Below, in pieces: positions 1 through 64,000 of a DNA stretch of 64,000 nt; the stretch's first letter is position 1, and every line of letters begins with the position of its first letter. Position numbers and translations under genes: made by a program. Origin of the DNA: Ectothiorhodospira sp. BSL-9 (GTDB lineage Bacteria; Pseudomonadota; Gammaproteobacteria; Ectothiorhodospirales; Ectothiorhodospiraceae); the NCBI RefSeq assembly GCF_001632845.1, contig NZ_CP011994.1:806001-870000 (forward strand). Reading direction: 5' to 3'. The notes beneath the pieces are model-generated. The model was given only the letters and a program-made list of their open reading frames with translations. It was not told where the DNA came from and did not search any database.

Positions 1-8
1 CTCGTCAT
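1..8 (-). CDS. Start of the next type II secretion gene (probably gspJ), cut by the window edge
   Basis: On the minus strand an ATG at 8-6 overlaps the TGA stop of gspI by the common ATGA arrangement. Only ATGACGAG lies inside the window, so the identity rests on gene order alone: in gsp operons gspJ normally follows gspI. No protein sequence can be assessed here. Confidence 0.4.
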
Positions 9-412
9 GGATTGAGGAACCCCGTGAGCCGGGCCAGGTAGGGTGTGCCCGGGTCGTCCTCGGCGCGCACTGTCACCTGGATGCGGGGCACGGCCCCCAG
101 GGTGTAGCCGGCCACGTCCAGGTCCCGGGGCTGGATCTCCACCTCCCAGTACCATTCCCGTTCCGCCATGATCACTGCACCGCGTCGTGTGCCCCGGGCG
201 GGCTCTTCCATGCCCGCGCGATAGCGCGCCATCACGTTGCTGGCCACCCAGTGAGCATGGGTGCGATCCCGCAGGTAGGCGGCATTACGGGCGTTTTCGC
301 TGGCCACCTTGATGATGGCGCCCATGGCCACCGCCAGGATGGTCACGGCCACCAGCACCTCCAGGAGGGTGAAGCCTGATTGCCGGCGTGCCTTGGTGGG
401 AGTGGCCCTCAT
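5..412 (-). CDS. gspI: Type II secretion minor pseudopilin GspI
   Basis: 135-residue minor pseudopilin of the type II secretion system, thought to sit at the tip of the periplasmic pseudopilus with GspH, J and K. The N-terminus is a type IV prepilin signal: a short basic leader, then G13|FTLLEVLV with the glutamate at +5 of the mature protein, followed by a hydrophobic helix. Processing and N-methylation by a GspO/PilD peptidase is expected from the family. A longer upstream reading frame exists, but the ATG at 412 overlaps the gspH stop by 4 bp and gives the normal leader, so this start is chosen. It is one of a continuous minus-strand operon gspC-D-E-F-G-H-I. Confidence 0.93.
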   Translation of the reverse strand: MRATPTKARRQSGFTLLEVLVAVTILAVAMGAIIKVASENARNAAYLRDRTHAHWVASNVMARYRAGMEEPARGTRRGAVIMAEREWYWEVEIQPRDLDVAGYTLGAVPRIQVTVRAEDDPGTPYLARLTGFLNP

Positions 413-945
413 AGCCGGTCCTCCGGGCGTTTCACCTGGATACGGCCATTGGGCTGCCCCTCGATGATGAAATAGGGGCGGCGGGTTCGGTCGGCATGCA
501 GGTGCAGTTCGAAGGGGGTGATCTCGCCAGTGATGCCCAGGTAGACGTGGGGGGCCGGATTGTCCAGGGTGCGATCCAGGCTCACGGCGATGCCCTCCAG
601 ATGCAGCTCCAGTTGGATGTCCAGGTCCTCCAGTCTGCGTTCCCGGAACTGGCGGTCCGTCTCCAGGGGCAGCCATTCATAGGTACGCTCCCCCACCTCG
701 AACTCCCGCAGAAAGGTGTAGCCGTGGCGGGAAAAACCCACCGCCGTCTCCTCGGCGGTGAGGATGCCTTCGTCCCGGGCCAGATCCATCAGGGCCACGA
801 TGCGACGCGCTTCCTGCTCGATCATGCGATCACGGCCCCCATCCCCCACGGCGATCACTGCAAAGGTGAACATGATGCCGATGATGAACAGCACCACCAC
901 CAGTTCCAGCAGGGTGAAGCCCCGGCTGCGATGAATCTCAGTCAC
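409..945 (-). CDS. gspH: Type II secretion minor pseudopilin GspH
   Basis: 178-residue pseudopilin. The prepilin cleavage site G9|FTLLELVVVLF with Glu+5 is near the start and is followed by one hydrophobic segment (residues about 10-32). The rest is a soluble beta-rich GspH domain. It lies between gspG and gspI, overlapping both by a few bases, which implies translational coupling. GspH is a minor component of the pseudopilus that pushes folded periplasmic substrates through the GspD secretin. A FimT-like type IV pilus protein would look similar, but the gene order settles the assignment. Confidence 0.92.
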   Translation of the reverse strand: MTEIHRSRGFTLLELVVVLFIIGIMFTFAVIAVGDGGRDRMIEQEARRIVALMDLARDEGILTAEETAVGFSRHGYTFLREFEVGERTYEWLPLETDRQFRERRLEDLDIQLELHLEGIAVSLDRTLDNPAPHVYLGITGEITPFELHLHADRTRRPYFIIEGQPNGRIQVKRPEDRL

Positions 946-1372
946 CCCAGTTGCCGATCTCCGCGTTCATGCCTTCGCCGCCTGGGCGTCCATCGGCCCC
1001 GAAGGTGTAAAGGTCAAAATCCCCCCGGGAGCCGGGATGCAGGTACTGATACTCGTTGCCCCACGGGTCCCGGGGCAGGCGGTCGATGTAGCCGCCCTGG
1101 CGCCAGTTCCGTGCCTCGGGCTGACCGGAGGGGCGTTCCACCAGGGCCTGCAGTCCCTGATCAGTGCTGGGATAGTTGAAGTTATCCAGCCGATAAAGGT
1201 TCAGGGCACTCTCCAGGGCGCGGATATCATTCTGGGCCTTGGTGATGCGGGCATCGTCGGGGCGGTCCATGACGCGGGGGACGACGATGGCGGCCAGGAT
1301 GCCCAGGATGACCACCACCACCATGACCTCGATGAGGGTGAAGCCCTGTTGGGCGTGTCTGCGGAATGTCAT
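938..1372 (-). CDS. gspG: Type II secretion major pseudopilin GspG
   Basis: 144-residue major pseudopilin, the subunit polymerised into the periplasmic pseudopilus. Leader MTFRRHAQQG then FTLIEVMVVVVILGILAAIV, the most conserved prepilin motif of the family, with Glu+5. The C-terminal part has the GspG features DPWGNEYQYL and FDLYTFGADGRPGGEG, the latter matching the calcium-binding loop region. Length is standard. Overlaps gspH by 8 bp and follows gspF after about 44 bp. Confidence 0.96.
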   Translation of the reverse strand: MTFRRHAQQGFTLIEVMVVVVILGILAAIVVPRVMDRPDDARITKAQNDIRALESALNLYRLDNFNYPSTDQGLQALVERPSGQPEARNWRQGGYIDRLPRDPWGNEYQYLHPGSRGDFDLYTFGADGRPGGEGMNAEIGNWGD

Positions 1373-1416
1373 GGGTTCAAGTCTCCTTTTGCAGAGGAAC
1401 GGATGGGGCCGGTCCG

Positions 1417-2631
1417 TCAGGTGACCAGCTGGTTGAGTTCGAAGATGGGCAGCAGGATGGCCAGGACGATGATCAGGACCACCACGGCCATCACCAGGAT
1501 CAGCAGGGGTTCGAGCACACCCATGAGCATGGCGATGCGGGTTTCCAGTTCCCGTTCCTGATTGGCCGCCGCCCGGTCCAGCATGTCGTCCAGGGCACCG
1601 CTGGCCTCGCCGCTGCGGATGAGGTGTACGGTCATGGGCGGGAAGTAGCCACTGCGTTCCAGGGCCACGCCGATGCCCGAGCCCTCGCGCACCCGCTGGG
1701 CCACGGCCTCCACCGCCGCGCGCATGGGGCGGTTGGCCATCACCTGGGCGGCAATGCGCAGCGCCTCCAGCACCGTCACACCACTGGCGGAAAGGATGGA
1801 CAGGGTACGGGCAAAGCGTGCGGTATTGATGCCTCGGGTGAGCCGGCCGATCAAGGGCAGACGCAGCAGGAATCGGTGCCAGGCATGCAGGGGCCCTGGG
1901 CGACGCAGCAGGCGTTCGACCGCCAGGGCACCGAGGGCCAGCCCGCCCAGTAAATACAGGCCGTAATCCCTGAGACCATCACTGACAGCGATCAACGTGC
2001 GGGTCAGCCAGGGCAGTTCCTGACCGATGCCCACGAACACCTGTACCACTTCGGGCACCACATAGGTGAGCAGGGCCACGGTCACCAGCAGGGCCATGGT
2101 GGTGAGGATGGCCGGATAGAACAGGGCCAGCTGGATCTTCTGACGCATCTGCTGGCGGTTTTCCGTGTAATCGGCCAGGCGGTCCAGCACCACGTCCAGG
2201 TGGCCGGACTGCTCTCCGGCGGAAACGGTGGTGCGGTAGATATCCGGGAACACATGGGGAAAGTCTCCCAGGCCCCGGGCCAGGGTATGTCCTTCCATCA
2301 CCCGGGTGCGCACCGCCATGAGCATGCTGCGGATGCGGGCCTTCTCGCTCTGCCGGGCCACAGTGCCCAGGGCCTCTTCCAGGGGCAGCCCCGAGCGCAC
2401 CAGGGTCGCCAGCTGCCGGGTGATCAGGGACAGGTCCATGGCACTGATGCCACGGGCGATGCCCGGCAGCTGCAACCGCCGCTTCTCCCGTTGCTGCACC
2501 GCCTCCACGGACAGGGGGGTGAACCCCCGCTCACGCAGTTGCTGGCGGACCTGGCGGGGGGTATCCCCTTCCAGCACACCCCGGACCTGACGGCCCGTGG
2601 GCTTGAGGGCAGCATACTCGAAGGCGGGCAT
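1417..2631 (-). CDS. gspF: Type II secretion inner-membrane platform protein GspF
   Basis: 404-residue polytopic platform protein that couples the GspE ATPase to pseudopilus assembly. Two repeated GspF/PilC cytoplasmic helical domains (about 65-190 and 265-390) precede membrane segments, including one around YPAILTTMALLVTVALL and the C-terminal LEPLLILVMAVVVLIIVLAI. The N-terminus MPAFEYAALKPTGRQVRGVL is typical of GspF/PilC. Starts 5 bp after gspE. Type IV pilus PilC is the alternative, but all neighbours are gsp genes. Confidence 0.95.
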   Translation of the reverse strand: MPAFEYAALKPTGRQVRGVLEGDTPRQVRQQLRERGFTPLSVEAVQQREKRRLQLPGIARGISAMDLSLITRQLATLVRSGLPLEEALGTVARQSEKARIRSMLMAVRTRVMEGHTLARGLGDFPHVFPDIYRTTVSAGEQSGHLDVVLDRLADYTENRQQMRQKIQLALFYPAILTTMALLVTVALLTYVVPEVVQVFVGIGQELPWLTRTLIAVSDGLRDYGLYLLGGLALGALAVERLLRRPGPLHAWHRFLLRLPLIGRLTRGINTARFARTLSILSASGVTVLEALRIAAQVMANRPMRAAVEAVAQRVREGSGIGVALERSGYFPPMTVHLIRSGEASGALDDMLDRAAANQERELETRIAMLMGVLEPLLILVMAVVVLIIVLAILLPIFELNQLVT

Positions 2632-2636
2632 GGTGC

Positions 2637-4181
2637 TCAGTCTTCCTTGGTCACGCGGAGCACTTCTTCAACGGTGGTGTCGCCGGCCAGGATCCGGCGC
2701 ACGCCGTCCTGGCGGATGCTGGGGCCATGCTGGCGGGCATGGCGCTCCAGGGCCTGCTCTCCGGCGCCATCATGAATCAGGGTGCGCAGGGCATCGTCCA
2801 CCTCCACCAGTTCATAGATGCCCGTTCGCCCACGATAGCCCAGTTGATTGCACTCGGGGCAACCGGTGGCACGATACAGGGTAGGTGGCTCACCCGGCGG
2901 CAACCCCAGCAGACGGCAGTCGGTCTCGCTGGCCTGATAGGGTTGCCGGCAATGGGGGCAGAGCAGGCGCACCAGACGCTGGGCCAGCAGGCCCACCAGG
3001 GTGGAGGACAGCAGGAAGGGCTCCACCCCCATGTCCCGCAAACGTGTAATGGCACCCACGGCGGTATTGGTGTGCAGGGTGGAGAACACCAGGTGGCCGG
3101 TCAAACTGGCCTGCACGGCAATGTGCACGGTGTCCACATCGCGGATCTCCCCCACCATGACCACGTCCGGGTCCTGGCGCAGGATGGCCCGCAGGCCGCG
3201 GGCGAAGGTCATGTCCACCTTGCTGTTGATCTGCGTCTGACCCACCCCATCCAGGTAATACTCGATGGGGTCCTCCACGGTGAGGATGTTGCGCTTGCGG
3301 TCGTTGAGTTGGGTCAACGCCGCGTACAGGGTGGTGGTCTTGCCCGATCCGGTGGGGCCGGTGACCAGCACGATCCCATGAGGACGGGCGATCACCCGCT
3401 GCATGGTCTCCAGGCTATCGGGATCCATGCCCAGGTGGGTGAGGTTCAGTCGCCCGGCCTGCTTGTCCAGCAGGCGCAACACGATCCGCTCGCCATGGCC
3501 ACAAGGCAGCGTGGACACCCGCACGTCCACTGCACGGCCCGCCACCTTGAGGGAAATGCGGCCATCCTGTGGCAAGCGTTTTTCCGCGATGTCCAGGCGC
3601 GCCATGACCTTGATGCGGGAGATGATCAGCGGTGCCAGCACACGGGGCGGCTCCAGCACCTGGCGCAGCACACCGTCCACCCGGAAGCGCACCGTCAGAC
3701 GGGACTCGAAGGGTTCGATGTGGATATCCGAGGCGTTCTCCTTGATCGCCTCGGTGAGCAGGGCATTGATCAGGCGGATGATGGGGGCATCATCTTCCGT
3801 TTCCAGCAGGTCCTCGGGCTCGGCCAGGCTCTGGGCCACACTGTCCAGATCGTCCTCTTCACCCATGCCCTCCATGAGTTGCATGGCATCGTTGGCACTG
3901 CTCTCGTACCGGGCCCGCAGGATGGCGTCGAAACGGGCCTCGGGGGCTGGCTCCAGTTTCAGGGGGCGGCCCAGGTGGCGACGCAGTTCCGCCAGGCTCT
4001 GACTGCTCACATCCTCCCGGCAGACCACGTGCACCGCCGCCCCCTCCTCTTCCATGACCACCACGCCATGGCGACGGGCAAAACCGAAGCTCACCCCCCG
4101 AACCTCGGGGGTCGACTCCGGTTCCGGTGAGGCTTCCGGCAGGAGTTCGCCGGGGATCTCCAGTTCGTGACGGGCGTTCAT
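2637..4181 (-). CDS. gspE: Type II secretion ATPase GspE
   Basis: 514-residue cytoplasmic assembly ATPase of the PulE/VirB11 family that powers pseudopilus extension. Visible are the N2 domain with SDIHIEPF (about 151-158), Walker A GPTGSGKT (275-282), the Asp box around TVEDPIEYYLDGVGQ (301-315), Walker B VVMVGEIRD (340-348), the His box STLHTNTA, and a zinc-binding tetracysteine CPHC (408-411) with CPEC (441-444) typical of GspE/PilB. Overlaps the end of gspD by 4 bp. Confidence 0.97.
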   Translation of the reverse strand: MNARHELEIPGELLPEASPEPESTPEVRGVSFGFARRHGVVVMEEEGAAVHVVCREDVSSQSLAELRRHLGRPLKLEPAPEARFDAILRARYESSANDAMQLMEGMGEEDDLDSVAQSLAEPEDLLETEDDAPIIRLINALLTEAIKENASDIHIEPFESRLTVRFRVDGVLRQVLEPPRVLAPLIISRIKVMARLDIAEKRLPQDGRISLKVAGRAVDVRVSTLPCGHGERIVLRLLDKQAGRLNLTHLGMDPDSLETMQRVIARPHGIVLVTGPTGSGKTTTLYAALTQLNDRKRNILTVEDPIEYYLDGVGQTQINSKVDMTFARGLRAILRQDPDVVMVGEIRDVDTVHIAVQASLTGHLVFSTLHTNTAVGAITRLRDMGVEPFLLSSTLVGLLAQRLVRLLCPHCRQPYQASETDCRLLGLPPGEPPTLYRATGCPECNQLGYRGRTGIYELVEVDDALRTLIHDGAGEQALERHARQHGPSIRQDGVRRILAGDTTVEEVLRVTKED

Positions 4182-6181
4182 CGGCGTGACGGCGGCGGCT
4201 GGATCGACAGGCCAGCGGCCCGGGCCTGGCTGCTGGCCTCAAAGGGGGGCGGCAGATGCAGCAGCTCATCCCATTCCGGCAGAACGGGCACCGCATCATC
4301 ACCCATCATCAACACCCCAAGCTCCCGTGAGTAGAGCTGCTCGGCGCGCATGTGATTGTATTTGCTGGCCGTGAGGCCCGCCTGAGTGGCGCGGTCACGG
4401 ACGATCACCGGGCGCAGGAACACCATGAGGTTACGCTTTTCCTTGCGTGAGGACTCGTAACGGAACAGACGCCCCAGCCCGGGGATGCTGCCCAGCCCCG
4501 GCACCTTGCTCTCGCTCTGCACCAGCACGTCGTCGATGAGCCCGCCCAGCACCACCATGTCACCATCGTCCACCATGACACTGGTACGCAGGCTGCGTGT
4601 ATTGGTGATCAGATCGGCGGCATCAAGGCTGGCTACCGTGGGGGCCACCTGGGAGACCTCCTGCTCGATCTGCAGCTTGACGGCATTGCCCTCGTTGATC
4701 TGCGGTTTGACCATGAGTTTCACGCCCACGTCCTGACGCTGAATGGTATCGAAGGCCTGCCCGGACTGCTCGATGGCACGCCCTGAGCGGAAAGGCACAT
4801 TCTGACCAACGATGATCTCAGCCTCCTCATTATCCATGGTGAGCAGGCTGGGGGTGGAGAGGATGTTGCTGGCCGAATCACTGGCCAGGGCGTTGATCAG
4901 GGCGGCAATGGTGGTACGACCCGAGTAGCCAATGCCCCCCAGCGCAAGCCCGCTGCCAAAATTCACATTGGACAGATCGCCTGATTGCACTCCACCAGCC
5001 AGACCGATCAGGCTGGGACTGGCCCCCTGAAAGTTCAGGATGCCGATGCCATCGCGCTCGGAGCCCACGGCCCACTGAACGCCCAATTCCCGGGCGCGCT
5101 CGGTGGAGACCTCGGCGATCACCGCCTCCACCAGGACCTGGGCACGCCGCACATCCAGTTGCCGGATCACGGCCCGCATGTCGCGGATGATATCCGGCGG
5201 GGCGTTGATCACCACGGCATTGGTGCTTTCATGGGAATGCACGTGAATGCTGGGCGCCTGATCTGCTCCCCCCCCGGAGAGGAAGGAGCCAGCCAGGCCG
5301 GAGAGGACATCGGCCACGTCTGCGGCATTGGCATAGCGCAGGTACACCACCTGGGTGTTGCCCCCTTCCACGGGGATGTCCAGATGGGAGATCACCGCAC
5401 GGATGGCCACCCGACGCTTGGGCTCACCGCCCAGCAGAATGCTGTTGGTGCGCTCATCGGCGATCACCCGCACCTGGGCCGAGGAGCGCTGACGACCCTC
5501 GGCCGACTCCATGGTGGTGACGATGCGCGCCACCTCGGTGGCCGAGGCGTGCTCCAGGGGGATCACCTCCATGTCCTCGCGGCTTTCCTGGTCGATGCGG
5601 CCAATGATCTCCACCAGGCGATTGACGTTGCTGGCGGTATCGGAGACCACCAGGGTATTGGATTCCGGCGACGCTGCCAGATGACCGCTTTGCGGGACCA
5701 GGGGGCGCAGGATGGGGACCAGTTGCGCAGCATCCACGTGGTTGACCGTAATCACGCGGGTCACATAGTCACCTCCACGGGCCTCCCTCGGGCCGGAGAT
5801 GGTAGGCACCTCACCTTGCTTGGCGATGGCATCGGGTATCAGGCGGACCACTCCGTCGGACTCGATGGCGGCAAACCCATGCACCCGCAACACCGAGAGA
5901 AAGATGTCGTACAACTCCGAGCGATCCACCGGACGGCCCGACACCAGGGTGACACGTCCACGCACCCGGGGATCGACGATGAAGTTGGTACCGGTCTCCT
6001 CGGAGACATAATCAATCACCGCGTTGATGTCCACGTCGCGGAAGTTGAGGGTGGCCTCCGAATGGTCACCGGCCAGTGCCAGCAGGGGCGCCGCGCCCAG
6101 GCAGAGCAGAAAAAGACCCACCAGGGAGAGGCGGGCACGGCGTATTGCCATCGCGGGCCATGGCCGAAAATCAATTAGCAC
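4178..6181 (-). CDS. gspD: Type II secretion outer-membrane secretin GspD
   Basis: 667-residue secretin forming the outer-membrane pore of the type II system. An N-terminal signal peptide (hydrophobic LSLVGLFLLCLGAAPLLALA, cleavage about residue 37) is followed by the N0 domain (NFRDVDINAVIDYVSEETG), repeated N1-N3 domains (about 100-340) and the C-terminal secretin domain with VPFRSG and the conserved VKLMVKPQIN and MVVLGGLIDD segments. A short S-domain-like tail follows; outer-membrane delivery by a pilotin cannot be judged. Overlaps gspE by 4 bp and follows gspC after a 71-bp gap. Confidence 0.96.
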   Translation of the reverse strand: MLIDFRPWPAMAIRRARLSLVGLFLLCLGAAPLLALAGDHSEATLNFRDVDINAVIDYVSEETGTNFIVDPRVRGRVTLVSGRPVDRSELYDIFLSVLRVHGFAAIESDGVVRLIPDAIAKQGEVPTISGPREARGGDYVTRVITVNHVDAAQLVPILRPLVPQSGHLAASPESNTLVVSDTASNVNRLVEIIGRIDQESREDMEVIPLEHASATEVARIVTTMESAEGRQRSSAQVRVIADERTNSILLGGEPKRRVAIRAVISHLDIPVEGGNTQVVYLRYANAADVADVLSGLAGSFLSGGGADQAPSIHVHSHESTNAVVINAPPDIIRDMRAVIRQLDVRRAQVLVEAVIAEVSTERARELGVQWAVGSERDGIGILNFQGASPSLIGLAGGVQSGDLSNVNFGSGLALGGIGYSGRTTIAALINALASDSASNILSTPSLLTMDNEEAEIIVGQNVPFRSGRAIEQSGQAFDTIQRQDVGVKLMVKPQINEGNAVKLQIEQEVSQVAPTVASLDAADLITNTRSLRTSVMVDDGDMVVLGGLIDDVLVQSESKVPGLGSIPGLGRLFRYESSRKEKRNLMVFLRPVIVRDRATQAGLTASKYNHMRAEQLYSRELGVLMMGDDAVPVLPEWDELLHLPPPFEASSQARAAGLSIQPPPSRR

Positions 6182-6252
6182 GTTGCGTCCTCTTGTCTGA
6201 TGTCGGGCATGGTGGGGGCATGGGTGTGCATCATTTGTCCCTTGGGCCAGAT

Positions 6253-7182
6253 TCAGGAACCCAGGGGCAATGTCACCGTCATCATCCGCCCCTGCCGTTC
6301 CACTTCCAGGGTGACCTCACGTGCCTCGGACAGCTGCCCGGCCAGGGCCTGTGGATCGTCAATATTTCCCACCGCCACGCCATTGATGGCGGTGACCACG
6401 TCCCCGGGCCTCAACCCGGCCTGGCGGAACAGGGCCGCATCGCGTCGGGGAGCGATGGAAAAGCCCTTGATGCGGCCCTGCTCCATCACTGGGCGGATGC
6501 GCACCGCCTCCATGAAGCGGTTGGGATTCTCCAGCCAGTTGTCACGGCGTGCGGCAAGATCCGCCGCCAGTCCTGCGTTCACGGGTGCCTCGCCATCGGA
6601 TGATCCGACCTGTGAGGCCGTGGGCCTTGAGGCCCCTCGCTGCACCGCAGCCTCACCCATCAGCTCCCGGGGCAGGCGCAGCATCTCGAAACGGCCCTGC
6701 CGCGAGAGGATCACCCGGTCCGCAAAGACCTGTTCCAGGGTGGCGTTGCCAGGCAGGGAGGCACCCACCAGATAATGTCTTTCATCCGTGCCCTCTCCGG
6801 AAATAAGGGCTACACCCAGGCTGGGATCAGCAAAGGCGATCACACCCTTGAGGCTCAAGCGCAGGCGGGTTTCCGGGGCTTCGGTGGGAACGGGCGGCGA
6901 TTCCACGGTGCGCTCGGCTTCACCAAACAGACTCAGCCGGGCCACACGTTCCAGACCATCATCCCGGCGCTCCTGAGTGACGATGGGAGGTGGCCCAGGG
7001 CGGACAGTCCCTGCGGCCGACATGGGTGCCGATGGGGGGGCCAGCATGTCCCAGGTCACCCGGGCCAGGGACCAGGCCAACAGGATCACCAGTGCCAGCG
7101 TCACCCAGGGCGCAAGGCGGGTCAGATCATTGGGCTTGGGCCTGAAACGCCCCGGGCCAGCAAGGCTGGACACACTGAACAT
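6253..7182 (-). CDS. gspC: Type II secretion protein GspC (PDZ type)
   Basis: 309-residue bitopic inner-membrane protein linking the platform to the GspD secretin. One N-terminal membrane helix (APWVTLALVILLAWSLA, about 25-41) precedes a homology region (RLSLFGEAER; LRLSLKGVIAF...LVGASLPGNATLEQVFADRVIL). A C-terminal PDZ domain contains RPVMEQGRIKGFSI and GLRPGDVVTAINGVAV. It is the first gene of the visible gsp operon and is divergent from an FHA-domain gene, so the operon promoter should lie in 7183-7339; no convincing -35/-10 pair could be picked there. Confidence 0.93.
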   Translation of the reverse strand: MFSVSSLAGPGRFRPKPNDLTRLAPWVTLALVILLAWSLARVTWDMLAPPSAPMSAAGTVRPGPPPIVTQERRDDGLERVARLSLFGEAERTVESPPVPTEAPETRLRLSLKGVIAFADPSLGVALISGEGTDERHYLVGASLPGNATLEQVFADRVILSRQGRFEMLRLPRELMGEAAVQRGASRPTASQVGSSDGEAPVNAGLAADLAARRDNWLENPNRFMEAVRIRPVMEQGRIKGFSIAPRRDAALFRQAGLRPGDVVTAINGVAVGNIDDPQALAGQLSEAREVTLEVERQGRMMTVTLPLGS

Positions 7183-7339
7183 GGAGAGTGACCGTGTGAA
7201 AGAAAGGGTCTTGAACTCCGAATGCTATCACGCGCCTGTGCCTTGGCAATACGCATCGAGGTCCGTCACAGTGTTGAACTTGAGCTTTGGTTTATACTCC
7301 GCCAATAGTCAAAGTCTGATGACATCAGAAGGCAGGCAC

Positions 7340-7924
7340 ATGGACATCAGGAGGAAGGGAGAACGGCGGCGTTATGACTCACGCCCCTCCTACCCGTTCA
7401 GGGACAGCCAGGGGGTGTGGGTCACCCGCAACCGGCGTCGCCAGGTGGATCGGCGCTCCACTAACGGCGAGGGCCCACTGACAGGTGCCGAGGCCGTCAC
7501 ATCCAGGCCGCCAGGGCAAACCGGCTCCATGCTGGACACGGCCCAGCGCTCATCCCCGGCACTGCGCAATCTCAAGGGGCGAAGCCTGCTTCTCCATTAC
7601 CGGGACGTGGTGGTCAATCTCTACGAGGGCAAGGATGACTTCCTGCTGGGCCGGCGCAACACCTGCGACCTGGTGGTTCCGCAGGATCACGTCTCCAGGG
7701 AGCATGCCCGCATCGTCCATCGCGACGGACGCTTTGTGCTCATCGAGCAAAGCCTCAACGGCACCTACCTGCAGGAACCCTCGGGCGATGAGCGGCTGGT
7801 TCATCAGGAGACCATTCCTCTCAAGGGGTCGGGCTACCTGAGTCTGGGTCGCCCGCTCACGGAAAACACCGACAATCTGGTGTATTTCTATTGCCGTGAG
7901 GCGAACAACCCGGACCCAGGCTGA
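7340..7924 (+). CDS. FHA-domain protein
   Basis: 194-residue cytoplasmic protein with a C-terminal forkhead-associated (FHA) phosphothreonine-binding domain, residues about 80-185: GRRNTCDLVVP, SREHARI and LNGTYL are the three hallmark motifs. The N-terminal 60 residues are basic (RRKGERRRYDSR; TRNRRRQVDRRS) and probably disordered. The ATG at 7340 has the AGAAGGCAGG ribosome-binding region in front; an in-frame ATG at 7319 is the alternative. FHA proteins read Ser/Thr phosphorylation, but no kinase gene is in the window. It is divergent from gspC and ends 4 bp from convergent gpmI. Link to secretion is only positional. Confidence 0.85.
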   Translation: MDIRRKGERRRYDSRPSYPFRDSQGVWVTRNRRRQVDRRSTNGEGPLTGAEAVTSRPPGQTGSMLDTAQRSSPALRNLKGRSLLLHYRDVVVNLYEGKDDFLLGRRNTCDLVVPQDHVSREHARIVHRDGRFVLIEQSLNGTYLQEPSGDERLVHQETIPLKGSGYLSLGRPLTENTDNLVYFYCREANNPDPG

Positions 7925-7928
7925 GCCC

Positions 7929-9476
7929 TCAGCCGGGCAGCGATTCCAGCAGCAAGGAGCGCCCCGTCATCTGCTCCGGTTGCTCCAGCCCCATCAGTTG
8001 CAGCACCGTGGGTGCTATGGCGCTCAGCCCGGCGCCGGTCATCAGGCGCCAGCGCTCCTGGTCGATGATCATGCAGGGCACGGGATACATGCTGTGCTGG
8101 GTGTGGGGCTCGCCGGTCACCGGGTCGATCAGTTCCTCGCAGTTGCCATGATCGGCGGTGACGATGGCTGAGTAGCCCTGTGCGATGGCCGCATCCAGCA
8201 CCCGACCCACCTGGGTGTCCACGGCTTCCACGGCCGCCACGACCGCCTCGTACACCGCCGTATGGCCCACCATGTCGCCATTGGCGAAGTTCACCAGCAC
8301 AAAGTCGTACTGGCCGCTCTCCAGGGCCTTGATGGTGGCGTCGGCCACTTCCGGCGCACTCATCTCCGGCTTCAGGTCATAGGTGGCCACCTGGGGCGAC
8401 GGGATCATCTCATGGTCCTCACCCTCGGCCGGTTCTTCCACGCCCCCGTTGAAGAAGAAGGTGACGTGGGCGTATTTCTCGGTCTCGGCGCAGTGGAACT
8501 GCTTGAGACCCTGGCGGCTGATGATCTGGGCCAGGGTGAGCTCCGGGCGCTCGGGGGGGAAGGCCACGGGCAGATCAAAGTGGGCATCATAAAGGGTGAG
8601 ACAGGTCACTGTGACCGGCTGGAAGCTTCCCCGCTCGAAGTGCTCGAATCCGGCCTGACTCAGGGCTTCCGTGAGCTGACGCGGCCGGTCGTTGCGGAAG
8701 TTGAAGAACACCACCGAATCATCAGCCTTGATGGTGCCCTGCTTCTGGATCACCCGCGGCTTGATGAACTCGTCGGTCTCACCTGCCTCGTGGGCACCGC
8801 TCAGGGCAGCACGGGCGTTGGATGCCTTCACGCCCTTGCCATGGACCATGGCATCGAAGGCCAACTGAACGCGGTCCCAGCGCTTGTCACGGTCCATGGC
8901 GTAATAGCGGCCACTGACGGTGGCGATGCTCCCGCCCACCTCCTTGAGCAGGGCTTCGAGTTCCGGCAGGTAGTTGGGAGAGGCTTTGGGAGCCGTATCA
9001 CGCCCATCGGTGATCATGTGCACCATGGGCTTGGCGCCATGCTGAGCGCATAGGCGAATCAGGGCATGCAGGTGTCGGGTATGGCTATGCACGCCACCGT
9101 CGGACACCAGGCCCACCAGATGCAGCGGTCGACCGGCGGATTTGGCGGCCTTGGCTGCCGCCACCAGGGCCTCGTTTTCCGCGAAGCTGCCATCCTCGAT
9201 GGCATCATCAATACGCACCAGATCCTGACGGATCACGCTGCCACAACCCAGTGTCAGGTGCCCCACCTCGGAGTTGCCCATCTGTCCGTCCGGCAGCCCC
9301 ACCGCACGGCCCGCCGTCTCGATTACCGTATGGGCGTTCCGGGCGAGAAAGGCGTCCAGGCGCGGGGTGTTGGCATCATGGAAGGCGTTGTTGAGTTTAC
9401 CGGGATTGACCCCGACGCCGTCCATGATGATCAACAGGGTGGGACGGCGGGGGGTGTTCGGGGATGACTGCGACAT
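7929..9476 (-). CDS. gpmI: 2,3-bisphosphoglycerate-independent phosphoglycerate mutase
   Basis: 515-residue cofactor-independent phosphoglycerate mutase, interconverting 3- and 2-phosphoglycerate in glycolysis/gluconeogenesis with two Mn2+ ions. The N-terminal metal site LLIIMDGVG, the catalytic serine loop DGQMGNSEVGH, the phosphotransferase insert, and the C-terminal metal ligands NFANGDMVGHT and IVTADHGNCEE are all present. Length is normal. It begins 1 bp after the tatC stop, so it may be cotranscribed with tat. Confidence 0.97.
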   Translation of the reverse strand: MSQSSPNTPRRPTLLIIMDGVGVNPGKLNNAFHDANTPRLDAFLARNAHTVIETAGRAVGLPDGQMGNSEVGHLTLGCGSVIRQDLVRIDDAIEDGSFAENEALVAAAKAAKSAGRPLHLVGLVSDGGVHSHTRHLHALIRLCAQHGAKPMVHMITDGRDTAPKASPNYLPELEALLKEVGGSIATVSGRYYAMDRDKRWDRVQLAFDAMVHGKGVKASNARAALSGAHEAGETDEFIKPRVIQKQGTIKADDSVVFFNFRNDRPRQLTEALSQAGFEHFERGSFQPVTVTCLTLYDAHFDLPVAFPPERPELTLAQIISRQGLKQFHCAETEKYAHVTFFFNGGVEEPAEGEDHEMIPSPQVATYDLKPEMSAPEVADATIKALESGQYDFVLVNFANGDMVGHTAVYEAVVAAVEAVDTQVGRVLDAAIAQGYSAIVTADHGNCEELIDPVTGEPHTQHSMYPVPCMIIDQERWRLMTGAGLSAIAPTVLQLMGLEQPEQMTGRSLLLESLPG

Positions 9477-10349
9477 TCAGGTGTCCTGTCGTTGACGATT
9501 GCGACGTTCCTCGGCCTCGGCACGGTCGAGCTCTTCATCCATATCGGACTCGGACAGGGGGCCATCGGTTGCATCGCCAGGATCCCTGCCCTCGGCCTCG
9601 GCCTTCTTCTTGATCATGATCCGGGAGAGGATGATACCGATCTCGAACAGTACCCACATGGGCAGTGCCAGCAGGGTCTGAGAGATGATATCCGGCGGCG
9701 TGAGCACCATGCCGACGACGAACACACCCACGATCACATAGGGGCGCTTGGCCGCCAGTTGCTGGGGTGTGGTCAGCCCCATGGCCACCAGCAGGATGGT
9801 GGCGATGGGCACCTCGAAGGCGATGCCGAAGGCCAGGAACAGCAGGATGATGAAATCCAGATAACGGGAGATATCCGTCATCACCGCGACGCCTTCCGGG
9901 GCCGAGGCGGTGAAGAAGGCGAATATCAGGGGGAAGACCACAAAGTAAGCGAAGGCCATCCCCAGATAGAACAGCAGGGTGCTGGAGACCAGCAGCGGCA
10001 CCGCCAGGCGTTTTTCGTGCTTGTAGAGCCCCGGAGCGATGAACGCCCAGGCCTGATAGAGCAGGAAGGGCACGGAGATGACGATGGCCAGCATCAGCAC
10101 CAGCTTGAAGGGGATCAGGAAGGGCGCGGCCACCTCGATGGCGATCATGCTGGCGCCTTCCGGCAGGTGGGCCATCAGCGGCCCGGCCAGATAGGTGTAG
10201 ATGGTGTTGGCGAACGGGAACAGGGCCAGGAACACCACGAGGATGCACAGCACACTGCGCAGCAGCCGCGTGCGCAGTTCAAACAGGTGGGAAAGGAGGG
10301 TGCCCTCACCTTCCTCGCCGGGTTGGGCGGATTCAGACTTTTGATTCAT
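9477..10349 (-). CDS. tatC: Sec-independent translocase subunit TatC
   Basis: 290-residue polytopic TatC, the receptor for twin-arginine signal peptides. The conserved N-terminal [15 protein letters not shown], the [21 protein letters not shown] loop and six predicted membrane helices (about 24-44, 78-102, 118-142, 158-182, 197-214, 218-238) are visible, followed by a charged tail rich in Glu/Arg (about 245-290). The start overlaps the tatB end by 17 bp. A Tat substrate in the window is FccB (28609-29904), which carries an RR motif. Confidence 0.96.
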
Positions 10350-10767
10350 CTTGGGACTTCGCCGGCTTGTCTGGATCGTTTCCGTTGCGGGATGCGTTGC
10401 CCTTGGCCTGGGCCTTGATCTGGTCGGCGGGCTTGGGGAAGTCTCCGCTGCCGTCTTCCTTGATCTCTTGCTCCATGGACTTGACCTTGTGCTGGGTCTT
10501 GTCCACTTCGCGGCGCAGGTCCTGCTCGGTATCTTCCATCATGGTCTTGAGGCGATTGATTTCCTTTTCCTGGTCCTGAAGCATCGCCTTGAGTTCGTCG
10601 GTGCGCAGCTCCTGCTCGATATCCGAGCGCACGCTGCTGACGAAGCGTTTGACCTTGCCCACCCAGCGCCCGATCTCACGGGCCAGCTTGGGCAGGCGCT
10701 CCGGACCCACGACCAGGAGTGCCACCAGGGCGATGATGATCAGTTCCCAGAATCCGAAATCGAACAT
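10333..10767 (-). CDS. tatB: Twin-arginine translocase subunit TatB
   Basis: 144 residues. The start [20 protein letters not shown] with the GPERLP hinge is the TatB signature; an amphipathic helix ([16 protein letters not shown]) and a long charged helical tail follow. TatB with TatC forms the signal-peptide binding complex. It sits between tatA and tatC. Confidence 0.96.
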
Positions 10768-10834
10768 GCGCGCGCGTCAACCGACGTTTGAGGGTGGCCG
10801 GGGGGGTGCCCCGTGGGGCGGCCCAGGAGCTGTT

Positions 10835-11113
10835 TCAGGACTGGCGTTCGCCTTCCTTGGGCTTTTCTTCGGTCGCCTGGGCGTCGAACACACGACCGCC
10901 CTTGTCTTCCAGGGGCTTGCCTTCTTCGGGCTCGCCCGGTTTGCCGGCGGTGGTGTCACCCTCGGTTTCACCATCCTTGACGGACTGCCTGAAGTTCTTG
11001 ATGGCGCTGCCCAGGTCCCCGCCCATGTTGCGCAGCTTCTTGGTGCCGAACAGCAGGACCACGATGACCAGAATGATGAGCAATTGCCAGATGCTGATGC
11101 CGCCAAAACCCAT
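10835..11113 (-). CDS. tatA: Twin-arginine translocase subunit TatA
   Basis: 92-residue pore-forming Tat subunit. [20 protein letters not shown] is the membrane anchor, followed by [21 protein letters not shown], the diagnostic FGTKKLR hinge and amphipathic helix, and then an acidic/basic tail. First gene of tatABC; it lies 390 bp downstream of hisE, with a composite repeat between. The his-tat gene order is common in gammaproteobacteria. Confidence 0.96.
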
Positions 11114-11250
11114 GTGTTGCCTCCTGATGACTTTGAGGGTGCCTGAATCCAGGCGCCGATATGCCGGTTATACCAGAAACCACCCCTTCAGGTCGCCCAC
11201 CCTGTGGGGGCGGCCCCGAGGCAGAGCAGCCCCCGTGGGAACCTGGCCCC

Positions 11251-11490
11251 GTGGGAGCGGCCCTCGGCCGCGAATGGCAGGCCTGACCCAGCCCCCCTGG
11301 GTTTGCCATCGGGGCAAGCCCTTCCGAGGGGGGTGTTCCTTACGGCGGGACGCCGTGAATACATCCCTGTAGGCTTGATCGCCGCATCCATGCGGCGAAC
11401 ACCCGCCTCCAGGAACACCCCCCTCGGAAGGGCCGGATACCTGTGGGGCTTCGCCTGTTGAAAGACTTCGCGGCCGAGGGCCGCTCCCAC
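11251..11490. repeat. Composite inverted repeat, copy A (complete)
   Basis: The gene-free stretch 11114-11503 is mostly this element. Outer arms: a 24-bp sequence starting GTGGGAGCGGCCCTCGG at 11251-11274 and its exact reverse complement at 11467-11490. Middle arms: a perfect 22-bp inverted repeat, 11319-11340 against 11411-11432, that is not shared with other copies. Core: 11341-11410, holding two small hairpins (ACGGCG/CGCCGT and GCCGCAT/ATGCGGC) and the string TGAATACATCCCTGTAGG. The same core or outer arms recur near 41881, 45628, 59445 and 61359. Short reading frames across it look spurious. Its position between hisE and tatA could affect readthrough. Confidence 0.85.
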
Positions 11491-11503
11491 AGGGCTGGCG
11501 GGC

Positions 11504-11827
11504 TTAGCCCTGGCGGCTGGCCTTTTCCTCCAGGCCCGACAGGCCGAAGCGGCGCTCCAGTTCGGCCAGCACCTGCTGTGGCCCCAGCCCCTGGTGGGCC
11601 AGCAGGACCAGGCTGTGGAACCACAGGTCGGCCATCTCGTAGACCAGTTGATCCGGGTCGCCGTTCTTGGCGGCCACCACGGTCTCCGTGGCCTCCTCGC
11701 CCACCTTCTTGAGAATGCTGTCCAGCCCCTTGGCATACAGGCTGGCCACGTAGGAGCTGGAGGCATCGGCGCCCTTGCGCGACTCCAGCACCTGGGCCAG
11801 CTGCTCCAGCACGCGATCATCACTCAT
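11504..11827 (-). CDS. hisE: Phosphoribosyl-ATP pyrophosphatase HisE
   Basis: 107 residues, an all-helical MazG-like enzyme hydrolysing PR-ATP to PR-AMP in histidine synthesis. Start [18 protein letters not shown]; motifs [22 protein letters not shown] and [13 protein letters not shown] supply the acidic metal ligands. The ATG at 11827 overlaps the hisI stop by 8 bp. HisE and HisI are separate here, as in many sulfur-oxidising gammaproteobacteria, not fused as in enterics. Confidence 0.95.
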
Positions 11828-12221
11828 GGGTGCCTCCCCCATAAATGGCTTCGGGATCCTTGAGGACCGGGTCCACGTCCACCCACTGGCCGTCCCGGTA
11901 CTGGTTGAAGAAGCAGTGATGCCGGCCGGTGTGGCAGGCGATGCCACCCTTTTGCTCCACGGTGAGCAGCAGGGCATCGTAGTCGCAGTCCAGGCGGATG
12001 TCGTGCACCACCTGCACATGCCCGGAGCTCTCGCCCTTGTGCCACAGCCGCCCCCGGGAGCGGGACCAGTAGACGGCCTCGCCCTTTTCCAGGGTGTGCG
12101 CCAGGGCCTCGCGGTTCATCCAGGCCATCATGAGGATCTGGCCGGTGCCCTTCTCCTGGGCGATGACCGGTATCAGGCCCTGGTCGTTCCAGCGGACGAT
12201 GTCTAGGGGATTCTGTGTCAT
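11820..12221 (-). CDS. hisI: Phosphoribosyl-AMP cyclohydrolase HisI
   Basis: 133 residues, opening the adenine ring of PR-AMP. Visible motifs: [40 protein letters not shown] and [10 protein letters not shown], giving the Asp and Cys ligands of the Mg/Zn sites. The ATG at 12221 is preferred over an in-frame start at 12242, because the family begins close to the [12 protein letters not shown] segment. Confidence 0.95.
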
Positions 12222-12272
12222 GAGTCGTGAGTCGTGAGCCATGGGGGCTGCATGCCCCGGGTTACTGAATAT

Positions 12273-13043
<771 letters not shown>

Positions 13044-13058
13044 CGGCTTGCGCCCTCC

Positions 13059-13799
13059 TCAGCCGCCGGCATGCTGATCCACCAGGGCCTGGGCCTCGGA
13101 GAGCTTCACGCCGCCCTCATACAGGGCACGTCCGACGATGACACCGTCGATGCCCTCGTGGGCCACTTCACACAGGCGGCGGATGTCCTCGATGGATGTG
13201 ACGCCGCCGGAGGCAAACACGGGCACCCTGACCGAGCGGGCCAGACTCACCGTGGAGTCGATATTCACGCCCTGCATCATGCCGTCCCGGGAGATGTCGG
13301 TGAAGATGATGCCGGCCACGCCATCCTGCTCGAAGTGCTGGGCCATATCCTCCACATCGTGATGGGAGAGCTTGGACCAGCCGTCGATGGCCACCTTGCC
13401 GTTGCGGGCGTCCAGGCCGACGATGATGCGGCCGGGGAATTCCAGGCAGAGGTCGTTCACGAAGTGGGGCGCACTGACCGCCTTGGTACCGATGATCACC
13501 CACTGCACCCCGGCATCCAGATAGACCTGTACGGTGTCGTCATCACGGATACCGCCGCCCACCTGCACCGGGAGGTCCGGGAAGCGGTTGACGATCTCGC
13601 TGATGATGTCCGCATTGCGGGGCTTGCCGGCAATGGCCCCGTCCAGATCCACCAGATGCAGGCGTCGGGCGCCCTCATCCACCCATCGGGCAGCCATTTC
13701 CACCGGGTTTTCGGAAAATACCGTGGAGTCATCCATGCGCCCCTGGCGCAGGCGCACGCACTTGCCTTCTTTCAGGTCGATGGCCGGAATCACCAGCAT
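13059..13799 (-). CDS. hisA: ProFAR isomerase HisA
   Basis: 246-residue TIM-barrel isomerase (ProFAR to PRFAR). [20 protein letters not shown] carries the catalytic Asp; [12 protein letters not shown] and [11 protein letters not shown] are the phosphate loops, and [12 protein letters not shown] holds the second Asp. The ATG at 13799 has AGGGGA 8 nt upstream; a GTG at 13805 is the alternative start but lies too close to that site. Confidence 0.96.
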
Positions 13800-13823
13800 G
13801 ATCACAATCCCCTGGGTTGGTCT

Positions 13824-14471
13824 CTAAACGCCGCCGGTCCAGTGCATGAAGTTCTTCAGCAGGGTCAGGCCCGGGGCGGCGCTCTTTTCCGGGTGACACT
13901 GGATGGCAAAGATATGGTCCTGGGCCAAGGCCGATGCAAACGGCAGGCCGTACTGCGTGGTGCCAGCCACTATCTGGTAGCTGGACGGCACCACATGGTA
14001 GCTGTGCACGAAATAGAAGCGGCTGTCCTGATCGATGCCTTCCCACAAGGGATGGGCACGTGCCTGGTGCACCTGATTCCAGCCCATGTGCGGAATCTTG
14101 AGCCGCTGGCCCTGCGCGTCGACCTGATGATCCTCAAAACGGCGCACACCACCGGCGATCAGCCCCAGACAATCGGTGCCTCCATTCTCATCGCTGCGGT
14201 CCATGAGCACCTGCAGGCCCATGCAGATACCCAGGAAGGGTCGCGTGGTCGCGACCTCGGTGAGCACGGGGATGAGTTTCCGATCCCGCAGCGCCGCCAT
14301 GCAATCCCGGGCCGCCCCCTGGCCGGGGAAGACCACCCGGTCCGCCTCGAGGATATCATCGGCGCCTTCCACCAGGCGCACCCGGGTATCGGCGGGAGCC
14401 ACATGCTCCAGGGCCTTGACCACGGAACGCAGATTGCCCATGCCGTAATCGACCACTGCGACAAATTTCAT
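13824..14471 (-). CDS. hisH: Imidazole glycerol phosphate synthase glutaminase HisH
   Basis: 215-residue class I glutamine amidotransferase feeding ammonia to HisF. The nucleophile elbow LGICMGLQVL holds the catalytic Cys, and IFAIQCHPEKS holds the His-x-Glu dyad. MKFVAVVDYGMGNLRSV is the usual HisH start. Between hisA and hisB in the same orientation. Confidence 0.97.
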   Translation of the reverse strand: MKFVAVVDYGMGNLRSVVKALEHVAPADTRVRLVEGADDILEADRVVFPGQGAARDCMAALRDRKLIPVLTEVATTRPFLGICMGLQVLMDRSDENGGTDCLGLIAGGVRRFEDHQVDAQGQRLKIPHMGWNQVHQARAHPLWEGIDQDSRFYFVHSYHVVPSSYQIVAGTTQYGLPFASALAQDHIFAIQCHPEKSAAPGLTLLKNFMHWTGGV

Positions 14472-14506
14472 GAGATCAGGATCTTCAGCAAGGTCTTGGG
14501 AAGGGT

Positions 14507-15100
14507 TTACAGGCTGCCCTTGGTGGAGGGTGTCACCCCCTGCATGCGGGGGTCCGGCTCGGCGGCCATACGGATGGCACGCCCAAACGCCTTGAACAGG
14601 GTCTCGGCCACGTGGTGGGCGTTATGCCCCCGCAGGCTGTCCAGGTGCAGGGTGACACGGGCATGGTTCACAAAGCCGTGGAAAAATTCCTCGAACAGGT
14701 CCACATCGAAATCACCAATGCGTGCCCGAGGGTATTCCACGTGATACTCCAGGCCCGGGCGACCGGAAAAATCCACCACCACCCTTGAGAGGGCCTCATC
14801 CAGCGGCACATAGGCATGGCCGTAGCGCCGGATACCCTGCTTGTCCCCCAGGGCTTCGGCGAAGGCCTGCCCCAGGGTGATGCCCACATCTTCAACCGTG
14901 TGGTGGGCGTCGATGTGCAGGTCCCCCTCCGCCTGGATGCTCAGATCCAGGCAGCCATGGCGGGCCACCTGATCCAGCATATGGTCCAGGAAGGGTACGC
15001 CGGTGGCGAACTCGCCGCGGCCCTGACCATCCAGGTTCAGGCACACGTCGATGCGGGTTTCCAGGGTATCTCGCTTGATCTGAGCTGTGCGGGGGTTCAT
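14507..15100 (-). CDS. hisB: Imidazoleglycerol-phosphate dehydratase HisB
   Basis: 197-residue monofunctional dehydratase (no HisB-N phosphatase). Metal-binding repeats [43 protein letters not shown] and [14 protein letters not shown] are intact. The ATG at 15100 gives the standard N-terminus [17 protein letters not shown]; a longer frame extends upstream without family similarity. First gene of the visible his operon; no His-rich leader peptide was seen in 15101-15279. Confidence 0.96.
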
Positions 15101-15279
15101 GGCTAAGACAGACCGGATGGCAAATCGGCATCCTACCACAGCCGGCGCCAACACAGTGGGGAACAAATTCGCATCTTGCTTGTCTTGGGCACCCACCTTC
15201 GGTAAGGTGCCAAAAAAGTGCAATATTGACTTCGGTTGTGTTCAGGCGGTCATTGCACCGCGGGAGTGGTTGAACCGAC

Positions 15280-16068
15280 ATGTCGGCCCCGAAGATTCTT
15301 GACCTCGGCAGTCTCAAGCAGGCCTGCAAGAGTTGCAGCCTGCATGACCTGTGTCTGCCACTTGGGGTGGGAGATGAAGAGCTCCAGATGCTGGAGCGGA
15401 TCATCAACCGCCGCCGTCCCCTGCAACGCAAGGATCACCTCTACCGACCAGGTGACCGACTGCACTCCATATACGCAGTGCGCTCCGGCACGGTGAAGAC
15501 CTACACCCTCACCGACGACGGCCAGGAGCAGATCACGGGCTTTCACCTGCCCGGCGAGCTGCTGGGGCTGGACGCCATCAGTGACGGGGTGCACCCCTGC
15601 GCCGCCCGCGCCCTGGAAACCACCAGTATCTGCGAGATCCCCTTCGATCGCCTGGAGGAACTCTCCGTGCGCATCCCGGGGCTGCAGCACCAGCTCTTCC
15701 GCATCATGAGTCGCGAGATCCAGACCGACGAGCAATTCATGATGCTGCTGGGCAAGAAGGCCTCCGACGCCCGCCTGGCAGCCTTCCTCCTGAGCCTGTC
15801 CACCCGCCTGGGCATGCGCGGTTTCTCCCGCACCGAATTCAACCTCACCATGTCCCGCAACGACATCGCCAATTACCTTGGCCTGGCGGTGGAGACCGTG
15901 AGCCGGCTGTTCACCCGGTTCCAGAGTGCCGGCCTGATCGAGGTGAATCGCAAGCTGATCACCATTTTCGACCTGGAGGGCCTGCAGGTGGTGGCGGGTG
16001 CCCAGCCGGTGGAAGAACTCCGGAACTGCCCAGGCCAGTGCGAGGGCGATCAGCCCCAGGGGAACTGA
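15280..16068 (+). CDS. fnr: FNR-type oxygen-sensing transcription regulator
   Basis: 262-residue Crp/Fnr protein. The four [4Fe-4S] ligands of FNR can be assigned: C16, C19 and C25 (C-x2-C-x5-C near the N-terminus) and C118 in SICEIPF. A cyclic-nucleotide-like beta-roll (about 40-135), a dimer helix, and a C-terminal winged helix follow; the recognition helix ETVSRLFTRFQ has the E-x2-SR signature that reads TTGAT half-sites. Family role: activation of anaerobic genes when oxygen is low. An exact FNR box lies 1.5 kb away at 17593-17606. Divergent from hisB and convergent with the EBP gene. Confidence 0.93.
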   Translation: MSAPKILDLGSLKQACKSCSLHDLCLPLGVGDEELQMLERIINRRRPLQRKDHLYRPGDRLHSIYAVRSGTVKTYTLTDDGQEQITGFHLPGELLGLDAISDGVHPCAARALETTSICEIPFDRLEELSVRIPGLQHQLFRIMSREIQTDEQFMMLLGKKASDARLAAFLLSLSTRLGMRGFSRTEFNLTMSRNDIANYLGLAVETVSRLFTRFQSAGLIEVNRKLITIFDLEGLQVVAGAQPVEELRNCPGQCEGDQPQGN

Positions 16069-16114
16069 AGGCTTTGTCCCTTCCGGAAGATCGAGCCTCC
16101 GCTTGATGACGCGG

Positions 16115-17494
16115 TTACTGGCCCTCCACCTGTAGCCCGTGCAGCCTCAGGCGGGCGCGCAGCGTGTTGCGTGACATGCCCAGCTCCTCGGCCACCCGAC
16201 TGCGGTTGCCCGCGAAGGCCTCCAGCAGGGATCGCAGGGTGAGTCCTTCGACTTCCTCCAACAACTCCCTCACCTGTCCACCAGCGATGGCTCGCTGGAT
16301 CAGGGCCGTCAGTGCGGTCTCAGTGTGGGAGTCGGCAGCACCTTGCGTGTTCGCGCCACCGGAAAGGGGGAAATCATCGATGCACCCGACCCGGGCCCTT
16401 ACTGCGGCCTGATAGACGACGTTCTTGAGTTCCCTTACGTTGCCGGGCCAGTGATATGCCACCGCCGTAGCCTCTGCCTGATCGGAGAACCCGGTGATTC
16501 GCAGCCCCAGGTTCAGGTTGACGTCCGATACAAAGGCCCTTAGCAGGGCACGGACATCGTCGGGCCGCTCACGCAGGGGCGGGATACTAATAGGCAGCTG
16601 CGTAAGCCGATAGTAAAGATCCCGGCGAAATCGCCCGGCCTCCACATCTTCCTCCAGGTCGCGGTTGGTGGCGGCAATGATGCGCACATCGGCGGCGCGG
16701 GGCTCGGAGTCACCCAGCCGATTAAACTGCCGGTCCTCCATGAAGCGCAGCAACTTGGCTTGAAAGGTGAGAGACATATCCCCAATCTCATCCAGGAGCA
16801 ACGTGCCGCCGTGGGCCGACTCAATCCTGCCCACGCCATCGGTGACCGCGTTGGTATAGGCCCCACGCGCATACCCGAACAGCTCCGCCTCCAGCAGACC
16901 TTCGGGGATGGCCGTGCAGTTGATGGCCACATAGGGCTGTTTGGCCCTGGGGGAATGGCGATGGATGCAGTAGGCCGAGACCTCCTTGCCCACCCCGGTC
17001 TCGCCGGTGAGCAGCACATTGAGATCGTTGGAGGCAGCGACGCCCAGTTGCTTGTAAACGCTGAGGATCTGCGAGGAGGTACCCAGGATCGCCGGGCAGT
17101 CTTCACGCAGCACGTCCGCCTCCGTGCTGTTCAGGCAACTCACGTGGGCCTCGTCGATGGCTTTCATGAGTTGCTCGCGACAAAGGGGATCGGTCAGCAC
17201 ATCCAGGGCCCCCAGGCGCGTGGCGAGGATGACCTGTTCGGGCACCAGCCCCTCCCCCACCACCAGGGTGGGCAGATCGCCGCTGGATTTCATCAAGGCT
17301 TCAAGCCATGGAAGCCTTGGGGCGTCTGCCCCGCTCTCCCGGACCAGCGCCACGGCGGCTCGCTCCGGGCCAGCCACGTCATCCGGGTGCACGTACTCAA
17401 AGGCGATGCCCTGATCACGCAACCAGCGCTCCAGTTTCCTGCACTCGCAGCCATGCCAACCGATCAGCATGACGTTGCCGGTCATGGTATCCAT
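16115..17494 (-). CDS. Sigma-54 enhancer-binding protein with GAYTNA loop
   Basis: 459-residue bacterial enhancer-binding protein. Residues 1-118 resemble a receiver fold but lack the acidic pair and phospho-acceptor Asp, and carry C16 and C18. The AAA+ domain has Walker A GETGVGK (164-170) and Walker B LLLDEIGD (232-239). The sigma-54 contact loop reads GAYTNA (211-216) instead of GAFTGA. A Fis-type helix-turn-helix ends the protein (about 425-452, RVAEELGMSRNTLRARL). The ATG at 17494 has AGGAGGAG upstream. It lies downstream of the cytochrome operon in the same orientation but is separated by a terminator, and has its own FNR box. Likely activator of the mtrA-mtrB-omcA operon; that target is inferred. 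Confidence 0.9.
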   Translation of the reverse strand: MDTMTGNVMLIGWHGCECRKLERWLRDQGIAFEYVHPDDVAGPERAAVALVRESGADAPRLPWLEALMKSSGDLPTLVVGEGLVPEQVILATRLGALDVLTDPLCREQLMKAIDEAHVSCLNSTEADVLREDCPAILGTSSQILSVYKQLGVAASNDLNVLLTGETGVGKEVSAYCIHRHSPRAKQPYVAINCTAIPEGLLEAELFGYARGAYTNAVTDGVGRIESAHGGTLLLDEIGDMSLTFQAKLLRFMEDRQFNRLGDSEPRAADVRIIAATNRDLEEDVEAGRFRRDLYYRLTQLPISIPPLRERPDDVRALLRAFVSDVNLNLGLRITGFSDQAEATAVAYHWPGNVRELKNVVYQAAVRARVGCIDDFPLSGGANTQGAADSHTETALTALIQRAIAGGQVRELLEEVEGLTLRSLLEAFAGNRSRVAEELGMSRNTLRARLRLHGLQVEGQ

Positions 17495-17592
17495 CGCTCT
17501 CCTCCTGGCCCCGCCATGTCTGCTGAATACCGCATGGCTTCTATGGGTGTGCCTTTATGGCATAAGCATGACGGCTGCACCGATAAGCTACA

Positions 17593-17606
17593 TTGATTAT
17601 TATCAA
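17593..17606. promoter_or_regulatory. Exact FNR box upstream of the sigma-54 activator gene
   Basis: TTGATTATTATCAA matches the FNR consensus TTGAT-N4-ATCAA at all ten defined bases and lies in an AT-rich island in GC-rich DNA. Its centre is about 105 bp upstream of the EBP start codon (minus strand). If FNR acts as a class II activator centred at -41.5, transcription would begin near 17558, leaving a leader of about 64 nt. No gene on the plus strand starts nearby. Confidence 0.75.
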
Positions 17607-17709
17607 TTTAAATACCCGGGTAACCAGAGTGACTTTCGGGGGCAAGTGCTGGTCGCGCCTGAAACACAAGTGGGGCATGGATGGTGGTAAATGCCGAGGC
17701 TTCACGAGC

Positions 17710-17744
17710 AAAAAAAACCCCCTGACCCATCACGGGCAAGGGGG
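17710..17744 (-). terminator. Intrinsic terminator after the decaheme cytochrome gene
   Basis: Read on the minus strand, CCCCCTTGCCC (17744-17734), a 5-nt loop, then GGGTCAGGGGG and eight T residues (17717-17710). It lies 45 bp after the stop of the decaheme gene and before the EBP promoter region, so it separates the two transcription units. Confidence 0.85.
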
Positions 17745-17788
17745 CTCAGGAGACCCCGCAAGGGGCCTGGAGGATCGCTTGGCCGGCC

Positions 17789-20764
17789 TTATCGGGGGCG
17801 CACGTCATGCACCCGGCTGATATCGGCCTCACCGCCCGGGCCATGGCAGCTGACGCAGCCTTCCTGCATGGGGTCCGGGTTGTCCAGGGTCGCGGTGATG
17901 GAGCCACCGCGCTGCAGGATGTGGTCACGCAGCCAACCTTCGTCGGTGTGACAGGAGGTGCACACCGAGGCGATGGGACTGAATCTCTCGTGCTGGTGGA
18001 TATCCGTCAGGTTATTGTCGGCACCGAACTGACCGGTTCCGGCGCTTGTGAAGTCCGCATTATTCCAGTCGAAGGTGCGGATGCTGGAGCCGATCACACC
18101 GGCCTGCAGCGGCAGCTGGTAGCTGTCCTCCACGTGGCAGGTGTTGCAGTTGCCGACGCTACCTGGGAAGTGGGCCTCACCCTCCCAGGGGCCCTGGGGA
18201 TCCCATTCTCCCGCTGGGGTATCACGATCCAGGGGGCCACCGAACACAACGTCGCGCAGTTGAATCCCGTCACCGCCCATCTGGGCACGGTGCACATGGT
18301 GAATCATGCGCTTGAAGTCCTTGGACTCCTCGCGCTCGCGGTCGTAGATCCCAAGGTTGCCCAGGCGCCCAAAGGCGATGAAGGGCTGTGTGCCCGCCGA
18401 TATATCCGTGTTGTTCGGGTTATGGCAGAGCACGCAAAGCTCCGGATTATTGCGACGGTTGCCACCATGCTTGGCAAACCGGATGTGGCAGGACCGGCAG
18501 GTTTCCTCCACGTCCACCACCTTGCGCCGGGGCTCGGCCACGGCGTTGCCGATGGCGAACTCGGTGGTGCGGTGCAGGGCGTTGACGAGTGGGGTACGAC
18601 CATCGTCCCAGATGCTGGCCACCTCTCCCCGGGTCTCCAGGGGAACAACCTGATTCTGCACCGCCACGGTGCCCACGCCGTGTTCGGGTAGGTTCGCCAG
18701 AGCTTCGGGCGGCAGTGCATAGTTTACCTCGTAGTAGCCGTTGCTGGCTGCACGGATGTTCAATGTGGATCCATTGCCACCATCGCTCCAGCAGGCCGCG
18801 TTACAGCCCACATCCGTGGTCCGACCAGGCCAGCTGGGATCGGTGGACTGGGTGTAGTCCGCTGAGATGAGACCGGAAGCATTCTGCTCACGCCAGCCGA
18901 TGACGAAACCCAGCTGAAAACGGGCGTTGTCGCCATGGCGCAGGAAGGTGTTGAGGCCATCGTCGCGGACCCGCAGACGGAAGCTGATGGTGCCCTCCTC
19001 ACGATCCAGCGTGGCCCCTTCGGAGCCGAACTGAATGGTGAGTTGGTCCTGACGAATGGCGGCACGGGTGAAGCTGAGGTGGGCGCGCCCCATGCGAACC
19101 CGGTTGTTACCGCCTTGATCGATACCTCGAAGCCCGATATTGGCCATGTCACCAAGAATGCTCTCGTTATGGCAGCCACCGCAGGCGTTGCCGGTATCCC
19201 ACAGTTGCTGCCCCTCATGATGTTCACCGAAAGGGTCACCGCCCCGCCAGTCCGTCCCGTCAAAGCCCGCACGGTGCCCACTGCGCCAGTCACCCCGATG
19301 ACCCGCCGTGCTGGCCCCAAAACGCACTGCCATCATTGCAGGCAGACGCTCGTCGTGCTCACTGTCGTTCTGGTACCAATACACATTGTCGTGGCAGGAA
19401 GCACACACCTCCACGGTGCGGGCCCCACCCTCGTGCCAGTTATCCCCGTCCGGGGTGACCACGGCCAGTTGCTGACGGGCCAGGCGATCCTCGCCACCAG
19501 CCAGCAGGACCAACTCATCATGGGTATCCTGACCCATGTGGCACTTCACGCAGTTGTCGATCCCATAAGAGGCCGTGCGAGGAAGTGGCTCACCATCCGG
19601 GGCCACACCATGATTGCTGTAGTTACCCACGGGGCTAACCCCACCATCTTCATGCACGGCCTGGGGGAAACGCAGCTTGCTGAAATCGTTATTGCGAATG
19701 AAGTAAGGGACGCCGGCGGCCACGCTGGGCAGGGTCTGCCCGCGGTGGATCTTGTGCACCATCTGCTTGAAGTCGATGCTGCGACCACTGACCGGATCCA
19801 CACTGCCGGGATTGTGGCAGGTGACGCAGTACTGGGGCTCCACCCGGTTGCCGCCGTGTTTGGCCAGGGTGCCATCGTGGCAGGTGTTGCAGCTCTCCAG
19901 GGAGATCATGTCGCGGGTGGCATCCACCCCGTGCATGGGGATACCACCAGTCGCCGGAATGAAATCGAACCAGGCGTTTGTGGCGGGCATGCCACCGCCC
20001 AGCTGCATACCGACACGGTGGGTCCACTCAGGGTTGTAATCCACTGTATACGTGAGCGTGTCGCCAGAGCCTTCGATACGCACGCCCCTCGGGAGAGTAG
20101 TACCATCAGCCCAGGTACAGCGAACATCCAGCCCGAGATCCTCCGAGAACGCATGCGTATCGTGTGAGCCACCTTCAACACATCGCCACAGGTCTTGCAG
20201 ATTCTCACCACTGATGGTTCGGCTTGCCTGATTCACATTGAGACTGTAGGTATAGCGATATTCGCCATTGCCCAGGTTTTCAAGGTCACCACTGTTTTCC
20301 ACGGCCCCCTGGATGGCGTTCCCGAACATGGGAGCCCCCTCGGGGTTATTGTCGGACATGGCGTGGGTCCAGCCCGCAGGATTCACCTGCCTCTCCCGGG
20401 TGATGTAGTTCACCCAGTCGTAACCATCCCCATACCGGCTCCTTGGGGCCAGTTTGGCAAAGGTGAAACTCGCATTCGTGAGGTCGGTGATCGGGGCGCC
20501 CGTTTCGTCCAGTAGTGTGAATTCCACCACAGGGTGTCCGTCCTCGATGCTGGCACGGGTGATGCTCAGCCCAAGCCCCGCCGCTGGCGCGCTGGCCACC
20601 GGGGTGGTGCTGGGTTCATCCACCGAACCATCGAAGCCGCTGTCGTCGGGCAGGCAGCCTGCCAGACCCAGGGCCAGGGTTGCCAGCAACAGGGTGACCA
20701 GGGCGCGTGGTGCGCGCCAGGTCAGCGGTCGTGATCGGATGTAATCATCGGTCTTGGATGACAT
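17789..20764 (-). CDS. OmcA/MtrC-family decaheme outer-membrane c-type cytochrome
   Basis: 991-residue lipoprotein. The signal peptide ends in the lipobox LAGC (after the hydrophobic LVTLLLATLALG), so the mature Cys should be acylated. Ten CxxCH heme motifs are visible: CNTCH, CVTCH, CVKCH, CASCH, CGGCH, CRSCH, CVLCH, CNTCH, CTSCH and CVSCH, arranged as two five-heme groups with beta-rich domains between, as in OmcA/MtrC. The repeated FAKHGGNR / LAKHGGNR after the first heme of each half is typical of that family. Start 20764 has GGAGG upstream. The family passes electrons at the cell surface, through an MtrB barrel and a periplasmic MtrA; both genes lie immediately upstream in the same operon. 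The physiological direction (to or from an extracellular partner) cannot be told. Confidence 0.92.
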   Translation of the reverse strand: MSSKTDDYIRSRPLTWRAPRALVTLLLATLALGLAGCLPDDSGFDGSVDEPSTTPVASAPAAGLGLSITRASIEDGHPVVEFTLLDETGAPITDLTNASFTFAKLAPRSRYGDGYDWVNYITRERQVNPAGWTHAMSDNNPEGAPMFGNAIQGAVENSGDLENLGNGEYRYTYSLNVNQASRTISGENLQDLWRCVEGGSHDTHAFSEDLGLDVRCTWADGTTLPRGVRIEGSGDTLTYTVDYNPEWTHRVGMQLGGGMPATNAWFDFIPATGGIPMHGVDATRDMISLESCNTCHDGTLAKHGGNRVEPQYCVTCHNPGSVDPVSGRSIDFKQMVHKIHRGQTLPSVAAGVPYFIRNNDFSKLRFPQAVHEDGGVSPVGNYSNHGVAPDGEPLPRTASYGIDNCVKCHMGQDTHDELVLLAGGEDRLARQQLAVVTPDGDNWHEGGARTVEVCASCHDNVYWYQNDSEHDERLPAMMAVRFGASTAGHRGDWRSGHRAGFDGTDWRGGDPFGEHHEGQQLWDTGNACGGCHNESILGDMANIGLRGIDQGGNNRVRMGRAHLSFTRAAIRQDQLTIQFGSEGATLDREEGTISFRLRVRDDGLNTFLRHGDNARFQLGFVIGWREQNASGLISADYTQSTDPSWPGRTTDVGCNAACWSDGGNGSTLNIRAASNGYYEVNYALPPEALANLPEHGVGTVAVQNQVVPLETRGEVASIWDDGRTPLVNALHRTTEFAIGNAVAEPRRKVVDVEETCRSCHIRFAKHGGNRRNNPELCVLCHNPNNTDISAGTQPFIAFGRLGNLGIYDREREESKDFKRMIHHVHRAQMGGDGIQLRDVVFGGPLDRDTPAGEWDPQGPWEGEAHFPGSVGNCNTCHVEDSYQLPLQAGVIGSSIRTFDWNNADFTSAGTGQFGADNNLTDIHQHERFSPIASVCTSCHTDEGWLRDHILQRGGSITATLDNPDPMQEGCVSCHGPGGEADISRVHDVRPR

Positions 20765-20862
20765 GCTCCCCACCTCCGGGTCTGGATGGTCATGCGGCCT
20801 GGGTTGGCATCCCTTCCCTGGATGTTTTTGTTGGTATGGCATGGTGTCTGGCCCTGTGGTTT

Positions 20863-22953
20863 TCAGAACCGGTAGCGCAGGGCGCCGGCGATCAGGTGCG
20901 TGGTGTAGTCGGGGCTGTCATGGTCCAGCAGGATCATGTTGCCCACGCCGGTCACGCCCACGCCGTCAGTGCCCCAGTCCCTCTCCCGGTAACGCTCCAC
21001 CATGTAGCGCAGGCGAAAGTCCAGGTTGTCGCTGACCTTGTAATCCCCGTAGAGGCTGAACTGGGTGAGGCGGCTATCCAGGCTCGGGTACACGCCACCT
21101 CCGCCGCCTTCCACCAGGGTGCGCATGCGCCCGGAGGTCTCCACGTGCAGGACCTCGGCGCCGACGGTGAGCCGGTCGGGCCTCAGGTCGTACTCACCGC
21201 CCACGCCCAGGGTGACGGACTCGTCGTCGCGGTCGGAACGCCAGTTGCGTGGGTCGGCAAACGCCAGAGCCTCGCGTCCCGCCTGGCGGGCCTCGGTGTT
21301 CTCATAGGCATAGAAGCCGTAGGTGGTGATGCGATCCGTGGGCACCCAGGACAGGTCCACGGCCCATACCTGACGTTCGGCCCGTTGCAGGCCCAGTTCC
21401 GAGCGGGTGTAGTCGTCGTCGATCCACTGCACCCGGGGGGTGACCTGGATGCGGTCGGCGATGTGGAAGCTGGCATACACGCTGGCGGTGCGCCGATCCC
21501 GGTCGGCCAGGTAATACTGGCGCAGTTCTTCGGGGCCGGTTTCCCGCTCGTACTGGGAGCCCCGCTGTTCGGCATAGCCCAGTTCCATGTTGACACTGGT
21601 GCGTGGCAGGGCCCGGCTGCGCAGACCGATCCTGTAGGCTGTCTCGTCCGTGTCCCTGCGATCGGAGAAGGTGCGCTCGCGTTCGTCCCGAACCACACCC
21701 AGGTTCAGGTGTGTGCGGTCCTGCACCCGGTAGCTGGCGTCCAGGTGGTAGCGGTTCTGGGTGTAGCTGACCGGCCGTGTGGCCACCACGCGACTATCCA
21801 GTTCGTATTCGTAGGCATTGGTCCGGTTGTCCCGATCGTCATACCGATAGCCGGCTCGCAGGTTCAGTCGCGGGTGCGGGCGTCCGCTGGCACGCAGGTT
21901 CACCAGTGTGGTGTTGATCCGCCCATTCAGCGAACCCGGCAGCCCCGCCACATCCTCCACGAAGCGTTCATCCTGCGTCATGCGCCCCAGCGCCAGATCG
22001 GCCCCCACGCGTCCGGAATCGCTGAAGCTGTATCCCAGCGAGCCTGTCACCTGGTGGAACTGGTTGTCGGGCTCCAGGCTCACGGTGCCTGCCTCGGTCT
22101 CGGTCCCTGCCCCGGCCCAGTCCGGGCGCGTGGCGTCCGGCACGTCCAGGCTGCGACCATCCCGTTGCGAGAAGACGGATAGCCGGTATCCCAGGCGGCC
22201 CTGGAGTTCGTCACCGTCATAGGTGACATCCGCCTCGAACCGGGTGGTCTCGTAATCCACCGGGACGGGCACCAGGGAGGAGCGTTCCTGGGTCCAGAAG
22301 TGATTGTTGTTCACGCCCCGGATGATGGTTCCGTCCTTGCGCTCATAATGCACAGCGGAACTGGCACGCCAGCGGGTATCCAGGTTGACCCGTCCACCAG
22401 CCCCCAGGCCCTGGCGCGAAGTGCCCACGTTGCGCTCGCTCAGGAAGGCGTCGGCCACATCCCGGCCCCCGTCTTCAGGCAGACTCAGATTGCCCGAGCC
22501 ACTCCCGCGATACGGGGTGCCCAGATCCCGGTAGAGGGTGTTGGGGCTCTCCCGGTAGTAGAAGAAGCTGCTGTAGCGCCCCTGATCACCGGCATCCAGA
22601 CGCAGACGGCGTGAATCCAGGCCCAGGTTGCGCCCCTCCAGCCGCCAGTAGCGGGCGCTTTCGCTGTTGTAGGCATCCTGGCCCTGCAGCAGGAAACCCA
22701 GATCCAGGAACCAGCCTTCCTCATTCACCCCGGTGAAACGCCCCAGGCGAAAGGAGTCATTGTCCAGGTAGCCCAGGCCGAGACGAACCTCCCGCTGCAC
22801 CTTGTGCTCCACGTCGGGTCGGTCCGCGATGGCAGCGGCGGCCTCCTGAGCCGCTTCGCGCACTTCGTCATCGGGCTGGGCCCAGGCCGGGACATGGGCC
22901 AGGCCCAGGGCACACAAGGCGGTGATCAGCGCCGTCTTTCGTGGTTTATGCAT
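20863..22953 (-). CDS. mtrB: MtrB/PioB-family outer-membrane beta-barrel
   Basis: 696-residue protein with a signal peptide (ALITALCALGLAHVPAWA) and a long series of amphipathic beta strands with aromatic girdles, ending in the outer-membrane signal ALRYRF. Family features include GLGYLDNDSFRLGRFTG, the WRLEGRNLGLDSRRL segment and YYRESPNTLYRDLGTPY, typical of decaheme-associated MtrB/PioB proteins. It should form the sheath in which MtrA meets the surface cytochrome. No Cys is seen in the mature part, so the N-terminal CxxC of Shewanella MtrB is absent. ATG 22953 has AGAGGAA 8 nt upstream; the ATG at 22971 has no proper spacing. Confidence 0.9.
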   Translation of the reverse strand: MHKPRKTALITALCALGLAHVPAWAQPDDEVREAAQEAAAAIADRPDVEHKVQREVRLGLGYLDNDSFRLGRFTGVNEEGWFLDLGFLLQGQDAYNSESARYWRLEGRNLGLDSRRLRLDAGDQGRYSSFFYYRESPNTLYRDLGTPYRGSGSGNLSLPEDGGRDVADAFLSERNVGTSRQGLGAGGRVNLDTRWRASSAVHYERKDGTIIRGVNNNHFWTQERSSLVPVPVDYETTRFEADVTYDGDELQGRLGYRLSVFSQRDGRSLDVPDATRPDWAGAGTETEAGTVSLEPDNQFHQVTGSLGYSFSDSGRVGADLALGRMTQDERFVEDVAGLPGSLNGRINTTLVNLRASGRPHPRLNLRAGYRYDDRDNRTNAYEYELDSRVVATRPVSYTQNRYHLDASYRVQDRTHLNLGVVRDERERTFSDRRDTDETAYRIGLRSRALPRTSVNMELGYAEQRGSQYERETGPEELRQYYLADRDRRTASVYASFHIADRIQVTPRVQWIDDDYTRSELGLQRAERQVWAVDLSWVPTDRITTYGFYAYENTEARQAGREALAFADPRNWRSDRDDESVTLGVGGEYDLRPDRLTVGAEVLHVETSGRMRTLVEGGGGGVYPSLDSRLTQFSLYGDYKVSDNLDFRLRYMVERYRERDWGTDGVGVTGVGNMILLDHDSPDYTTHLIAGALRYRF

Positions 22954-22996
22954 GACGTGTTTTCCTCTCATCCCCTGTTTGCCGTCGCCCGCGCCA

Positions 22997-23875
22997 TCAT
23001 TCCTTGAAGACGTGGCCGCGGGGATGGTTGGTGCCGTGGATCTGGCTATGGCAATTCAGGCAGCTGCGCCCCTGCACCCGGAAGTCCATGCTGGCCCCGC
23101 TCAAGCCCACATCGGAATGGCTGCCCAAATGGCATTGCTGGCACAAGCCGGGAGCCCTGGCATTGAGCAGGGGGCGATGGATGGAGCCATGCGGGTCGTG
23201 ACAGGTCACGCAGGACTCACGGGCCGGGTTGTGTTCCCAGAGGAAAGGTCCCCGTTTCTCGGCGTGGCAGTTGAAGCAGGTCTCGTTGATGGTATGCCCC
23301 ACCAGCTTGTTGGGACCGGGAGTGCCATGGGGGTTATGGCAATCGGTGCATTGCATGATCCCTTCCGGCACCGGGTGGTGGGAGGGCTTGCCGAAATCCG
23401 AACGGCGATCCAGATGGCAACTCCCGCAGACCTCAATCTGGGTGTCGGCCTTGAGCAGCTTGGGGCGCTCGTTGTGCATGGCATGGCAGTTCACGCAGGC
23501 CAGGCCGGAGAATTCGTGGGTACTGCCCTTCCAGTGGCGCCGGGCACCTTCCTCGTGGCAGCTCAGGCAGGGCTGGTTGAGACGCTCGGGGGTTTCCTTA
23601 TCGATATTGAAAAGGGTTTCCATGCCCTGGCCATGGCAGGCGTTGCACATGCCCTGGGAGAAAGGGGTGCGCTCGTCGGCAGTGAACGCATGAGGCGAAT
23701 TGAAGATCCGCTGCACGTGTTCCTCGATCTGGGCGGTGCGGTCCACCACCACTTGGGGGATCTTGTCCACACCCCGGATCGGACGTTCAGGATCCGCGTC
23801 CGTTGCCCAGACCGTGCTCGGGCCCGCAATCGCCAGCCCGATGGCCGCGACGATCAGAATCAACCATTGCCTCAT
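22997..23875 (-). CDS. mtrA: MtrA/DmsE-family periplasmic multiheme c-type cytochrome (nine hemes)
   Basis: 292 residues with a cleavable signal peptide (ILIVAAIGLAIAGPSTVWA). Nine CxxCH motifs are visible: CNACH, CLSCH, CVNCH, CGSCH, CTDCH, CFNCH, CVTCH, CQQCH and CLNCH. MtrA/DmsE/PioA proteins generally carry ten, so this copy seems one heme short; I found no degenerate tenth motif. Family role: transfer of electrons across the outer membrane inside the MtrB barrel. First gene of the operon, with AGGGGG before the ATG and a sigma-54 promoter about 105 bp upstream. No CymA-like inner-membrane quinol oxidase is encoded nearby. Confidence 0.9.
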   Translation of the reverse strand: MRQWLILIVAAIGLAIAGPSTVWATDADPERPIRGVDKIPQVVVDRTAQIEEHVQRIFNSPHAFTADERTPFSQGMCNACHGQGMETLFNIDKETPERLNQPCLSCHEEGARRHWKGSTHEFSGLACVNCHAMHNERPKLLKADTQIEVCGSCHLDRRSDFGKPSHHPVPEGIMQCTDCHNPHGTPGPNKLVGHTINETCFNCHAEKRGPFLWEHNPARESCVTCHDPHGSIHRPLLNARAPGLCQQCHLGSHSDVGLSGASMDFRVQGRSCLNCHSQIHGTNHPRGHVFKE

Positions 23876-23978
23876 TACATCCCCCTCTGGCGCCTGGTCC
23901 TTTGTTTTTGGGGCCCACCCCCGATACTGGGTCGTTCGGGGGCGGTTCAGCGGACGGACCAGCCTTCAAAGGGAGGAC

Positions 23979-23994
23979 AGCAGAACTCGTGCCA
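23979..23994 (-). promoter_or_regulatory. Sigma-54 promoter of the mtrA-mtrB-omcA operon
   Basis: Minus strand TGGCACGAGTTCTGCT: the -24 element TGGCACG is exact and the -12 element CTGCT keeps the GC, with exactly 12 bp between the first G of GG and the G of GC, as required. Start of transcription is expected near 23968, giving a leader of about 93 nt. Upstream 24000-24104 is AT-rich and would hold activator sites; TTGATCAA (24069-24076) and the ATCGC/GCGAT pair around 24076-24093 are candidates. The EBP encoded at 16115-17494 is the obvious partner. Confidence 0.75.
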
Positions 23995-24104
23995 AAACCA
24001 TGAAAATGGTAATGGATTGATTAGAGGGTGTTTTTTGTGAGGTCTTTCGAGCAAGACCCGAGCAGATATTGATCAATCGCAAGCGAGGGCGATCAAAATA
24101 TGGC

Positions 24105-24155
24105 AAAAAGGGGACAGACACCTTTCTCTTCGAAAAAGGTGTCTGTCCCCTTTTT
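24105..24155. terminator. Perfect 21-bp inverted repeat, probable terminator for dtd
   Basis: Arms 24105-24125 and 24135-24155 are exact reverse complements around a 9-nt loop. They start and end in A5/T5 tracts, so the hairpin could terminate in both directions. It lies just past the dtd stop on the minus strand and about 110 bp upstream of the mtr sigma-54 promoter, shielding it from readthrough. The motif GGGGACAGACACC within it resembles a sequence dispersed in many proteobacteria; I cannot check the copy number. Confidence 0.75.
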
Positions 24156-24162
24156 CCTTTTT

Positions 24163-24609
24163 TCAGGCTGGTGGAACGCGCAACTGGAAGGTGACCGGCC
24201 CATCGTTGATGAGCGAGACGACCATGTGGGCTCCGAATCGGCCCGTGGCGACATGCGGCCAGGCGTTACGGGCCTGGCTCACCAACTCGTTGAATAACCG
24301 CTCGCCTTCCTCGGGTGGGGCGGCGGGCGTGAAACTGGGACGCATGCCCTTGCGGGTGTCGGCGGCCAGGGTGAACTGGGGTACGAGCAGCAGGCCACCC
24401 TGGATATCGCGTACGGACAGGTTCATGCGCCCCTCGGCATCCTCGAACACACGGTAACCCAGCAGGCGCTCCAGGAGGCGTTCGGTCTGGGCGGGACCGT
24501 CGCCCCGCTCCACCCCCACCAGCACCAGCAGGCCGGCATCGATCGCGCCCACCGTATGCGCATCCACTTCCACGCTGGCGCGCGTCACCCTCTGCAGCAG
24601 GCCGATCAT
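24163..24609 (-). CDS. dtd: D-aminoacyl-tRNA deacylase
   Basis: 148 residues. Dtd removes D-amino acids wrongly charged on t[19 protein letters not shown] is the family start; the active-site motifs are [18 protein letters not shown] (SQFT-like, here PQFT) and NDGPVTFQL (the cross-subunit GPVT). The ATG at 24609 overlaps the pip stop by 4 bp; longer frames upstream lie inside pip. Confidence 0.95.
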
Positions 24610-25562
24610 GTCAGACGGTCCGCCAGGGCGTTGGTGGCGGCCACCAGTTCGCGGGTGATGCCTGGCTCGCTGGCGGAGTGACCGGCGTCGGGCACGATGT
24701 GCAGATCCGCCACCGGCCAGGCCTTGTGCAGGGCCCAGGCCTGATCCACGGGGCAGACCACATCGTAACGACCATGCACGATGGTGCCCGGGATATCGGC
24801 CAGACGATAGGAATCGCGGAGCAACTGGTCCGGCTCCAGAAAGCACCGGTGCTTGAAGTAATGGCATTCCACCCGGGCCAGGCTCAGGGCCACATAAGGG
24901 TCCTGGAAATGCGCCACCACGCCTGGATTGGTGGTCAGGGTCGCGGCCCGGCCCTCCCACTGAGACCAGGTCTTGGCTGCCGCCATGCGCGCCACCTCGT
25001 CGTCGCTGGTGAGTCGGCGGTAATAGGCCGCCACCATGTCAGTGCGCTCCGCCTCGGGGATGGGGGCCAGATAGTCTTCCCAGTAGTCCGGGAACAGGCG
25101 CCCGGCCCCATCCTGATAGAACCACTGGATATCCTGGGGCCGGCACAGGAAGATTCCCCGCAGGATCATGCCCAGCACCCGCTGCGGATGGCGCTGGGCA
25201 TAAGCCAGGGCCAGGGTGGAACCCCAGGAGCCACCGAAGACGACCCAGCGATCAATACCCAGGTGCTCGCGGATGCGCTCCATGTCGTCCACCAGATCCC
25301 AGGTGGTGTTGTTCGCCAGGCTCGCGTGAGGGGTGGAACGGCCACAGCCCCGCTGATCAAACAGCACGATCCGGTACCGGGCGGGATCGAAGAAACGCCG
25401 ATGCCACACATCACAGCCAGCGCCCGGTCCGCCATGGAGGAAGATCACCGGCAGCCCGGAGGGATTGCCGCACTCCTCCAGGTACAGGCGATGGGTGTTG
25501 TCCACGCTCAGGTGCTGGGAGCCATGGGGCTGGATGCTGGGGTAAAGAAGGTCGCTGGGCAT
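24606..25562 (-). CDS. pip: Proline iminopeptidase (alpha/beta hydrolase)
   Basis: 318 residues, matching bacterial proline iminopeptidase (S33), which releases N-terminal proline. The oxyanion motif [10 protein letters not shown], the nucleophile elbow [11 protein letters not shown] (Ser), [23 protein letters not shown] (Asp) and [10 protein letters not shown] (His) are all present. Coupled to dtd by a 4-bp overlap. Confidence 0.95.
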
Positions 25563-25749
25563 GGGCGCTCACCGGTGGGGGAAATCTTGCTCCATATTTT
25601 AAGAGTAATGACACGATCCATGTGTCGGAGAGTTCAAGAAATGGGGGCATTGACGCCCAGGCCAGGCGGCGCAATGGGGCAGCGTCCTGAGACCAGACAT
25701 GCCTGGCATGAGGGAGCAAGAACAGGGTTTTTTCGGGCCGACGACGCCG

Positions 25750-25767
25750 TGTAGGAAAATCCCTACA
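25750..25767. promoter_or_regulatory. GacA/UvrY-like palindrome upstream of the candidate sRNA
   Basis: TGTAGGAAAATCCCTACA is a perfect 6-6-6 inverted repeat. It differs from the GacA upstream activating sequence TGTAAG-N6-CTTACA by one base in each half. It lies about 90 bp before the proposed start of the sRNA at 25848. The rest of 25563-25749, between it and pip, shows no gene or recognisable element. Confidence 0.5.
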
Positions 25768-25847
25768 GAAAAAACCCGCAAAACGGCAAAAAAGGGCCTT
25801 TTCAGGCATTACAGACCCAACACTCCGTGTGGGATCATATTCCCCAT

Positions 25848-26005
25848 GGTGCAAGACGCGCCGGGCAAAGGACCCTGGATTGCCGGGATCAAGGATTGAA
25901 ACCAGCCAGGCGTGGAAAGAATCCACTTGGGAGGCAAGGACGCCGCTTCAATCACCTTATGCCAGGATGGCATGGCCCTCGTCAGGGATGGCGAGGGTTT
26001 TTTTT
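25848..26005 (+). ncRNA. Candidate CsrB/RsmZ-type small RNA
   Basis: No protein fits this interval between pip and ttcA. It contains nine GGA motifs in 119 nt (GGA at 25870, 25877, 25886, 25893, 25914, 25930, 25938, 25965 and 25986). Several lie in hairpin loops: TCA-AGGAT-TGA (25889-25899), GGC-AAGGAC-GCC (25933-25944), ATGCC-AGGAT-GGCAT (25959-25973) and the terminator loop AGGGAT (25984-25989). A loop GGA preceded by A is what CsrA/RsmA binds. The 3' end is an intrinsic terminator with eight T. A CATATT -10-like hexamer (25836-25841) sets the start near 25848, so the 5' end is approximate; no clear -35 box was found, consistent with an activated promoter. The family sequesters CsrA and is normally switched on by GacA/UvrY. 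Confidence 0.6.
25976..26005 (+). terminator. Intrinsic terminator of the candidate sRNA
   Basis: CCCTCGTC (25976-25983), loop AGGGAT, GGCGAGGG (25990-25997), then eight T (25998-26005). The stem has 8 pairs with one G-U. It ends 68 bp before ttcA. Confidence 0.85.
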
Positions 26006-26073
26006 GCCCGCACGGCACAGCCGTCTTCCCCGGACTTGCCCACCGCCCCCCCAGTGGTTATCGTCGGGCAGCC

Positions 26074-26883
26074 ATGACCCAACCCAGACGCCCTTCCCGC
26101 TCCCTCATCCGCTGCACCGGTCGCGCCATCGGCGATTTTCGCATGATCCGCGAAGGGGATCGACTGCTCCTGGGCCTCTCGGGAGGCAAGGATTCACTCA
26201 CTCTGCTGCATCTGTTGCTGTATTTTCAGGCCCGGGCACCGGTGCGTTTTGAACTGGGCGCGGTCACCATCGACCCCCAGACCGGCCTGACCGACAAGCG
26301 AGCGCTGATTCCCTATCTGGATGACCTGAAGGTGCCCTATCACTACGTGAGCGAACCCATCCTGGAGCGGGCCGAAAAACATCTGGACAACCATTCTTAC
26401 TGCGCCTTCTGCTCACGCATGCGCCGTGGTCTGATCTACCGCACCGCCCGGGAGCACGGATACACTGCGATCGCGTTGGGCCAGCACCTGGATGACCTGG
26501 CCGAGAGTTTTCTCATGAGCGCCTTCAATGGGGGCCGCCTGAAGACCATGAAGGCTCATTACCGGATTGAAAGCGGTGACCTGCGGGTGATCCGCCCACT
26601 GGTATACGCACGGGAGCGTCAGATCCAGGATTTTGCCCGTTCTGCCGCACTGCCCATCCAGGAAGAGAACTGCCCCACCCGCTACGGCACCCCCACCCAA
26701 CGCCCGCGCATGAAGGCGTTGCTGGCCCGGGAGGAGGCCGATAACCCCCATCTCTTCAAGAGCCTGGTGCGCACCTTGATGCCACTGATGTCCGTGGGCC
26801 TGGATGACGTGCCCCAGGCGGATGAGACCGACGCGCCTGGCACCGCCAATCCAATGGAGTCGATCGTTTCATGGAAGCGCTGA
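26074..26883 (+). CDS. ttcA: TtcA-family PP-loop tRNA thiolation protein
   Basis: 269-residue PP-loop ATPase. Family: 2-thiocytidine formation at tRNA position 32, with an Fe-S cluster. The ATP loop LGLSGGKDSLTLL, the cluster cysteines in CAFCSRMRRGLIYRTA, ALGQHLDDLAESFLMSAFNGG and the later NCPTRYG cysteine correspond to TtcA features. It is shorter than the E. coli protein and reads GQHLDD rather than GHHRDD, so a TtcA-like paralogue is possible. The ATG at 26074 is chosen because family similarity begins at IGDFRMIREGDR; an upstream in-frame extension crosses the sRNA. Confidence 0.82.
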   Translation: MTQPRRPSRSLIRCTGRAIGDFRMIREGDRLLLGLSGGKDSLTLLHLLLYFQARAPVRFELGAVTIDPQTGLTDKRALIPYLDDLKVPYHYVSEPILERAEKHLDNHSYCAFCSRMRRGLIYRTAREHGYTAIALGQHLDDLAESFLMSAFNGGRLKTMKAHYRIESGDLRVIRPLVYARERQIQDFARSAALPIQEENCPTRYGTPTQRPRMKALLAREEADNPHLFKSLVRTLMPLMSVGLDDVPQADETDAPGTANPMESIVSWKR

Positions 26884-27746
26884 TCCGGCTGGCCTTCACG
26901 CTGCTGGCCCGCCTGCCGCTGAGGGTTAATCACGCCCTGGGGGCGGGACTGGGCTGGCTTGCCTGGGGATTGCGTACTGAGCTGCGACGCGTGTCGCTGA
27001 TCAACCTGGCACTGTGTTTTCCCGAGCAGGACGCCCGCTGGCATCGGCGCGTGGCCCGGGCCAGCCTGATGGAAACGGGCAAGACCCTCACGGAAGCCCC
27101 CTGGCTGTGGCATGCCGGCCCTCAACGGATCGCGGCCCTGCGCCAGGCCGGCGAGGGCGAAACGCACCTGACCCAGGCCCTGGCACAGGGCCGGGGCGCC
27201 TTCTTCGTATCGCCGCATCTGGGCAGTTGGGAATACTCCGGATTACAGGCCGTGAGCTTCGGCCCCATGACCAACCTCTATCGCCCGCCGCGCATGCAGG
27301 CCCTGGAAGCCCCCTTGCGGGAGGCCCGCCAGGCCACCGGCGCCCAACTGGTCCCCACGGACCGCCGCGGCATCCGCCTGATCAAGGAAGCGCTGGCCCG
27401 AGGGGAAATCGTCGGCATGCTGCCGGATCAGACTCCCAAGGGGGCCCAGGGGGTGTTTGCACCCTTCTTTGGTCAGCCGGCCATGACCATGACTCTGCTG
27501 CCCAAGCTGGCGGCCCACCGCCACACGCCGGTGGTCTTCGCCTTTGCCGAACGACTGCCCCGGGGGCAGGGCTATCGTTACCGGTGCATGCCGGCGCCGG
27601 AGGCCCTTTACGACGAGGACCCGCAGGTGGCTGCCACGGCCGTGAACCAGGCGGTTGAGGCACTCATACGGCAATGTCCCGAGCAATACATGTGGAGTTA
27701 CAAGCGGTTCAAGGTCAGGCCCGCTGGCACGCCTGGGTGGTATTGA
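26871..27746 (+). CDS. LpxL/HtrB-family lysophospholipid or lipid A acyltransferase
   Basis: 291 residues. The HX4E catalytic motif is HLGSWE (about 107-112), followed by YRPPRMQALEAPLREAR, GEIVGMLPDQTPKGAQGVFAPFFGQPA and the C-terminal PEQYMWSYKRFKVRP, all typical of lauroyl/myristoyl lipid A acyltransferases. An N-terminal membrane helix is present. It overlaps ttcA by 13 bp. Which acyl position it serves (LpxL or LpxM type) cannot be decided. Confidence 0.87.
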   Translation: MEALIRLAFTLLARLPLRVNHALGAGLGWLAWGLRTELRRVSLINLALCFPEQDARWHRRVARASLMETGKTLTEAPWLWHAGPQRIAALRQAGEGETHLTQALAQGRGAFFVSPHLGSWEYSGLQAVSFGPMTNLYRPPRMQALEAPLREARQATGAQLVPTDRRGIRLIKEALARGEIVGMLPDQTPKGAQGVFAPFFGQPAMTMTLLPKLAAHRHTPVVFAFAERLPRGQGYRYRCMPAPEALYDEDPQVAATAVNQAVEALIRQCPEQYMWSYKRFKVRPAGTPGWY

Positions 27747-27755
27747 TCCGGGCAA

Positions 27756-28031
27756 TCACTCATCGAGAAACGCCACAGCCACCTCACGATCACCCACTCG
27801 CACCACACGCCCATGGACCAGCGGCGGAGCCTCTCCGTCCCCCAGGGTGCCTTCAACACGCACCTGGATCCGCTCCCCCATCACCGGGGCATCTTCCCCT
27901 GCGACCAGCAGCAACACGCCATTACCGCTCAGATCACGGGTTTGAACCCTGCGGGCGGGGCGACCCTCACGAAACAATTCCACCGCCACCTCCACTGGCA
28001 GACGGGGATGCTGACGCCGATCCGATTCCAT
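27756..28031 (-). CDS. PilZ-domain c-di-GMP-binding protein
   Basis: 91 residues forming a single PilZ domain. The two c-di-GMP signature motifs are present: DRRQHPR (RxxxR) near the start and RDLSGNGVLL (D/NxSxxG) about 30 residues on. ATG 28031 is preferred; an in-frame ATG at 28085 adds 18 unrelated residues. Convergent with the acyltransferase. It could read the c-di-GMP made or degraded by the two GGDEF-EAL proteins in this window; no partner is shown by sequence. Confidence 0.85.
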   Translation of the reverse strand: MESDRRQHPRLPVEVAVELFREGRPARRVQTRDLSGNGVLLLVAGEDAPVMGERIQVRVEGTLGDGEAPPLVHGRVVRVGDREVAVAFLDE

Positions 28032-28285
28032 CTCTTCAAGACTCCCAAGGGCTGGCACGGTCCGGCAACTTGGCGGACAGGGCATTCATGACAATAGGTT
28101 CTTATAACCTGATTTATACATATTAGATCAATCACCATGCCTGGCTATATATTGACCCATCGCAAGTAACCCGCGATTGGACCCGGATTAATTCTAAGGA
28201 TATGCTGATATTGAATTTGGGGAGCCGACCCGAGGATCGGCAGCCTCAGACGAGAAGACCAAACACCTGGAGAAGCTTGCCCGCC

Positions 28286-28588
28286 ATGATACGCAAACAC
28301 ATTACATCCGCCACCCTGGCCCTGGCTGCCATCGGCGCCGTATCGGTAGTCCAGGCAGACGTCACCCGGGGCGAACTGATGGCCACCACCTGCTTTGCCT
28401 GCCATGGCACCGACGGGCACAGCCCCGGATCCATGCCCAGCATCTACGGGTATCCCCCCGAAATCATGATCAACCAGATGAAGGCCTTCCGCGATGGTCG
28501 GCGCCCGGCCACGGTCATGGATCGTCATGCCACCGGCTACACCGATGAGGAGATCGAACTCATCGCCGAATACCTGAGCCGACAATAA
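28286..28588 (+). CDS. fccA: Sulfide dehydrogenase (flavocytochrome c) cytochrome subunit, monoheme
   Basis: 100 residues with a signal peptide ([17 protein letters not shown]) and one heme motif CFACH. Met residues after it ([17 protein letters not shown]) could give the axial ligand. The fold matches class I cytochrome c, as in FccA. Only one heme is present, whereas the Allochromatium subunit is diheme. It lies 20 bp upstream of fccB, which defines the role: accepting electrons from sulfide oxidation in the periplasm. The start at 28286 gives a proper signal peptide; the frame extends upstream without one. Confidence 0.88.
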
Positions 28589-28608
28589 CAAGCAGGGGGC
28601 TTTACATC

Positions 28609-29904
28609 ATGGAACATAGATTTTCCCGCAGAAACTTCCTCCGTGCACTGGGGGCCGGAGGAGCTGCCACCGCACTGGCCGCCTGCGGCACCATGCCGGG
28701 AGCACGCCGTCGCGGCCCCAACGTGGTGGTTGTGGGGGGCGGTCCCGGAGGCGCCACCACGGCCAAATACCTGAAACGGTTCGACCCCAATATTCAGGTC
28801 ACCCTGGTGGAGCCCAAGGCCACCTACCATACCTGCTTTGGCTCGAACTGGGTGCTCGGCGGCCTGGCCGAAATGGACGACATCGAGCAGACCTATGGGG
28901 CGCTGAGGGACAGGCACGATGTGAATATCGTGCAGGACACGGTCACCGCCATCGATCCCGACGCCAGGCAGGTGCGCCTGGCAGGAGGAGACACGCTTTC
29001 CTACGACAAGCTGGTGGTCTCCCCGGGGATCGACTTCCGCTTCAATGCAGTGGAAGGCTACAGCGAGGCCGTCTCCCGGGACATCCCCCATGCCTGGAAG
29101 GCGGGTGAGCAAACCCGCATCCTCAGGGATCAGTTGCGCGCCATGGACGATGGCGGGGTCTTCGTGCTGGTAGCCCCGGGCAATCCCTTCCGCTGCCCCC
29201 CAGGACCCTATGAACGGGCCAGCATGGTGGCCCACTACTTCAAGGAGCACAAACCCCGCTCCAAGGTCATCATCCTTGATAACAAGGAGAACTTCTCCAA
29301 GCAGGGGCTGTTCATGGCCGGCTGGGAGCGCCTTTACGGGGACATGATCGAGTGGGTGCCCAGTTCCCAAGGGGGGCAGGTGGAGCAGATCGACCCGGAT
29401 ACACGCACCGTTTACTCCGACGGGGGACTGACCCGCTTTCGGGCCGATGTACTCAACTTCGTGCCGCCACAGCAGGCGGGCGCCATCGCTCGGGAGGCCG
29501 GTCTGGCAGACGACACCGGTTGGTGCCCGGTGGATCAGCTCAGCTTCCGGTCCGAGAAGGACGAGGACATCTTCGTGATCGGGGATGCCTGCATCGCCGG
29601 CGCCATGCCCAAATCAGGACATTCGGCCAACACCCAGGGCAAGGCGGTGGCGGCGGCCATCGTGCGGGCCATGAACGATCAGGACATGCTGCCGCTGTCC
29701 ACGGTGAACACCTGCTACAGCCTGATCGGCCCCGATTACGGCATCACGGTAGCGGCGGTGTACCGCTTCGAGGATGGCGGTATCGCCGGGGTGCCTGGCT
29801 CAGGCGGTGTGAGCCCCTCTGAGGCCAGCGATGCCTTCCGGCGCCAGGAGGCCCGTTACGCCCAGGGTTGGTACGACAGCATCACGGCGGACACCTGGGG
29901 CTGA
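28609..29904 (+). CDS. fccB: Sulfide dehydrogenase (flavocytochrome c) flavoprotein subunit
   Basis: 431 residues. A Tat signal with SRRNFLRAL (residues 6-14) exports the folded FAD protein, consistent with the tatABC genes in this window. The dinucleotide fold [17 protein letters not shown] follows. [13 protein letters not shown] contains the Cys that covalently holds FAD in flavocytochrome c; the redox-active disulfide probably involves the Cys in [11 protein letters not shown] and that in [27 protein letters not shown] is the second FAD motif. Function: sulfide to sulfur/polysulfide in the periplasm, electrons to FccA. Confidence 0.94.
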
Positions 29905-29909
29905 CAAAA

Positions 29910-29939
29910 CCCGGGGCAGACCTTGGGGTCTGCCCCGGG
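29910..29939. terminator. Strong hairpin after fccB
   Basis: Perfect 13-bp stem (29910-29922 with 29927-29939) and loop TTGG, 5 bp past the fccB stop. There is no T tract, so it may act with Rho or protect the mRNA 3' end and is not a classic intrinsic terminator. Confidence 0.55.
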
Positions 29940-29982
29940 GGGCGCTCCCACAGCCCCTCGCCCACCTGAGTCCACCTGACCA

Positions 29983-30189
29983 TCAGGCATTGAGGTCGGG
30001 GATCAACTGGCTCTCCATCCGGGCGATGGAGTCCTTCAGGATCAGCTTGCGCTTTTTCAGACGAGTCAGGCGGATCTGATCCACGAAGGGGCCTTCGGAG
30101 AGGCGCTCAATGGCCTCGTCCAGGGCACGGTGCTCCTCTTTGAGCTCACTCAGCCGCGTTCGCGCCGAGTCCAGATTCGGGATAGTCAA
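29983..30189 (-). CDS. YdcH-family small protein (DUF465)
   Basis: 68-residue helical-hairpin protein. LSELKEEHRALDEAIERL and LTRLKKRKLILKDSIARME match the YdcH/DUF465 pattern. Function is unknown in the family. It lies 84 bp downstream of the GGDEF-EAL gene in the same orientation and may be cotranscribed. Confidence 0.85.
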   Translation of the reverse strand: MTIPNLDSARTRLSELKEEHRALDEAIERLSEGPFVDQIRLTRLKKRKLILKDSIARMESQLIPDLNA

Positions 30190-30273
30190 GCAGAATCCTC
30201 CGCCAGGGGGTCGGGGTCATCATCCCAGATCCCCGGCGTGGGCGCCATGCCCTGCATCCGGCGCCGCGCTCGA

Positions 30274-33189
30274 TCATGACAGGGGGTACACGCGGTCGGA
30301 TTGCACCAGTTCCCGGGCTGGGCCTTCCGCAAGGGCCGGTGCAAACAGATAGCCCTGCCCCAGCTGACATCCCAACTCGCGCAGATGCGCGGCCTGACTG
30401 ACTGTCTCGATACCCTCGGCAACAACGGTCTTGTCCAGGGCGCCGGCGATGGAAATCACCGCCTGGATGATGGCGGCGTGCCCGGCATCCACGCTCAGAC
30501 GACGCACGAATGAACGGTCAATCTTGACCACATCGAAGGGGAAGTCCTGCAACTGGCTCAGGGAGGAGTAACCTGTGCCAAAATCATCAATGCACAGGGA
30601 AACGCCGATGGCCTTCAGGCCCTGCATGACCTCCAGGGCCTGGGCGGCGTTTTCGATCAGGGCCGACTCGGTGAGCTCCACCTTGATGCAGGCCCCAGGC
30701 ACCTGGTGTTGCTCCAGGGCCGCGGCCAGCACGGACACCAGCTCCGGATCCCGCAGCTGCTTGCCCGACACGTTCACATTCACGGGCAGGCAGGGTGCGC
30801 CGACGGCGGTGCGTTGCCGATGCCAGCGGGCCGCCTGGGCCACGCTCTCGCGGATAACCCAGCGCCCCAGGGGCAGGATCAGGCCACTGTGTTCGGCCGC
30901 GGGGATGAACACATCCGGGGGGATGGCCTTGCCGTCCACGCCCCACCAGCGGGCAAGGGCCTCAAACCCGGCCAGGCGCCCTGTATCCAGGGAAACCAGG
31001 GGCTGGTAATTGAGCTGGAACTCATTGTGCTCCAACGCCCTGCGCATGGCGTTTTCCAGGTTGAGCCTCTCCACTGCACGCGTGTGCATGGCGGTATTGA
31101 AAACGGCACTGCCCCCCCGGGCCCGGGACTTGGCCTGATACATGGCCGTATCGGCATTGCGCAGCAACTCATCGGCGCGTAGATCCTCATCCGTGCTCTT
31201 GGCAATACCAATGCTGAAGGTGATGAAGAGTTCCTCATCCCCGGCCCGGATGGGTTCGGCCATGGCATCGCGGATACGTTGCACCACCTTGTGGATCTCG
31301 TCTTCGTCGGGCAAGCCCTCCAGCAGCACCGTGAATTCATCGCCCCCCAGACGCGCAACGGTGTCGCCGGGACGCAGTAACCCACGCAGACGGTCACCCG
31401 CCTGCACCAGCACCCGGTCCCCCATGGCATGCCCCAGGGAGTCGTTGATGATCTTGAAGTCGTCCAGGTCCAGAAACAGCACCGCGAACTCGAAATCGGC
31501 ACGGCGGGCTCGGTAGATGGCCTGCGTGAGCCGATCCAGGAACAGGGTCCGGTTGGGCAGGCCGGTGAGGCCATCATGCAGGGCATCGTGCTTGAGCCGC
31601 TCCTGGATGCGTCGCTGCTGGGTGATGTCGGTCATGGACCCAGCGATGCGGCGGGCAACGCCCTGTTCATCACGCACCGCCAGGCCCCGAAAGCGCATCC
31701 ACAGGTAGCCATCGTGCTCATGCAGCACACGCTGCTCACTTTCCAGCCAGTCACTGCGCCCCTCCAGGTGGGCCTTCACGTCCCGCCGTAAACTGCCCAC
31801 ATCATCAGGATGCACACGCACGAACCAGGCCTCCGGAGAGTCCCCCAGATCCATGTCCCGGCAACCCAGCATGGCTTTCCAGCGGGGCGAGAAATAGATG
31901 CGGTCGGTGTCCAGGTTCCAGTCCCACAGGCCATCATTGGCCCCGGCGGCCGCCAGCTCGTAGCGCTCACGTTCCACCGACAGTTCGTGCATTTTCTCGG
32001 TCAGGGATCGATTCTTGCGCTGCACGTCTCGTTCCAGGGACTCCAGGCGATCCGCCAGGCCGAGAGTGATGCGCTCCAGCAGGGTCAGTTCATCGGGCAG
32101 TCGCGGACGACGGGAAAGATCCAGTTGCTCCCGGGCCGCCTCAAAGCGATGCTCGGCCAACAGAGGAAGTAGCCGGGCCACGCGCCGCAGTCGCGCCAGG
32201 GGTTGCCGGGTCAGGGCCACCACAGCCAGCATGAAGACCATCAGTCCGGCCAGACCGATGAACAGGTTCTGCCAGCGAGCCGCCGCGATCTGTCTTCGAG
32301 CCTCGGTGACATCCGAGATGACCGCCGCCAGGACGCGATCCTCCGGGTGGGTTCCCGGCAGGTCGAAGGGCATCATCTCGAAAAAGCGATCCCCCATCAG
32401 CGCCTCCCGACGACCCTGCCCCTCCATGGTGCTTTGCACCTGCCTTGACGTCTTGCTCTCCAGCAGCGGTCGCAACACGTCCTGCCGGGTGAGGGCCACC
32501 AACTGCCCCCCCTGGCTCTGGGGGCGCAGATCCAGCGTCCCATCCGGCAACGACTTGCCCATAGGGTCCTCGATCAGGGCAATATCCAGTTGCGAGATGC
32601 CCTGGAAAGCGAGCACCAGATCACCCAGGGTACGACCCAGCACGATGACCCCCAGGGTCCCGTCCTCCCCCAGGATCGGCGCCACCGCCTTGGTCAGGCA
32701 CAGACCCTGGCAATGGGTGAACACCAGGGGTTGTTCAGTGGACAGCACCTGGTCGATGGCCTCCCGCATCCTGGGGCAGTCCTCGCAGGGCGGCACCCCC
32801 ACACTGGACTGCAGCATCACCTCCCCATCGGCGTCCAGAAACACGGCCATGGCCAGATCCGTATCCATCTGCAAGGACGCCCACAGCGGGCTGAAGACGG
32901 TGGCCAGCCGATCGGCGTCCCGCGCCTGCAAGGCCTCCCGCACGCCGGATAAGGCGGGAACAAGATGGGCCAGGCTGAGCAATTCCGCATGGGACTGCTG
33001 AGTCAGGCCCTCCAGTTGCTCCAGGGCGCGGGTCTGCTCCAGGGCACGCTGGTCCTCGTACTGCTGTTGCAGGTTGTGATGACTGAACAGGGCAAAGGTG
33101 GCCAGCAGCAGGAGCAGCAGCACGCCGAAGATGGCCAGAAACTTCCACTTCAGGCTGACAAATCCTTGGGAGAGGGCTTCCTGGTACAT
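30274..33189 (-). CDS. Membrane sensor GGDEF-EAL protein with periplasmic cysteines
   Basis: 971 residues. A membrane helix (about 15-36), a periplasmic sensor region to about 310, a second helix (LFIGLAGLMVFMLAVVALT), a HAMP-like/coiled-coil stretch, a PAS domain (about 420-545), GGDEF at 615-619 and EAL at 743-745. Both catalytic motifs look intact (RLGGDEFTVLL; FEALARWWG; SLCIDDFGTGYSSL), so the protein could make or degrade c-di-GMP. The periplasmic part has four cysteines, C135/C138 (CEDC) and C160/C164 (CQGLC), suggesting a metal, disulfide or cofactor site. Third gene of an operon with a phosphate-binding-like protein and a porin. Confidence 0.9.
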   Translation of the reverse strand: MYQEALSQGFVSLKWKFLAIFGVLLLLLLATFALFSHHNLQQQYEDQRALEQTRALEQLEGLTQQSHAELLSLAHLVPALSGVREALQARDADRLATVFSPLWASLQMDTDLAMAVFLDADGEVMLQSSVGVPPCEDCPRMREAIDQVLSTEQPLVFTHCQGLCLTKAVAPILGEDGTLGVIVLGRTLGDLVLAFQGISQLDIALIEDPMGKSLPDGTLDLRPQSQGGQLVALTRQDVLRPLLESKTSRQVQSTMEGQGRREALMGDRFFEMMPFDLPGTHPEDRVLAAVISDVTEARRQIAAARWQNLFIGLAGLMVFMLAVVALTRQPLARLRRVARLLPLLAEHRFEAAREQLDLSRRPRLPDELTLLERITLGLADRLESLERDVQRKNRSLTEKMHELSVERERYELAAAGANDGLWDWNLDTDRIYFSPRWKAMLGCRDMDLGDSPEAWFVRVHPDDVGSLRRDVKAHLEGRSDWLESEQRVLHEHDGYLWMRFRGLAVRDEQGVARRIAGSMTDITQQRRIQERLKHDALHDGLTGLPNRTLFLDRLTQAIYRARRADFEFAVLFLDLDDFKIINDSLGHAMGDRVLVQAGDRLRGLLRPGDTVARLGGDEFTVLLEGLPDEDEIHKVVQRIRDAMAEPIRAGDEELFITFSIGIAKSTDEDLRADELLRNADTAMYQAKSRARGGSAVFNTAMHTRAVERLNLENAMRRALEHNEFQLNYQPLVSLDTGRLAGFEALARWWGVDGKAIPPDVFIPAAEHSGLILPLGRWVIRESVAQAARWHRQRTAVGAPCLPVNVNVSGKQLRDPELVSVLAAALEQHQVPGACIKVELTESALIENAAQALEVMQGLKAIGVSLCIDDFGTGYSSLSQLQDFPFDVVKIDRSFVRRLSVDAGHAAIIQAVISIAGALDKTVVAEGIETVSQAAHLRELGCQLGQGYLFAPALAEGPARELVQSDRVYPLS

Positions 33190-33191
33190 GT

Positions 33192-34412
33192 TCAGAAGGT
33201 GAACGAGGCTTGCAGGGCGAACAGATCCCAGCGAGCCTGCCCGCCGCCCTGGTCAAATTCCGGGTTGTCCGCCAGCGGTGTGAGGGCCGTGCCGTCAATG
33301 TGATGCCACTCGGCCCGCAGCAACCATTGGGGCGTCGGCCGCCAGCCCGCGCCCACCGTCCATTGGTGCTGATAGAAGCGATGTGGCGCACGCCCCGCCC
33401 CCGGAATTTCCAGTAGGCCGAACTCCCGGGACTGGCGTGTGCCACTGCGATCACTGGTGTCGTTCCAGTGCTGTTCGTGGCGCACGAAGCCCTCCCATTG
33501 ATGATTGAAACGATAGGTGCCCTGCAGATAATACCCAGCCTCGGTGAATGCACCGTCGGTGAGTGGCCCGTAACCCTTGGGGTGAAGACGCCGGATCACC
33601 CCCTCGGTGGTGAGGCTCAGTCGCTCCCGGTTCCACTCGGCGCTGAGCACCAGGGCATCCACCGCCGTCTCACCGGGTTCGAGCGGCCGTGGCGGATCAC
33701 CGGGGCGGTACTCGGTACGCACCCGGGAATAGGTGGCTCCCAGGCGCAGGGCACCCCCATCCCGTTCATACAGCAGGCGGGCGTTCTGGCCGCTGGTGAG
33801 CAGGAGTTCCCCCGGGGCATCCTGGGTGCGCAGGAAGGCGGCCTGGGTCTCGTCCTGCAGGGTGGTGGGCACGGCCAGGCCCAGGTCGAACTGGAACAGG
33901 CCCCTGTCCGTAAACCACTGCCAATAGGTATGCAATCCGTCCACACCGATGTAGAAATCCCGAACGCCCAGACCCTCCACGTAGATGGTCTGGGGCAGGA
34001 GGATGCCCGGCCGTGTGGTGGCCACGTCCCGGGTCTCGTTATAGAAGCCGATGGGGATCTTGGCACGACCGAGGCGAACGCCGCCGATCACCGCACCGTC
34101 CAGAAAACGATAGTCCACAAAACCGTAGTCCAGGCGAGGATCGCCGTCATACAGCTCACCGGCGCGACGGCTCACCACCTGGGCAGCCAGGGCCAGGGAG
34201 GGGGTGACCGCGTAGCGGGCATTGAGCCCCAGTTCCGTCAACTCGAAGCTGCCATCCCGGCTCGGCCCGTAATAGTCGTTACCGCTGGAATACAGGTACC
34301 CCTGACTGACAAACCCATGCAGTTCCAGTGGCCCACCGGCCTGCGCCTGCGCCACCCCAAGGCCCCACAGCGCGAGCAGGAAGATGCAGATTCCCTTGCC
34401 CGAGCATTTCAT
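33192..34412 (-). CDS. Outer-membrane porin-like beta-barrel
   Basis: 406 residues with a signal peptide (CIFLLALWGLGVAQAQA), alternating beta strands (LELHGFVSQGYLY; YGFVDYRFLDG; VRLGRAKIPIGFYNETRDV) and a C-terminal LFALQASFTF ending in Phe. The IGFYNETRD segment and overall design resemble OprO/OprP- or alginate-type porins; specificity is not evident. It overlaps the upstream periplasmic protein by 4 bp and ends 3 bp before the GGDEF-EAL gene. A longer upstream frame lacks a signal peptide. Confidence 0.8.
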   Translation of the reverse strand: MKCSGKGICIFLLALWGLGVAQAQAGGPLELHGFVSQGYLYSSGNDYYGPSRDGSFELTELGLNARYAVTPSLALAAQVVSRRAGELYDGDPRLDYGFVDYRFLDGAVIGGVRLGRAKIPIGFYNETRDVATTRPGILLPQTIYVEGLGVRDFYIGVDGLHTYWQWFTDRGLFQFDLGLAVPTTLQDETQAAFLRTQDAPGELLLTSGQNARLLYERDGGALRLGATYSRVRTEYRPGDPPRPLEPGETAVDALVLSAEWNRERLSLTTEGVIRRLHPKGYGPLTDGAFTEAGYYLQGTYRFNHQWEGFVRHEQHWNDTSDRSGTRQSREFGLLEIPGAGRAPHRFYQHQWTVGAGWRPTPQWLLRAEWHHIDGTALTPLADNPEFDQGGGQARWDLFALQASFTF

Positions 34413-34873
34413 CGCCCCGCCTCCATGCTGATCACCCGAACCCCCGGATGGTCTACCGGGCCGGTCACGTAGCCCACCCCCCCGGGGGTCTGACTCACCC
34501 GGCGCAGCATCTCCTGACTGGACTCCACGGTGACCGGCCCGCGCCCCGTCCCCGAGAAGATCACGCGGTTCCAGGCATTTTGCAACTGGTAGGGGAAGAC
34601 GCCGAGCACTTCCTTGCTGAAGGCCTCGTGGTCCGGGTGACGACTGTCCAGCACAAACACGGTGAGGCGTTCTCCCTGCAGGCTCTGCAGGCGCATGCTG
34701 AAGATGGCACGAAGCATGGGCAGGGTAATGGCGTTGTCCGGGAGGGATTCGTGGGCGATCACGACTGGAGGAGGGGCCGCATTGACCGACGGTGCAACAA
34801 AAAGGGTTGCCAGCAAAAGACAAGCGCGGCCCGCGGCCTTCAGTTCCCTGAAGAAGCGATCATTCCCTTCCAT
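34409..34873 (-). CDS. PstS-like periplasmic substrate-binding protein (short)
   Basis: 154 residues with a signal peptide (ACLLLATLFVAPSVNA). The sequence IAHESLPDNAITLPMLRAIFSMR, then VFVLDSRHPDHEAFSKEVLG and SQTPGGVGYVT, matches the small phosphate-ABC-transporter-substrate-binding-like proteins found outside pst operons. It is half the size of PstS, so it is probably a one-lobe-like sensor or ligand shuttle. First gene of an operon with a porin and a GGDEF-EAL sensor; I infer that the three form one sensing unit, which is a guess from synteny. Confidence 0.75.
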   Translation of the reverse strand: MEGNDRFFRELKAAGRACLLLATLFVAPSVNAAPPPVVIAHESLPDNAITLPMLRAIFSMRLQSLQGERLTVFVLDSRHPDHEAFSKEVLGVFPYQLQNAWNRVIFSGTGRGPVTVESSQEMLRRVSQTPGGVGYVTGPVDHPGVRVISMEAGR

Positions 34874-35091
34874 CCTGTCCCTGACTACCCCATGGACCGG
34901 CCCTTTGTGTTGTCTGCCTGCGTGGTGTGATCTGTCCCGCTCGAGCCCAGAATTTACACGCGATCGACGTGCTTCAACCTTATCCCAAGCCCCGGGTCGC
35001 GTCCACTGATGACACGCCCACCCGGACAGATGGCGGTCTGGCCTTGCACCTGAGTATGATGAGGGGCCATTGCAGTCAGACGAGCGCCCTG

Positions 35092-35607
35092 ATGGCCCAA
35101 AACCCACCTCATGCCGACCCCCATCATGACCATACCGCCTGCATCCGCAGCGCCATGGACAGTGCCGAACGCCTGTGCCGGGAACGGGGCGTGCGCCTGA
35201 CCCCCTTGCGCAAACGCGTGCTGAAACAGATCTGGCAAAGCCACGAAGCAGTCAAGGCCTATGAACTGATCCATCAACTCAGTTCAGACGACCACACCGT
35301 GAAGCCACCCACCGTGTACCGGGCACTGGAGTTTCTGCTGGCCCAGGGCCTGGTGCATCGCATCGAGAGTCTCAACGGTTATGTGGGCTGCATCCAGCCC
35401 GAGCAAACCCACGACACGCTGCTGCTCATCTGCCGGCAATGTGGCGTGGTGACGGAATTGGCAGATGCCGGGGTCACCGAGGCGCTACGTCAAAAGGCGT
35501 CGGCCCAGGGCTTTGCGCTGGACCAGCCCATCGTGGAGGGGCGAGGCCTGTGCCGGCAATGTGCCAGGCGGCAGGGGGATGAGGATGATGGCGCGGCGGC
35601 AGGCTAG
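35092..35607 (+). CDS. zur: Zinc uptake regulator Zur
   Basis: 171-residue Fur-family repressor. A winged helix (RLTPLRKRVLKQIW; KPPTVYRALEFLLAQGLVHRI) and a C-terminal dimer domain with CxxC pairs LICRQCG and GLCRQCARR. PEQTHDTLLLICRQCG and FALDQPIVEGRGLC resemble E. coli Zur closely. The N-terminus is His-rich (HADPHHDH). The ATG at 35092 is the likely start, with in-frame ATGs at 35056 and 35152 as alternatives. No zinc transporter genes or Zur operator are visible nearby. Confidence 0.9.
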   Translation: MAQNPPHADPHHDHTACIRSAMDSAERLCRERGVRLTPLRKRVLKQIWQSHEAVKAYELIHQLSSDDHTVKPPTVYRALEFLLAQGLVHRIESLNGYVGCIQPEQTHDTLLLICRQCGVVTELADAGVTEALRQKASAQGFALDQPIVEGRGLCRQCARRQGDEDDGAAAG

Positions 35608-35634
35608 CAGCGCCCTTCTCCCCTCAACCCACGG

Positions 35635-36375
35635 TTACCAGTAGTTCTCGGTGGTGATGTGGCCCGGCTCGCGACGCCGGTTGCGCGTCATCCCTCTCGC
35701 CTTGAGCACGGCGCTGGTGTCGGCAACCATGTCCGGGTTGCCGCAGATCATCACCTGGGACACATCCGGCGTCAGCGGCAGCCCCGTGTGCCGCTCCAGC
35801 AGGCCGTTCTCGATGGCCGCTGGCACCCGCCCCGGCAAGGCTCCCCGAACCTCTTCACGACTGACGAAGGGCACGAACTGGAACTGGCTGTCCCGGTCCC
35901 GAAAGCCCTGGATGGTCTCCTGGTAGGTGAGTTCCTCGGCAGTACGCACGGCGTGCACCAGCACCACCTTGTCGAACCGTTGCCAGGGCGCCTCCGTCTT
36001 GAGTATGGACAAATAAGGACCGAGCGCCGTCCCGGTGGCGAACATCCACAGCACGTCAGCGTCGGGGATCTCATCCATCACAAAGAAGCCATTGGCCCGG
36101 GACATCAGTTCCACCGTGTCTCCAGGGCCCAGTTCCTGCAGACGGTTGGTCAAGGACCCTTCCGGCACGGTAATGAAATAAAAGTCCAGTGGCCGTTCAT
36201 CGGGCGCATTCACATAGGAATAGGGCCGGGCCACGCGCTCGCCATCGATGGTGACCCCCAGACGGTTGAACTGCCCCGCCTTGAAATCGTCCACGGGGGC
36301 TTCCACCCGCAGCGAATACAGTCGCTGAGTCCAGCGCTTGAGTTCAACCACCTCGCCCGTCAACCAACCTGCCAT
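35635..36375 (-). CDS. fpr: Ferredoxin-NADP reductase
   Basis: 246-residue bacterial-type flavoprotein moving electrons between NADPH and ferredoxin or flavodoxin. FAD site ARPYSYVNAP, the NADP-binding loop MFATGTALGPYLS, VMICGNPDMV, and the C-terminal GHITTENYW, whose aromatic end is typical of this subclass. Convergent with zur. A 9-of-10 FNR-like box lies 18 bp upstream of the start codon. Confidence 0.95.
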   Translation of the reverse strand: MAGWLTGEVVELKRWTQRLYSLRVEAPVDDFKAGQFNRLGVTIDGERVARPYSYVNAPDERPLDFYFITVPEGSLTNRLQELGPGDTVELMSRANGFFVMDEIPDADVLWMFATGTALGPYLSILKTEAPWQRFDKVVLVHAVRTAEELTYQETIQGFRDRDSQFQFVPFVSREEVRGALPGRVPAAIENGLLERHTGLPLTPDVSQVMICGNPDMVADTSAVLKARGMTRNRRREPGHITTENYW

Positions 36376-36392
36376 GACATTTCCCTTGACCC

Positions 36393-36406
36393 TTGATGGG
36401 CCTCAA
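36393..36406. promoter_or_regulatory. FNR-like box between fpr and tatD-like gene
   Basis: TTGATGGGCCTCAA matches TTGAT-N4-ATCAA at nine of ten bases. It lies 18-31 bp upstream of the fpr start codon (minus strand) and about 80 bp upstream of the plus-strand gene. If functional, it is so close to fpr that repression is more likely than activation. A chance match cannot be excluded. Confidence 0.35.
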
Positions 36407-36478
36407 TCGATCTGCCTATAACGTGTCGTCCCCCGACGTTTTTTTCAACGCCCCGGGGTTTGGGGTTATTCTTGAACC

Positions 36479-37276
36479 ATGCCTTCTTTCAGTATAGACA
36501 GTCATTCCCATTTCGATGTGGAGGCCTTCGAGCCCGACCGGGAGGCCTGCTGGGAGCGCGCCCGTGCCGCTGGCGTCGCGGCCCAGGTGGTGCCGGCCAT
36601 TGGCCGTGACAACTGGGAGAGGGTCCGCGACGTGGCCCATCGCTACCCTGGCATCCACCCGGCCTATGGTCTGCACCCGGTCTATCTGGACCGGCATCGG
36701 CCCGAGCACCTGGACGAACTGGCTGACTGGCTCGGCCGCGAACCGGCGGTGGCCGTGGGCGAATGCGGTCTGGATTGTTTTGTTGAGGGCCTGGACTTTG
36801 ATGCCCAGTGGACATACTTCACCGCGCAACTGGACCTGGCAGTGCAGTTCGGATTGCCAGTGATCATTCACGCCCGCCGCGCCGTGGACAAGGTGACCCG
36901 GGCAGTGCGCGAAAGGCCGGGCCTTACGGGCGTCGTACACAGCTTTTCCGGCAGCCGCCAGCAGGCCGACAAGCTTCTGGAGCAGGGTATGCTGCTGGGC
37001 TTTGGCGGCCCCATCACCTATCCCCGTGCCCAGCGCCTGCGGCGCCTGGTGAGCGAACTGCCACTGGAAGGGATCCTGGTGGAGACCGACGCACCGGATC
37101 AGCCCGGTGCCTCTCACCGGGGTGAACGCAACGAGCCCGCGTTCCTGCCCGAGATCATCCACACCCTGGCTCAGCTGCGTGAAGACGACCCGTTCAGGGT
37201 GTCCCAGGCCACCGCCGACAACGCCCGCCGCCTGTTCCGGTTGCCCGCCGATCCACCCAGCCAACCCGACGCTTGA
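36479..37276 (+). CDS. TatD-family metal-dependent hydrolase
   Basis: 265-residue TIM-barrel hydrolase. Metal ligands: DSHSHFD at the start (HxH), AVGECGLDC (Glu), PVIIHARRA (His), VVHSFSG (His) and LVETDAPDQP (Asp). Family: 3'-5' DNase / deoxyribonuclease activity (TatD, YcfH, YjjV). The short length and QVVPAIGRDNW near the start are most like YjjV. Followed 7 bp later by tcdA. Confidence 0.9.
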   Translation: MPSFSIDSHSHFDVEAFEPDREACWERARAAGVAAQVVPAIGRDNWERVRDVAHRYPGIHPAYGLHPVYLDRHRPEHLDELADWLGREPAVAVGECGLDCFVEGLDFDAQWTYFTAQLDLAVQFGLPVIIHARRAVDKVTRAVRERPGLTGVVHSFSGSRQQADKLLEQGMLLGFGGPITYPRAQRLRRLVSELPLEGILVETDAPDQPGASHRGERNEPAFLPEIIHTLAQLREDDPFRVSQATADNARRLFRLPADPPSQPDA

Positions 37277-37283
37277 GACATCC

Positions 37284-38051
37284 GTGACCGAAACACCCGA
37301 CATCCACGAACGTACCCGCATGCTCCTGGGAGACGCAGGCCTGGAACAGTTGCGCCGCTGCCACGTCTTCATCGCCGGCCTGGGCGGCGTGGGCGCCAGT
37401 GCTGCCGAGGCCATTGCCCGGGCTGGCGTTGGCCAGATCACCCTGCTGGATCACGACGTGGTGGGCCCCTCCAACCTCAATCGTCAACTGGTGGCATTGC
37501 ACTCCACCCTGGGACGCCCCAAGGCCCAGGTGATGGCCGAACGCATCGCCGATATCCACCCGGCCGCACGGGTGACCGTGCTGCAGGACTTCCTCAGCCC
37601 GGACAATGTCGCGGACCTGCTGCCGGCAGATTGCGACTTCGTGCTGGACGGCATCGACTCCATTGCCTGCAAGGCGGCCCTGGTCCATACCTGTCAGCAA
37701 CGCGGGGTGCCGGTGGTTTCCAGTATGGGTGCCGGAGGGCGGCTGGATCCCACCGCCATTCGCGTGGGCCCGCTGGCAGCAACCGAGAAGTGCCCCCTGG
37801 CGCGTGAGCTGCGCAAGCGCCTGCGTCGTCTGGGGGGGCATCTGGATTACCCGGTGGTGTATTCCATCGAGACACCCATCAAGGGAAGCGAGCACCGGCC
37901 CATTGATGGGCAGGTGTCCGGTCGCCCCCGGGCGGTGAACGGGACGATCTCGTATCTGCCTGCCCTGTTCGGGCTGACCCTGGCAGGGGAGGTGGTGAGG
38001 GGGCTGCTTGCCAGCCACCCCCTCCCCTGCGACCCACGGGCTGGTCTATAG
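37284..38051 (+). CDS. tcdA: tRNA threonylcarbamoyladenosine dehydratase TcdA
   Basis: 255-residue E1-like protein forming cyclic t6A in tRNA. The nucleotide-binding HVFIAGLGGVGASAAEAIARAG, LLDHDVVGPSNLNRQL, DGIDSIACKAALVHTCQQRG and VVSSMGAGGRLDPT are characteristic. The GTG at 37284 is chosen: the family starts shortly before ERTRMLLGDAGLEQL, and the codon follows the previous stop by 7 bp. ATG 37320 would cut into the domain. Confidence 0.92.
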   Translation: MTETPDIHERTRMLLGDAGLEQLRRCHVFIAGLGGVGASAAEAIARAGVGQITLLDHDVVGPSNLNRQLVALHSTLGRPKAQVMAERIADIHPAARVTVLQDFLSPDNVADLLPADCDFVLDGIDSIACKAALVHTCQQRGVPVVSSMGAGGRLDPTAIRVGPLAATEKCPLARELRKRLRRLGGHLDYPVVYSIETPIKGSEHRPIDGQVSGRPRAVNGTISYLPALFGLTLAGEVVRGLLASHPLPCDPRAGL

Positions 38052-38094
38052 TCTGAAGTGGAAGACGCAACAGGACCTCGTGTCAGGGAAACTC

Positions 38095-40335
38095 ATGAGC
38101 AAGACTCTACTCCGCCCCTCTACCGGTCCATCCCGGGCGAAGGACAAACCAGCGCCCAGTGATCTGGAGCGCGTCATCGCCCAGGTTCATGCCATGGACA
38201 GGGTGCCCGATGCCTGGCAGGGCAGTGATCACGTGCCCACCATGATTCCCTACATGGCCAAGGCCGTGGATGAACTGAAGCGCATTTACATCAGTCCACG
38301 CCTGAAGCAGTGGATGAGCGGCCAGGGCCAGGGCCGGTTTCTCAAGGATCATGACCGCTGGCTGGCTCATCTCCACCCGGATGACCGGGATGCGGTCCTC
38401 GATGCCCTGCAGGAAACCCGTGAGATCCAGCGTGCCTACTGCCTGGAGTACCGGCTCCAGGACCGGGACGGTCGACCCCACTGGGTTCGAGACATGGGTG
38501 CCTACATCCATGACGGGCGCCCCGAGCGGGCCGTCATCCAGGGCCTGATGATGGAGATCCCGGATCCACAGGGTGGCACCCAACCGGCCAAGGCCCATGA
38601 GAGCAACCCGCTGCCCGAGCCCTCCGGCCCCGCGGAGCCACCGCAACTGGCCAGGCATCTGCACCAGCTTCTGGACCAGGCGCCCATGGCCCTGTTGGCG
38701 GTGGACGACCAGGGGCAGATCACCTATGTGAACCAGCAGGCACTCACACAACTGGGCTATGCACGCCCGGACCTGCTGGGCCGCGCTGCCCATGGACTGC
38801 TGCTCAAGGCCCGCGAGGACGGCACGCCGGTCCCCTGGTCAGACTCCCCCCTGCATCAGGTGCTGCGCAGCGGACAACCCCTGGAACGGCTGGAAACCGT
38901 ACTTTGGCGCCGGGACCGCCGGGCCCTGCCGGTCCATCTGGCGATCACGCCGCTTCGCGCGGGGACCACTGCCAGCGGGGCGGTGATCACCTTTCAGGAC
39001 GCTACGGAATACCGTTCCATGTCCACCCAGCTGGACTATCAGGCCAGCCACGATCCGCTCACCGGCCTGCTCAATCGCCGCGAACTCATGTTCCGTCTGG
39101 AGCGCGCCCTGCACGATGCGAGGCGTCGGCATGTACAGCACGCTTTACTTTATCTGGACCTGGACCAGTTCAAGCTGATCAACGATACCAGCGGCCACCA
39201 GGCCGGCGATGAACTGCTGCGTCGCATTGCCACCCTGCTCACCGATCACGCCCGCCAGGGAGACGCGCTGGCGCGCCTGGGGGGAGATGAATTCGCAGCG
39301 ATACTGCACGAGGTCAGTCCCGAACAGGCCATGCGCCTGGCCGAGGGGATGCGTGAACTGATAGAGAACTACCGCTTCCACTGGGAGAGCCGCCAGTTCT
39401 CGCTCACCGTGAGTGTGGGGCTGGTGCCCGTGAACCGCCAGAGCAGCAGCGGCATCACCCTGCTATCCGCGGCCGACACCGCCTGCAACGCCGCCAAGGA
39501 CACAGGCCGCAACCGGGTGCATGCCTTCAAGAAGGACGATACCAGCCTGATGCGCATGCAGGGGGACATGCACTGGGTGAGCCGCATCCACTCGGCGGTG
39601 GAGGAAAACGGGCTGCAACTCTTCTGTCAGCCCATCCGGCCGGCGGCTCCAGAGGGACAGGAAGCGGGGACGCACTTCGAGATCCTGGTGCGCATGCGTG
39701 ATCACGATGACAAGCTGATCCCACCATCGGCATTCCTGCCGGCGGCGGAACGCTACAACCTCTCCACCCGCATCGACCGCTGGGTGGTGCGCCAGGCGCT
39801 GGACTGGATGTGCGATCAACGTGATCGCATGGGCCATCTGGATGCCTGTGCCATTAACCTGTCAGGGCATTCGGTGGGCAACAGTGAGTTTCTCAAGTTC
39901 CTGCTGGAAGCCTTGCAGGAGTCCAATCTGCCACCGGAGAAACTCTGCTTCGAGGTGACCGAGACCGTGGCGATATGCAACCTGGACAACGCCCGGCACC
40001 TGTTCTCTTCCCTGGGATCACTCGGCTGCCGCTTCTCCCTGGATGACTTTGGCAGTGGCATGTCGTCCTTCGGCTATCTACGCGACCTGCCGGTGCATTA
40101 CCTGAAGATCGACGGACTGTTCGTGCGCGACGTGGCTCAGGACGAGACCGACCGGGCCCTGGTACAGTCCATCAACGATATCGCCCACGTGATGGGCAAA
40201 CAGACCATCGCCGAGTTCGTGGAGTCGGAAGCCATCCTGCAGGTGCTGCGGGAAATGGGGGTGGATTACGTCCAGGGTCATCACATTGGCCACCCGGTGC
40301 CGCTGCACTCCATTACCCTCGGCGACACGTCATGA
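38095..40335 (+). CDS. PAS-PAS-GGDEF-EAL protein (soluble)
   Basis: 746 residues without membrane helices. Two PAS-like domains (about 60-175, with HPDDRDAVLDAL, and about 210-330, with APMALLAVDDQGQITYVNQQAL), GGDEF at 396-400 and an EAL-type domain in which the motif reads EIL (529-531, FEILVRM). RFSLDDFGSGMSSFGYL and DGLFVRD are preserved, so phosphodiesterase activity is plausible despite the EIL. ATG 38095 has CAGGGAA upstream. Cytosolic c-di-GMP enzyme, probably ligand- or redox-sensing through PAS. Confidence 0.9.
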   Translation: MSKTLLRPSTGPSRAKDKPAPSDLERVIAQVHAMDRVPDAWQGSDHVPTMIPYMAKAVDELKRIYISPRLKQWMSGQGQGRFLKDHDRWLAHLHPDDRDAVLDALQETREIQRAYCLEYRLQDRDGRPHWVRDMGAYIHDGRPERAVIQGLMMEIPDPQGGTQPAKAHESNPLPEPSGPAEPPQLARHLHQLLDQAPMALLAVDDQGQITYVNQQALTQLGYARPDLLGRAAHGLLLKAREDGTPVPWSDSPLHQVLRSGQPLERLETVLWRRDRRALPVHLAITPLRAGTTASGAVITFQDATEYRSMSTQLDYQASHDPLTGLLNRRELMFRLERALHDARRRHVQHALLYLDLDQFKLINDTSGHQAGDELLRRIATLLTDHARQGDALARLGGDEFAAILHEVSPEQAMRLAEGMRELIENYRFHWESRQFSLTVSVGLVPVNRQSSSGITLLSAADTACNAAKDTGRNRVHAFKKDDTSLMRMQGDMHWVSRIHSAVEENGLQLFCQPIRPAAPEGQEAGTHFEILVRMRDHDDKLIPPSAFLPAAERYNLSTRIDRWVVRQALDWMCDQRDRMGHLDACAINLSGHSVGNSEFLKFLLEALQESNLPPEKLCFEVTETVAICNLDNARHLFSSLGSLGCRFSLDDFGSGMSSFGYLRDLPVHYLKIDGLFVRDVAQDETDRALVQSINDIAHVMGKQTIAEFVESEAILQVLREMGVDYVQGHHIGHPVPLHSITLGDTS

Positions 40336-40347
40336 GGGTGCGCGACC

Positions 40348-41019
40348 CTATTCCCGGCGCAGGATGCTGTTGACCAGGGTGTCCGCCAGCCGGCTGGGGC
40401 GGAACGCCTTCCTGAGAACGACCCGGTCATAGCGGGTATCCACCCAGGTGAGCAGGTCCATGGGTTCTTGTGCGGCATCCCGCAGGTAGCTCTCGAAGAA
40501 CCAATCCAGCAGACCGGTCTTGGCCCAACGGTAATGGAAATAGGGCCAGAGACGCAGTTGCCGGGTCTGGTCCAGGGGCATGCCCTCCATCCAGTGCAGG
40601 TAGAGGGTACTCATCACACCCACCCGGTCGGCGCCGGACTTGCAATGAAACCACACCGGATATTCGATGCGATCGAGAAGCTCGTGGGCGGCATGCATCG
40701 ACTCGGGCGACGGCAGACTGCGGGAGTGCAGCTTGAGGTGCACCAGGGACACCCCGAGGCGTTGGCAGGCATCCGCCTCCAGGGCCATCATGGGGTTGTC
40801 CGGCTCCTCTCCCCGCAGGTTCACCACGGTGCGGATGCCATGCAAGGGGATGCGCTGGTGCAGGTGGCGGGGTGAGGGCTGGCCGGAACGAAAGGCCCGA
40901 TGCGATATCCGGTGAAAGTTGGACAGCCCGAACTCTCTCACCCATCCGTCATCGGCCCAAAGGGCATGCACATAAGTACGCGCCCTTTGGGTGCGCGTAC
41001 TCAGATCAACATGGCTCAT
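40348..41019 (-). CDS. Dual-specificity / tyrosine phosphatase family protein
   Basis: 223 residues. The CX5R phosphatase loop is HCKSGADRVG (about 124-133), with TVVNLRGEEPDN supplying a likely general-acid region. FRSGQPSPRHL before it is common in prokaryotic DSP-like proteins. Substrate unknown; lipid phosphates and phosphoproteins are both possible. Overlaps plsC by 4 bp, so the two may act together on lipid intermediates, which is inference only. Confidence 0.82.
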   Translation of the reverse strand: MSHVDLSTRTQRARTYVHALWADDGWVREFGLSNFHRISHRAFRSGQPSPRHLHQRIPLHGIRTVVNLRGEEPDNPMMALEADACQRLGVSLVHLKLHSRSLPSPESMHAAHELLDRIEYPVWFHCKSGADRVGVMSTLYLHWMEGMPLDQTRQLRLWPYFHYRWAKTGLLDWFFESYLRDAAQEPMDLLTWVDTRYDRVVLRKAFRPSRLADTLVNSILRRE

Positions 41020-41801
41020 GGGGCGTTGTGATGACCTTCAGACCCGGGTTTGGTCTCTGTGTTGTTGTGTATCCCGCATAGCACGTTGGTTCGGGACTCG
41101 ATCCACTCTTCCGCGTCAGCCATGATCTCCTCGGCCCGGCGGCCCTCTGTGGGAATGGGCGGCCCGATCTCCATGCGAATGGTGCCAGGATATTTGATGA
41201 AGCTGCCCTTGGGCCAGTAAAGCCCGGCGTTGTGGGCCACGGGGATCACCGGGCGACCGCTGCGGGCCGCCAGCACAGCGCCACCCAGCTTGTAACGCCC
41301 CCGTTCTCCGGGCGCGGTGCGGGTGCCCTCCGGGAAGATCACCACCCAAAGTCCTCGCTGCAGCCGGTCCTGGCCCTGGCGGACCAACTGGCTGATGGCC
41401 TTGCGCCCGGCCGAGCGGTCCACGGCAATGGGGTGCACCAGGGACATTCCCCAGCCAAACAGGGGGATGCGCATCAGCTCCTGCTTGAGCACCCAGACCT
41501 GGGGCGGGATCACCCGCTGCAATCCCAGGGTCTCCCAGGTGGACTGGTGCTTGCACAGCAGCACCTTGGCCTCACCGGCCAGGTGTTCGGTGCCGGTGAC
41601 TTCAAAGCCCAGGCCGCAGGTGACCTTGAGCCACCAGACATTGAAGCGGGTCCACTGGGACAGGACCCGGAAGCGGCCATGCCAGTCCAGGAGTGCGAGG
41701 AAGGGGAATGTGCAGGCGAACACGATGGTGGAGCCGGAAAAGCCGGCCCAGAACAGTGTGGCGCGGAGGTAGAGCAGCAGGGTGGGTTGGGGACGGGTCA
41801 C
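41016..41801 (-). CDS. plsC: 1-acyl-sn-glycerol-3-phosphate acyltransferase PlsC
   Basis: 261 residues. Acyltransferase motifs: CKHQSTWETLGLQ (HX4E in place of the usual HX4D), FGWGMSLVHPIAVDRSAG, and the FPEGTRTAPGERG substrate motif. An N-terminal membrane segment is present. Function: second acylation of glycerol-3-phosphate to phosphatidic acid. Located next to gmhB-glyS-glyQ, as in many gammaproteobacteria. Confidence 0.9.
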   Translation of the reverse strand: MTRPQPTLLLYLRATLFWAGFSGSTIVFACTFPFLALLDWHGRFRVLSQWTRFNVWWLKVTCGLGFEVTGTEHLAGEAKVLLCKHQSTWETLGLQRVIPPQVWVLKQELMRIPLFGWGMSLVHPIAVDRSAGRKAISQLVRQGQDRLQRGLWVVIFPEGTRTAPGERGRYKLGGAVLAARSGRPVIPVAHNAGLYWPKGSFIKYPGTIRMEIGPPIPTEGRRAEEIMADAEEWIESRTNVLCGIHNNTETKPGSEGHHNAP

Positions 41802-41880
41802 GGGGTCATTTCAGGGGTTTTGGGCAGGCTGCATGATAACCAGCGGAACTGACGCGGGCCAGTGCCGGGGGGGGGCAGAG

Positions 41881-41919
41881 GGCTTGACCGCCGCATCCAT
41901 GCGGCGAACACCCGCCTCC
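41881..41919. repeat. Composite repeat, copy B (truncated core)
   Basis: Contains half of the core of copy A (GCTTGACCGCCGCATCCAT then GCGGCGAACACCCGCCTCC) in the same orientation, but lacks the part with TGAATACATCCC. A GC-rich flank (41920-41946) and 41858-41880 are only imperfectly complementary, so the arms look decayed. It sits between gmhB and plsC, just after the gmhB stop. Confidence 0.65.
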
Positions 41920-41951
41920 AGAAACCCGCCCCCTCGGGAGAACTGGATGCA

Positions 41952-42527
41952 TCAGTGGCTTCGCCTGGGAGGGCCTCCCTGGGATGGGGGACACTGACGG
42001 AGAAGTTCCTGTACCAGTTCCGCCAGATTCCCATAGGCAGGGATGCCTTCGGCGATGCGGCCCTCGGCCAGGGCCCTGGCGCCGTTGCCGGTTCTGACCA
42101 GCAGGGGGCGACAGCCGGCGGCGGTGGCGGCCTGGATGTCGCGGGGGGAGTCACCCACGGCGGGCACGTCGGTCAGGTCGATACCCAGGTCCCGGGCCAC
42201 CTGGTGAAACAGGCCCGGCAGCGGCTTGCGGCAGTCGCAGCCATCGTCCGGACCGTGGGGGCAGTGATAGATGCCACGCAGACGTCCACCCACTGCTTCC
42301 ACTGCCCGGGTCATGCCCCCGTGGATGGCGTCCAGAGTGGCGGCGTCGAACAGCCCCCGGGCCAGGCCGCTCTGGTTGGTGACCACCACCACCTGCCAGC
42401 CAGCCTGGGTCAGCCGGGCGATGGCCTCCAGGCTTCCCGGCAGGGGAATCCATTCCTCCGGCGACTTGATGTAATCGGGGGAGTCCTGGTTGATGACGCC
42501 ATCCCGGTCCAGAAGGATGAGCTTCAT
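41952..42527 (-). CDS. gmhB: Heptose 1,7-bisphosphate 7-phosphatase GmhB
   Basis: 191-residue HAD phosphatase for ADP-heptose (LPS inner core) synthesis. LLDRDGVINQDSPDYIKSPEEW is the HAD motif I with the family insert; VVTNQSG is motif II; CPHGPDDGCDCRKP holds the zinc-binding cysteines; PAVGDSPRDIQAA is motif IV. Overlaps glyS by 4 bp. Confidence 0.96.
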   Translation of the reverse strand: MKLILLDRDGVINQDSPDYIKSPEEWIPLPGSLEAIARLTQAGWQVVVVTNQSGLARGLFDAATLDAIHGGMTRAVEAVGGRLRGIYHCPHGPDDGCDCRKPLPGLFHQVARDLGIDLTDVPAVGDSPRDIQAATAAGCRPLLVRTGNGARALAEGRIAEGIPAYGNLAELVQELLRQCPPSQGGPPRRSH

Positions 42528-44596
42528 GGCACCCGGGACAGGTCCGCCACCCGCAGGAACAGGCCAGCCAGGCGGTTGAGCAGGGCCAGGCGGTTATCCC
42601 GAAGGCTGGCATCCTCGGCCATGACCATCACCTGATCGAAGAAGGCATCCACGGGCTCGCGCAGGCCAGCCAGCGCAGTGAGTCCCTGGGTGTACTCACC
42701 TGCATCGAAGTGGGCCGATACCGGCGCCCAAAGATCCTCCAGCCGCTCGTGCAGAGTGCGTTCGGCCTCCTCCTGGAGATGTTCCGGGTCAACCTGGCCG
42801 GGCAGGTCGCCTTCCACCTTGCGCAGGATGTTGTGGATGCGCTTGTGGGCTGCTGCCAGGGGTTCTGCCTCGGGCAGGCCCAGGAAGGCTTCCACGGCGC
42901 GCACGCGGCGGTCGAAGTCCAGGGGGCGGGTGGGACGCACCGACAGCACGGCGTCGAACACCTCGGGGCGGATGCCCCGGTCGTGGTAGTAGGCGCGCAG
43001 GCGCTCCATGACGTAGTCCAGCACCTGGGGAACGGCCTCCATGGCAGGCACGGTGCCCTTGTAGCCCCGGGCCGCCTGTTCCAGCAGGTCCTTGAGGTCC
43101 AGGGGCAGTTCCGCCTCCACCAGGATGCGCAGCACGCCCAGGGCGGCGCGGCGCAGACCGAAGGGGTCCTTGGCGCCGGTGGGCTTGAGACCGATGGCGA
43201 AGATGCCCACCAGGGTGTCCAGGCGATCCGCCAGGGCCAGCACCCGACCCACGGCCTCGCCAGGCAGGTCATCGCCGGCGTGGCGGGGCAGGTACTGGTC
43301 CTCCAGGGCCCGGGCCACGGCGGCGGCTTCGCCGTCGTACTGGGCATAGTACCGACCCATGGTCCCCTGCAGTTCGGTGAACTCGTAGACCATCAGGGTC
43401 TGAAGGTCGCATTTGCACAGCCGCGCCGCGCGACGGCATTCGGCCTCGGGCGCCCCAATCTCCCCGGCCAGATATCCGGCCAGTTGTTCCACCCGCAGGG
43501 TCTTGTCGTGCAGGCTGCCCAGCTTCTGCTGGAACACCACGTGACGCAGGGCATCCAGATGACTCTCCAGGGGGCGCTGGCGATCCTGCTTCCAGAAAAA
43601 CTCGGCATCGGCAAAGCGGGGTCGGATGACGCGCTCGTTCCCCTCGCGCACCCGTTCCGGCTCCCGGGAATCCACATTGCTGATGGTGATGAAATGGGGC
43701 ATCAGGCGACCCTGCTGGTCCACCACGGCAAAGTATTTCTGATTGTCCTGCATGGTGAGGATCAGTGCCTCCTGGGGCACCTCCAGAAAGCGGGATTCGA
43801 AATGGCCCACCACGGCCACGGGCCATTCCACCAGGGCGGTCACTTCATCCAGCAAGGCATCATCCAGCACGGCCCGCCCGCCCAGTTCGGCGGCAGCCTG
43901 CTCCACCTGGCCACGGATGTTTTCGCGCCGCGCATCGAAATCCGCCAGCACACTGCCCTGTTGCGCCAGCAGTTCCGCGTAGGCGGCCGGCTCCGGCACC
44001 TGCAGGGGATCAGGGTGGTGGAACCGATGTCCGCGGGTCTCGCGCCCGGCAGGGATGCCCAGGATGGTGGCGGGGATCTGCCGATCACCGAACAGCAGAA
44101 CCGCCCAGTGCACCGGCCGCACGAATTCGGCGTCCCCATCGCCCCAGCGCATGCGCTTGGGGATGGGCAGACCCGCCAGGGCGGTTTCCACCACCGCCGG
44201 CACCAGGTCCACCGTCTCGCGGCCCGGCTCCACGTGGCGATGCACCAGCCAGGCGCCCTTGTCGGTTTCCATGCGCTCCAGCTCGGACACGTCCACACCG
44301 CAGGAGCCGGCAAACCCCTGGGCCGCCCGCGTGGGCTGACCGTCGGCATCGAAGGCAGCACTGACTGCCGGGCCACGACGTTCCATGGACTGATCCGCCT
44401 GACGCGGCGGCACGTTCCTGATCAACACCGCCAGGCGACGGGGCGCGGCATAGGCCTGACAGGCCCCGATCTCCAGCCCGGCCTCCGCAAGCCCCTCGGT
44501 CACGCCGCGGGCAAAGGCGTCGCGCAACTCCCGCAATGCCTTGGGCGGCAGCTCTTCGGTGCCGATTTCAATCAACAGATCCTGTGCATCACTCAT
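42524..44596 (-). CDS. glyS: Glycyl-tRNA synthetase beta subunit
   Basis: 690 residues, normal for the bacterial alpha2beta2 enzyme. The start LLIEIGTEELPPKALRELRDAFARG is diagnostic; the HD-like region (PRHAGDDLPGEAVGRVLALADRLDTLVGIFAIG) and a C-terminal anticodon-binding helical domain follow. Forms the complete enzyme with GlyQ, encoded 3 bp upstream. A cognate tRNA-Gly gene is at 52638-52711. The long open frame on the opposite strand is a coding shadow. Confidence 0.97.
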   Translation of the reverse strand: MSDAQDLLIEIGTEELPPKALRELRDAFARGVTEGLAEAGLEIGACQAYAAPRRLAVLIRNVPPRQADQSMERRGPAVSAAFDADGQPTRAAQGFAGSCGVDVSELERMETDKGAWLVHRHVEPGRETVDLVPAVVETALAGLPIPKRMRWGDGDAEFVRPVHWAVLLFGDRQIPATILGIPAGRETRGHRFHHPDPLQVPEPAAYAELLAQQGSVLADFDARRENIRGQVEQAAAELGGRAVLDDALLDEVTALVEWPVAVVGHFESRFLEVPQEALILTMQDNQKYFAVVDQQGRLMPHFITISNVDSREPERVREGNERVIRPRFADAEFFWKQDRQRPLESHLDALRHVVFQQKLGSLHDKTLRVEQLAGYLAGEIGAPEAECRRAARLCKCDLQTLMVYEFTELQGTMGRYYAQYDGEAAAVARALEDQYLPRHAGDDLPGEAVGRVLALADRLDTLVGIFAIGLKPTGAKDPFGLRRAALGVLRILVEAELPLDLKDLLEQAARGYKGTVPAMEAVPQVLDYVMERLRAYYHDRGIRPEVFDAVLSVRPTRPLDFDRRVRAVEAFLGLPEAEPLAAAHKRIHNILRKVEGDLPGQVDPEHLQEEAERTLHERLEDLWAPVSAHFDAGEYTQGLTALAGLREPVDAFFDQVMVMAEDASLRDNRLALLNRLAGLFLRVADLSRVP

Positions 44597-44599
44597 GTC

Positions 44600-45526
44600 T
44601 TACCCCTGTCCGCCTTGCGCCTGACCATTGCCTTCGAGCATCGGGAAACCCAGGGCCTCCCGGGCCTCGTAGTAGGCCCTGGCGACACTCCGGGCCAGTT
44701 CGCGCACCCGCAGGATGTAGCGCTGGCGCTCGGTCACGGAGATGGCGCGGCGGGCATCCAGCAGATTGAAGGTATGGGAGGCCTTGAGCATCTGCTCGTA
44801 GGCAGGCAGGGGCAGGCCCTGTTCGATCAGGTAACGACTCTGCTGCTCGCAGGTATCAAACCAGGCAAACAGGCTATCCACATCGGCATGTTCGAAGTTG
44901 TAGGTGGACTGCTCCACCTCGTTCTGGTGGTAGACATCACCGTAGGTGACCACCCCCTGGGGCCCCCGGGTCCACACCAGGTCGTAAACGCTCTCCACAC
45001 CCTGCAGGTACATGGCGATGCGCTCCAGGCCATAGGTGATCTCACCGCTCACCGGCCGGCAGTCCAGGCCGCCCACCTGCTGGAAGTAGGTGAACTGGGT
45101 CACCTCCATGCCGTTGAGCCACACCTCCCAGCCCAATCCCCAGGCCCCCAGGGTGGGCGACTCCCAGTTATCCTCCACGAAGCGGATGTCGTGCACCAGC
45201 GGGTCGATGCCGATGGTCTTCAAAGACCCCAGGTACAGTTCCTGAAAATCCGGCGGGGAGGGCTTGAGCAGCACCTGGAACTGATAGTAATGCTGCAGGC
45301 GGTTGGGGTTTTCCCCATAGCGCCCGTCGGTGGGACGACGCGAGGGCTGCACGTAGGCAGTACGCCAGGGTTCCGGCCCCACGGCACGCAGAAAGGTGGC
45401 CCAGTGGAAGGTGCCGGCCCCCATCTCCATGTCGTAGGGCTGAAGCAGCACGCAGCCCTGACGGGCCCAGTAGTCCTGCAGGGCCAGGATGAGGCCCTGG
45501 AAGGTTGAGGCGTCTTGAGAGGACAT
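44600..45526 (-). CDS. glyQ: Glycyl-tRNA synthetase alpha subunit
   Basis: 308-residue catalytic class II subunit. Family blocks: [33 protein letters not shown]-like [32 protein letters not shown] and [15 protein letters not shown]. First gene of glyQ-glyS-gmhB-plsC-phosphatase on the minus strand. Upstream is a composite repeat. Confidence 0.97.
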
Positions 45527-45627
45527 TCAGATCGACCCGGTGTGATTCGTGATTGGCATGCGGGCCGCCGGCCACGCAAGGCGTCGCATTATAACGGCGT
45601 CGGCAGCAGCCAGACCAGCGCCCTCCC

Positions 45628-45864
45628 GTGGGAGCGGCCCTCGGCCGCGAAGGGTCTTTGAAAAAACACCGATGTGTCCGGACCTCGGGGGGAGCGGGTT
45701 CCTGTAAGCGGGCTTCAGCCGCGGGAAGCGGCTGCAGAGCCTACAGGGATGTATTCACGGCGTCCCGCTGGAAGGGACCCGGTCGCCCCGAGGTCCACTC
45801 CGAGCTCCGGCCTGGGTGGCCAAGGCCGCGGGCTTCGTCATTCGCGGCCGAGGGCCGCTCCCAC
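45628..45864. repeat. Composite inverted repeat, copy D (complete)
   Basis: Same architecture as copy A and nearly the same length (237 against 240 bp). Outer arms 45628-45651 and 45841-45864 are exact reverse complements and identical to those of copy A. Middle arms 45680-45702 and 45774-45796 pair at 20 of 23 positions (one further G-U) and are unrelated to those of copy A. The core retains CCTACAGGGATGTATTCACG but replaces the other hairpin with a different one (CAGCCGC...GCGGCTG). Lies in the 607-bp gap 45527-46133 before the glnA regulatory region; the rest of 45527-45627 shows nothing recognisable. Confidence 0.83.
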
Positions 45865-45943
45865 AGGGATGGGGGGGCACAGGTCTGGAGCAAGGCAGGG
45901 GATCGCGCCGCCCTGCCCCAACATGAAGCATGCTACCCTGGAG

Positions 45944-45960
45944 CGCACTATCATGGTGCG
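45944..45960. promoter_or_regulatory. Probable NtrC-binding site upstream of glnA
   Basis: CGCACTATCATGGTGCG is a dyad that closely follows the enteric NtrC site TGCACTAAAATGGTGCA. It is centred about 100 bp upstream of the expected glnA start of transcription, the usual distance for an NtrC enhancer. Confidence 0.7.
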
Positions 45961-46023
45961 GATAGATGAACCGATTTCGGGCACGGAGCCCCGCTCAAGT
46001 CCGTATTTCGACCACTCACACCA

Positions 46024-46039
46024 TGGCACGGTCCATGCA
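46024..46039 (+). promoter_or_regulatory. Sigma-54 promoter of glnA
   Basis: TGGCACGGTCCATGCA: exact -24 TGGCACG and -12 ATGCA with correct spacing. Transcription should start near 46051, about 83 bp before the glnA ATG. Together with the NtrC site at 45944-45960 and the ntrBC genes downstream, this is the standard nitrogen-limited glnA control. Confidence 0.85.
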
Positions 46040-46133
46040 TTATCCCGACCGAATGTTTTTCAACGCCCCTGCCGTCTGATCAGTGGGCAATCCGTTTCAA
46101 AGTGGCACCATTCAAGTCCCTGGAGGAGCACGC

Positions 46134-47543
46134 ATGTCAGCAAGCGACGTACTCAACATGATCAAGGAACACGACGTCAAATTCGTCGACTTCCGTTTCG
46201 TGGACAGCCGCGGCAAGGAGCAGCACGTATCCGTCCCCGCCCACACCATCGACGAGGACGTGCTGGAAAGCGGCAAGATGTTTGACGGCTCCTCCATCTC
46301 CGGCTGGAAGGGCATCAACGAGTCGGACATGATCCTCATGCCCGATACCGAAAGCGCTGTCATGGACCCCTTCTTCGACGAGCCCACCCTGAATCTGCGC
46401 TGTCAGGTGGTGGAACCCACCACCATGCAGGGCTATGACCGCTGCCCCCGCTCCCTGGCCCAGCGCGCCGAGGCCTATCTGGCCAGCACCGGCATCGCTG
46501 ACGGCTGCATGTTCGGCCCGGAAAACGAATTCTTCGTCTTCGATGACATCAAGTGGGGCACCTCCATCCAGAACTGCTTCTTCCAGATCGACTCCGACGA
46601 GGCCAGCTGGAACTCCGAGAAGGTCTTTGAAGACGGCAACATCGGCCACCGCCCCACCGTGAAGGGTGGCTACTTCCCGGTGCCGCCGGTGGACAGCCTG
46701 CAGGACCTGCGCTCCGCCATGTGCATGGCCCTGGAAGAAATGGGCCTGACCACCGAGGTGCATCACCACGAAGTGGCCACTGCTGGCCAGTGCGAGATCG
46801 GCGTGGGCGCCGCCGCCCTCACCCGCAAGGCTGACGAGGTGCTGATCCTCAAGTATGTGGTGCAGAACGTGGCCCACAACTACGGCAAGACCGCCACCTT
46901 CATGCCCAAGCCCCTGGTGGGTGACAACGGCAGCGGCATGCACGTGCACATGTCCCTGTCCAAGGACGGCCAGAACCTGTTCGCAGGCGACAAGTACGGC
47001 GGCCTTTCCGAGACGGCCCTTTACTATGTGGGCGGCATCATCAAGCATGCCCGCGCCCTGAACGCCTTCACCAACCCCTCCACCAACAGCTACAAGCGTC
47101 TGGTGCCCGGCTTTGAAGCCCCGGTCATGCTGGCCTACTCCGCCCGCAACCGTTCTGCTTCCATCCGGATTCCGTGGGTGTCCAGCCCCAAGGCCCGCCG
47201 CATCGAGGTGCGCTTCCCCGACTCCACCGCCAACCCCTACCTGGCCTTCGCCGCCATGCTGATGGCGGGCCTGGACGGCATCCAGAACAAGATCCATCCG
47301 GGCGAGGCCATGGACAAGAACCTGTACGACCTGCCCCCCGAAGAGGAAAAGCAGATCCCGCAGGTGTGCGCCTCCCTGGAGCAGGCTCTGGAAGCCCTGG
47401 ACAACGACCGGGAATTCCTCACCGCCGGTGGCGTGTTCACCGACGACATGCTCGATGCCTACATCGACCTGAAGATGGAAGAAGTCACCCGCATGCGCAT
47501 GACCACCCACCCGGTGGAATTCGACATGTACTACAGCCTGTAA
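46134..47543 (+). CDS. glnA: Glutamine synthetase type I
   Basis: 469-residue GSI-beta enzyme making glutamine from glutamate, ammonia and ATP. Motifs: [17 protein letters not shown] (latch/beta grasp), [10 protein letters not shown] metal-binding helix, [35 protein letters not shown] (ATP site), and [16 protein letters not shown], containing the adenylylation tyrosine. ATG 46134 follows TGGAGGAGCAC; an in-frame ATG at 46083 lacks a site and family similarity. Regulated by NtrC/sigma-54 (see sites upstream) and probably by adenylylation. Confidence 0.98.
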
Positions 47544-47577
47544 TCACTCGACCCCTGCGGTCATCGTGATTCAGTGA

Positions 47578-47609
47578 GGGCCTCCGGCAGCGCCGGGGGC
47601 CCTTTTTTT
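47578..47609 (+). terminator. Intrinsic terminator of glnA
   Basis: GGGCCTCCGGC (47578-47588), a short loop, GCCGGGGGCCC (47592-47602), then seven T (47603-47609). It separates glnA from the DUF4124-ntrBC genes. Confidence 0.9.
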
Positions 47610-47651
47610 GAGTGCTTGTCCGCCAGCCCCCCCCTGCGGTATCGTCCACTC

Positions 47652-48221
47652 ATGGACGTGCGCCTGATCATCCTGCTCCTGCTGCTCGCCCTGGCCACAC
47701 CGGCCATGGCTGAGGTCTATCGCTGGACCGATGAACAGGGCAATACGGTCTTTGGCGACACACCCCCCGATGGCGTGGAAGCCACACCCATGAACGTGCG
47801 CAGCCCCACCGTGACGCCGGGCATGCCGGACGCCCGCGAGATCCTGGAACGCCCCACCCCGCGTGAAGAGGCGCAGGCGCGGGAGCAGGCACGAACCGCG
47901 GGCTATACTGGCATCAGCATTGCCAGTCCCGGGGATGATGACGTGGTGCGCACGAATCTGGGCGAGGTGAACGTGTCGGTCCAGGTGGACCCGGAGCTTC
48001 AGTCCGACCAGGGCCACCAGGTGCGGATCGTTCTGGATGGCCAGACCGCCGCCGTGGGCGAGTCCACCCGGTTTACACTGGAGGAGGTCACGCCGGGCAC
48101 CCACACCCTGCGGGCCGAAATCCTGGACAGCAACGACCGGACACTGAAAACGTCCGAGGAGAGCACCTTCCACCTGCTTCGCACCACGGTGCGGCAGCAG
48201 ACCCGCCCCGGTGGCAACTGA
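47652..48221 (+). CDS. DUF4124-domain periplasmic protein
   Basis: 189 residues with a signal peptide (IILLLLLALATPAMA) and an N-terminal DUF4124 domain: EVYRWTDEQGNTVFGDTPP, the typical YRW.D..G...YSDTPP pattern. The second half (NVSVQVDPELQ...GHQVRIVLDGQ...VTPGTHTLRAEILDS) looks like a beta-sandwich. Function unknown. A DUF4124 gene between glnA and ntrB is common in gammaproteobacteria, but its role in nitrogen control is not established. Confidence 0.85.
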   Translation: MDVRLIILLLLLALATPAMAEVYRWTDEQGNTVFGDTPPDGVEATPMNVRSPTVTPGMPDAREILERPTPREEAQAREQARTAGYTGISIASPGDDDVVRTNLGEVNVSVQVDPELQSDQGHQVRIVLDGQTAAVGESTRFTLEEVTPGTHTLRAEILDSNDRTLKTSEESTFHLLRTTVRQQTRPGGN

Positions 48222-48331
48222 GCCCGATTCACCTCTCCCGCGCCTGGTGCTGGAACCCTCGCCGCGCGGCTACCTGCCTGAAGCCGACCCCTTCGAGCAT
48301 TCGCCCTTGCACATGGCAGGCAGACCCCGCC

Positions 48332-48348
48332 TGCACCATAATAGTGCG
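48332..48348. promoter_or_regulatory. Possible NtrC-binding site upstream of ntrB
   Basis: TGCACCATAATAGTGCG matches the NtrC dyad at about 13 of 17 positions. It contains CATAAT, which could be a -10 hexamer, so NtrC bound here could block ntrBC transcription, as described for E. coli glnLp. No sigma-54 promoter was found in 48222-48497. Confidence 0.5.
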
Positions 48349-48497
48349 GATGCGCGTGCGCCCACGGCCACCCGCGCCATCATCGTGATCCTTGGCCGCA
48401 CCTGAAAGTGGCGCCACGTCTCGTTCCGGGGCCAGGCGGCGCCCGATCACGGTGCATGCATCCGTGCTGGTTCGGTTTTTGCAAAAGGAAAAGCCAT

Positions 48498-49565
48498 ATG
48501 CCCCAGGATCACACACTGCACCGACATCTGCTGGAGAACCTGACCACCGCCATCCTGGTGGCAGACGAGCGACTGCGGCTGGACTTCATGAATCCCGCTG
48601 CCGAGATGCTCATGGAGATCAGCCTGAACCGCGTGCGCGGACTCCCCATGCGCGACCTGTTCCGTGAAGACGAAACCCTGCTGGGCAGCCTGCAGCAGTC
48701 ACTGAGCACCGGGCACCCCTTCACCGAACGCGAACGCCTGCTGGCGCTGCACTTCGAGCGGGAGGTCACGGTGGACATCACCGTCTCGCCCATTTCCGAG
48801 CCGGGCAGCCCACGGCGCTTGCTGATCGAACTGGTGCAGGTGGACCGCCAACTGCGTATCACACGGGAGGAACAACTCCTTAACCAGCAGTCCGCCTCGC
48901 GGGCCCTGCTGCGGGGCCTGGCCCACGAGATCAAGAACCCCCTGGGCGGCCTGCGGGGGGCCGCGCAGTTGCTTGAGCGGGAGTTGCCCGACCCGGAACT
49001 GCAGGAGTACACCCGCATCATCATTGGCGAAGCCGACCGACTGCAGAACCTGGTGAACCGCATGCTCGGTCCCAACAACCTGCCCCAGCGCCAGCACCAG
49101 AACATCCACAAGGCACTGGAACACGTGCGCAACCTGGTGAGCGTGGAAGCCCCCGAAGGCGTTCTGATATGCACGGACTATGACCCCAGCATTCCGGACG
49201 TCAACGCTGACCAGGACATGCTCATCCAGTCCATCCTCAACATTGTCCGCAACGCAGTGCAGGCAGTGGGTGATGAGGGTGTCGTCCGGCTACGCAGTCG
49301 CGTGCTGCGCCAGTACACCATCGGCCAGGTCCGCCACAAGCTGGTGGCCCTGATACAGGTGATCGATGACGGCCCCGGCATCAGCGAGGAGGTTCGCGAA
49401 CGTATCTTCTTTCCCATGGTCTCGGGCCGTGATGGGGGCACAGGACTGGGCCTGTCCATTGCGCAATCCCTGATCAACCAGCACGGCGGGCTGATCGAGT
49501 GCACCTCCCGCCCCGGCCAGACCGTATTTTCCCTGCTGCTACCCGTGGAGTTGAAGGATGACTAA
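48498..49565 (+). CDS. ntrB: Nitrogen regulation sensor kinase NtrB (GlnL)
   Basis: 355-residue soluble histidine kinase. A PAS domain (about 10-115), the H box ALLRGLAHEIKNPLGGLRGAAQLL (with the phosphorylated His), N box NIVRNAVQAV, G1 VIDDGPGISEEVRERIFFP and G2 GRDGGTGLGLSIAQSL. It phosphorylates NtrC under nitrogen limitation and is controlled by PII. ATG 48498 follows AAAGGAAAA; an upstream in-frame ATG at 48408 is less likely. Overlaps ntrC by 8 bp. Confidence 0.96.
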   Translation: MPQDHTLHRHLLENLTTAILVADERLRLDFMNPAAEMLMEISLNRVRGLPMRDLFREDETLLGSLQQSLSTGHPFTERERLLALHFEREVTVDITVSPISEPGSPRRLLIELVQVDRQLRITREEQLLNQQSASRALLRGLAHEIKNPLGGLRGAAQLLERELPDPELQEYTRIIIGEADRLQNLVNRMLGPNNLPQRQHQNIHKALEHVRNLVSVEAPEGVLICTDYDPSIPDVNADQDMLIQSILNIVRNAVQAVGDEGVVRLRSRVLRQYTIGQVRHKLVALIQVIDDGPGISEEVRERIFFPMVSGRDGGTGLGLSIAQSLINQHGGLIECTSRPGQTVFSLLLPVELKDD

Positions 49566-50970
49566 TCGAGAGCATATCTGGGTCATTGATGACGATCGCT
49601 CGATCCGCTGGGTCCTGGAACGCACCTTGAGCCGCGCAGGCATCGAGGTCACATCCTTTGCCTCCGCCGCCGAGGCCCTGCAGGCCCTGGAACAGGACGT
49701 ACCCGACGCCCTGATGACCGACATCCGCATGCCGGGCATGGATGGCCTGGAGATGCTGGGACGACTGCAGCGGGATCACCCCGAGCTGCCGGTGATCATC
49801 ATGACCGCCCATTCCGACCTGGAGAGCGCCGTTTCCGCCTACCAGGGCGGTGCCTTCGAGTACCTGCCCAAACCCTTCGACGTGGACGATGCGGTTTCCC
49901 TGGTGCGCCGAGCCTGCCAACTGCGCAGGGAGCGTGGGCGCGATACCCCAGAGGCCACGGAAAAAACGCCAGAGATCATCGGCGAGGCCCCGGCCATGCA
50001 GGAGGTGTTCCGGGCCATCGGGCGCTTGTCCCGATCCAACATCACGGTGCTCATCAATGGCGAATCCGGCACGGGCAAGGAGCTGGTAGCGCACGCCCTG
50101 CACCGCCACAGCCCCCGGGCACACATGCCCTTCATCGCCCTGAACACCGCCGCCATCCCCAGGGATCTGCTGGAATCCGAGCTCTTCGGCCACGAAAAGG
50201 GGGCCTTTACCGGCGCCCAGAGTGCCCGGCGCGGCCGCTTTGAACAGGCCGACGGCGGCACCCTGTTCCTGGACGAGATCGGCGACATGCCGGCCGAGTT
50301 GCAAACACGCCTGCTGCGGGTGCTGGCGGACGGGGAGTTCTATCGGGTAGGGGGGCATCTGCCGGTGAAGGTGGACGTACGTATCATCGCCGCCACCCAC
50401 CAGAACCTGGACTCCCGGGTCAAGGACGGCCTGTTCCGGGAGGATCTGTTTCACCGCCTGAACGTGATCCGCATCCACGTTCCCTCGTTGCGGGAACGCC
50501 GCCAGGACATCCCCTTGCTGCTCAACCACTTCCTGGGACTGGCGGCCTCGGAACTGAACGTGGAACGCAAGGTACCCCTACCTGAGGTGCAGGAATACCT
50601 GTCCACCCTGGACTGGCCCGGCAATGTGCGGCAACTGGAGAACATCTGTCGCTGGCTGACCGTGATGGCCTCGGGGCGGGAGCTCCACATGAACGACCTC
50701 CCACCAGAGCTGCATGAACGCTCAGCGGGCACGGAGATCAGTGGCTGGGAAGACGGTCTGGCTCAATGGGCAGAACAGGAACTGGCGCGTGGAAACTCAG
50801 CGCTGCTGGAACAGGCCACCCCGGCCTTCGAGCGCATCATGATTCGCGCCGCCATGAAAAAGACCGGCGGACGCCGTCAGGATGCCGCCCGCCTGCTCGG
50901 ATGGGGGCGCAACACGCTGACGCGCAAGATCAATGAACTTCACATGGACGAGGGGCAGGACAATCCCTGA
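49558..50970 (+). CDS. ntrC: Nitrogen regulation response regulator NtrC
   Basis: 470-residue sigma-54 activator. Receiver with the acidic pair IDDDRS and phospho-acceptor DALMTDIRMPGMDGL, plus Lys in YLPKPF; AAA+ domain with GESGTGKE and the intact GAFTGA loop (EKGAFTGAQS); Fis-type C-terminal helix-turn-helix (RQDAARLLGWGRNTLTRKI). It provides a useful contrast with the GAYTNA protein at 16115-17494. Confidence 0.97.
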   Translation: MTNREHIWVIDDDRSIRWVLERTLSRAGIEVTSFASAAEALQALEQDVPDALMTDIRMPGMDGLEMLGRLQRDHPELPVIIMTAHSDLESAVSAYQGGAFEYLPKPFDVDDAVSLVRRACQLRRERGRDTPEATEKTPEIIGEAPAMQEVFRAIGRLSRSNITVLINGESGTGKELVAHALHRHSPRAHMPFIALNTAAIPRDLLESELFGHEKGAFTGAQSARRGRFEQADGGTLFLDEIGDMPAELQTRLLRVLADGEFYRVGGHLPVKVDVRIIAATHQNLDSRVKDGLFREDLFHRLNVIRIHVPSLRERRQDIPLLLNHFLGLAASELNVERKVPLPEVQEYLSTLDWPGNVRQLENICRWLTVMASGRELHMNDLPPELHERSAGTEISGWEDGLAQWAEQELARGNSALLEQATPAFERIMIRAAMKKTGGRRQDAARLLGWGRNTLTRKINELHMDEGQDNP

Positions 50971-50987
50971 ACGCGGACTACACCGCA

Positions 50988-51004
50988 CTGGCCTGAAAGG
51001 CCAG
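50988..51004. terminator. Hairpin between convergent ntrC and Fur-family gene
   Basis: CTGGCCT-GAA-AGGCCAG, a 7-bp perfect stem 18 bp after ntrC and 7 bp after the end of the opposing gene. No T tract on either side, so termination is only likely. Confidence 0.4.
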
Positions 51005-51010
51005 CGGCAT

Positions 51011-51415
51011 TCAGCCCTGTCTCACCCTGACAATCACATCCACCCCCTCCACCTGCGTGCCCTCGGGCAGATCAGGCAGCTTGCCGATGTCCACATGCTC
51101 CAGGGCCAGGTCTTCCAGGTGACCGGTGTCCAGGTGATACATGTGATGATGCGGGGTCAGGTTGGAGTCGTAAAACAGCTTGGCCGGGTCCACGACCACT
51201 TCTCGCACCAGACCCTTTTCCGCGAACAGTCCGAGCGTGTTGTACACCGTGGCCTTGGAGACCCGGTAACGGCGCTCACTGGCGCGCGCCAGTAACTGTT
51301 CTGCGGAGACGTGCTGCGGCCTCTCGAACAACAGTTCTGCGATGTCCAGGCGTTGCTGGGTCGGCGTGATGCCGTGATCCCTCAACCGTTTGACGACGGC
51401 CTCTCTATCGATCAT
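51011..51415 (-). CDS. Fur-family transcriptional repressor (Irr/PerR-like)
   Basis: 134-residue Fur-family protein. DNA-binding part: GITPTQQRLDIAELLF and VSKATVYNTLGLFAEKGLV. Metal/haem region HHHMYHLDTGHLEDL. There is no Cys in the protein, so the structural zinc site of Fur/Zur is missing. The HHH motif and lack of Cys fit Irr- or PerR-like branches; iron, haem or peroxide sensing cannot be decided. A -10/-35 pair with an overlapping palindrome upstream suggests autorepression. Confidence 0.87.
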   Translation of the reverse strand: MIDREAVVKRLRDHGITPTQQRLDIAELLFERPQHVSAEQLLARASERRYRVSKATVYNTLGLFAEKGLVREVVVDPAKLFYDSNLTPHHHMYHLDTGHLEDLALEHVDIGKLPDLPEGTQVEGVDVIVRVRQG

Positions 51416-51446
51416 GGCGAATGCGCTCCACTACAGGTCATACCCC

Positions 51447-51475
51447 AGTATAACCGTCGGCTAGACAAAGTCTAG
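51447..51475 (-). promoter_or_regulatory. Promoter with overlapping palindromic operator for the Fur-family gene
   Basis: Minus strand -35-like TAGACT (51474-51469), 16 bp, -10 TATACT (51452-51447). The perfect palindrome CTAGACAAAGTCTAG (51461-51475) covers the -35 element, an arrangement expected for an operator of the downstream repressor. The palindrome also contains the stop codon of thiO. Confidence 0.5.
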
Positions 51476-52587
51476 TTCGCGTTACTCCGCCGAACAGGAA
51501 AATCCGCCCGATCAATCCGGTAGGGCGATGGATCACAGATGGGGGCGTGCCCCATGATCAGGTCCGTGAGCAGGCGGCAGGCACCGATACTCATCACCAC
51601 CCCGTTACGGTAATGGCCGGCGTTCACAAAGAGCCCCTCCACTTCCGGATGCGGACCAATGTAAGGGATGCCCTGGGGCGAGCCCGGACGCAGTCCGGCC
51701 CAGTGTTTCTCGATGGGCAGGTCCGCCAGGGCCGGCACCAGGCGAGCGGCGGCCTCCCGAAAGGTTTGCGCGGCCGCCTCGGTGGTGGACTTGTCAAAGC
51801 CCACCTTTTCCAGCGAACTGCCGGCCAGCACATGGCCGTCGCGTCGCGGGATGATGTACTGTTCATCGTTCAGCACCATGCGGCTGACCAGCCCCGGCGG
51901 GCCACGGAACAGGATCATCTGACCACGCACCGGCTCGATGGGGGGCGCCCCCAGGGCCAGCAGCAGCCCCCCGGTCCAGGCACCGCCCGCCACCACCACA
52001 CGCTCGGCCAGGATTTCACCCTGCTCGGTGATCACACCGGTCACGCGGCCACTGCGCACCCGAAACCCGCTCACCGGCGTGCGCGGACGGATATCCACGC
52101 CGCGCCTCACCAGACTATGCTGCAGGGCCCGCATGAGCCGGGGATTACGCACCTGGGCCACCCGGGGCATCCATACCCCCTGATCGAAGCCAGCTGCGAG
52201 TGCCGGCTCACAGCCATGCACACCCGGCTGATCCAGGGCCTCCAGTTGCACATCCGGCCAGCGGCGAGCCCAGGTTTGAGCCACATCCCACTGGCCGGGA
52301 TCGAGCACCAACAGGCCGCTTTGCGTCCACTGGGGATCTTCTCCGGTTTCCTGAAGGAGTTCGTCGGCAAAAGAGGGGAAGGCTGCCTGAGTGAGGCTGG
52401 CCAGATGGGTCACGGGATCGGGGAAACGCCAGGGGTAAAGTGGCGAGAGGATGCCACCACCGGCCCATGAGGCCTCCTGCCCCGGCTCCTGGCGATCCAG
52501 CAGGGTGACATCCAGGCCCTGATCATGAAGCATGCGGGCGGAAAGCATGCCGATCAGCCCGCCGCCCACCACGATACAATCGGTCAT
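51472..52587 (-). CDS. thiO: Glycine oxidase ThiO (FAD-dependent)
   Basis: 371-residue D-amino-acid-oxidase-type flavoprotein that supplies iminoglycine for the thiazole of thiamine. MTDCIVVGGGLIGMLSARMLHDQG is the FAD fold; EASWAGGGILSPLYPW, VVVAGGAWTGGLL, HWAGLRPGSPQGIPYIG and NAGHYRNGVVMSIG are conserved in ThiO. It runs divergently from thiS/thiG with a tRNA gene between. An upstream extension of the frame reads through the tRNA and is rejected. Confidence 0.93.
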   Translation of the reverse strand: MTDCIVVGGGLIGMLSARMLHDQGLDVTLLDRQEPGQEASWAGGGILSPLYPWRFPDPVTHLASLTQAAFPSFADELLQETGEDPQWTQSGLLVLDPGQWDVAQTWARRWPDVQLEALDQPGVHGCEPALAAGFDQGVWMPRVAQVRNPRLMRALQHSLVRRGVDIRPRTPVSGFRVRSGRVTGVITEQGEILAERVVVAGGAWTGGLLLALGAPPIEPVRGQMILFRGPPGLVSRMVLNDEQYIIPRRDGHVLAGSSLEKVGFDKSTTEAAAQTFREAAARLVPALADLPIEKHWAGLRPGSPQGIPYIGPHPEVEGLFVNAGHYRNGVVMSIGACRLLTDLIMGHAPICDPSPYRIDRADFPVRRSNAN

Positions 52588-52637
52588 GGAATCTCCCGCT
52601 GAGGGGAATGGGACAACGCCAGAAAACAGAGGGGAAC

Positions 52638-52711
52638 TGGAGCGGGTGATGGGAATCGAACCCACGTCATCAGCTTGGGAAGCTGAGGTTCTACCATTGA
52701 ACTACACCCGC
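52638..52711 (-). tRNA. tRNA-Gly, anticodon CCC
   Basis: 74-nt cloverleaf on the minus strand. Acceptor stem GCGGGTG / CACCCGC, D-arm region TAGTTCAATGGTAGAAC, anticodon stem TCAGC/GCTGA with loop TTCCCAA (anticodon CCC), and T arm TGGGTTCGATTCCCA. The 3' CCA is encoded at 52638-52640. The sequence resembles E. coli glyU. It lies between thiO and thiS. Confidence 0.96.
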
Positions 52712-52822
52712 ACGACACCCATAGTGTATGCGGTTACATCGCGGTTCTCAACGGGGAGATGCGACACCCCGGGAGCCGTTGGATCGGTTAACATAGTCGC
52801 CTTTTCCAATCCCGAACACTCC

Positions 52823-53026
52823 ATGATGGAACTCATAGTGAATGGCGAATCGCGCCAGGTGTCCGAGCAGCTGACTGCCGCCGGCCTGGTGGAGGATCTG
52901 GGCCTGACCGGACGCCGCCTGGCGGTGGAGGTCAACGGCGAACTGCTGCCACGCAGCCAGTTCAACCAGCACCACTTCAACCCCGGCGACCGCGTGGAGA
53001 TCGTCCAGGCCATCGGCGGCGGCTGA
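52823..53026 (+). CDS. thiS: Thiamine sulfur carrier protein ThiS
   Basis: 67-residue ubiquitin-fold protein ending in the required GG tail (EIVQAIGGG). MMELIVNGESRQVSEQL and RRLAVEVNGELLPRSQ are typical. ThiS carries sulfur as a C-terminal thiocarboxylate to ThiG, encoded 36 bp downstream. I saw no TPP riboswitch (no CTGAGA-type element) in 52712-52822. Confidence 0.95.
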   Translation: MMELIVNGESRQVSEQLTAAGLVEDLGLTGRRLAVEVNGELLPRSQFNQHHFNPGDRVEIVQAIGGG

Positions 53027-53062
53027 CCCCCTCACTGACCAGAGATTGCACACGGTACCCCC

Positions 53063-53875
53063 ATGTCGAGCATAGCCACTGAAAACCACACGCCCCGGGA
53101 AGATGCACTGATCATCGGCGGCACCACCTACCGTTCGCGCCTGCTGGTGGGCACGGGAAAATACAAGGATCTGGATGAGACCCGCGACGCCATAGAAGCC
53201 AGCGGCGCCGAGATCGTCACCGTGGCCATCCGACGCACCAACATCGGGCAGAACCCGGGCGAACCCAACCTGCTGGATGTGATCTCCCCGGACCGCTATA
53301 CCATCCTGCCCAACACCGCCGGCTGCTACACCGCCGACGATGCCGTGCGTACCTGCCGCCTGGCCCGGGAACTGCTGGATGGCCACGACCTGGTGAAACT
53401 CGAGGTGCTAGGGGATGAAAGAACCCTGTATCCGGACGTGGTGCAGACTCTCAGCGCCGCCGAGACCCTGGTGGCGGATGGTTTCAAGGTGATGGTGTAC
53501 ACCAGCGACGACCCCATCCTGGCCAAGCGCCTGGAAGAGATCGGCTGCGTGGCGGTCATGCCCCTGGCTGCCCCCATCGGCTCGGGTCTGGGCATTCAGA
53601 ACCGTTACAACGTGCTGGAAATCGTCGAGAACGCCCAGGTACCCATCCTGGTGGATGCCGGCGTGGGCACCGCCTCCGATGCGGCCATCGCCATGGAACT
53701 GGGGTGTGATGGCGTGCTCATGAACACGGCCATTGCCGCGGCTCGAAACCCGGTACTGATGGCTTCGGCCATGAGAAAGGCCATCGAGGCAGGGCGCGAG
53801 TCATTTCTGGCGGGCCGGATGCCGAAAAAACGGTATGCTTCGGCATCTTCGCCCTTGGAAGGGACGTTTTTCTGA
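53063..53875 (+). CDS. thiG: Thiazole synthase ThiG
   Basis: 270-residue TIM-barrel enzyme that joins ThiS-thiocarboxylate, iminoglycine and deoxyxylulose phosphate. Motifs: [47 protein letters not shown] (Schiff-base lysine), [14 protein letters not shown] and [21 protein letters not shown]. With thiS and thiO this forms the thiazole branch; thiC/D/E are not in the window. Confidence 0.96.
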
Positions 53876-53916
53876 GGTCTATCGGCTTGGGGGGCCTCCG
53901 ACCCCCTCATCCCCGG

Positions 53917-53941
53917 CCCTTCTCCCCAAGGGGGAGAAGGG
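53917..53941. repeat. Small palindromic repeat after thiG
   Basis: CCCTTCTCCCC-AAG-GGGGAGAAGGG, 11-bp perfect arms, preceded by CCCCCTCATCCCCGG. It belongs to the dispersed 'CCCTCATCCCC...CTTCTCCC' type seen in many bacterial genomes. It could also terminate thiG transcription, although no T tract follows. Confidence 0.7.
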
Positions 53942-53991
53942 AGGCATGCACGGATCCCGTAACCTATTGAACCGCTTGAAGTCGTTCTCCC

Positions 53992-54699
53992 ATGACAGCC
54001 ACCCACCCGCCGCCACACCATCGCCCCATTCGCAGCTTCGTGCGTCGGGAAGGACGTCTCACCGTAGGGCAGCAGCGGGCGCTGGAATTCCTGTGGCCCC
54101 GCTTTGGCCTGGAGTTCACGCCCGAGCCCCTGGACCTTGAGGCCCTGTTCGGGCGCCGCGCGCCGGTGACCCTGGAGATCGGCTTTGGCAATGGCGAGTC
54201 CCTGGCCCGGATGGCCGCGGACGACCCGGAGCGGGACTTCATTGGCGTGGAGGTGCACCGCCCGGGGGTGGGGCATCTGCTGCAGCAGGTGGAAGACCAG
54301 GACCTGACCAATGTGCGCGTGGCCTGTCACGACGCCGTGGAGATGCTCAACCGGCAGATCCCGCCGGGGAGCCTGGATCGCATCCAGATCTACTTCCCCG
54401 ACCCCTGGCCCAAGAAACGCCATCACAAGCGGCGCCTGGTGCAGCCGGCCTTTGTGGGCCTGCTGGCCAGCCGGTTGCGTGAGGGTGGCATCCTGCACCT
54501 GGCCACCGACTGGGAAGATTATGCCCGGCACATGCTTGAAGTCATGCAGCAGGCCGGGGATTTCACCAATCAGGCCGCCGAGGGCGGTTTCAGCCCGCGC
54601 CCCTCCTACCGCCCCCTGACCAAGTTTGAACAACGGGGTCAACGACTGGGACATGACGTCTGGGATCTGGTCTATGAACGCACACACCCAAAGCGATAA
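53992..54699 (+). CDS. trmB: tRNA (guanine-N7)-methyltransferase TrmB
   Basis: 235-residue SAM-dependent methyltransferase forming m7G46 in t[13 protein letters not shown]-like [21 protein letters not shown] site [15 protein letters not shown], and the family signature [18 protein letters not shown]. Its 3' end overlaps the sodium channel gene by 26 bp. Confidence 0.95.
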
Positions 54700-55531
54700 C
54701 CCCGCCCTTCCCGACAGCTTCCGCGCCCGGGCCGGACGCTGGATCGAAAGCCCGCGCATCCAGAACCTGATCGTGGCGATCATTGTCCTGAACGCCATCA
54801 CCCTGGGGCTGGACACCTTCGAGGTGGTTCAGGTGCACGCCGGGAGTGTGCTGCAGTGGATCGAGCGCACGGTACTGACGATCTTCGTCTTCGAGATTGC
54901 GGTCAAGCTGTACGCCTTTGGCTTTCGCTTCTTCCGCAGTGGCTGGAATGTCTTCGACTTCCTCATCGTGGCGGTTTCGCTGCTGCCGGGCACGGGGGCC
55001 TTCAGCGTGCTGCGGACCCTGCGCATCCTGCGGGTACTGCGCCTGCTCACCAAGATCAAGCGCCTGCGCCATGTGGTGGATTCCCTGCTGCGGGCCATCC
55101 CGGGCATTGGCTGGATCGCCGTACTGCTGATGCTGGTGTTCTATGTGTTCGCGGTGATGGGTACGCGGCTGTTCGCCGACAGTTTCCCCGAGTATTTCGG
55201 CCATCTGGGGCGCAGCATGTATTCCCTGTTCCAGGTGATGACCCTGGAGAGCTGGTCCCAGGAGATCTCCCGCCCGGTGATGGCGGTATATCCCTATGCC
55301 TGGATCTACTTCCTGGCCTTCATCATGCTCACTGCCTTCACGGTGCTCAACCTGTTCATCGGCATCATCGTGAACAGCATGCAGGAGCAGCACTATGAAG
55401 AAGAGGAAAACCGACGCCAGGAGCAGGATGCCGCGGCCCGGGAGGAGCGCGACGAGTTGATGGCCAAGCTGCAGGAGATCAACGACCGACTGGCGCGTCT
55501 GGAGTCCAGCGGCCGCACGCCGCCTACCTGA
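54674..55531 (+). CDS. NaChBac-type voltage-gated sodium channel
   Basis: 285 residues, one six-helix subunit that should tetramerise in the inner membrane. S1 (about 30-48), S2 (68-86), S3 (92-105), S4 with regularly spaced Arg (R114, R117, R120, R123; [13 protein letters not shown]), S5 (147-168), pore with selectivity filter T190-L-E-S-W-S, and S6 ([18 protein letters not shown]). The Glu of LESW is the Na+-selective site of NaChBac/NavAb-type channels. A charged C-terminal coiled coil (about 240-278) is expected for assembly. Roles in pH and Na+ homeostasis and motility are known in alkaliphilic Bacillus. The ATG at 54674 lies inside the end of trmB, so the genes are probably coexpressed. 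It overlaps usp tail-to-tail by 8 bp. Confidence 0.93.
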
Positions 55532-56378
55532 CGATCAGCACCGGGCAGGGGGCATTGCCCACCACGCGCTTGGAGACACTGCCCATGAACAGGCGTTTCA
55601 GGGCGGTGTGCCCGTGGCTGCCCATCACCACCAGGTCGGCGCTGCGGCTGCGGGCCACGTCCACGATCACCGCTTCCGGGCGCCCCTGCTCCACCATGCC
55701 ATCCAGCTCGATACCCGCCGGGGCCAGTTCCTGCTTGAGCACATACAACACCCGCTGCACAGCCTCTTTGGCCCGTGAGCGTCGCTCATCGCTCTCATCG
55801 CCCAGGGTTGCGGAGAGCACCGTCAGCGGCAACCCGGTGGACAGGGCCAGGCGCGCGGCGGTGGCGCAGGCTGCATCCGCATGGCGGGAGCCATCGGTGG
55901 CCACCAGGATGCGCCGTCGCAGGGGCTCGGATCCCGGTGGAGCCACCAGCACGCTGCAGGGGGCATGACCGATGATCCGGTTGGTGGAATCCCCGACCAC
56001 CAATCTTGCCAGATCGCTACGATGGCGGCGCCCCACCACCACACAGTCCACGTTCTCATCTTCCGCCAGGCGGACCACGGCGATGCAGGGATCCGCCCCA
56101 TGACGCAGCATCACGCGGCACTCGATACCCTGCTTTTCTGCCTCCTGCTGAAGCGTCTCCAGGGACTTTTCCACCTCGCGGGTCTCTGCGTCGACGCGCT
56201 GTGGGGCCATGGATTCGTATTCCGGATTGGTCAGCACCACCCGTAGCACCAACAGTTCGGCACCACAATGCTGCGCCAGACTCATGGCCAGGGCACGCGC
56301 ACCGTCACTGTGTTCCGTGCCATCAAAGGCCAGCAGGATCTTGCGGAACCGGCCGACAGGGGACAACTGGGATTCCAT
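55524..56378 (-). CDS. Tandem universal stress protein (UspA family)
   Basis: 284 residues with two Usp domains. The first (ILLAFDGTEHSDGARALAMSLA...DCVVVGRRHRSDLARLVVGDSTNRIIGHAPCSVLV) and second (ILVATDGSRHADAACATAARLA...[37 protein letters not shown]) both show the ATP-binding G-x2-G-x9-G(S/T) pattern. ATG 56378 follows GGTGGAG; an in-frame ATG at 56501 is less likely. Divergent from the SLC13 transporter. Confidence 0.92.
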   Translation of the reverse strand: MESQLSPVGRFRKILLAFDGTEHSDGARALAMSLAQHCGAELLVLRVVLTNPEYESMAPQRVDAETREVEKSLETLQQEAEKQGIECRVMLRHGADPCIAVVRLAEDENVDCVVVGRRHRSDLARLVVGDSTNRIIGHAPCSVLVAPPGSEPLRRRILVATDGSRHADAACATAARLALSTGLPLTVLSATLGDESDERRSRAKEAVQRVLYVLKQELAPAGIELDGMVEQGRPEAVIVDVARSRSADLVVMGSHGHTALKRLFMGSVSKRVVGNAPCPVLIVR

Positions 56379-56509
56379 GGGACACTCCACCTGAGGTGAT
56401 GTTGTGAGCATAGCGGAATTGAGGCGGGGCGAACCAGACGCCCACTCTTTCAAGCCAGGCGCAAAGACATTACACTGCTTATGCCCGCACAGGATATTCA
56501 TATAATAAA

Positions 56510-58348
56510 ATGCAAGAGATTGCCTTCACACCCCAGATGATGGTGGTGATGGGCCTGCTCGGCCTCACCATCGTGCTCTTCGTCACCGAGGTGGTGCGCA
56601 TTGATGTGGCCGCTGTGTCCATCATGGTACTGCTGGGACTGCTCAGCCTGGTGCCAGGCCTGGAGTCCATCAGTGATCCGCACCGGCTCTTCGATGGCTT
56701 CGCCAGTAATGCAGTGATCTCCATCATCGCCGTCATGATCATCGGTGCCGGGCTGGACAAGACCGGCATCATGTCCCGGGTGGCCGGCCTCATCATGCGC
56801 TCGGGCGGCACCACGGAGAAACGCGTCGTTCCCATGATCTCGGGCACCGTGGGGGTGATCTCCAGCTTCATGCAGAACGTGGGGGCTGCGGCCCTGTTCC
56901 TGCCCGTGGTCTCGCGCATCAGTGCCCGCACCGGACTGAAGATGTCCCGCCTGCTGATGCCCATGGGGTTCTGCGCCATCCTGGGCGGGACCATCACCAT
57001 GGTGGGCTCCAGTCCACTCATCCTGCTCAACGACCTGCTGCCGGAGGGCATGGAGCCTTTCGGGCTCTTCGACGTCACCCCCATCGGTCTTGCCCTGGTG
57101 GCCACGGGCATCCTCTATTTCGTGTTCCTGGGTCGCTTCGTACTGCCCGTCACCAAGGGAGAGCAGCCCACTGCCGAGAGCACCGAGGAATATTTCCAGC
57201 GCGTGTACGGGCTGGATTTCGTCATCCGCGAGGTGCGTCTGGAAGACCACAACGGCCTGGCCGGGCGCACCGTGGGCGAACTGGAGGCCGAGCACCCGGT
57301 CATCGTCATCGGCACCTTCATGAACGGGGAATTGCGGGTGGGCCCCTGGAGCGGCCTGGTGCTGGAGCCCAACGCCCACCTGGCCCTGCTGGGTCGTCAC
57401 GAGGCACTGGAATCCTTCGCCGCCCGTAGCGCCAACCCCCTCAAGGACCGACTGGATGTCTTTGGTGATGCCCTGGCACCCAACCAATCGGGCATTGCCG
57501 AGGTGGTGCTGCCGCCCGGCTCGGAACTCATTGGCAAGAAGGTCACCGACATTGCCATGCGCAAGACCTATGGTCTCTCGGTACTCGGCATCCACCGGGG
57601 CGAGGAGACCATTCGCAGCGGCGTGCGTGAAATCCCCCTGCTGGCGGGCGACACCCTGGTCTGCCACTGCCGCTGGGATTCCCTGGCGCATATCGAAAAG
57701 AACCGTGATTTCGTGGTGATCACCAGCGAATACCCCCACGAGGAATTACGCCCGCAGAAGGTGCCTTTCGCCCTCACCTTCTTCCTCATCGCCCTGGCGC
57801 TGATCCTGTTCACCGACCTGCGTCTGTCGGTGGCCCTGCTGGTGGGTGCCGTGGGCATGATCCTGAGCGGCGTGCTGAGCATGGACGAAGCCTACAAGGC
57901 CGTGAGCTGGAAGACGGTGTTCCTGCTGGCCAGCCTCATCCCCCTGGGCGCTGCCGTGGAGCAGACCGGCACCGCCGCCTGGATCGCCCATCAGACCCTG
58001 ACATACCTGGGCCAGGTGTCTCCCTGGGTCCTGCAGGCCACCCTGGCCATACTGGCCACCTTCTTCACCCTGGTGATGTCCAATGTGGGCGCCACGGTTC
58101 TGCTGGTTCCCCTGGCGGTGAGCATTGCGGTGGCCGCCCAGGGCATGGGCATGGATGCGGATCCCAGAGTGTTCGCTCTCACGGTGGCCATTGCCACCTC
58201 CAACTCCTTCCTCATCCCCACGCACCAGGTCAACGCCCTGATCATGGGGCCCGGCGGCTACCGCGTGAAGGACTTCATGAAGGCCGGCGGCATCATGACC
58301 GTGCTGTTCCTGGTTGTGTCGCTCGTCATGCTCAATCTGGTTTTTTAG
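56510..58348 (+). CDS. SLC13-family permease with two TrkA-C (RCK_C) domains
   Basis: 612 residues. Two blocks of membrane helices (about 8-205 and 425-612) flank two cytoplasmic RCK_C domains (about 215-300 and 318-400). SFMQNVGAAALFLPVV and the matching MSNVGATVLLVPLAVS are the re-entrant SLC13/DASS substrate motifs, and SSPLILLNDLLP and TSNSFLIPTHQVNALI lie nearby. Such fusions are usually annotated as Na+-coupled sulfate or dicarboxylate carriers; substrate cannot be fixed. Sulfate export or import would suit a sulfur oxidiser, but this is inference. It precedes prk by 120 bp. Confidence 0.88.
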   Translation: MQEIAFTPQMMVVMGLLGLTIVLFVTEVVRIDVAAVSIMVLLGLLSLVPGLESISDPHRLFDGFASNAVISIIAVMIIGAGLDKTGIMSRVAGLIMRSGGTTEKRVVPMISGTVGVISSFMQNVGAAALFLPVVSRISARTGLKMSRLLMPMGFCAILGGTITMVGSSPLILLNDLLPEGMEPFGLFDVTPIGLALVATGILYFVFLGRFVLPVTKGEQPTAESTEEYFQRVYGLDFVIREVRLEDHNGLAGRTVGELEAEHPVIVIGTFMNGELRVGPWSGLVLEPNAHLALLGRHEALESFAARSANPLKDRLDVFGDALAPNQSGIAEVVLPPGSELIGKKVTDIAMRKTYGLSVLGIHRGEETIRSGVREIPLLAGDTLVCHCRWDSLAHIEKNRDFVVITSEYPHEELRPQKVPFALTFFLIALALILFTDLRLSVALLVGAVGMILSGVLSMDEAYKAVSWKTVFLLASLIPLGAAVEQTGTAAWIAHQTLTYLGQVSPWVLQATLAILATFFTLVMSNVGATVLLVPLAVSIAVAAQGMGMDADPRVFALTVAIATSNSFLIPTHQVNALIMGPGGYRVKDFMKAGGIMTVLFLVVSLVMLNLVF

Positions 58349-58468
58349 TCCATTTAACGACACACTATAGAGCTGACTGGCATATAGATTCCGATCCCCC
58401 GGCCAGGACCGAGGGACATATAAACAAACCATAGCCATCAACCATCAAGCAATGAAGGAGTCAACCCC

Positions 58469-59359
58469 ATGTCCAGGAAACACCCGATTGTGGCCGTCAC
58501 CGGTTCATCCGGCGCCGGCACCTCCACGGTCAAGAACGCCTTCGAGCACATTTTCCGCCGCGAACACATCAACCCGGTGATCATCGAGGGCGACAGCTTC
58601 CACCGCTACAATCGGGTGGAGATGAAGCAGGCCATGAAGGAGGCCGCCGCCCAGGGGAACAACCACTTCAGTCACTTCGGCCCCGAAGCCAATCTGTTCG
58701 ACAAACTCGAGGAGATGTTCAAGACCTACGGCGAAACCGGCGGTGGCAAGAAGCGCTACTACATCCATAACGAGGAAGAAGCAGACAGCCACAACGGTCG
58801 TCTGGGTACCAGCCTCAAGGCCGGGGAGTTCACCCCCTGGGAAGACATCCCCGACAGCACCGACCTCATGTTCTACGAAGGACTGCATGGCCTGGTGACC
58901 GATGGCGACGTGAACGCCGCCCAGCACGTGGATCTGGGCATCGGCGTGGTTCCCATCGTCAACCTGGAATGGATACAGAAGATCTTCCGCGACAACGCCG
59001 AGCGCGGCTACACCGCCGAGGCCATCGTCGACACCATGCTGCGCCGCATGCCCGACTACGTGCACTACATCACGCCCCAGTTCTCCAAGACGGACATCAA
59101 TTTCCAGCGGGTGCCCACGGTGGACACCTCCAACCCCTTCATCGCCCGCGACATCCCCACGCCGGACGAGAGCATGGTGGTGATCCGCTTCCGCGACCCC
59201 CAGAAGTTCGGTGTGGATTTCCCCTACCTGCTGAACATGCTGCACGACTCCTTCATGTCACGCCGCAATACCATCGTTGTCCCCGGTGGCAAGATGGGCC
59301 TGGCCATGGAGGTCATCCTGGCCCCCATCATCTCCGGCATGCTGGAAAAGCAGCGCTAA
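58469..59359 (+). CDS. prk: Phosphoribulokinase
   Basis: 296-residue proteobacterial-type phosphoribulokinase, converting ribulose 5-phosphate to the RuBisCO substrate. P-loop GSSGAGTSTVKNAF (from residue 12), EGDSFHRYNRVEMKQAM, NHFSHFGPEANLFDKLE, Walker B-like LMFYEGLHGLV and FVSRRNT-like FMSRRNTIVVPGGKMGLAME. The class is the small octameric bacterial form. Indicates Calvin-cycle CO2 fixation; no cbbLS or CbbR gene is in the window. Upstream 58349-58468 has AT-rich hexamers but no pair I would call. Confidence 0.97.
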   Translation: MSRKHPIVAVTGSSGAGTSTVKNAFEHIFRREHINPVIIEGDSFHRYNRVEMKQAMKEAAAQGNNHFSHFGPEANLFDKLEEMFKTYGETGGGKKRYYIHNEEEADSHNGRLGTSLKAGEFTPWEDIPDSTDLMFYEGLHGLVTDGDVNAAQHVDLGIGVVPIVNLEWIQKIFRDNAERGYTAEAIVDTMLRRMPDYVHYITPQFSKTDINFQRVPTVDTSNPFIARDIPTPDESMVVIRFRDPQKFGVDFPYLLNMLHDSFMSRRNTIVVPGGKMGLAMEVILAPIISGMLEKQR

Positions 59360-59444
59360 GACCTTTCTCCGTAGCAAGAAAGCGGGGCCACTCCCAAAGG
59401 GGAGGACGTCCTGGCTTCGGAGAGATGAAGTGATGGAAGTGAGT

Positions 59445-59526
59445 GTGGGAGCGGCCCTCGGCCGCGAAAAGGGAGGCACCCGAAGAGGGTGGGGCTCCCA
59501 TATTCGCGGCCAGGGGCCGCTCCCAC
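59445..59526. repeat. Solo outer arms of the composite repeat
   Basis: The same 24-bp arm as in copies A and D (59445-59468) and its near-exact reverse complement (59503-59526), separated by 34 bp with no middle arms and no core. It forms a hairpin between prk and the aldo/keto reductase. It appears to be a deletion derivative or the ancestral simple form. Confidence 0.8.
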
Positions 59527-59607
59527 AGGCCTTGTCTGGCGGCCTGGATTTATCCGGAGTGTGGCTGGATTGTATGCTTTGGGATCAAAGCATCACGGGA
59601 GAACAAC

Positions 59608-60642
59608 ATGCAGACCAAGCCACTGGGACGTTCCGGCATCCAGGTGAGCACCCTGTGCCTGGGCACCATGACCTGGGGCGAACAGAACACCGAGGCCGAG
59701 GCCCACAGCCAGCTCGACATGGCCGTGGAGAGGGGCATCAACTTCATCGACGCGGCCGAGATGTACCCGGTGCCCCCCAAGGCGGAGACCCAGGGCCTCA
59801 CCGAGCAATACCTGGGCACCTGGCTGGCCCGTCGTGGCCGGCGGGACGACCTGGTGATCGCCTCCAAGGCCTCAGGGCCCAGCGAGAACTTCAGCCACAT
59901 CCGCGGCGGCCCGCAACTGGACCGCCCCCACCTGGAACAGGCCCTGCACGACAGCCTCCAACGGCTGCAGACGGACTACCTGGACCTGTACCAGATCCAC
60001 TGGCCCTCGCGCCCCACCAACTATTTCGGCCAGCTGGGCTACCGCCATCAGGACCATGCCGGCGCCACCCCCATTGCCGAAACCCTGGAAGTGCTGGCGG
60101 ATTTCGTGCGCGCCGGCAAGGTGCGCACCATCGGCATCTCCAACGAGACCCCCTGGGGCCTGATGGAATACCTGCGCCTGGCGGAACAGGCCGACCTGCC
60201 CCGCGTGGTGTCCATCCAGAACCCCTACAACCTGCTCAACCGCAGCTTCGAGGTGGGCCTGGCCGAGATGGCCATCCGCGAGGACGTGGGCCTGCTGGCC
60301 TACTCCCCCATGGCCTTCGGTGCCCTGAGCGGGAAGTACCTGGACGATGCCCCGCCCGACGGACGCATCACCCTGTACTCCCGTTTCGTGCGCTACTCCG
60401 GCGAGACCGGCGTGGCCGCCACCCGCGAATACGTGAACATCGCCCGGCGCCACGGCCTGAGCCCGGCCCAGATGTCCCTGGCCTTCGTGAACGCCCAACC
60501 CTTCGTCGCCAGCAACATCATTGGCGCCACCAGGCTGTCGCAGCTGGAGGAGAACATCGACAGCCTGGAGGTCACATTGAGTGAAGCGGTGCTCGAAGAG
60601 ATTGAAGCCGTGCACGAAAGATATCCCGTTCCGTGCCCCTGA
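59608..60642 (+). CDS. Aldo/keto reductase (Tas-like)
   Basis: 344-residue NADPH-dependent TIM-barrel oxidoreductase. MQTKPLGRSGIQVSTLCLGTMTWGEQNTEAEAH, FIDAAEMYPVPPKAETQG (Asp and Tyr of the catalytic tetrad), LVIASKASGP (Lys), LDLYQIHWPSRPTNYFG (His) and SIQNPYNLLNR are closest to E. coli Tas. ATG 59608 follows GGGAGAACAAC; the longer frame crosses the repeat. Physiological substrate unknown. Confidence 0.92.
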   Translation: MQTKPLGRSGIQVSTLCLGTMTWGEQNTEAEAHSQLDMAVERGINFIDAAEMYPVPPKAETQGLTEQYLGTWLARRGRRDDLVIASKASGPSENFSHIRGGPQLDRPHLEQALHDSLQRLQTDYLDLYQIHWPSRPTNYFGQLGYRHQDHAGATPIAETLEVLADFVRAGKVRTIGISNETPWGLMEYLRLAEQADLPRVVSIQNPYNLLNRSFEVGLAEMAIREDVGLLAYSPMAFGALSGKYLDDAPPDGRITLYSRFVRYSGETGVAATREYVNIARRHGLSPAQMSLAFVNAQPFVASNIIGATRLSQLEENIDSLEVTLSEAVLEEIEAVHERYPVPCP

Positions 60643-60655
60643 TTGAGCACGCCCA

Positions 60656-60691
60656 CCCTCACCCCAACCCCTCTCCCGCCAGCGGGAGAGG
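60656..60691. repeat. CCCTCACCCC hairpin repeat, first copy
   Basis: A 36-bp unit that contains CTCTCCCGC-CA-GCGGGAGAG (9-bp perfect stem, 60671-60690). An identical copy lies at 61286-61321 in the same orientation, so the two flank the thioredoxin-like gene. It sits directly before the ribosome-binding region of that gene. Confidence 0.8.
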
Positions 60692-60706
60692 AGCAAGGAG
60701 AATCCC

Positions 60707-61264
60707 ATGGCCAGAACCGAATCCCGAATGATCGACCTGGGCACCCGCGCCCCCGACTTCAGCCTGCCCGATCCGTCCACCGGCAAGACCGTCTCCCTGG
60801 ACGACTTTCCTCAGGCCAAGGGCTACGTGGTCGCCTTCATCTGCAATCACTGCCCCTTCGTGCAGCTCATCCGCCACGAATTCGCCCGCTTCGGCCGTGA
60901 ATACACCGACAAGGGCCTGGCCGTGATCGCCATCAACTCCAACGACGCAGACAACTTCCCGGAAGACAGCCCCGAGAAGATGCAGGACGACGCCCGCCGC
61001 TTCGGCTACACCTTCCCCTATCTGTTCGACGAGACCCAGGCAGTGGCCAAGGCCTATGACGCCGCCTGCACCCCGGACTTCTACCTCTTCGACGCCGACC
61101 GCAAACTGGTCTACCGCGGCCAGTTCGACGACTGCCGCCCCGGCAGCAACGTCCCCGTCACCGGCAAGGACCTGCGTGCCGCCGCCGACGCCCTGCTCCA
61201 GGGCACGCCCATCCCCCAGGACCAGAAACCCAGCCTGGGCTGCAACATCAAGTGGAAGGCATAA
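60707..61264 (+). CDS. Thioredoxin-like (redoxin) protein
   Basis: 185-residue thioredoxin-fold protein of the AhpC/TSA-like 'PRX_like1' type. APDFSLPDPSTGKTVSLDDF, FICNHCPFVQLIRHEF (CNHC with redox cysteines) and AVAKAYDAACTPDFYLFDADRKLVYRGQFDDCRPGS, where TPDFYLF holds the cis-Pro region and two further cysteines. No signal peptide, so cytoplasmic. Reductase or peroxidase activity cannot be told. The ATG at 60707 follows CAAGGAG. Confidence 0.88.
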   Translation: MARTESRMIDLGTRAPDFSLPDPSTGKTVSLDDFPQAKGYVVAFICNHCPFVQLIRHEFARFGREYTDKGLAVIAINSNDADNFPEDSPEKMQDDARRFGYTFPYLFDETQAVAKAYDAACTPDFYLFDADRKLVYRGQFDDCRPGSNVPVTGKDLRAAADALLQGTPIPQDQKPSLGCNIKWKA

Positions 61265-61285
61265 GGGCAGGTCCGCGCCACCCCG

Positions 61286-61321
61286 CCCTCACCCCAACCC
61301 CTCTCCCGCCAGCGGGAGAGG
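61286..61321. repeat. CCCTCACCCC hairpin repeat, second copy
   Basis: Same 36-bp unit and orientation as 60656-60691, with the 9-bp stem at 61301-61320, 22 bp after the thioredoxin-like gene. Such palindromes at both ends may stabilise or terminate the transcript. Confidence 0.8.
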
Positions 61322-61358
61322 GGCTCTGACACGCAACCGAAAGCCCCCGCAGTCTCAA

Positions 61359-61474
61359 GATGTCCTCGGGGGCGGGTGCCTGGGAGCGGGTGTTCGCCGC
61401 ATGGATGCGGCGGTCAAGCCTACACGGACGTATTCACGGCGTCCCGCGGACAGGCGCCCGCCCCCGAGGACATC
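61359..61474. repeat. Composite repeat, copy E (core and middle arms only)
   Basis: Core in the opposite orientation to copy A (61383-61450, with GTTCGCCGCATGGATGCGG and the motif TATTCACGGCGTCCCGC). Middle arms 61359-61382 and 61451-61474 pair at 23 of 24 bases, the exception being a G-U pair in RNA; they share no identity with the arms of copies A or D beyond GC-richness. The conserved outer arms are missing. Lies between the thioredoxin-like and histone-deacetylase-like genes; 61475-61522 shows nothing further. Confidence 0.8.
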
Positions 61475-61522
61475 GCTACCCTGATGCCAAACCCAGGCAC
61501 CACAGCACAAAGCAAACCAGAC

Positions 61523-62452
61523 TCAGTGCCCGATCAACGCATCCAGATGCACACAGGCCGACCGACCCAGCGCTGACAGGGCATACCCCCCCTCCAGGCA
61601 GGACACCAGCCGCCCCTCACCATGCCGTTTGGCCACCGCCTTCAACTCCCGGGTCACCCAGGCATAGTCATCTTCCACCAGGCGGAAATCCGCCATATCC
61701 TCCTCCCGATGGCCATCAAAACCCGCCGAAATCATGATCAACTGCGGCCGGAAAGCCTCCAGTGCCGGCAACCAGTGACCCTGGACTGCATCCCGGAACT
61801 CCTTGCCCGTCACACCCCGCGTCAAAGGCACATTCACCAGATGCGGCGAATCCACCGCCTCACCGGTATGGGGATAAAAGGGATGCTGGAAGGTGGAACA
61901 GAACAATACCCGCGGCTCGTCACGGAAAATATCCTCGGTACCGTTGCCATGGTGGACATCGAAATCCACCACCGCCACCCGCTCCAGCCCATACTGAGCC
62001 AGGGCATGGGCCGCCCCCACCGCCACATTATTGAAGATGCAGAACCCCATGGCCCGCGCCCGCTCCGCGTGATGCCCCGGCGGACGCACACTGCAAAAGG
62101 CACTGCTGACCTCGCCGGACATCACCAGGTCCACCCCCAGAACCGCCGCACCTGCCGCCCGTCGGGCCGCCTGCAGGGTGTGCTCCGTCATCACCGTATC
62201 ACCCTCGTCCAGGCACACCATGTCGTCCGGGCCGGGCGCCGACGATTCCACGTAGTCCACGTAATCCGCTGTATGCACCCGCAGCAACTGCTCACGCGTG
62301 ACCAGCGGTGCATCATAATGGCTCAGCAGCATGCTGATCCCCGAAGCCAGCATTCGATCGTCAACGGCCGAAAGACGTTCGGGCACCTCTGGATGGTGGA
62401 TGGCCACACGGTGCAAACTGCAATCATGATGCGTGATGAAGGCGATGGTCAT
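61523..62452 (-). CDS. Histone-deacetylase / AcuC-like amidohydrolase
   Basis: 309-residue class II-type HDAC-family protein. RPPGHHAERARAMGFCIFNN, DFDVHHGNGTEDIFRDEPRVLF (Asp and His zinc ligands), SAGFDGHREEDMADF (Asp ligand) and CLEGGYALSALGRS are all intact. Family members deacetylate acetyl-lysine (AcuC acts on acetyl-CoA synthetase) or acetylpolyamines. Divergent from a Pat-like acyltransferase/synthetase gene (62626), which suggests an acetylation/deacetylation pair. Confidence 0.92.
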   Translation of the reverse strand: MTIAFITHHDCSLHRVAIHHPEVPERLSAVDDRMLASGISMLLSHYDAPLVTREQLLRVHTADYVDYVESSAPGPDDMVCLDEGDTVMTEHTLQAARRAAGAAVLGVDLVMSGEVSSAFCSVRPPGHHAERARAMGFCIFNNVAVGAAHALAQYGLERVAVVDFDVHHGNGTEDIFRDEPRVLFCSTFQHPFYPHTGEAVDSPHLVNVPLTRGVTGKEFRDAVQGHWLPALEAFRPQLIMISAGFDGHREEDMADFRLVEDDYAWVTRELKAVAKRHGEGRLVSCLEGGYALSALGRSACVHLDALIGH

Positions 62453-62625
62453 GGGCGCGACTCCTTGGGCTTTTACCCATGGTAACGCGAAGCGCCAAAA
62501 GACGAGATAGGCTTAAGCGATTTCGTTTGTTCGGGTCATGGGTCCCCAAGCGGTTTCGCCGCACCGCAGCATCACCCATACTATACTCAGAGAGAATCTC
62601 TAAGGGGGCGATCAGCAGCACAATC

Positions 62626-64000
62626 ATGGGACCACATTTCCTCAACCGAATTTTCGCACCACGCAGCATCGCCGTGATCGGTGCCACCGAACGACACAAT
62701 GCCCTGGGCAGCCTGGTGTTTGCCAACCTGGTGGACGCCGGTTTCAAGGGCGAGTTGTATCCGGTGAACCCCAAGCACGACACCGTGCACGGACGCCGCT
62801 GCTATCCCGATGTGGAGGCCATCGGCCGGCCCGTGGAACTGGTCGTGGTGGCCACCCCCGCACGCACCGTGCCCAACGTCCTGCGTCACTGTGGCGAACA
62901 CGGCGTGCGCGGCGCAGTGGTGCTCTCCGCCGGTTTCAGTGAATCCGGGCGGGCCGGCAAGCGACTGGAAGAGGAGATCATGGAGATCTCCCGGGAATAC
63001 GACCTGCGTCTGATCGGCCCCAACTGTCTGGGCGTGATGCGGCCGGGGCGTGGCCTCAACGCCACCTTCAGCAAGAACAAGGCCCTGCCGGGGAATCTGG
63101 CATTGGTGTCCCAGTCCGGCGCCATCTGCACGGCCATCCTGGACTGGGCCGAGAGCCAGGAGATCGGCTTTTCCGCCGTGGCCTCCATGGGCGATGCCTC
63201 CGATGTGGATTTTGGCGACGTGCTCGATTATCTGGCTCTGGATCGGGAGACCCGCAGCATCCTGCTGTACGTGGAGGGTATTCACAACGCCCGACGCTTC
63301 ATGAGCGGCCTGCGTGCGGCGGCGCGCATGAAGCCGGTGATCGTCATCAAGTCCGGCCGCCATGCCGAAGGCTCCCGGGCAGCCATGTCCCATACCGGCT
63401 CCCTGGTGGGCGCCGACGATGTGTTCGACGCCGCCCTGGAGCGCGCCGGTGGCGTGCGCGCCATGACCATCCAGCAACTGTTCTCCGCGGCCCGCATCCT
63501 CTCCAGCGGTTACCGGGTGGAGGGCAACCGTCTGGCCATCATCACCAATGCCGGCGGTCCCGGCGTCATGGCCACCGACCGGGCCGTGGAACTGGACGTC
63601 AACATGGCCCGCTTCAGTACCGAGACCATGGACAAACTCAACAAGGCCCTGCCGGAGCAATGGTCCCATGGCAATCCCGTGGACATTCTGGGTGATGCCG
63701 ACGCGGAGCGCTTCGAAAACGCCATGACCGCGTGCCTGGAAGACAGCGGCGTGGACGCCTCCATCGTCATGCTCACCCCCCAGGCCATGACCGACCCCCT
63801 GGCCGTGGCCGAAGTGACCACCCGGGTCGCCAAAAAGGTGAAAAAACCCGTACTCGGATGCTGGATGGGGGACATCCAGGTGCGCGAAGGTCGTGAACAT
63901 CTCACCCGCGAGCGCCTGCCCCATTTCACCACCCCCGAGGCCTCGGTGGAGGGGTTCGCCTACCTGGCCGCACACAAGCGCAACCAGCGCCTTCTGCTGC
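62626..64000 (+). CDS. Pat/ADP-forming acyl-CoA synthetase-like protein, 3' end outside window
   Basis: Open frame of 458 codons that runs off the right edge. It starts MGPHFLNRIFAPRSIAVIGATER, a CoA-binding Rossmann domain (about 1-130), followed by succinyl-CoA-synthetase-like flavodoxin domains: LIGPNCLGVMRPGRGLNATF, LALVSQSGAICTAILDWA, SRAAMSHTGSLVGADDVFDAAL (the phospho-His position of NDP-forming synthetases reads SHTG) and LAIITNAGGPGVMATDRAVE. Full-length family members go on to an ATP-grasp domain and, in Pat/YfiQ, a GNAT acetyltransferase; that part is not visible, so enzyme and protein acetyltransferase remain open. A TATACT at 62582-62587 may be its -10. Confidence 0.87.
   Translation, partial: MGPHFLNRIFAPRSIAVIGATERHNALGSLVFANLVDAGFKGELYPVNPKHDTVHGRRCYPDVEAIGRPVELVVVATPARTVPNVLRHCGEHGVRGAVVLSAGFSESGRAGKRLEEEIMEISREYDLRLIGPNCLGVMRPGRGLNATFSKNKALPGNLALVSQSGAICTAILDWAESQEIGFSAVASMGDASDVDFGDVLDYLALDRETRSILLYVEGIHNARRFMSGLRAAARMKPVIVIKSGRHAEGSRAAMSHTGSLVGADDVFDAALERAGGVRAMTIQQLFSAARILSSGYRVEGNRLAIITNAGGPGVMATDRAVELDVNMARFSTETMDKLNKALPEQWSHGNPVDILGDADAERFENAMTACLEDSGVDASIVMLTPQAMTDPLAVAEVTTRVAKKVKKPVLGCWMGDIQVREGREHLTRERLPHFTTPEASVEGFAYLAAHKRNQRLLL

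Follow-up and report, generated by a model that had tools for sequence, protein, structure and literature searches.

The window analyzed here comprises 64,000 nt of the 3.55-Mb chromosome of the purple sulfur bacterium Ectothiorhodospira sp. BSL-9 (genome G000; contig NZ_CP011994.1, positions 806,001 to 870,000). Between the divergently oriented pip gene and ttcA it contains an intergenic region in which a small RNA gene, together with its putative control elements, could be predicted. The features of the locus are the following, in window coordinates:

24163..24609, minus strand: dtd (D-aminoacyl-tRNA deacylase), an ORF that overlaps the end of pip and adjoins the RNA in more distant genomes
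24606..25562, minus strand: pip (proline iminopeptidase), an ORF, the divergent upstream neighbour, also found beside the RNA in other genera and families
25750..25767, plus strand: GacA/UvrY-type inverted repeat TGTAGGAAAATCCCTACA, predicted activator site, 0 mismatches to the consensus
25836..25841, plus strand: predicted −10 element CATATT (context GGGATCATATTCC), from sequence inference
25848..26005, plus strand: predicted CsrB/RsmZ-like small RNA of ∼158 nt, from GGA hairpins, terminator, cross-species alignment and covariance model R1
25870..25988, plus strand: nine GGA, predicted CsrA-binding sites, from motif count and hairpin folding of loops
25945..25958, plus strand: conserved linker GCTTCAATCACCTT, with 14-nt complementarity to the csrA mRNA leader AAGGTGATTGAAGT and a core conserved in other families
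25962..25972, plus strand: GCC(AGGAU)GGC, the most conserved predicted CsrA-site hairpin, with compensatory changes in relatives
25974..26005, plus strand: Rho-independent terminator, a stem-loop (25974–25999) with an AGGGAU loop followed by eight T
26074..26883, plus strand: ttcA (tRNA 2-thiocytidine synthetase), an ORF, the downstream neighbour

The ttcA product, whose closest named homologue is that of Ectothiorhodospira haloalkaliphila (97% identical), served as the query for fetching the corresponding loci of relatives. Reading frames within 25848–26005 are not conserved across these relatives, in agreement with the initial annotation, which had found no coding gene there and had proposed an RNA that sequesters CsrA. 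Its terminator with an AGGGAU loop and eight T was recovered by pattern, and the terminator stem shows compensatory changes among relatives.

The nine GGA that the initial annotation had counted within 119 nt (25870, 25877, 25886, 25893, 25914, 25930, 25938, 25965 and 25986) were found again on recounting. Its expectation of about two is right for the window mean (∼2.2 per 119 nt; 2.9 per 157 nt on the plus strand), but not for dinucleotide shuffles of the stretch itself, which yield 5.5 per 157 nt. Stretches of 157 nt with at least nine GGA make up 0.18% of the plus strand and 0.39% of the minus strand of the window. The excess of plain GGA over shuffles of 25848–26005 is modest (9 versus 5.5, p ∼0.03), because the RNA stretch is itself G-rich. 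Better measures are the count of A(N)GGA (8 versus 2.4, p ∼0.002) and the number of GGA that could sit in the loop of a small hairpin (8 versus 2.9, p ∼0.001). The hairpins named at the outset, UCA(AGGAU)UGA, GGC(AAGGAC)GCC, AUGCC(AGGAU)GGCAU and the AGGGAU terminator, were all confirmed.

Membership of a described RNA family, for which a covariance check with the CsrB, CsrC and RsmY/RsmZ models of Rfam had been suggested, was not borne out, the window scoring below the gathering score in every family. An Rfam scan of the window at gathering and permissive thresholds returned chance matches only (CRISPR-DR9, NsiR1), and the CsrB, CsrC, RsmX, RsmY, RsmZ and RsmV models gave no match in eight further loci; RsmV reached a chance-level 15.3 bits in the relative G010 against a cut-off of 100.

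Approximately 80 bp upstream of the predicted RNA start lies a perfect 18-bp box, TGTAGG-N6-CCTACA. The consensus described for UvrY is TGTAAGN6CTTACA, and in Escherichia coli UvrY binds TGTGAGAGATCTCTTACA upstream of csrB (PMC4682653). The degenerate pattern TGTARG-N6-CYTACA occurs at only two sites in the 3.55-Mb genome, and the reversed-pattern control at none. The TCATA core of the putative −10 element is invariant in eight Ectothiorhodospira sequences at a constant spacing of 66–69 bp from the box, and the same 66–69 bp separate box and −10-like TCAT in every copy of the family where TCAT was recognised; it was not recognised in copies G015a, G012a and G012b. The earlier reading of the locus as a CsrA sponge is supported but was incomplete, since it overlooked both this box and the linker at 25945–25958. 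Among 47 genomes of the family, distributed over five genera (g1–g5), the box is present in nine of the ten g1 genomes, in G010 (g2), in three of the five g4 genomes and in G013 (g5), with G019 and G021 carrying a one-mismatch version; none was found in the g3 genomes.

The other perfect box of the host genome (G000:C1:793574-793591; L025:2075-2092, outside the window), TGTAGGAATATCCCTACA, is located between subtilase-like and lipoprotein-like ORFs. A second sponge at this site was ruled out by the lack of a GGA-rich RNA downstream, and the box is possibly a direct target of the UvrY homologue. E. haloalkaliphila G007 (L081–L084) and E. marina G009 (L085–L087) contain four to six boxes, several of them identical to that of the small RNA. 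Extra sponges were likewise discarded there, GGA-rich RNA being absent after the boxes, and the UvrY-like regulator of this clade may control a wider regulon.

Conservation extends well beyond the promoter. Eight Ectothiorhodospira sequences can be aligned over the entire gene, with promoter, stems and several GGA invariant, and box, −10 element, GGA body and terminator are also conserved in genera g2 and g4. Covariance model R1, built from the RNA alone with the box excluded, recognised eight full-length copies in the genus Ectothiorhodospira (158–178 bits) plus one degenerate copy, that of G004 (43 bits), and elsewhere in the family all five g4 genomes (38–45 bits) and G010 (24 bits). The g4 copies are classically CsrB-like, with hairpins such as GGGUC(CAGGA)GACCC, UCGGC(AGGAC)GCCGG and GUGGC(AGGAC)GUCAC. 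Genomes G012, G015 and G017 each harbour an additional, unlinked RNA copy with its own box. Retention of the GGA loops in syntenic relatives, on which the initial annotation had staked its proposal, held except in two shortened copies, G004 (L088) and G013 (L096), whose body is reduced to ∼83–96 nt and is GGA-poor while box, −10 element, linker and terminator are retained. In these two genomes the linker complementary to csrA persists although most GGA of the sponge body have gone, which suggests that it has a function of its own. A second R1 match in the host genome (E 0.35) was dropped as coding-like sequence devoid of GGA enrichment, and the weak matches in g3 are probably terminator look-alikes, since g3 lacks the box. 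In G017 (L089), G019 (L014) and G021 (L013) a convergent engB/yihA gene takes the place of ttcA, and the RNA still lies beside pip.

Outside the family, R1 was run on 370 gammaproteobacterial genomes; as the box is not part of the model, this survey is blind to it. GGA-rich matches occurred in five genomes (G157, G410, G176, G300 and G352), each with a box of 0–1 mismatch upstream. G410 (L146/L160) carries two tandem RNA copies behind a single perfect box, the second copy having two mismatches at its own box position and sharing the perfect box of the first. The remaining matches are mostly GGA-poor, with moderate GGA in G331, and their box positions have three or more mismatches. The GGA-poor ones are probably terminator look-alikes, as they reach at best three box mismatches. 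A pattern search combining linker, AGGA and terminator gave 20 matches against two for the control; four of the 20 (G000, G001, G410 and the new G084) have a perfect box and the other 16 at least three mismatches. Both surveys sampled the class Gammaproteobacteria. The arrangement pip–RNA–ttcA recurs in G157 and dtd–RNA–ttcA in G410, while dtd adjoins the RNA in G300 and G352 and pip in G084. The recurrence of these neighbours across genomes indicates that the RNA gene is old and syntenic.

The partners expected of a Csr circuit are encoded in the genome. The csrA gene, without which the initial annotation would have withdrawn its proposal, was found (90.9 bits) in its usual place between lysC and tRNA-Ser. 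The genome has one further CsrA-like gene, a divergent one (G000:C1:1317420-1317566, L002; 54 bits), located beside transposase-like ORFs. The UvrY/GacA homologue (G000:C1:3113944-3114657) shares 44% identity with E. coli UvrY across 212 aa and scores 207 bits with the NCBIfam equivalog NF007018, below the cut-off of 280, the next protein of the genome reaching 54. A BarA-like kinase of 914 aa shows HisKA-HATPase-REC-Hpt domains and aligns with BarA from end to end, scoring 428 bits with equivalog NF008318, below the cut-off of 890. This regulator (at least 53% identical) is present in all RNA-bearing genomes and also in G006, where box and RNA are both absent. The g3 genomes do not encode it (best match 39%); they possess CsrA and lack both box and RNA. 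Several of the ∼30 g3 genomes carry extra CsrA copies.

The linker separates the sponge body from the last two hairpins. Its core UCAAUCACC is preserved in nearly all members, the shortened copies included, and appears as CUUCAAUCACC, CUCAAUCACC or GUCAAUCACC in the members outside the family except G352. Complements of the linker were searched in the leaders of csrA and of the UvrY and BarA homologues, a choice of few leaders made after the linker had been seen. The csrA leader of the host contains AAGGUGAUUGAAGU, a 14-nt complement of linker GCUUCAAUCACCUU with one G-U pair; the part of the linker predicted to pair with csrA includes CAAUCACC. As a contiguous helix, the linker and its own leader reach −25.0 kcal/mol, a value equalled by none of 2118 leader-sized windows from the same genome (mean −13.6, sd 2.5). 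In a comparison of 41 csrA leaders, GGTGATTG was present in all 15 leaders of RNA-bearing genomes and absent from all 26 leaders of RNA-less ones (G006 and 25 g3 genomes), an absence that may represent only two or so independent losses, since most of the RNA-less genomes belong to the single genus g3. The motif is placed 19–24 nt upstream of the csrA start codon, just before the ribosome-binding site.

Changes on the two sides appear matched in several species. In G015 and G012, leader UUUGGUGAUUGGAGC(A) faces (U)GCUCCAAUCACCAAA of RNA copy b over 16 bp, and copy b of G015 reaches −31.3 with its own leader versus a mean of −15.5 with other leaders. Copy a of the same two genomes also forms 16 bp, G-U pairs included, and G001 forms 15 bp. 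The pair just past CACC is U-A, A-U or G-C depending on the species. Two-sided changes occur in nine of 18 linker–leader pairs against 6.3 in shuffles (3/500). Paired cells amount to 74.5%, borderline relative to shuffles (33/500), falling to 41% or less when the register is shifted by one. The remaining covariation measures for linker and leader were not clearly above shuffles. Species-matched pairing gave no advantage in G002 and G003, where foreign leaders pair equally well, and in G017a, G019 and G021 the helix contains a mismatch or bulge. In the predicted naked RNA, 27% of the linker is unpaired in the window and 27–96% across species. Loop-tolerant RNAduplex did not single out csrA in G000, with 19 of 300 shuffled leaders and 1436 of 6390 windows equally good, and was uninformative because GC-rich flanks dominate free-loop scores; contiguous helices were used in its place. 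The sequence AGGTGATTGA is found 17 times in the host genome, and the csrA leader itself bears GGA (UUGGAGAAAAGGAAAUG). A role of the linker as internal partner of GAUUGA (25894) is possible in G000 and was rejected, the partner being lost in relatives. The linker is absent from E. coli csrB and csrC, and the E. coli csrA leader contains no matching motif. The linkers of G157, G176, G300, G410, G084 and G010 are CTTCAATCACC, CTCAATCACC and GTCAATCACC; if the pairing holds, they predict GGTGATTGAAG, GGTGATTGAG and GGTGATTGAC 15–30 nt before csrA.

The computations established the elements of the locus and how they are conserved, the presence of partner genes, the complementarity to csrA and the co-distribution of RNA and leader motif. 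These findings point to an RNA that is very likely CsrB-like and that probably carries a predicted csrA-antisense arm. The reading we favor, with a probability of roughly 0.8, is that of a GacA-switched CsrA sponge RNA that would additionally pair with the csrA mRNA. A plain GacA-controlled sponge of the CsrB/RsmZ type, in which complementarity to csrA were a by-product (e.g. of an element recognised in both places by an RNase or by a DNA-binding protein), would draw equally on all the evidence for a sponge, and the partial pairing of the linker in the naked RNA and the imperfect leader fit of some copies speak in its favor. However, it accounts poorly for the species-matched compensatory changes, which in G015 and G012 span as many as 16 bp, and for the lack of the leader motif where the RNA is missing, including G006 of the same genus; moreover, a shared DNA site would need to function both in a promoter leader and, reversed, 100 nt inside a small RNA gene. 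We consider this explanation unlikely.

The position of the RNA on the same strand as ttcA, immediately 5′ of it and ended by a terminator, could suggest instead a cis-regulatory leader or attenuator of that gene. Such a role is very improbable, given the genomes in which engB replaces ttcA and the RNA stays by pip, as well as the second RNA copies that do not adjoin ttcA. A chance GGA cluster next to an unrelated terminator, an idea that the p value of only ∼0.03 for plain GGA against local shuffles and the presence of further GGA-rich stretches in the window might encourage, is contradicted by the conservation, the box, its fixed spacing and the recovery of box-bearing loci by the box-less R1, and deserves hardly any credence. 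Least credible of all is that the stretch encodes a short protein or represents a stray CRISPR-like repeat: open stretches do exist on either strand, and GGATTGAAAC resembles the end of a CRISPR repeat (16 bits, E 2.3), but frame conservation is absent among relatives and a repeat array was not found.

According to the favored model of a switched sponge with an antisense arm, in which transcription, the binding of GacA and CsrA, the RNA–RNA pairing in vivo and the sign of its effect are all predictions drawn from sequence, the BarA/GacS-like kinase would phosphorylate the UvrY/GacA-like regulator upon a signal, and the latter would bind the box at 25750–25767 and activate the promoter whose −10 element lies at the fixed distance of 66–69 bp. 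The ∼158-nt RNA would then offer seven to nine A(N)GGA, several of them in loops, so that several CsrA dimers might be drawn off their mRNAs. The linker would pair over 10–16 nt with the csrA 5′ leader, ending ∼19–24 nt before the start codon, beside the ribosome-binding site, and this pairing might lower csrA translation or stability, the sign of the effect being itself presumed. CsrA of E. coli represses its own translation (PMC7652899); if the same applies to this system, mere titration would relieve self-repression and thereby increase CsrA synthesis, a rebound that an antisense arm silencing the csrA mRNA would cancel.

The locus resembles E. coli CsrB/CsrC (PMC4682653) in its repeated A(N)GGA hairpins, terminator, upstream UvrY inverted repeat and the presence of csrA in the genome, but differs from them in size (158 nt versus 369 nt for CsrB and 246 nt for CsrC), in GGA number (9 versus 22 and 14), in the distance from box centre to start (∼90 bp to the predicted start versus ∼180 bp) and in its neighbourhood, which in E. 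coli is other than pip/dtd/ttcA. A kinship between the engB-side copies and E. coli csrC, which lies beside yihA, was judged a coincidence because the orientation differs. RsmX, RsmY, RsmZ and RsmV of Pseudomonas, likened here by their literature description, are comparable in size, GGA number and GacA-type upstream element, whereas the window has no match to their Rfam models. Dual function is known from E. coli McaS, which both base-pairs with mRNAs and titrates CsrA (cited in PMC7652899 and PMC10729762). McaS itself is portrayed as a base-pairing RNA with four GGA, while the RNA described here is CsrB-like and its predicted target is csrA itself. In Pseudoalteromonas fuliginea, sRNA0654 is a putative antisense RNA predicted against csrA mRNA, a cis-encoded candidate that is separate from the Csr sponge RNAs of that organism (PMC11882849). 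In the open-access literature we found no paper joining Ectothiorhodospira and CsrB, nor any report of a Csr sponge pairing with csrA mRNA.

Taken together, the data make it fairly likely that the locus represents a widespread gammaproteobacterial family of GacA-controlled sponge RNAs located by dtd, pip or ttcA and lying outside Rfam, whose antisense arm would provide a double lock on CsrA, at the level of both protein and mRNA. Csr sponge RNAs are regarded as a protein-titrating class distinct from base-pairing RNAs (PMC7652899). If the family does pair with csrA mRNA, the two classes would be united in a single molecule, which would directly answer the problem of how the circuit copes with refilling of the CsrA pool after titration. 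The locus also supplies a covariance-model seed and a synteny anchor for finding further members, and it provides a concrete RNA, box and regulator for the Gac/Csr circuit in purple sulfur bacteria as well as in other poorly studied families.
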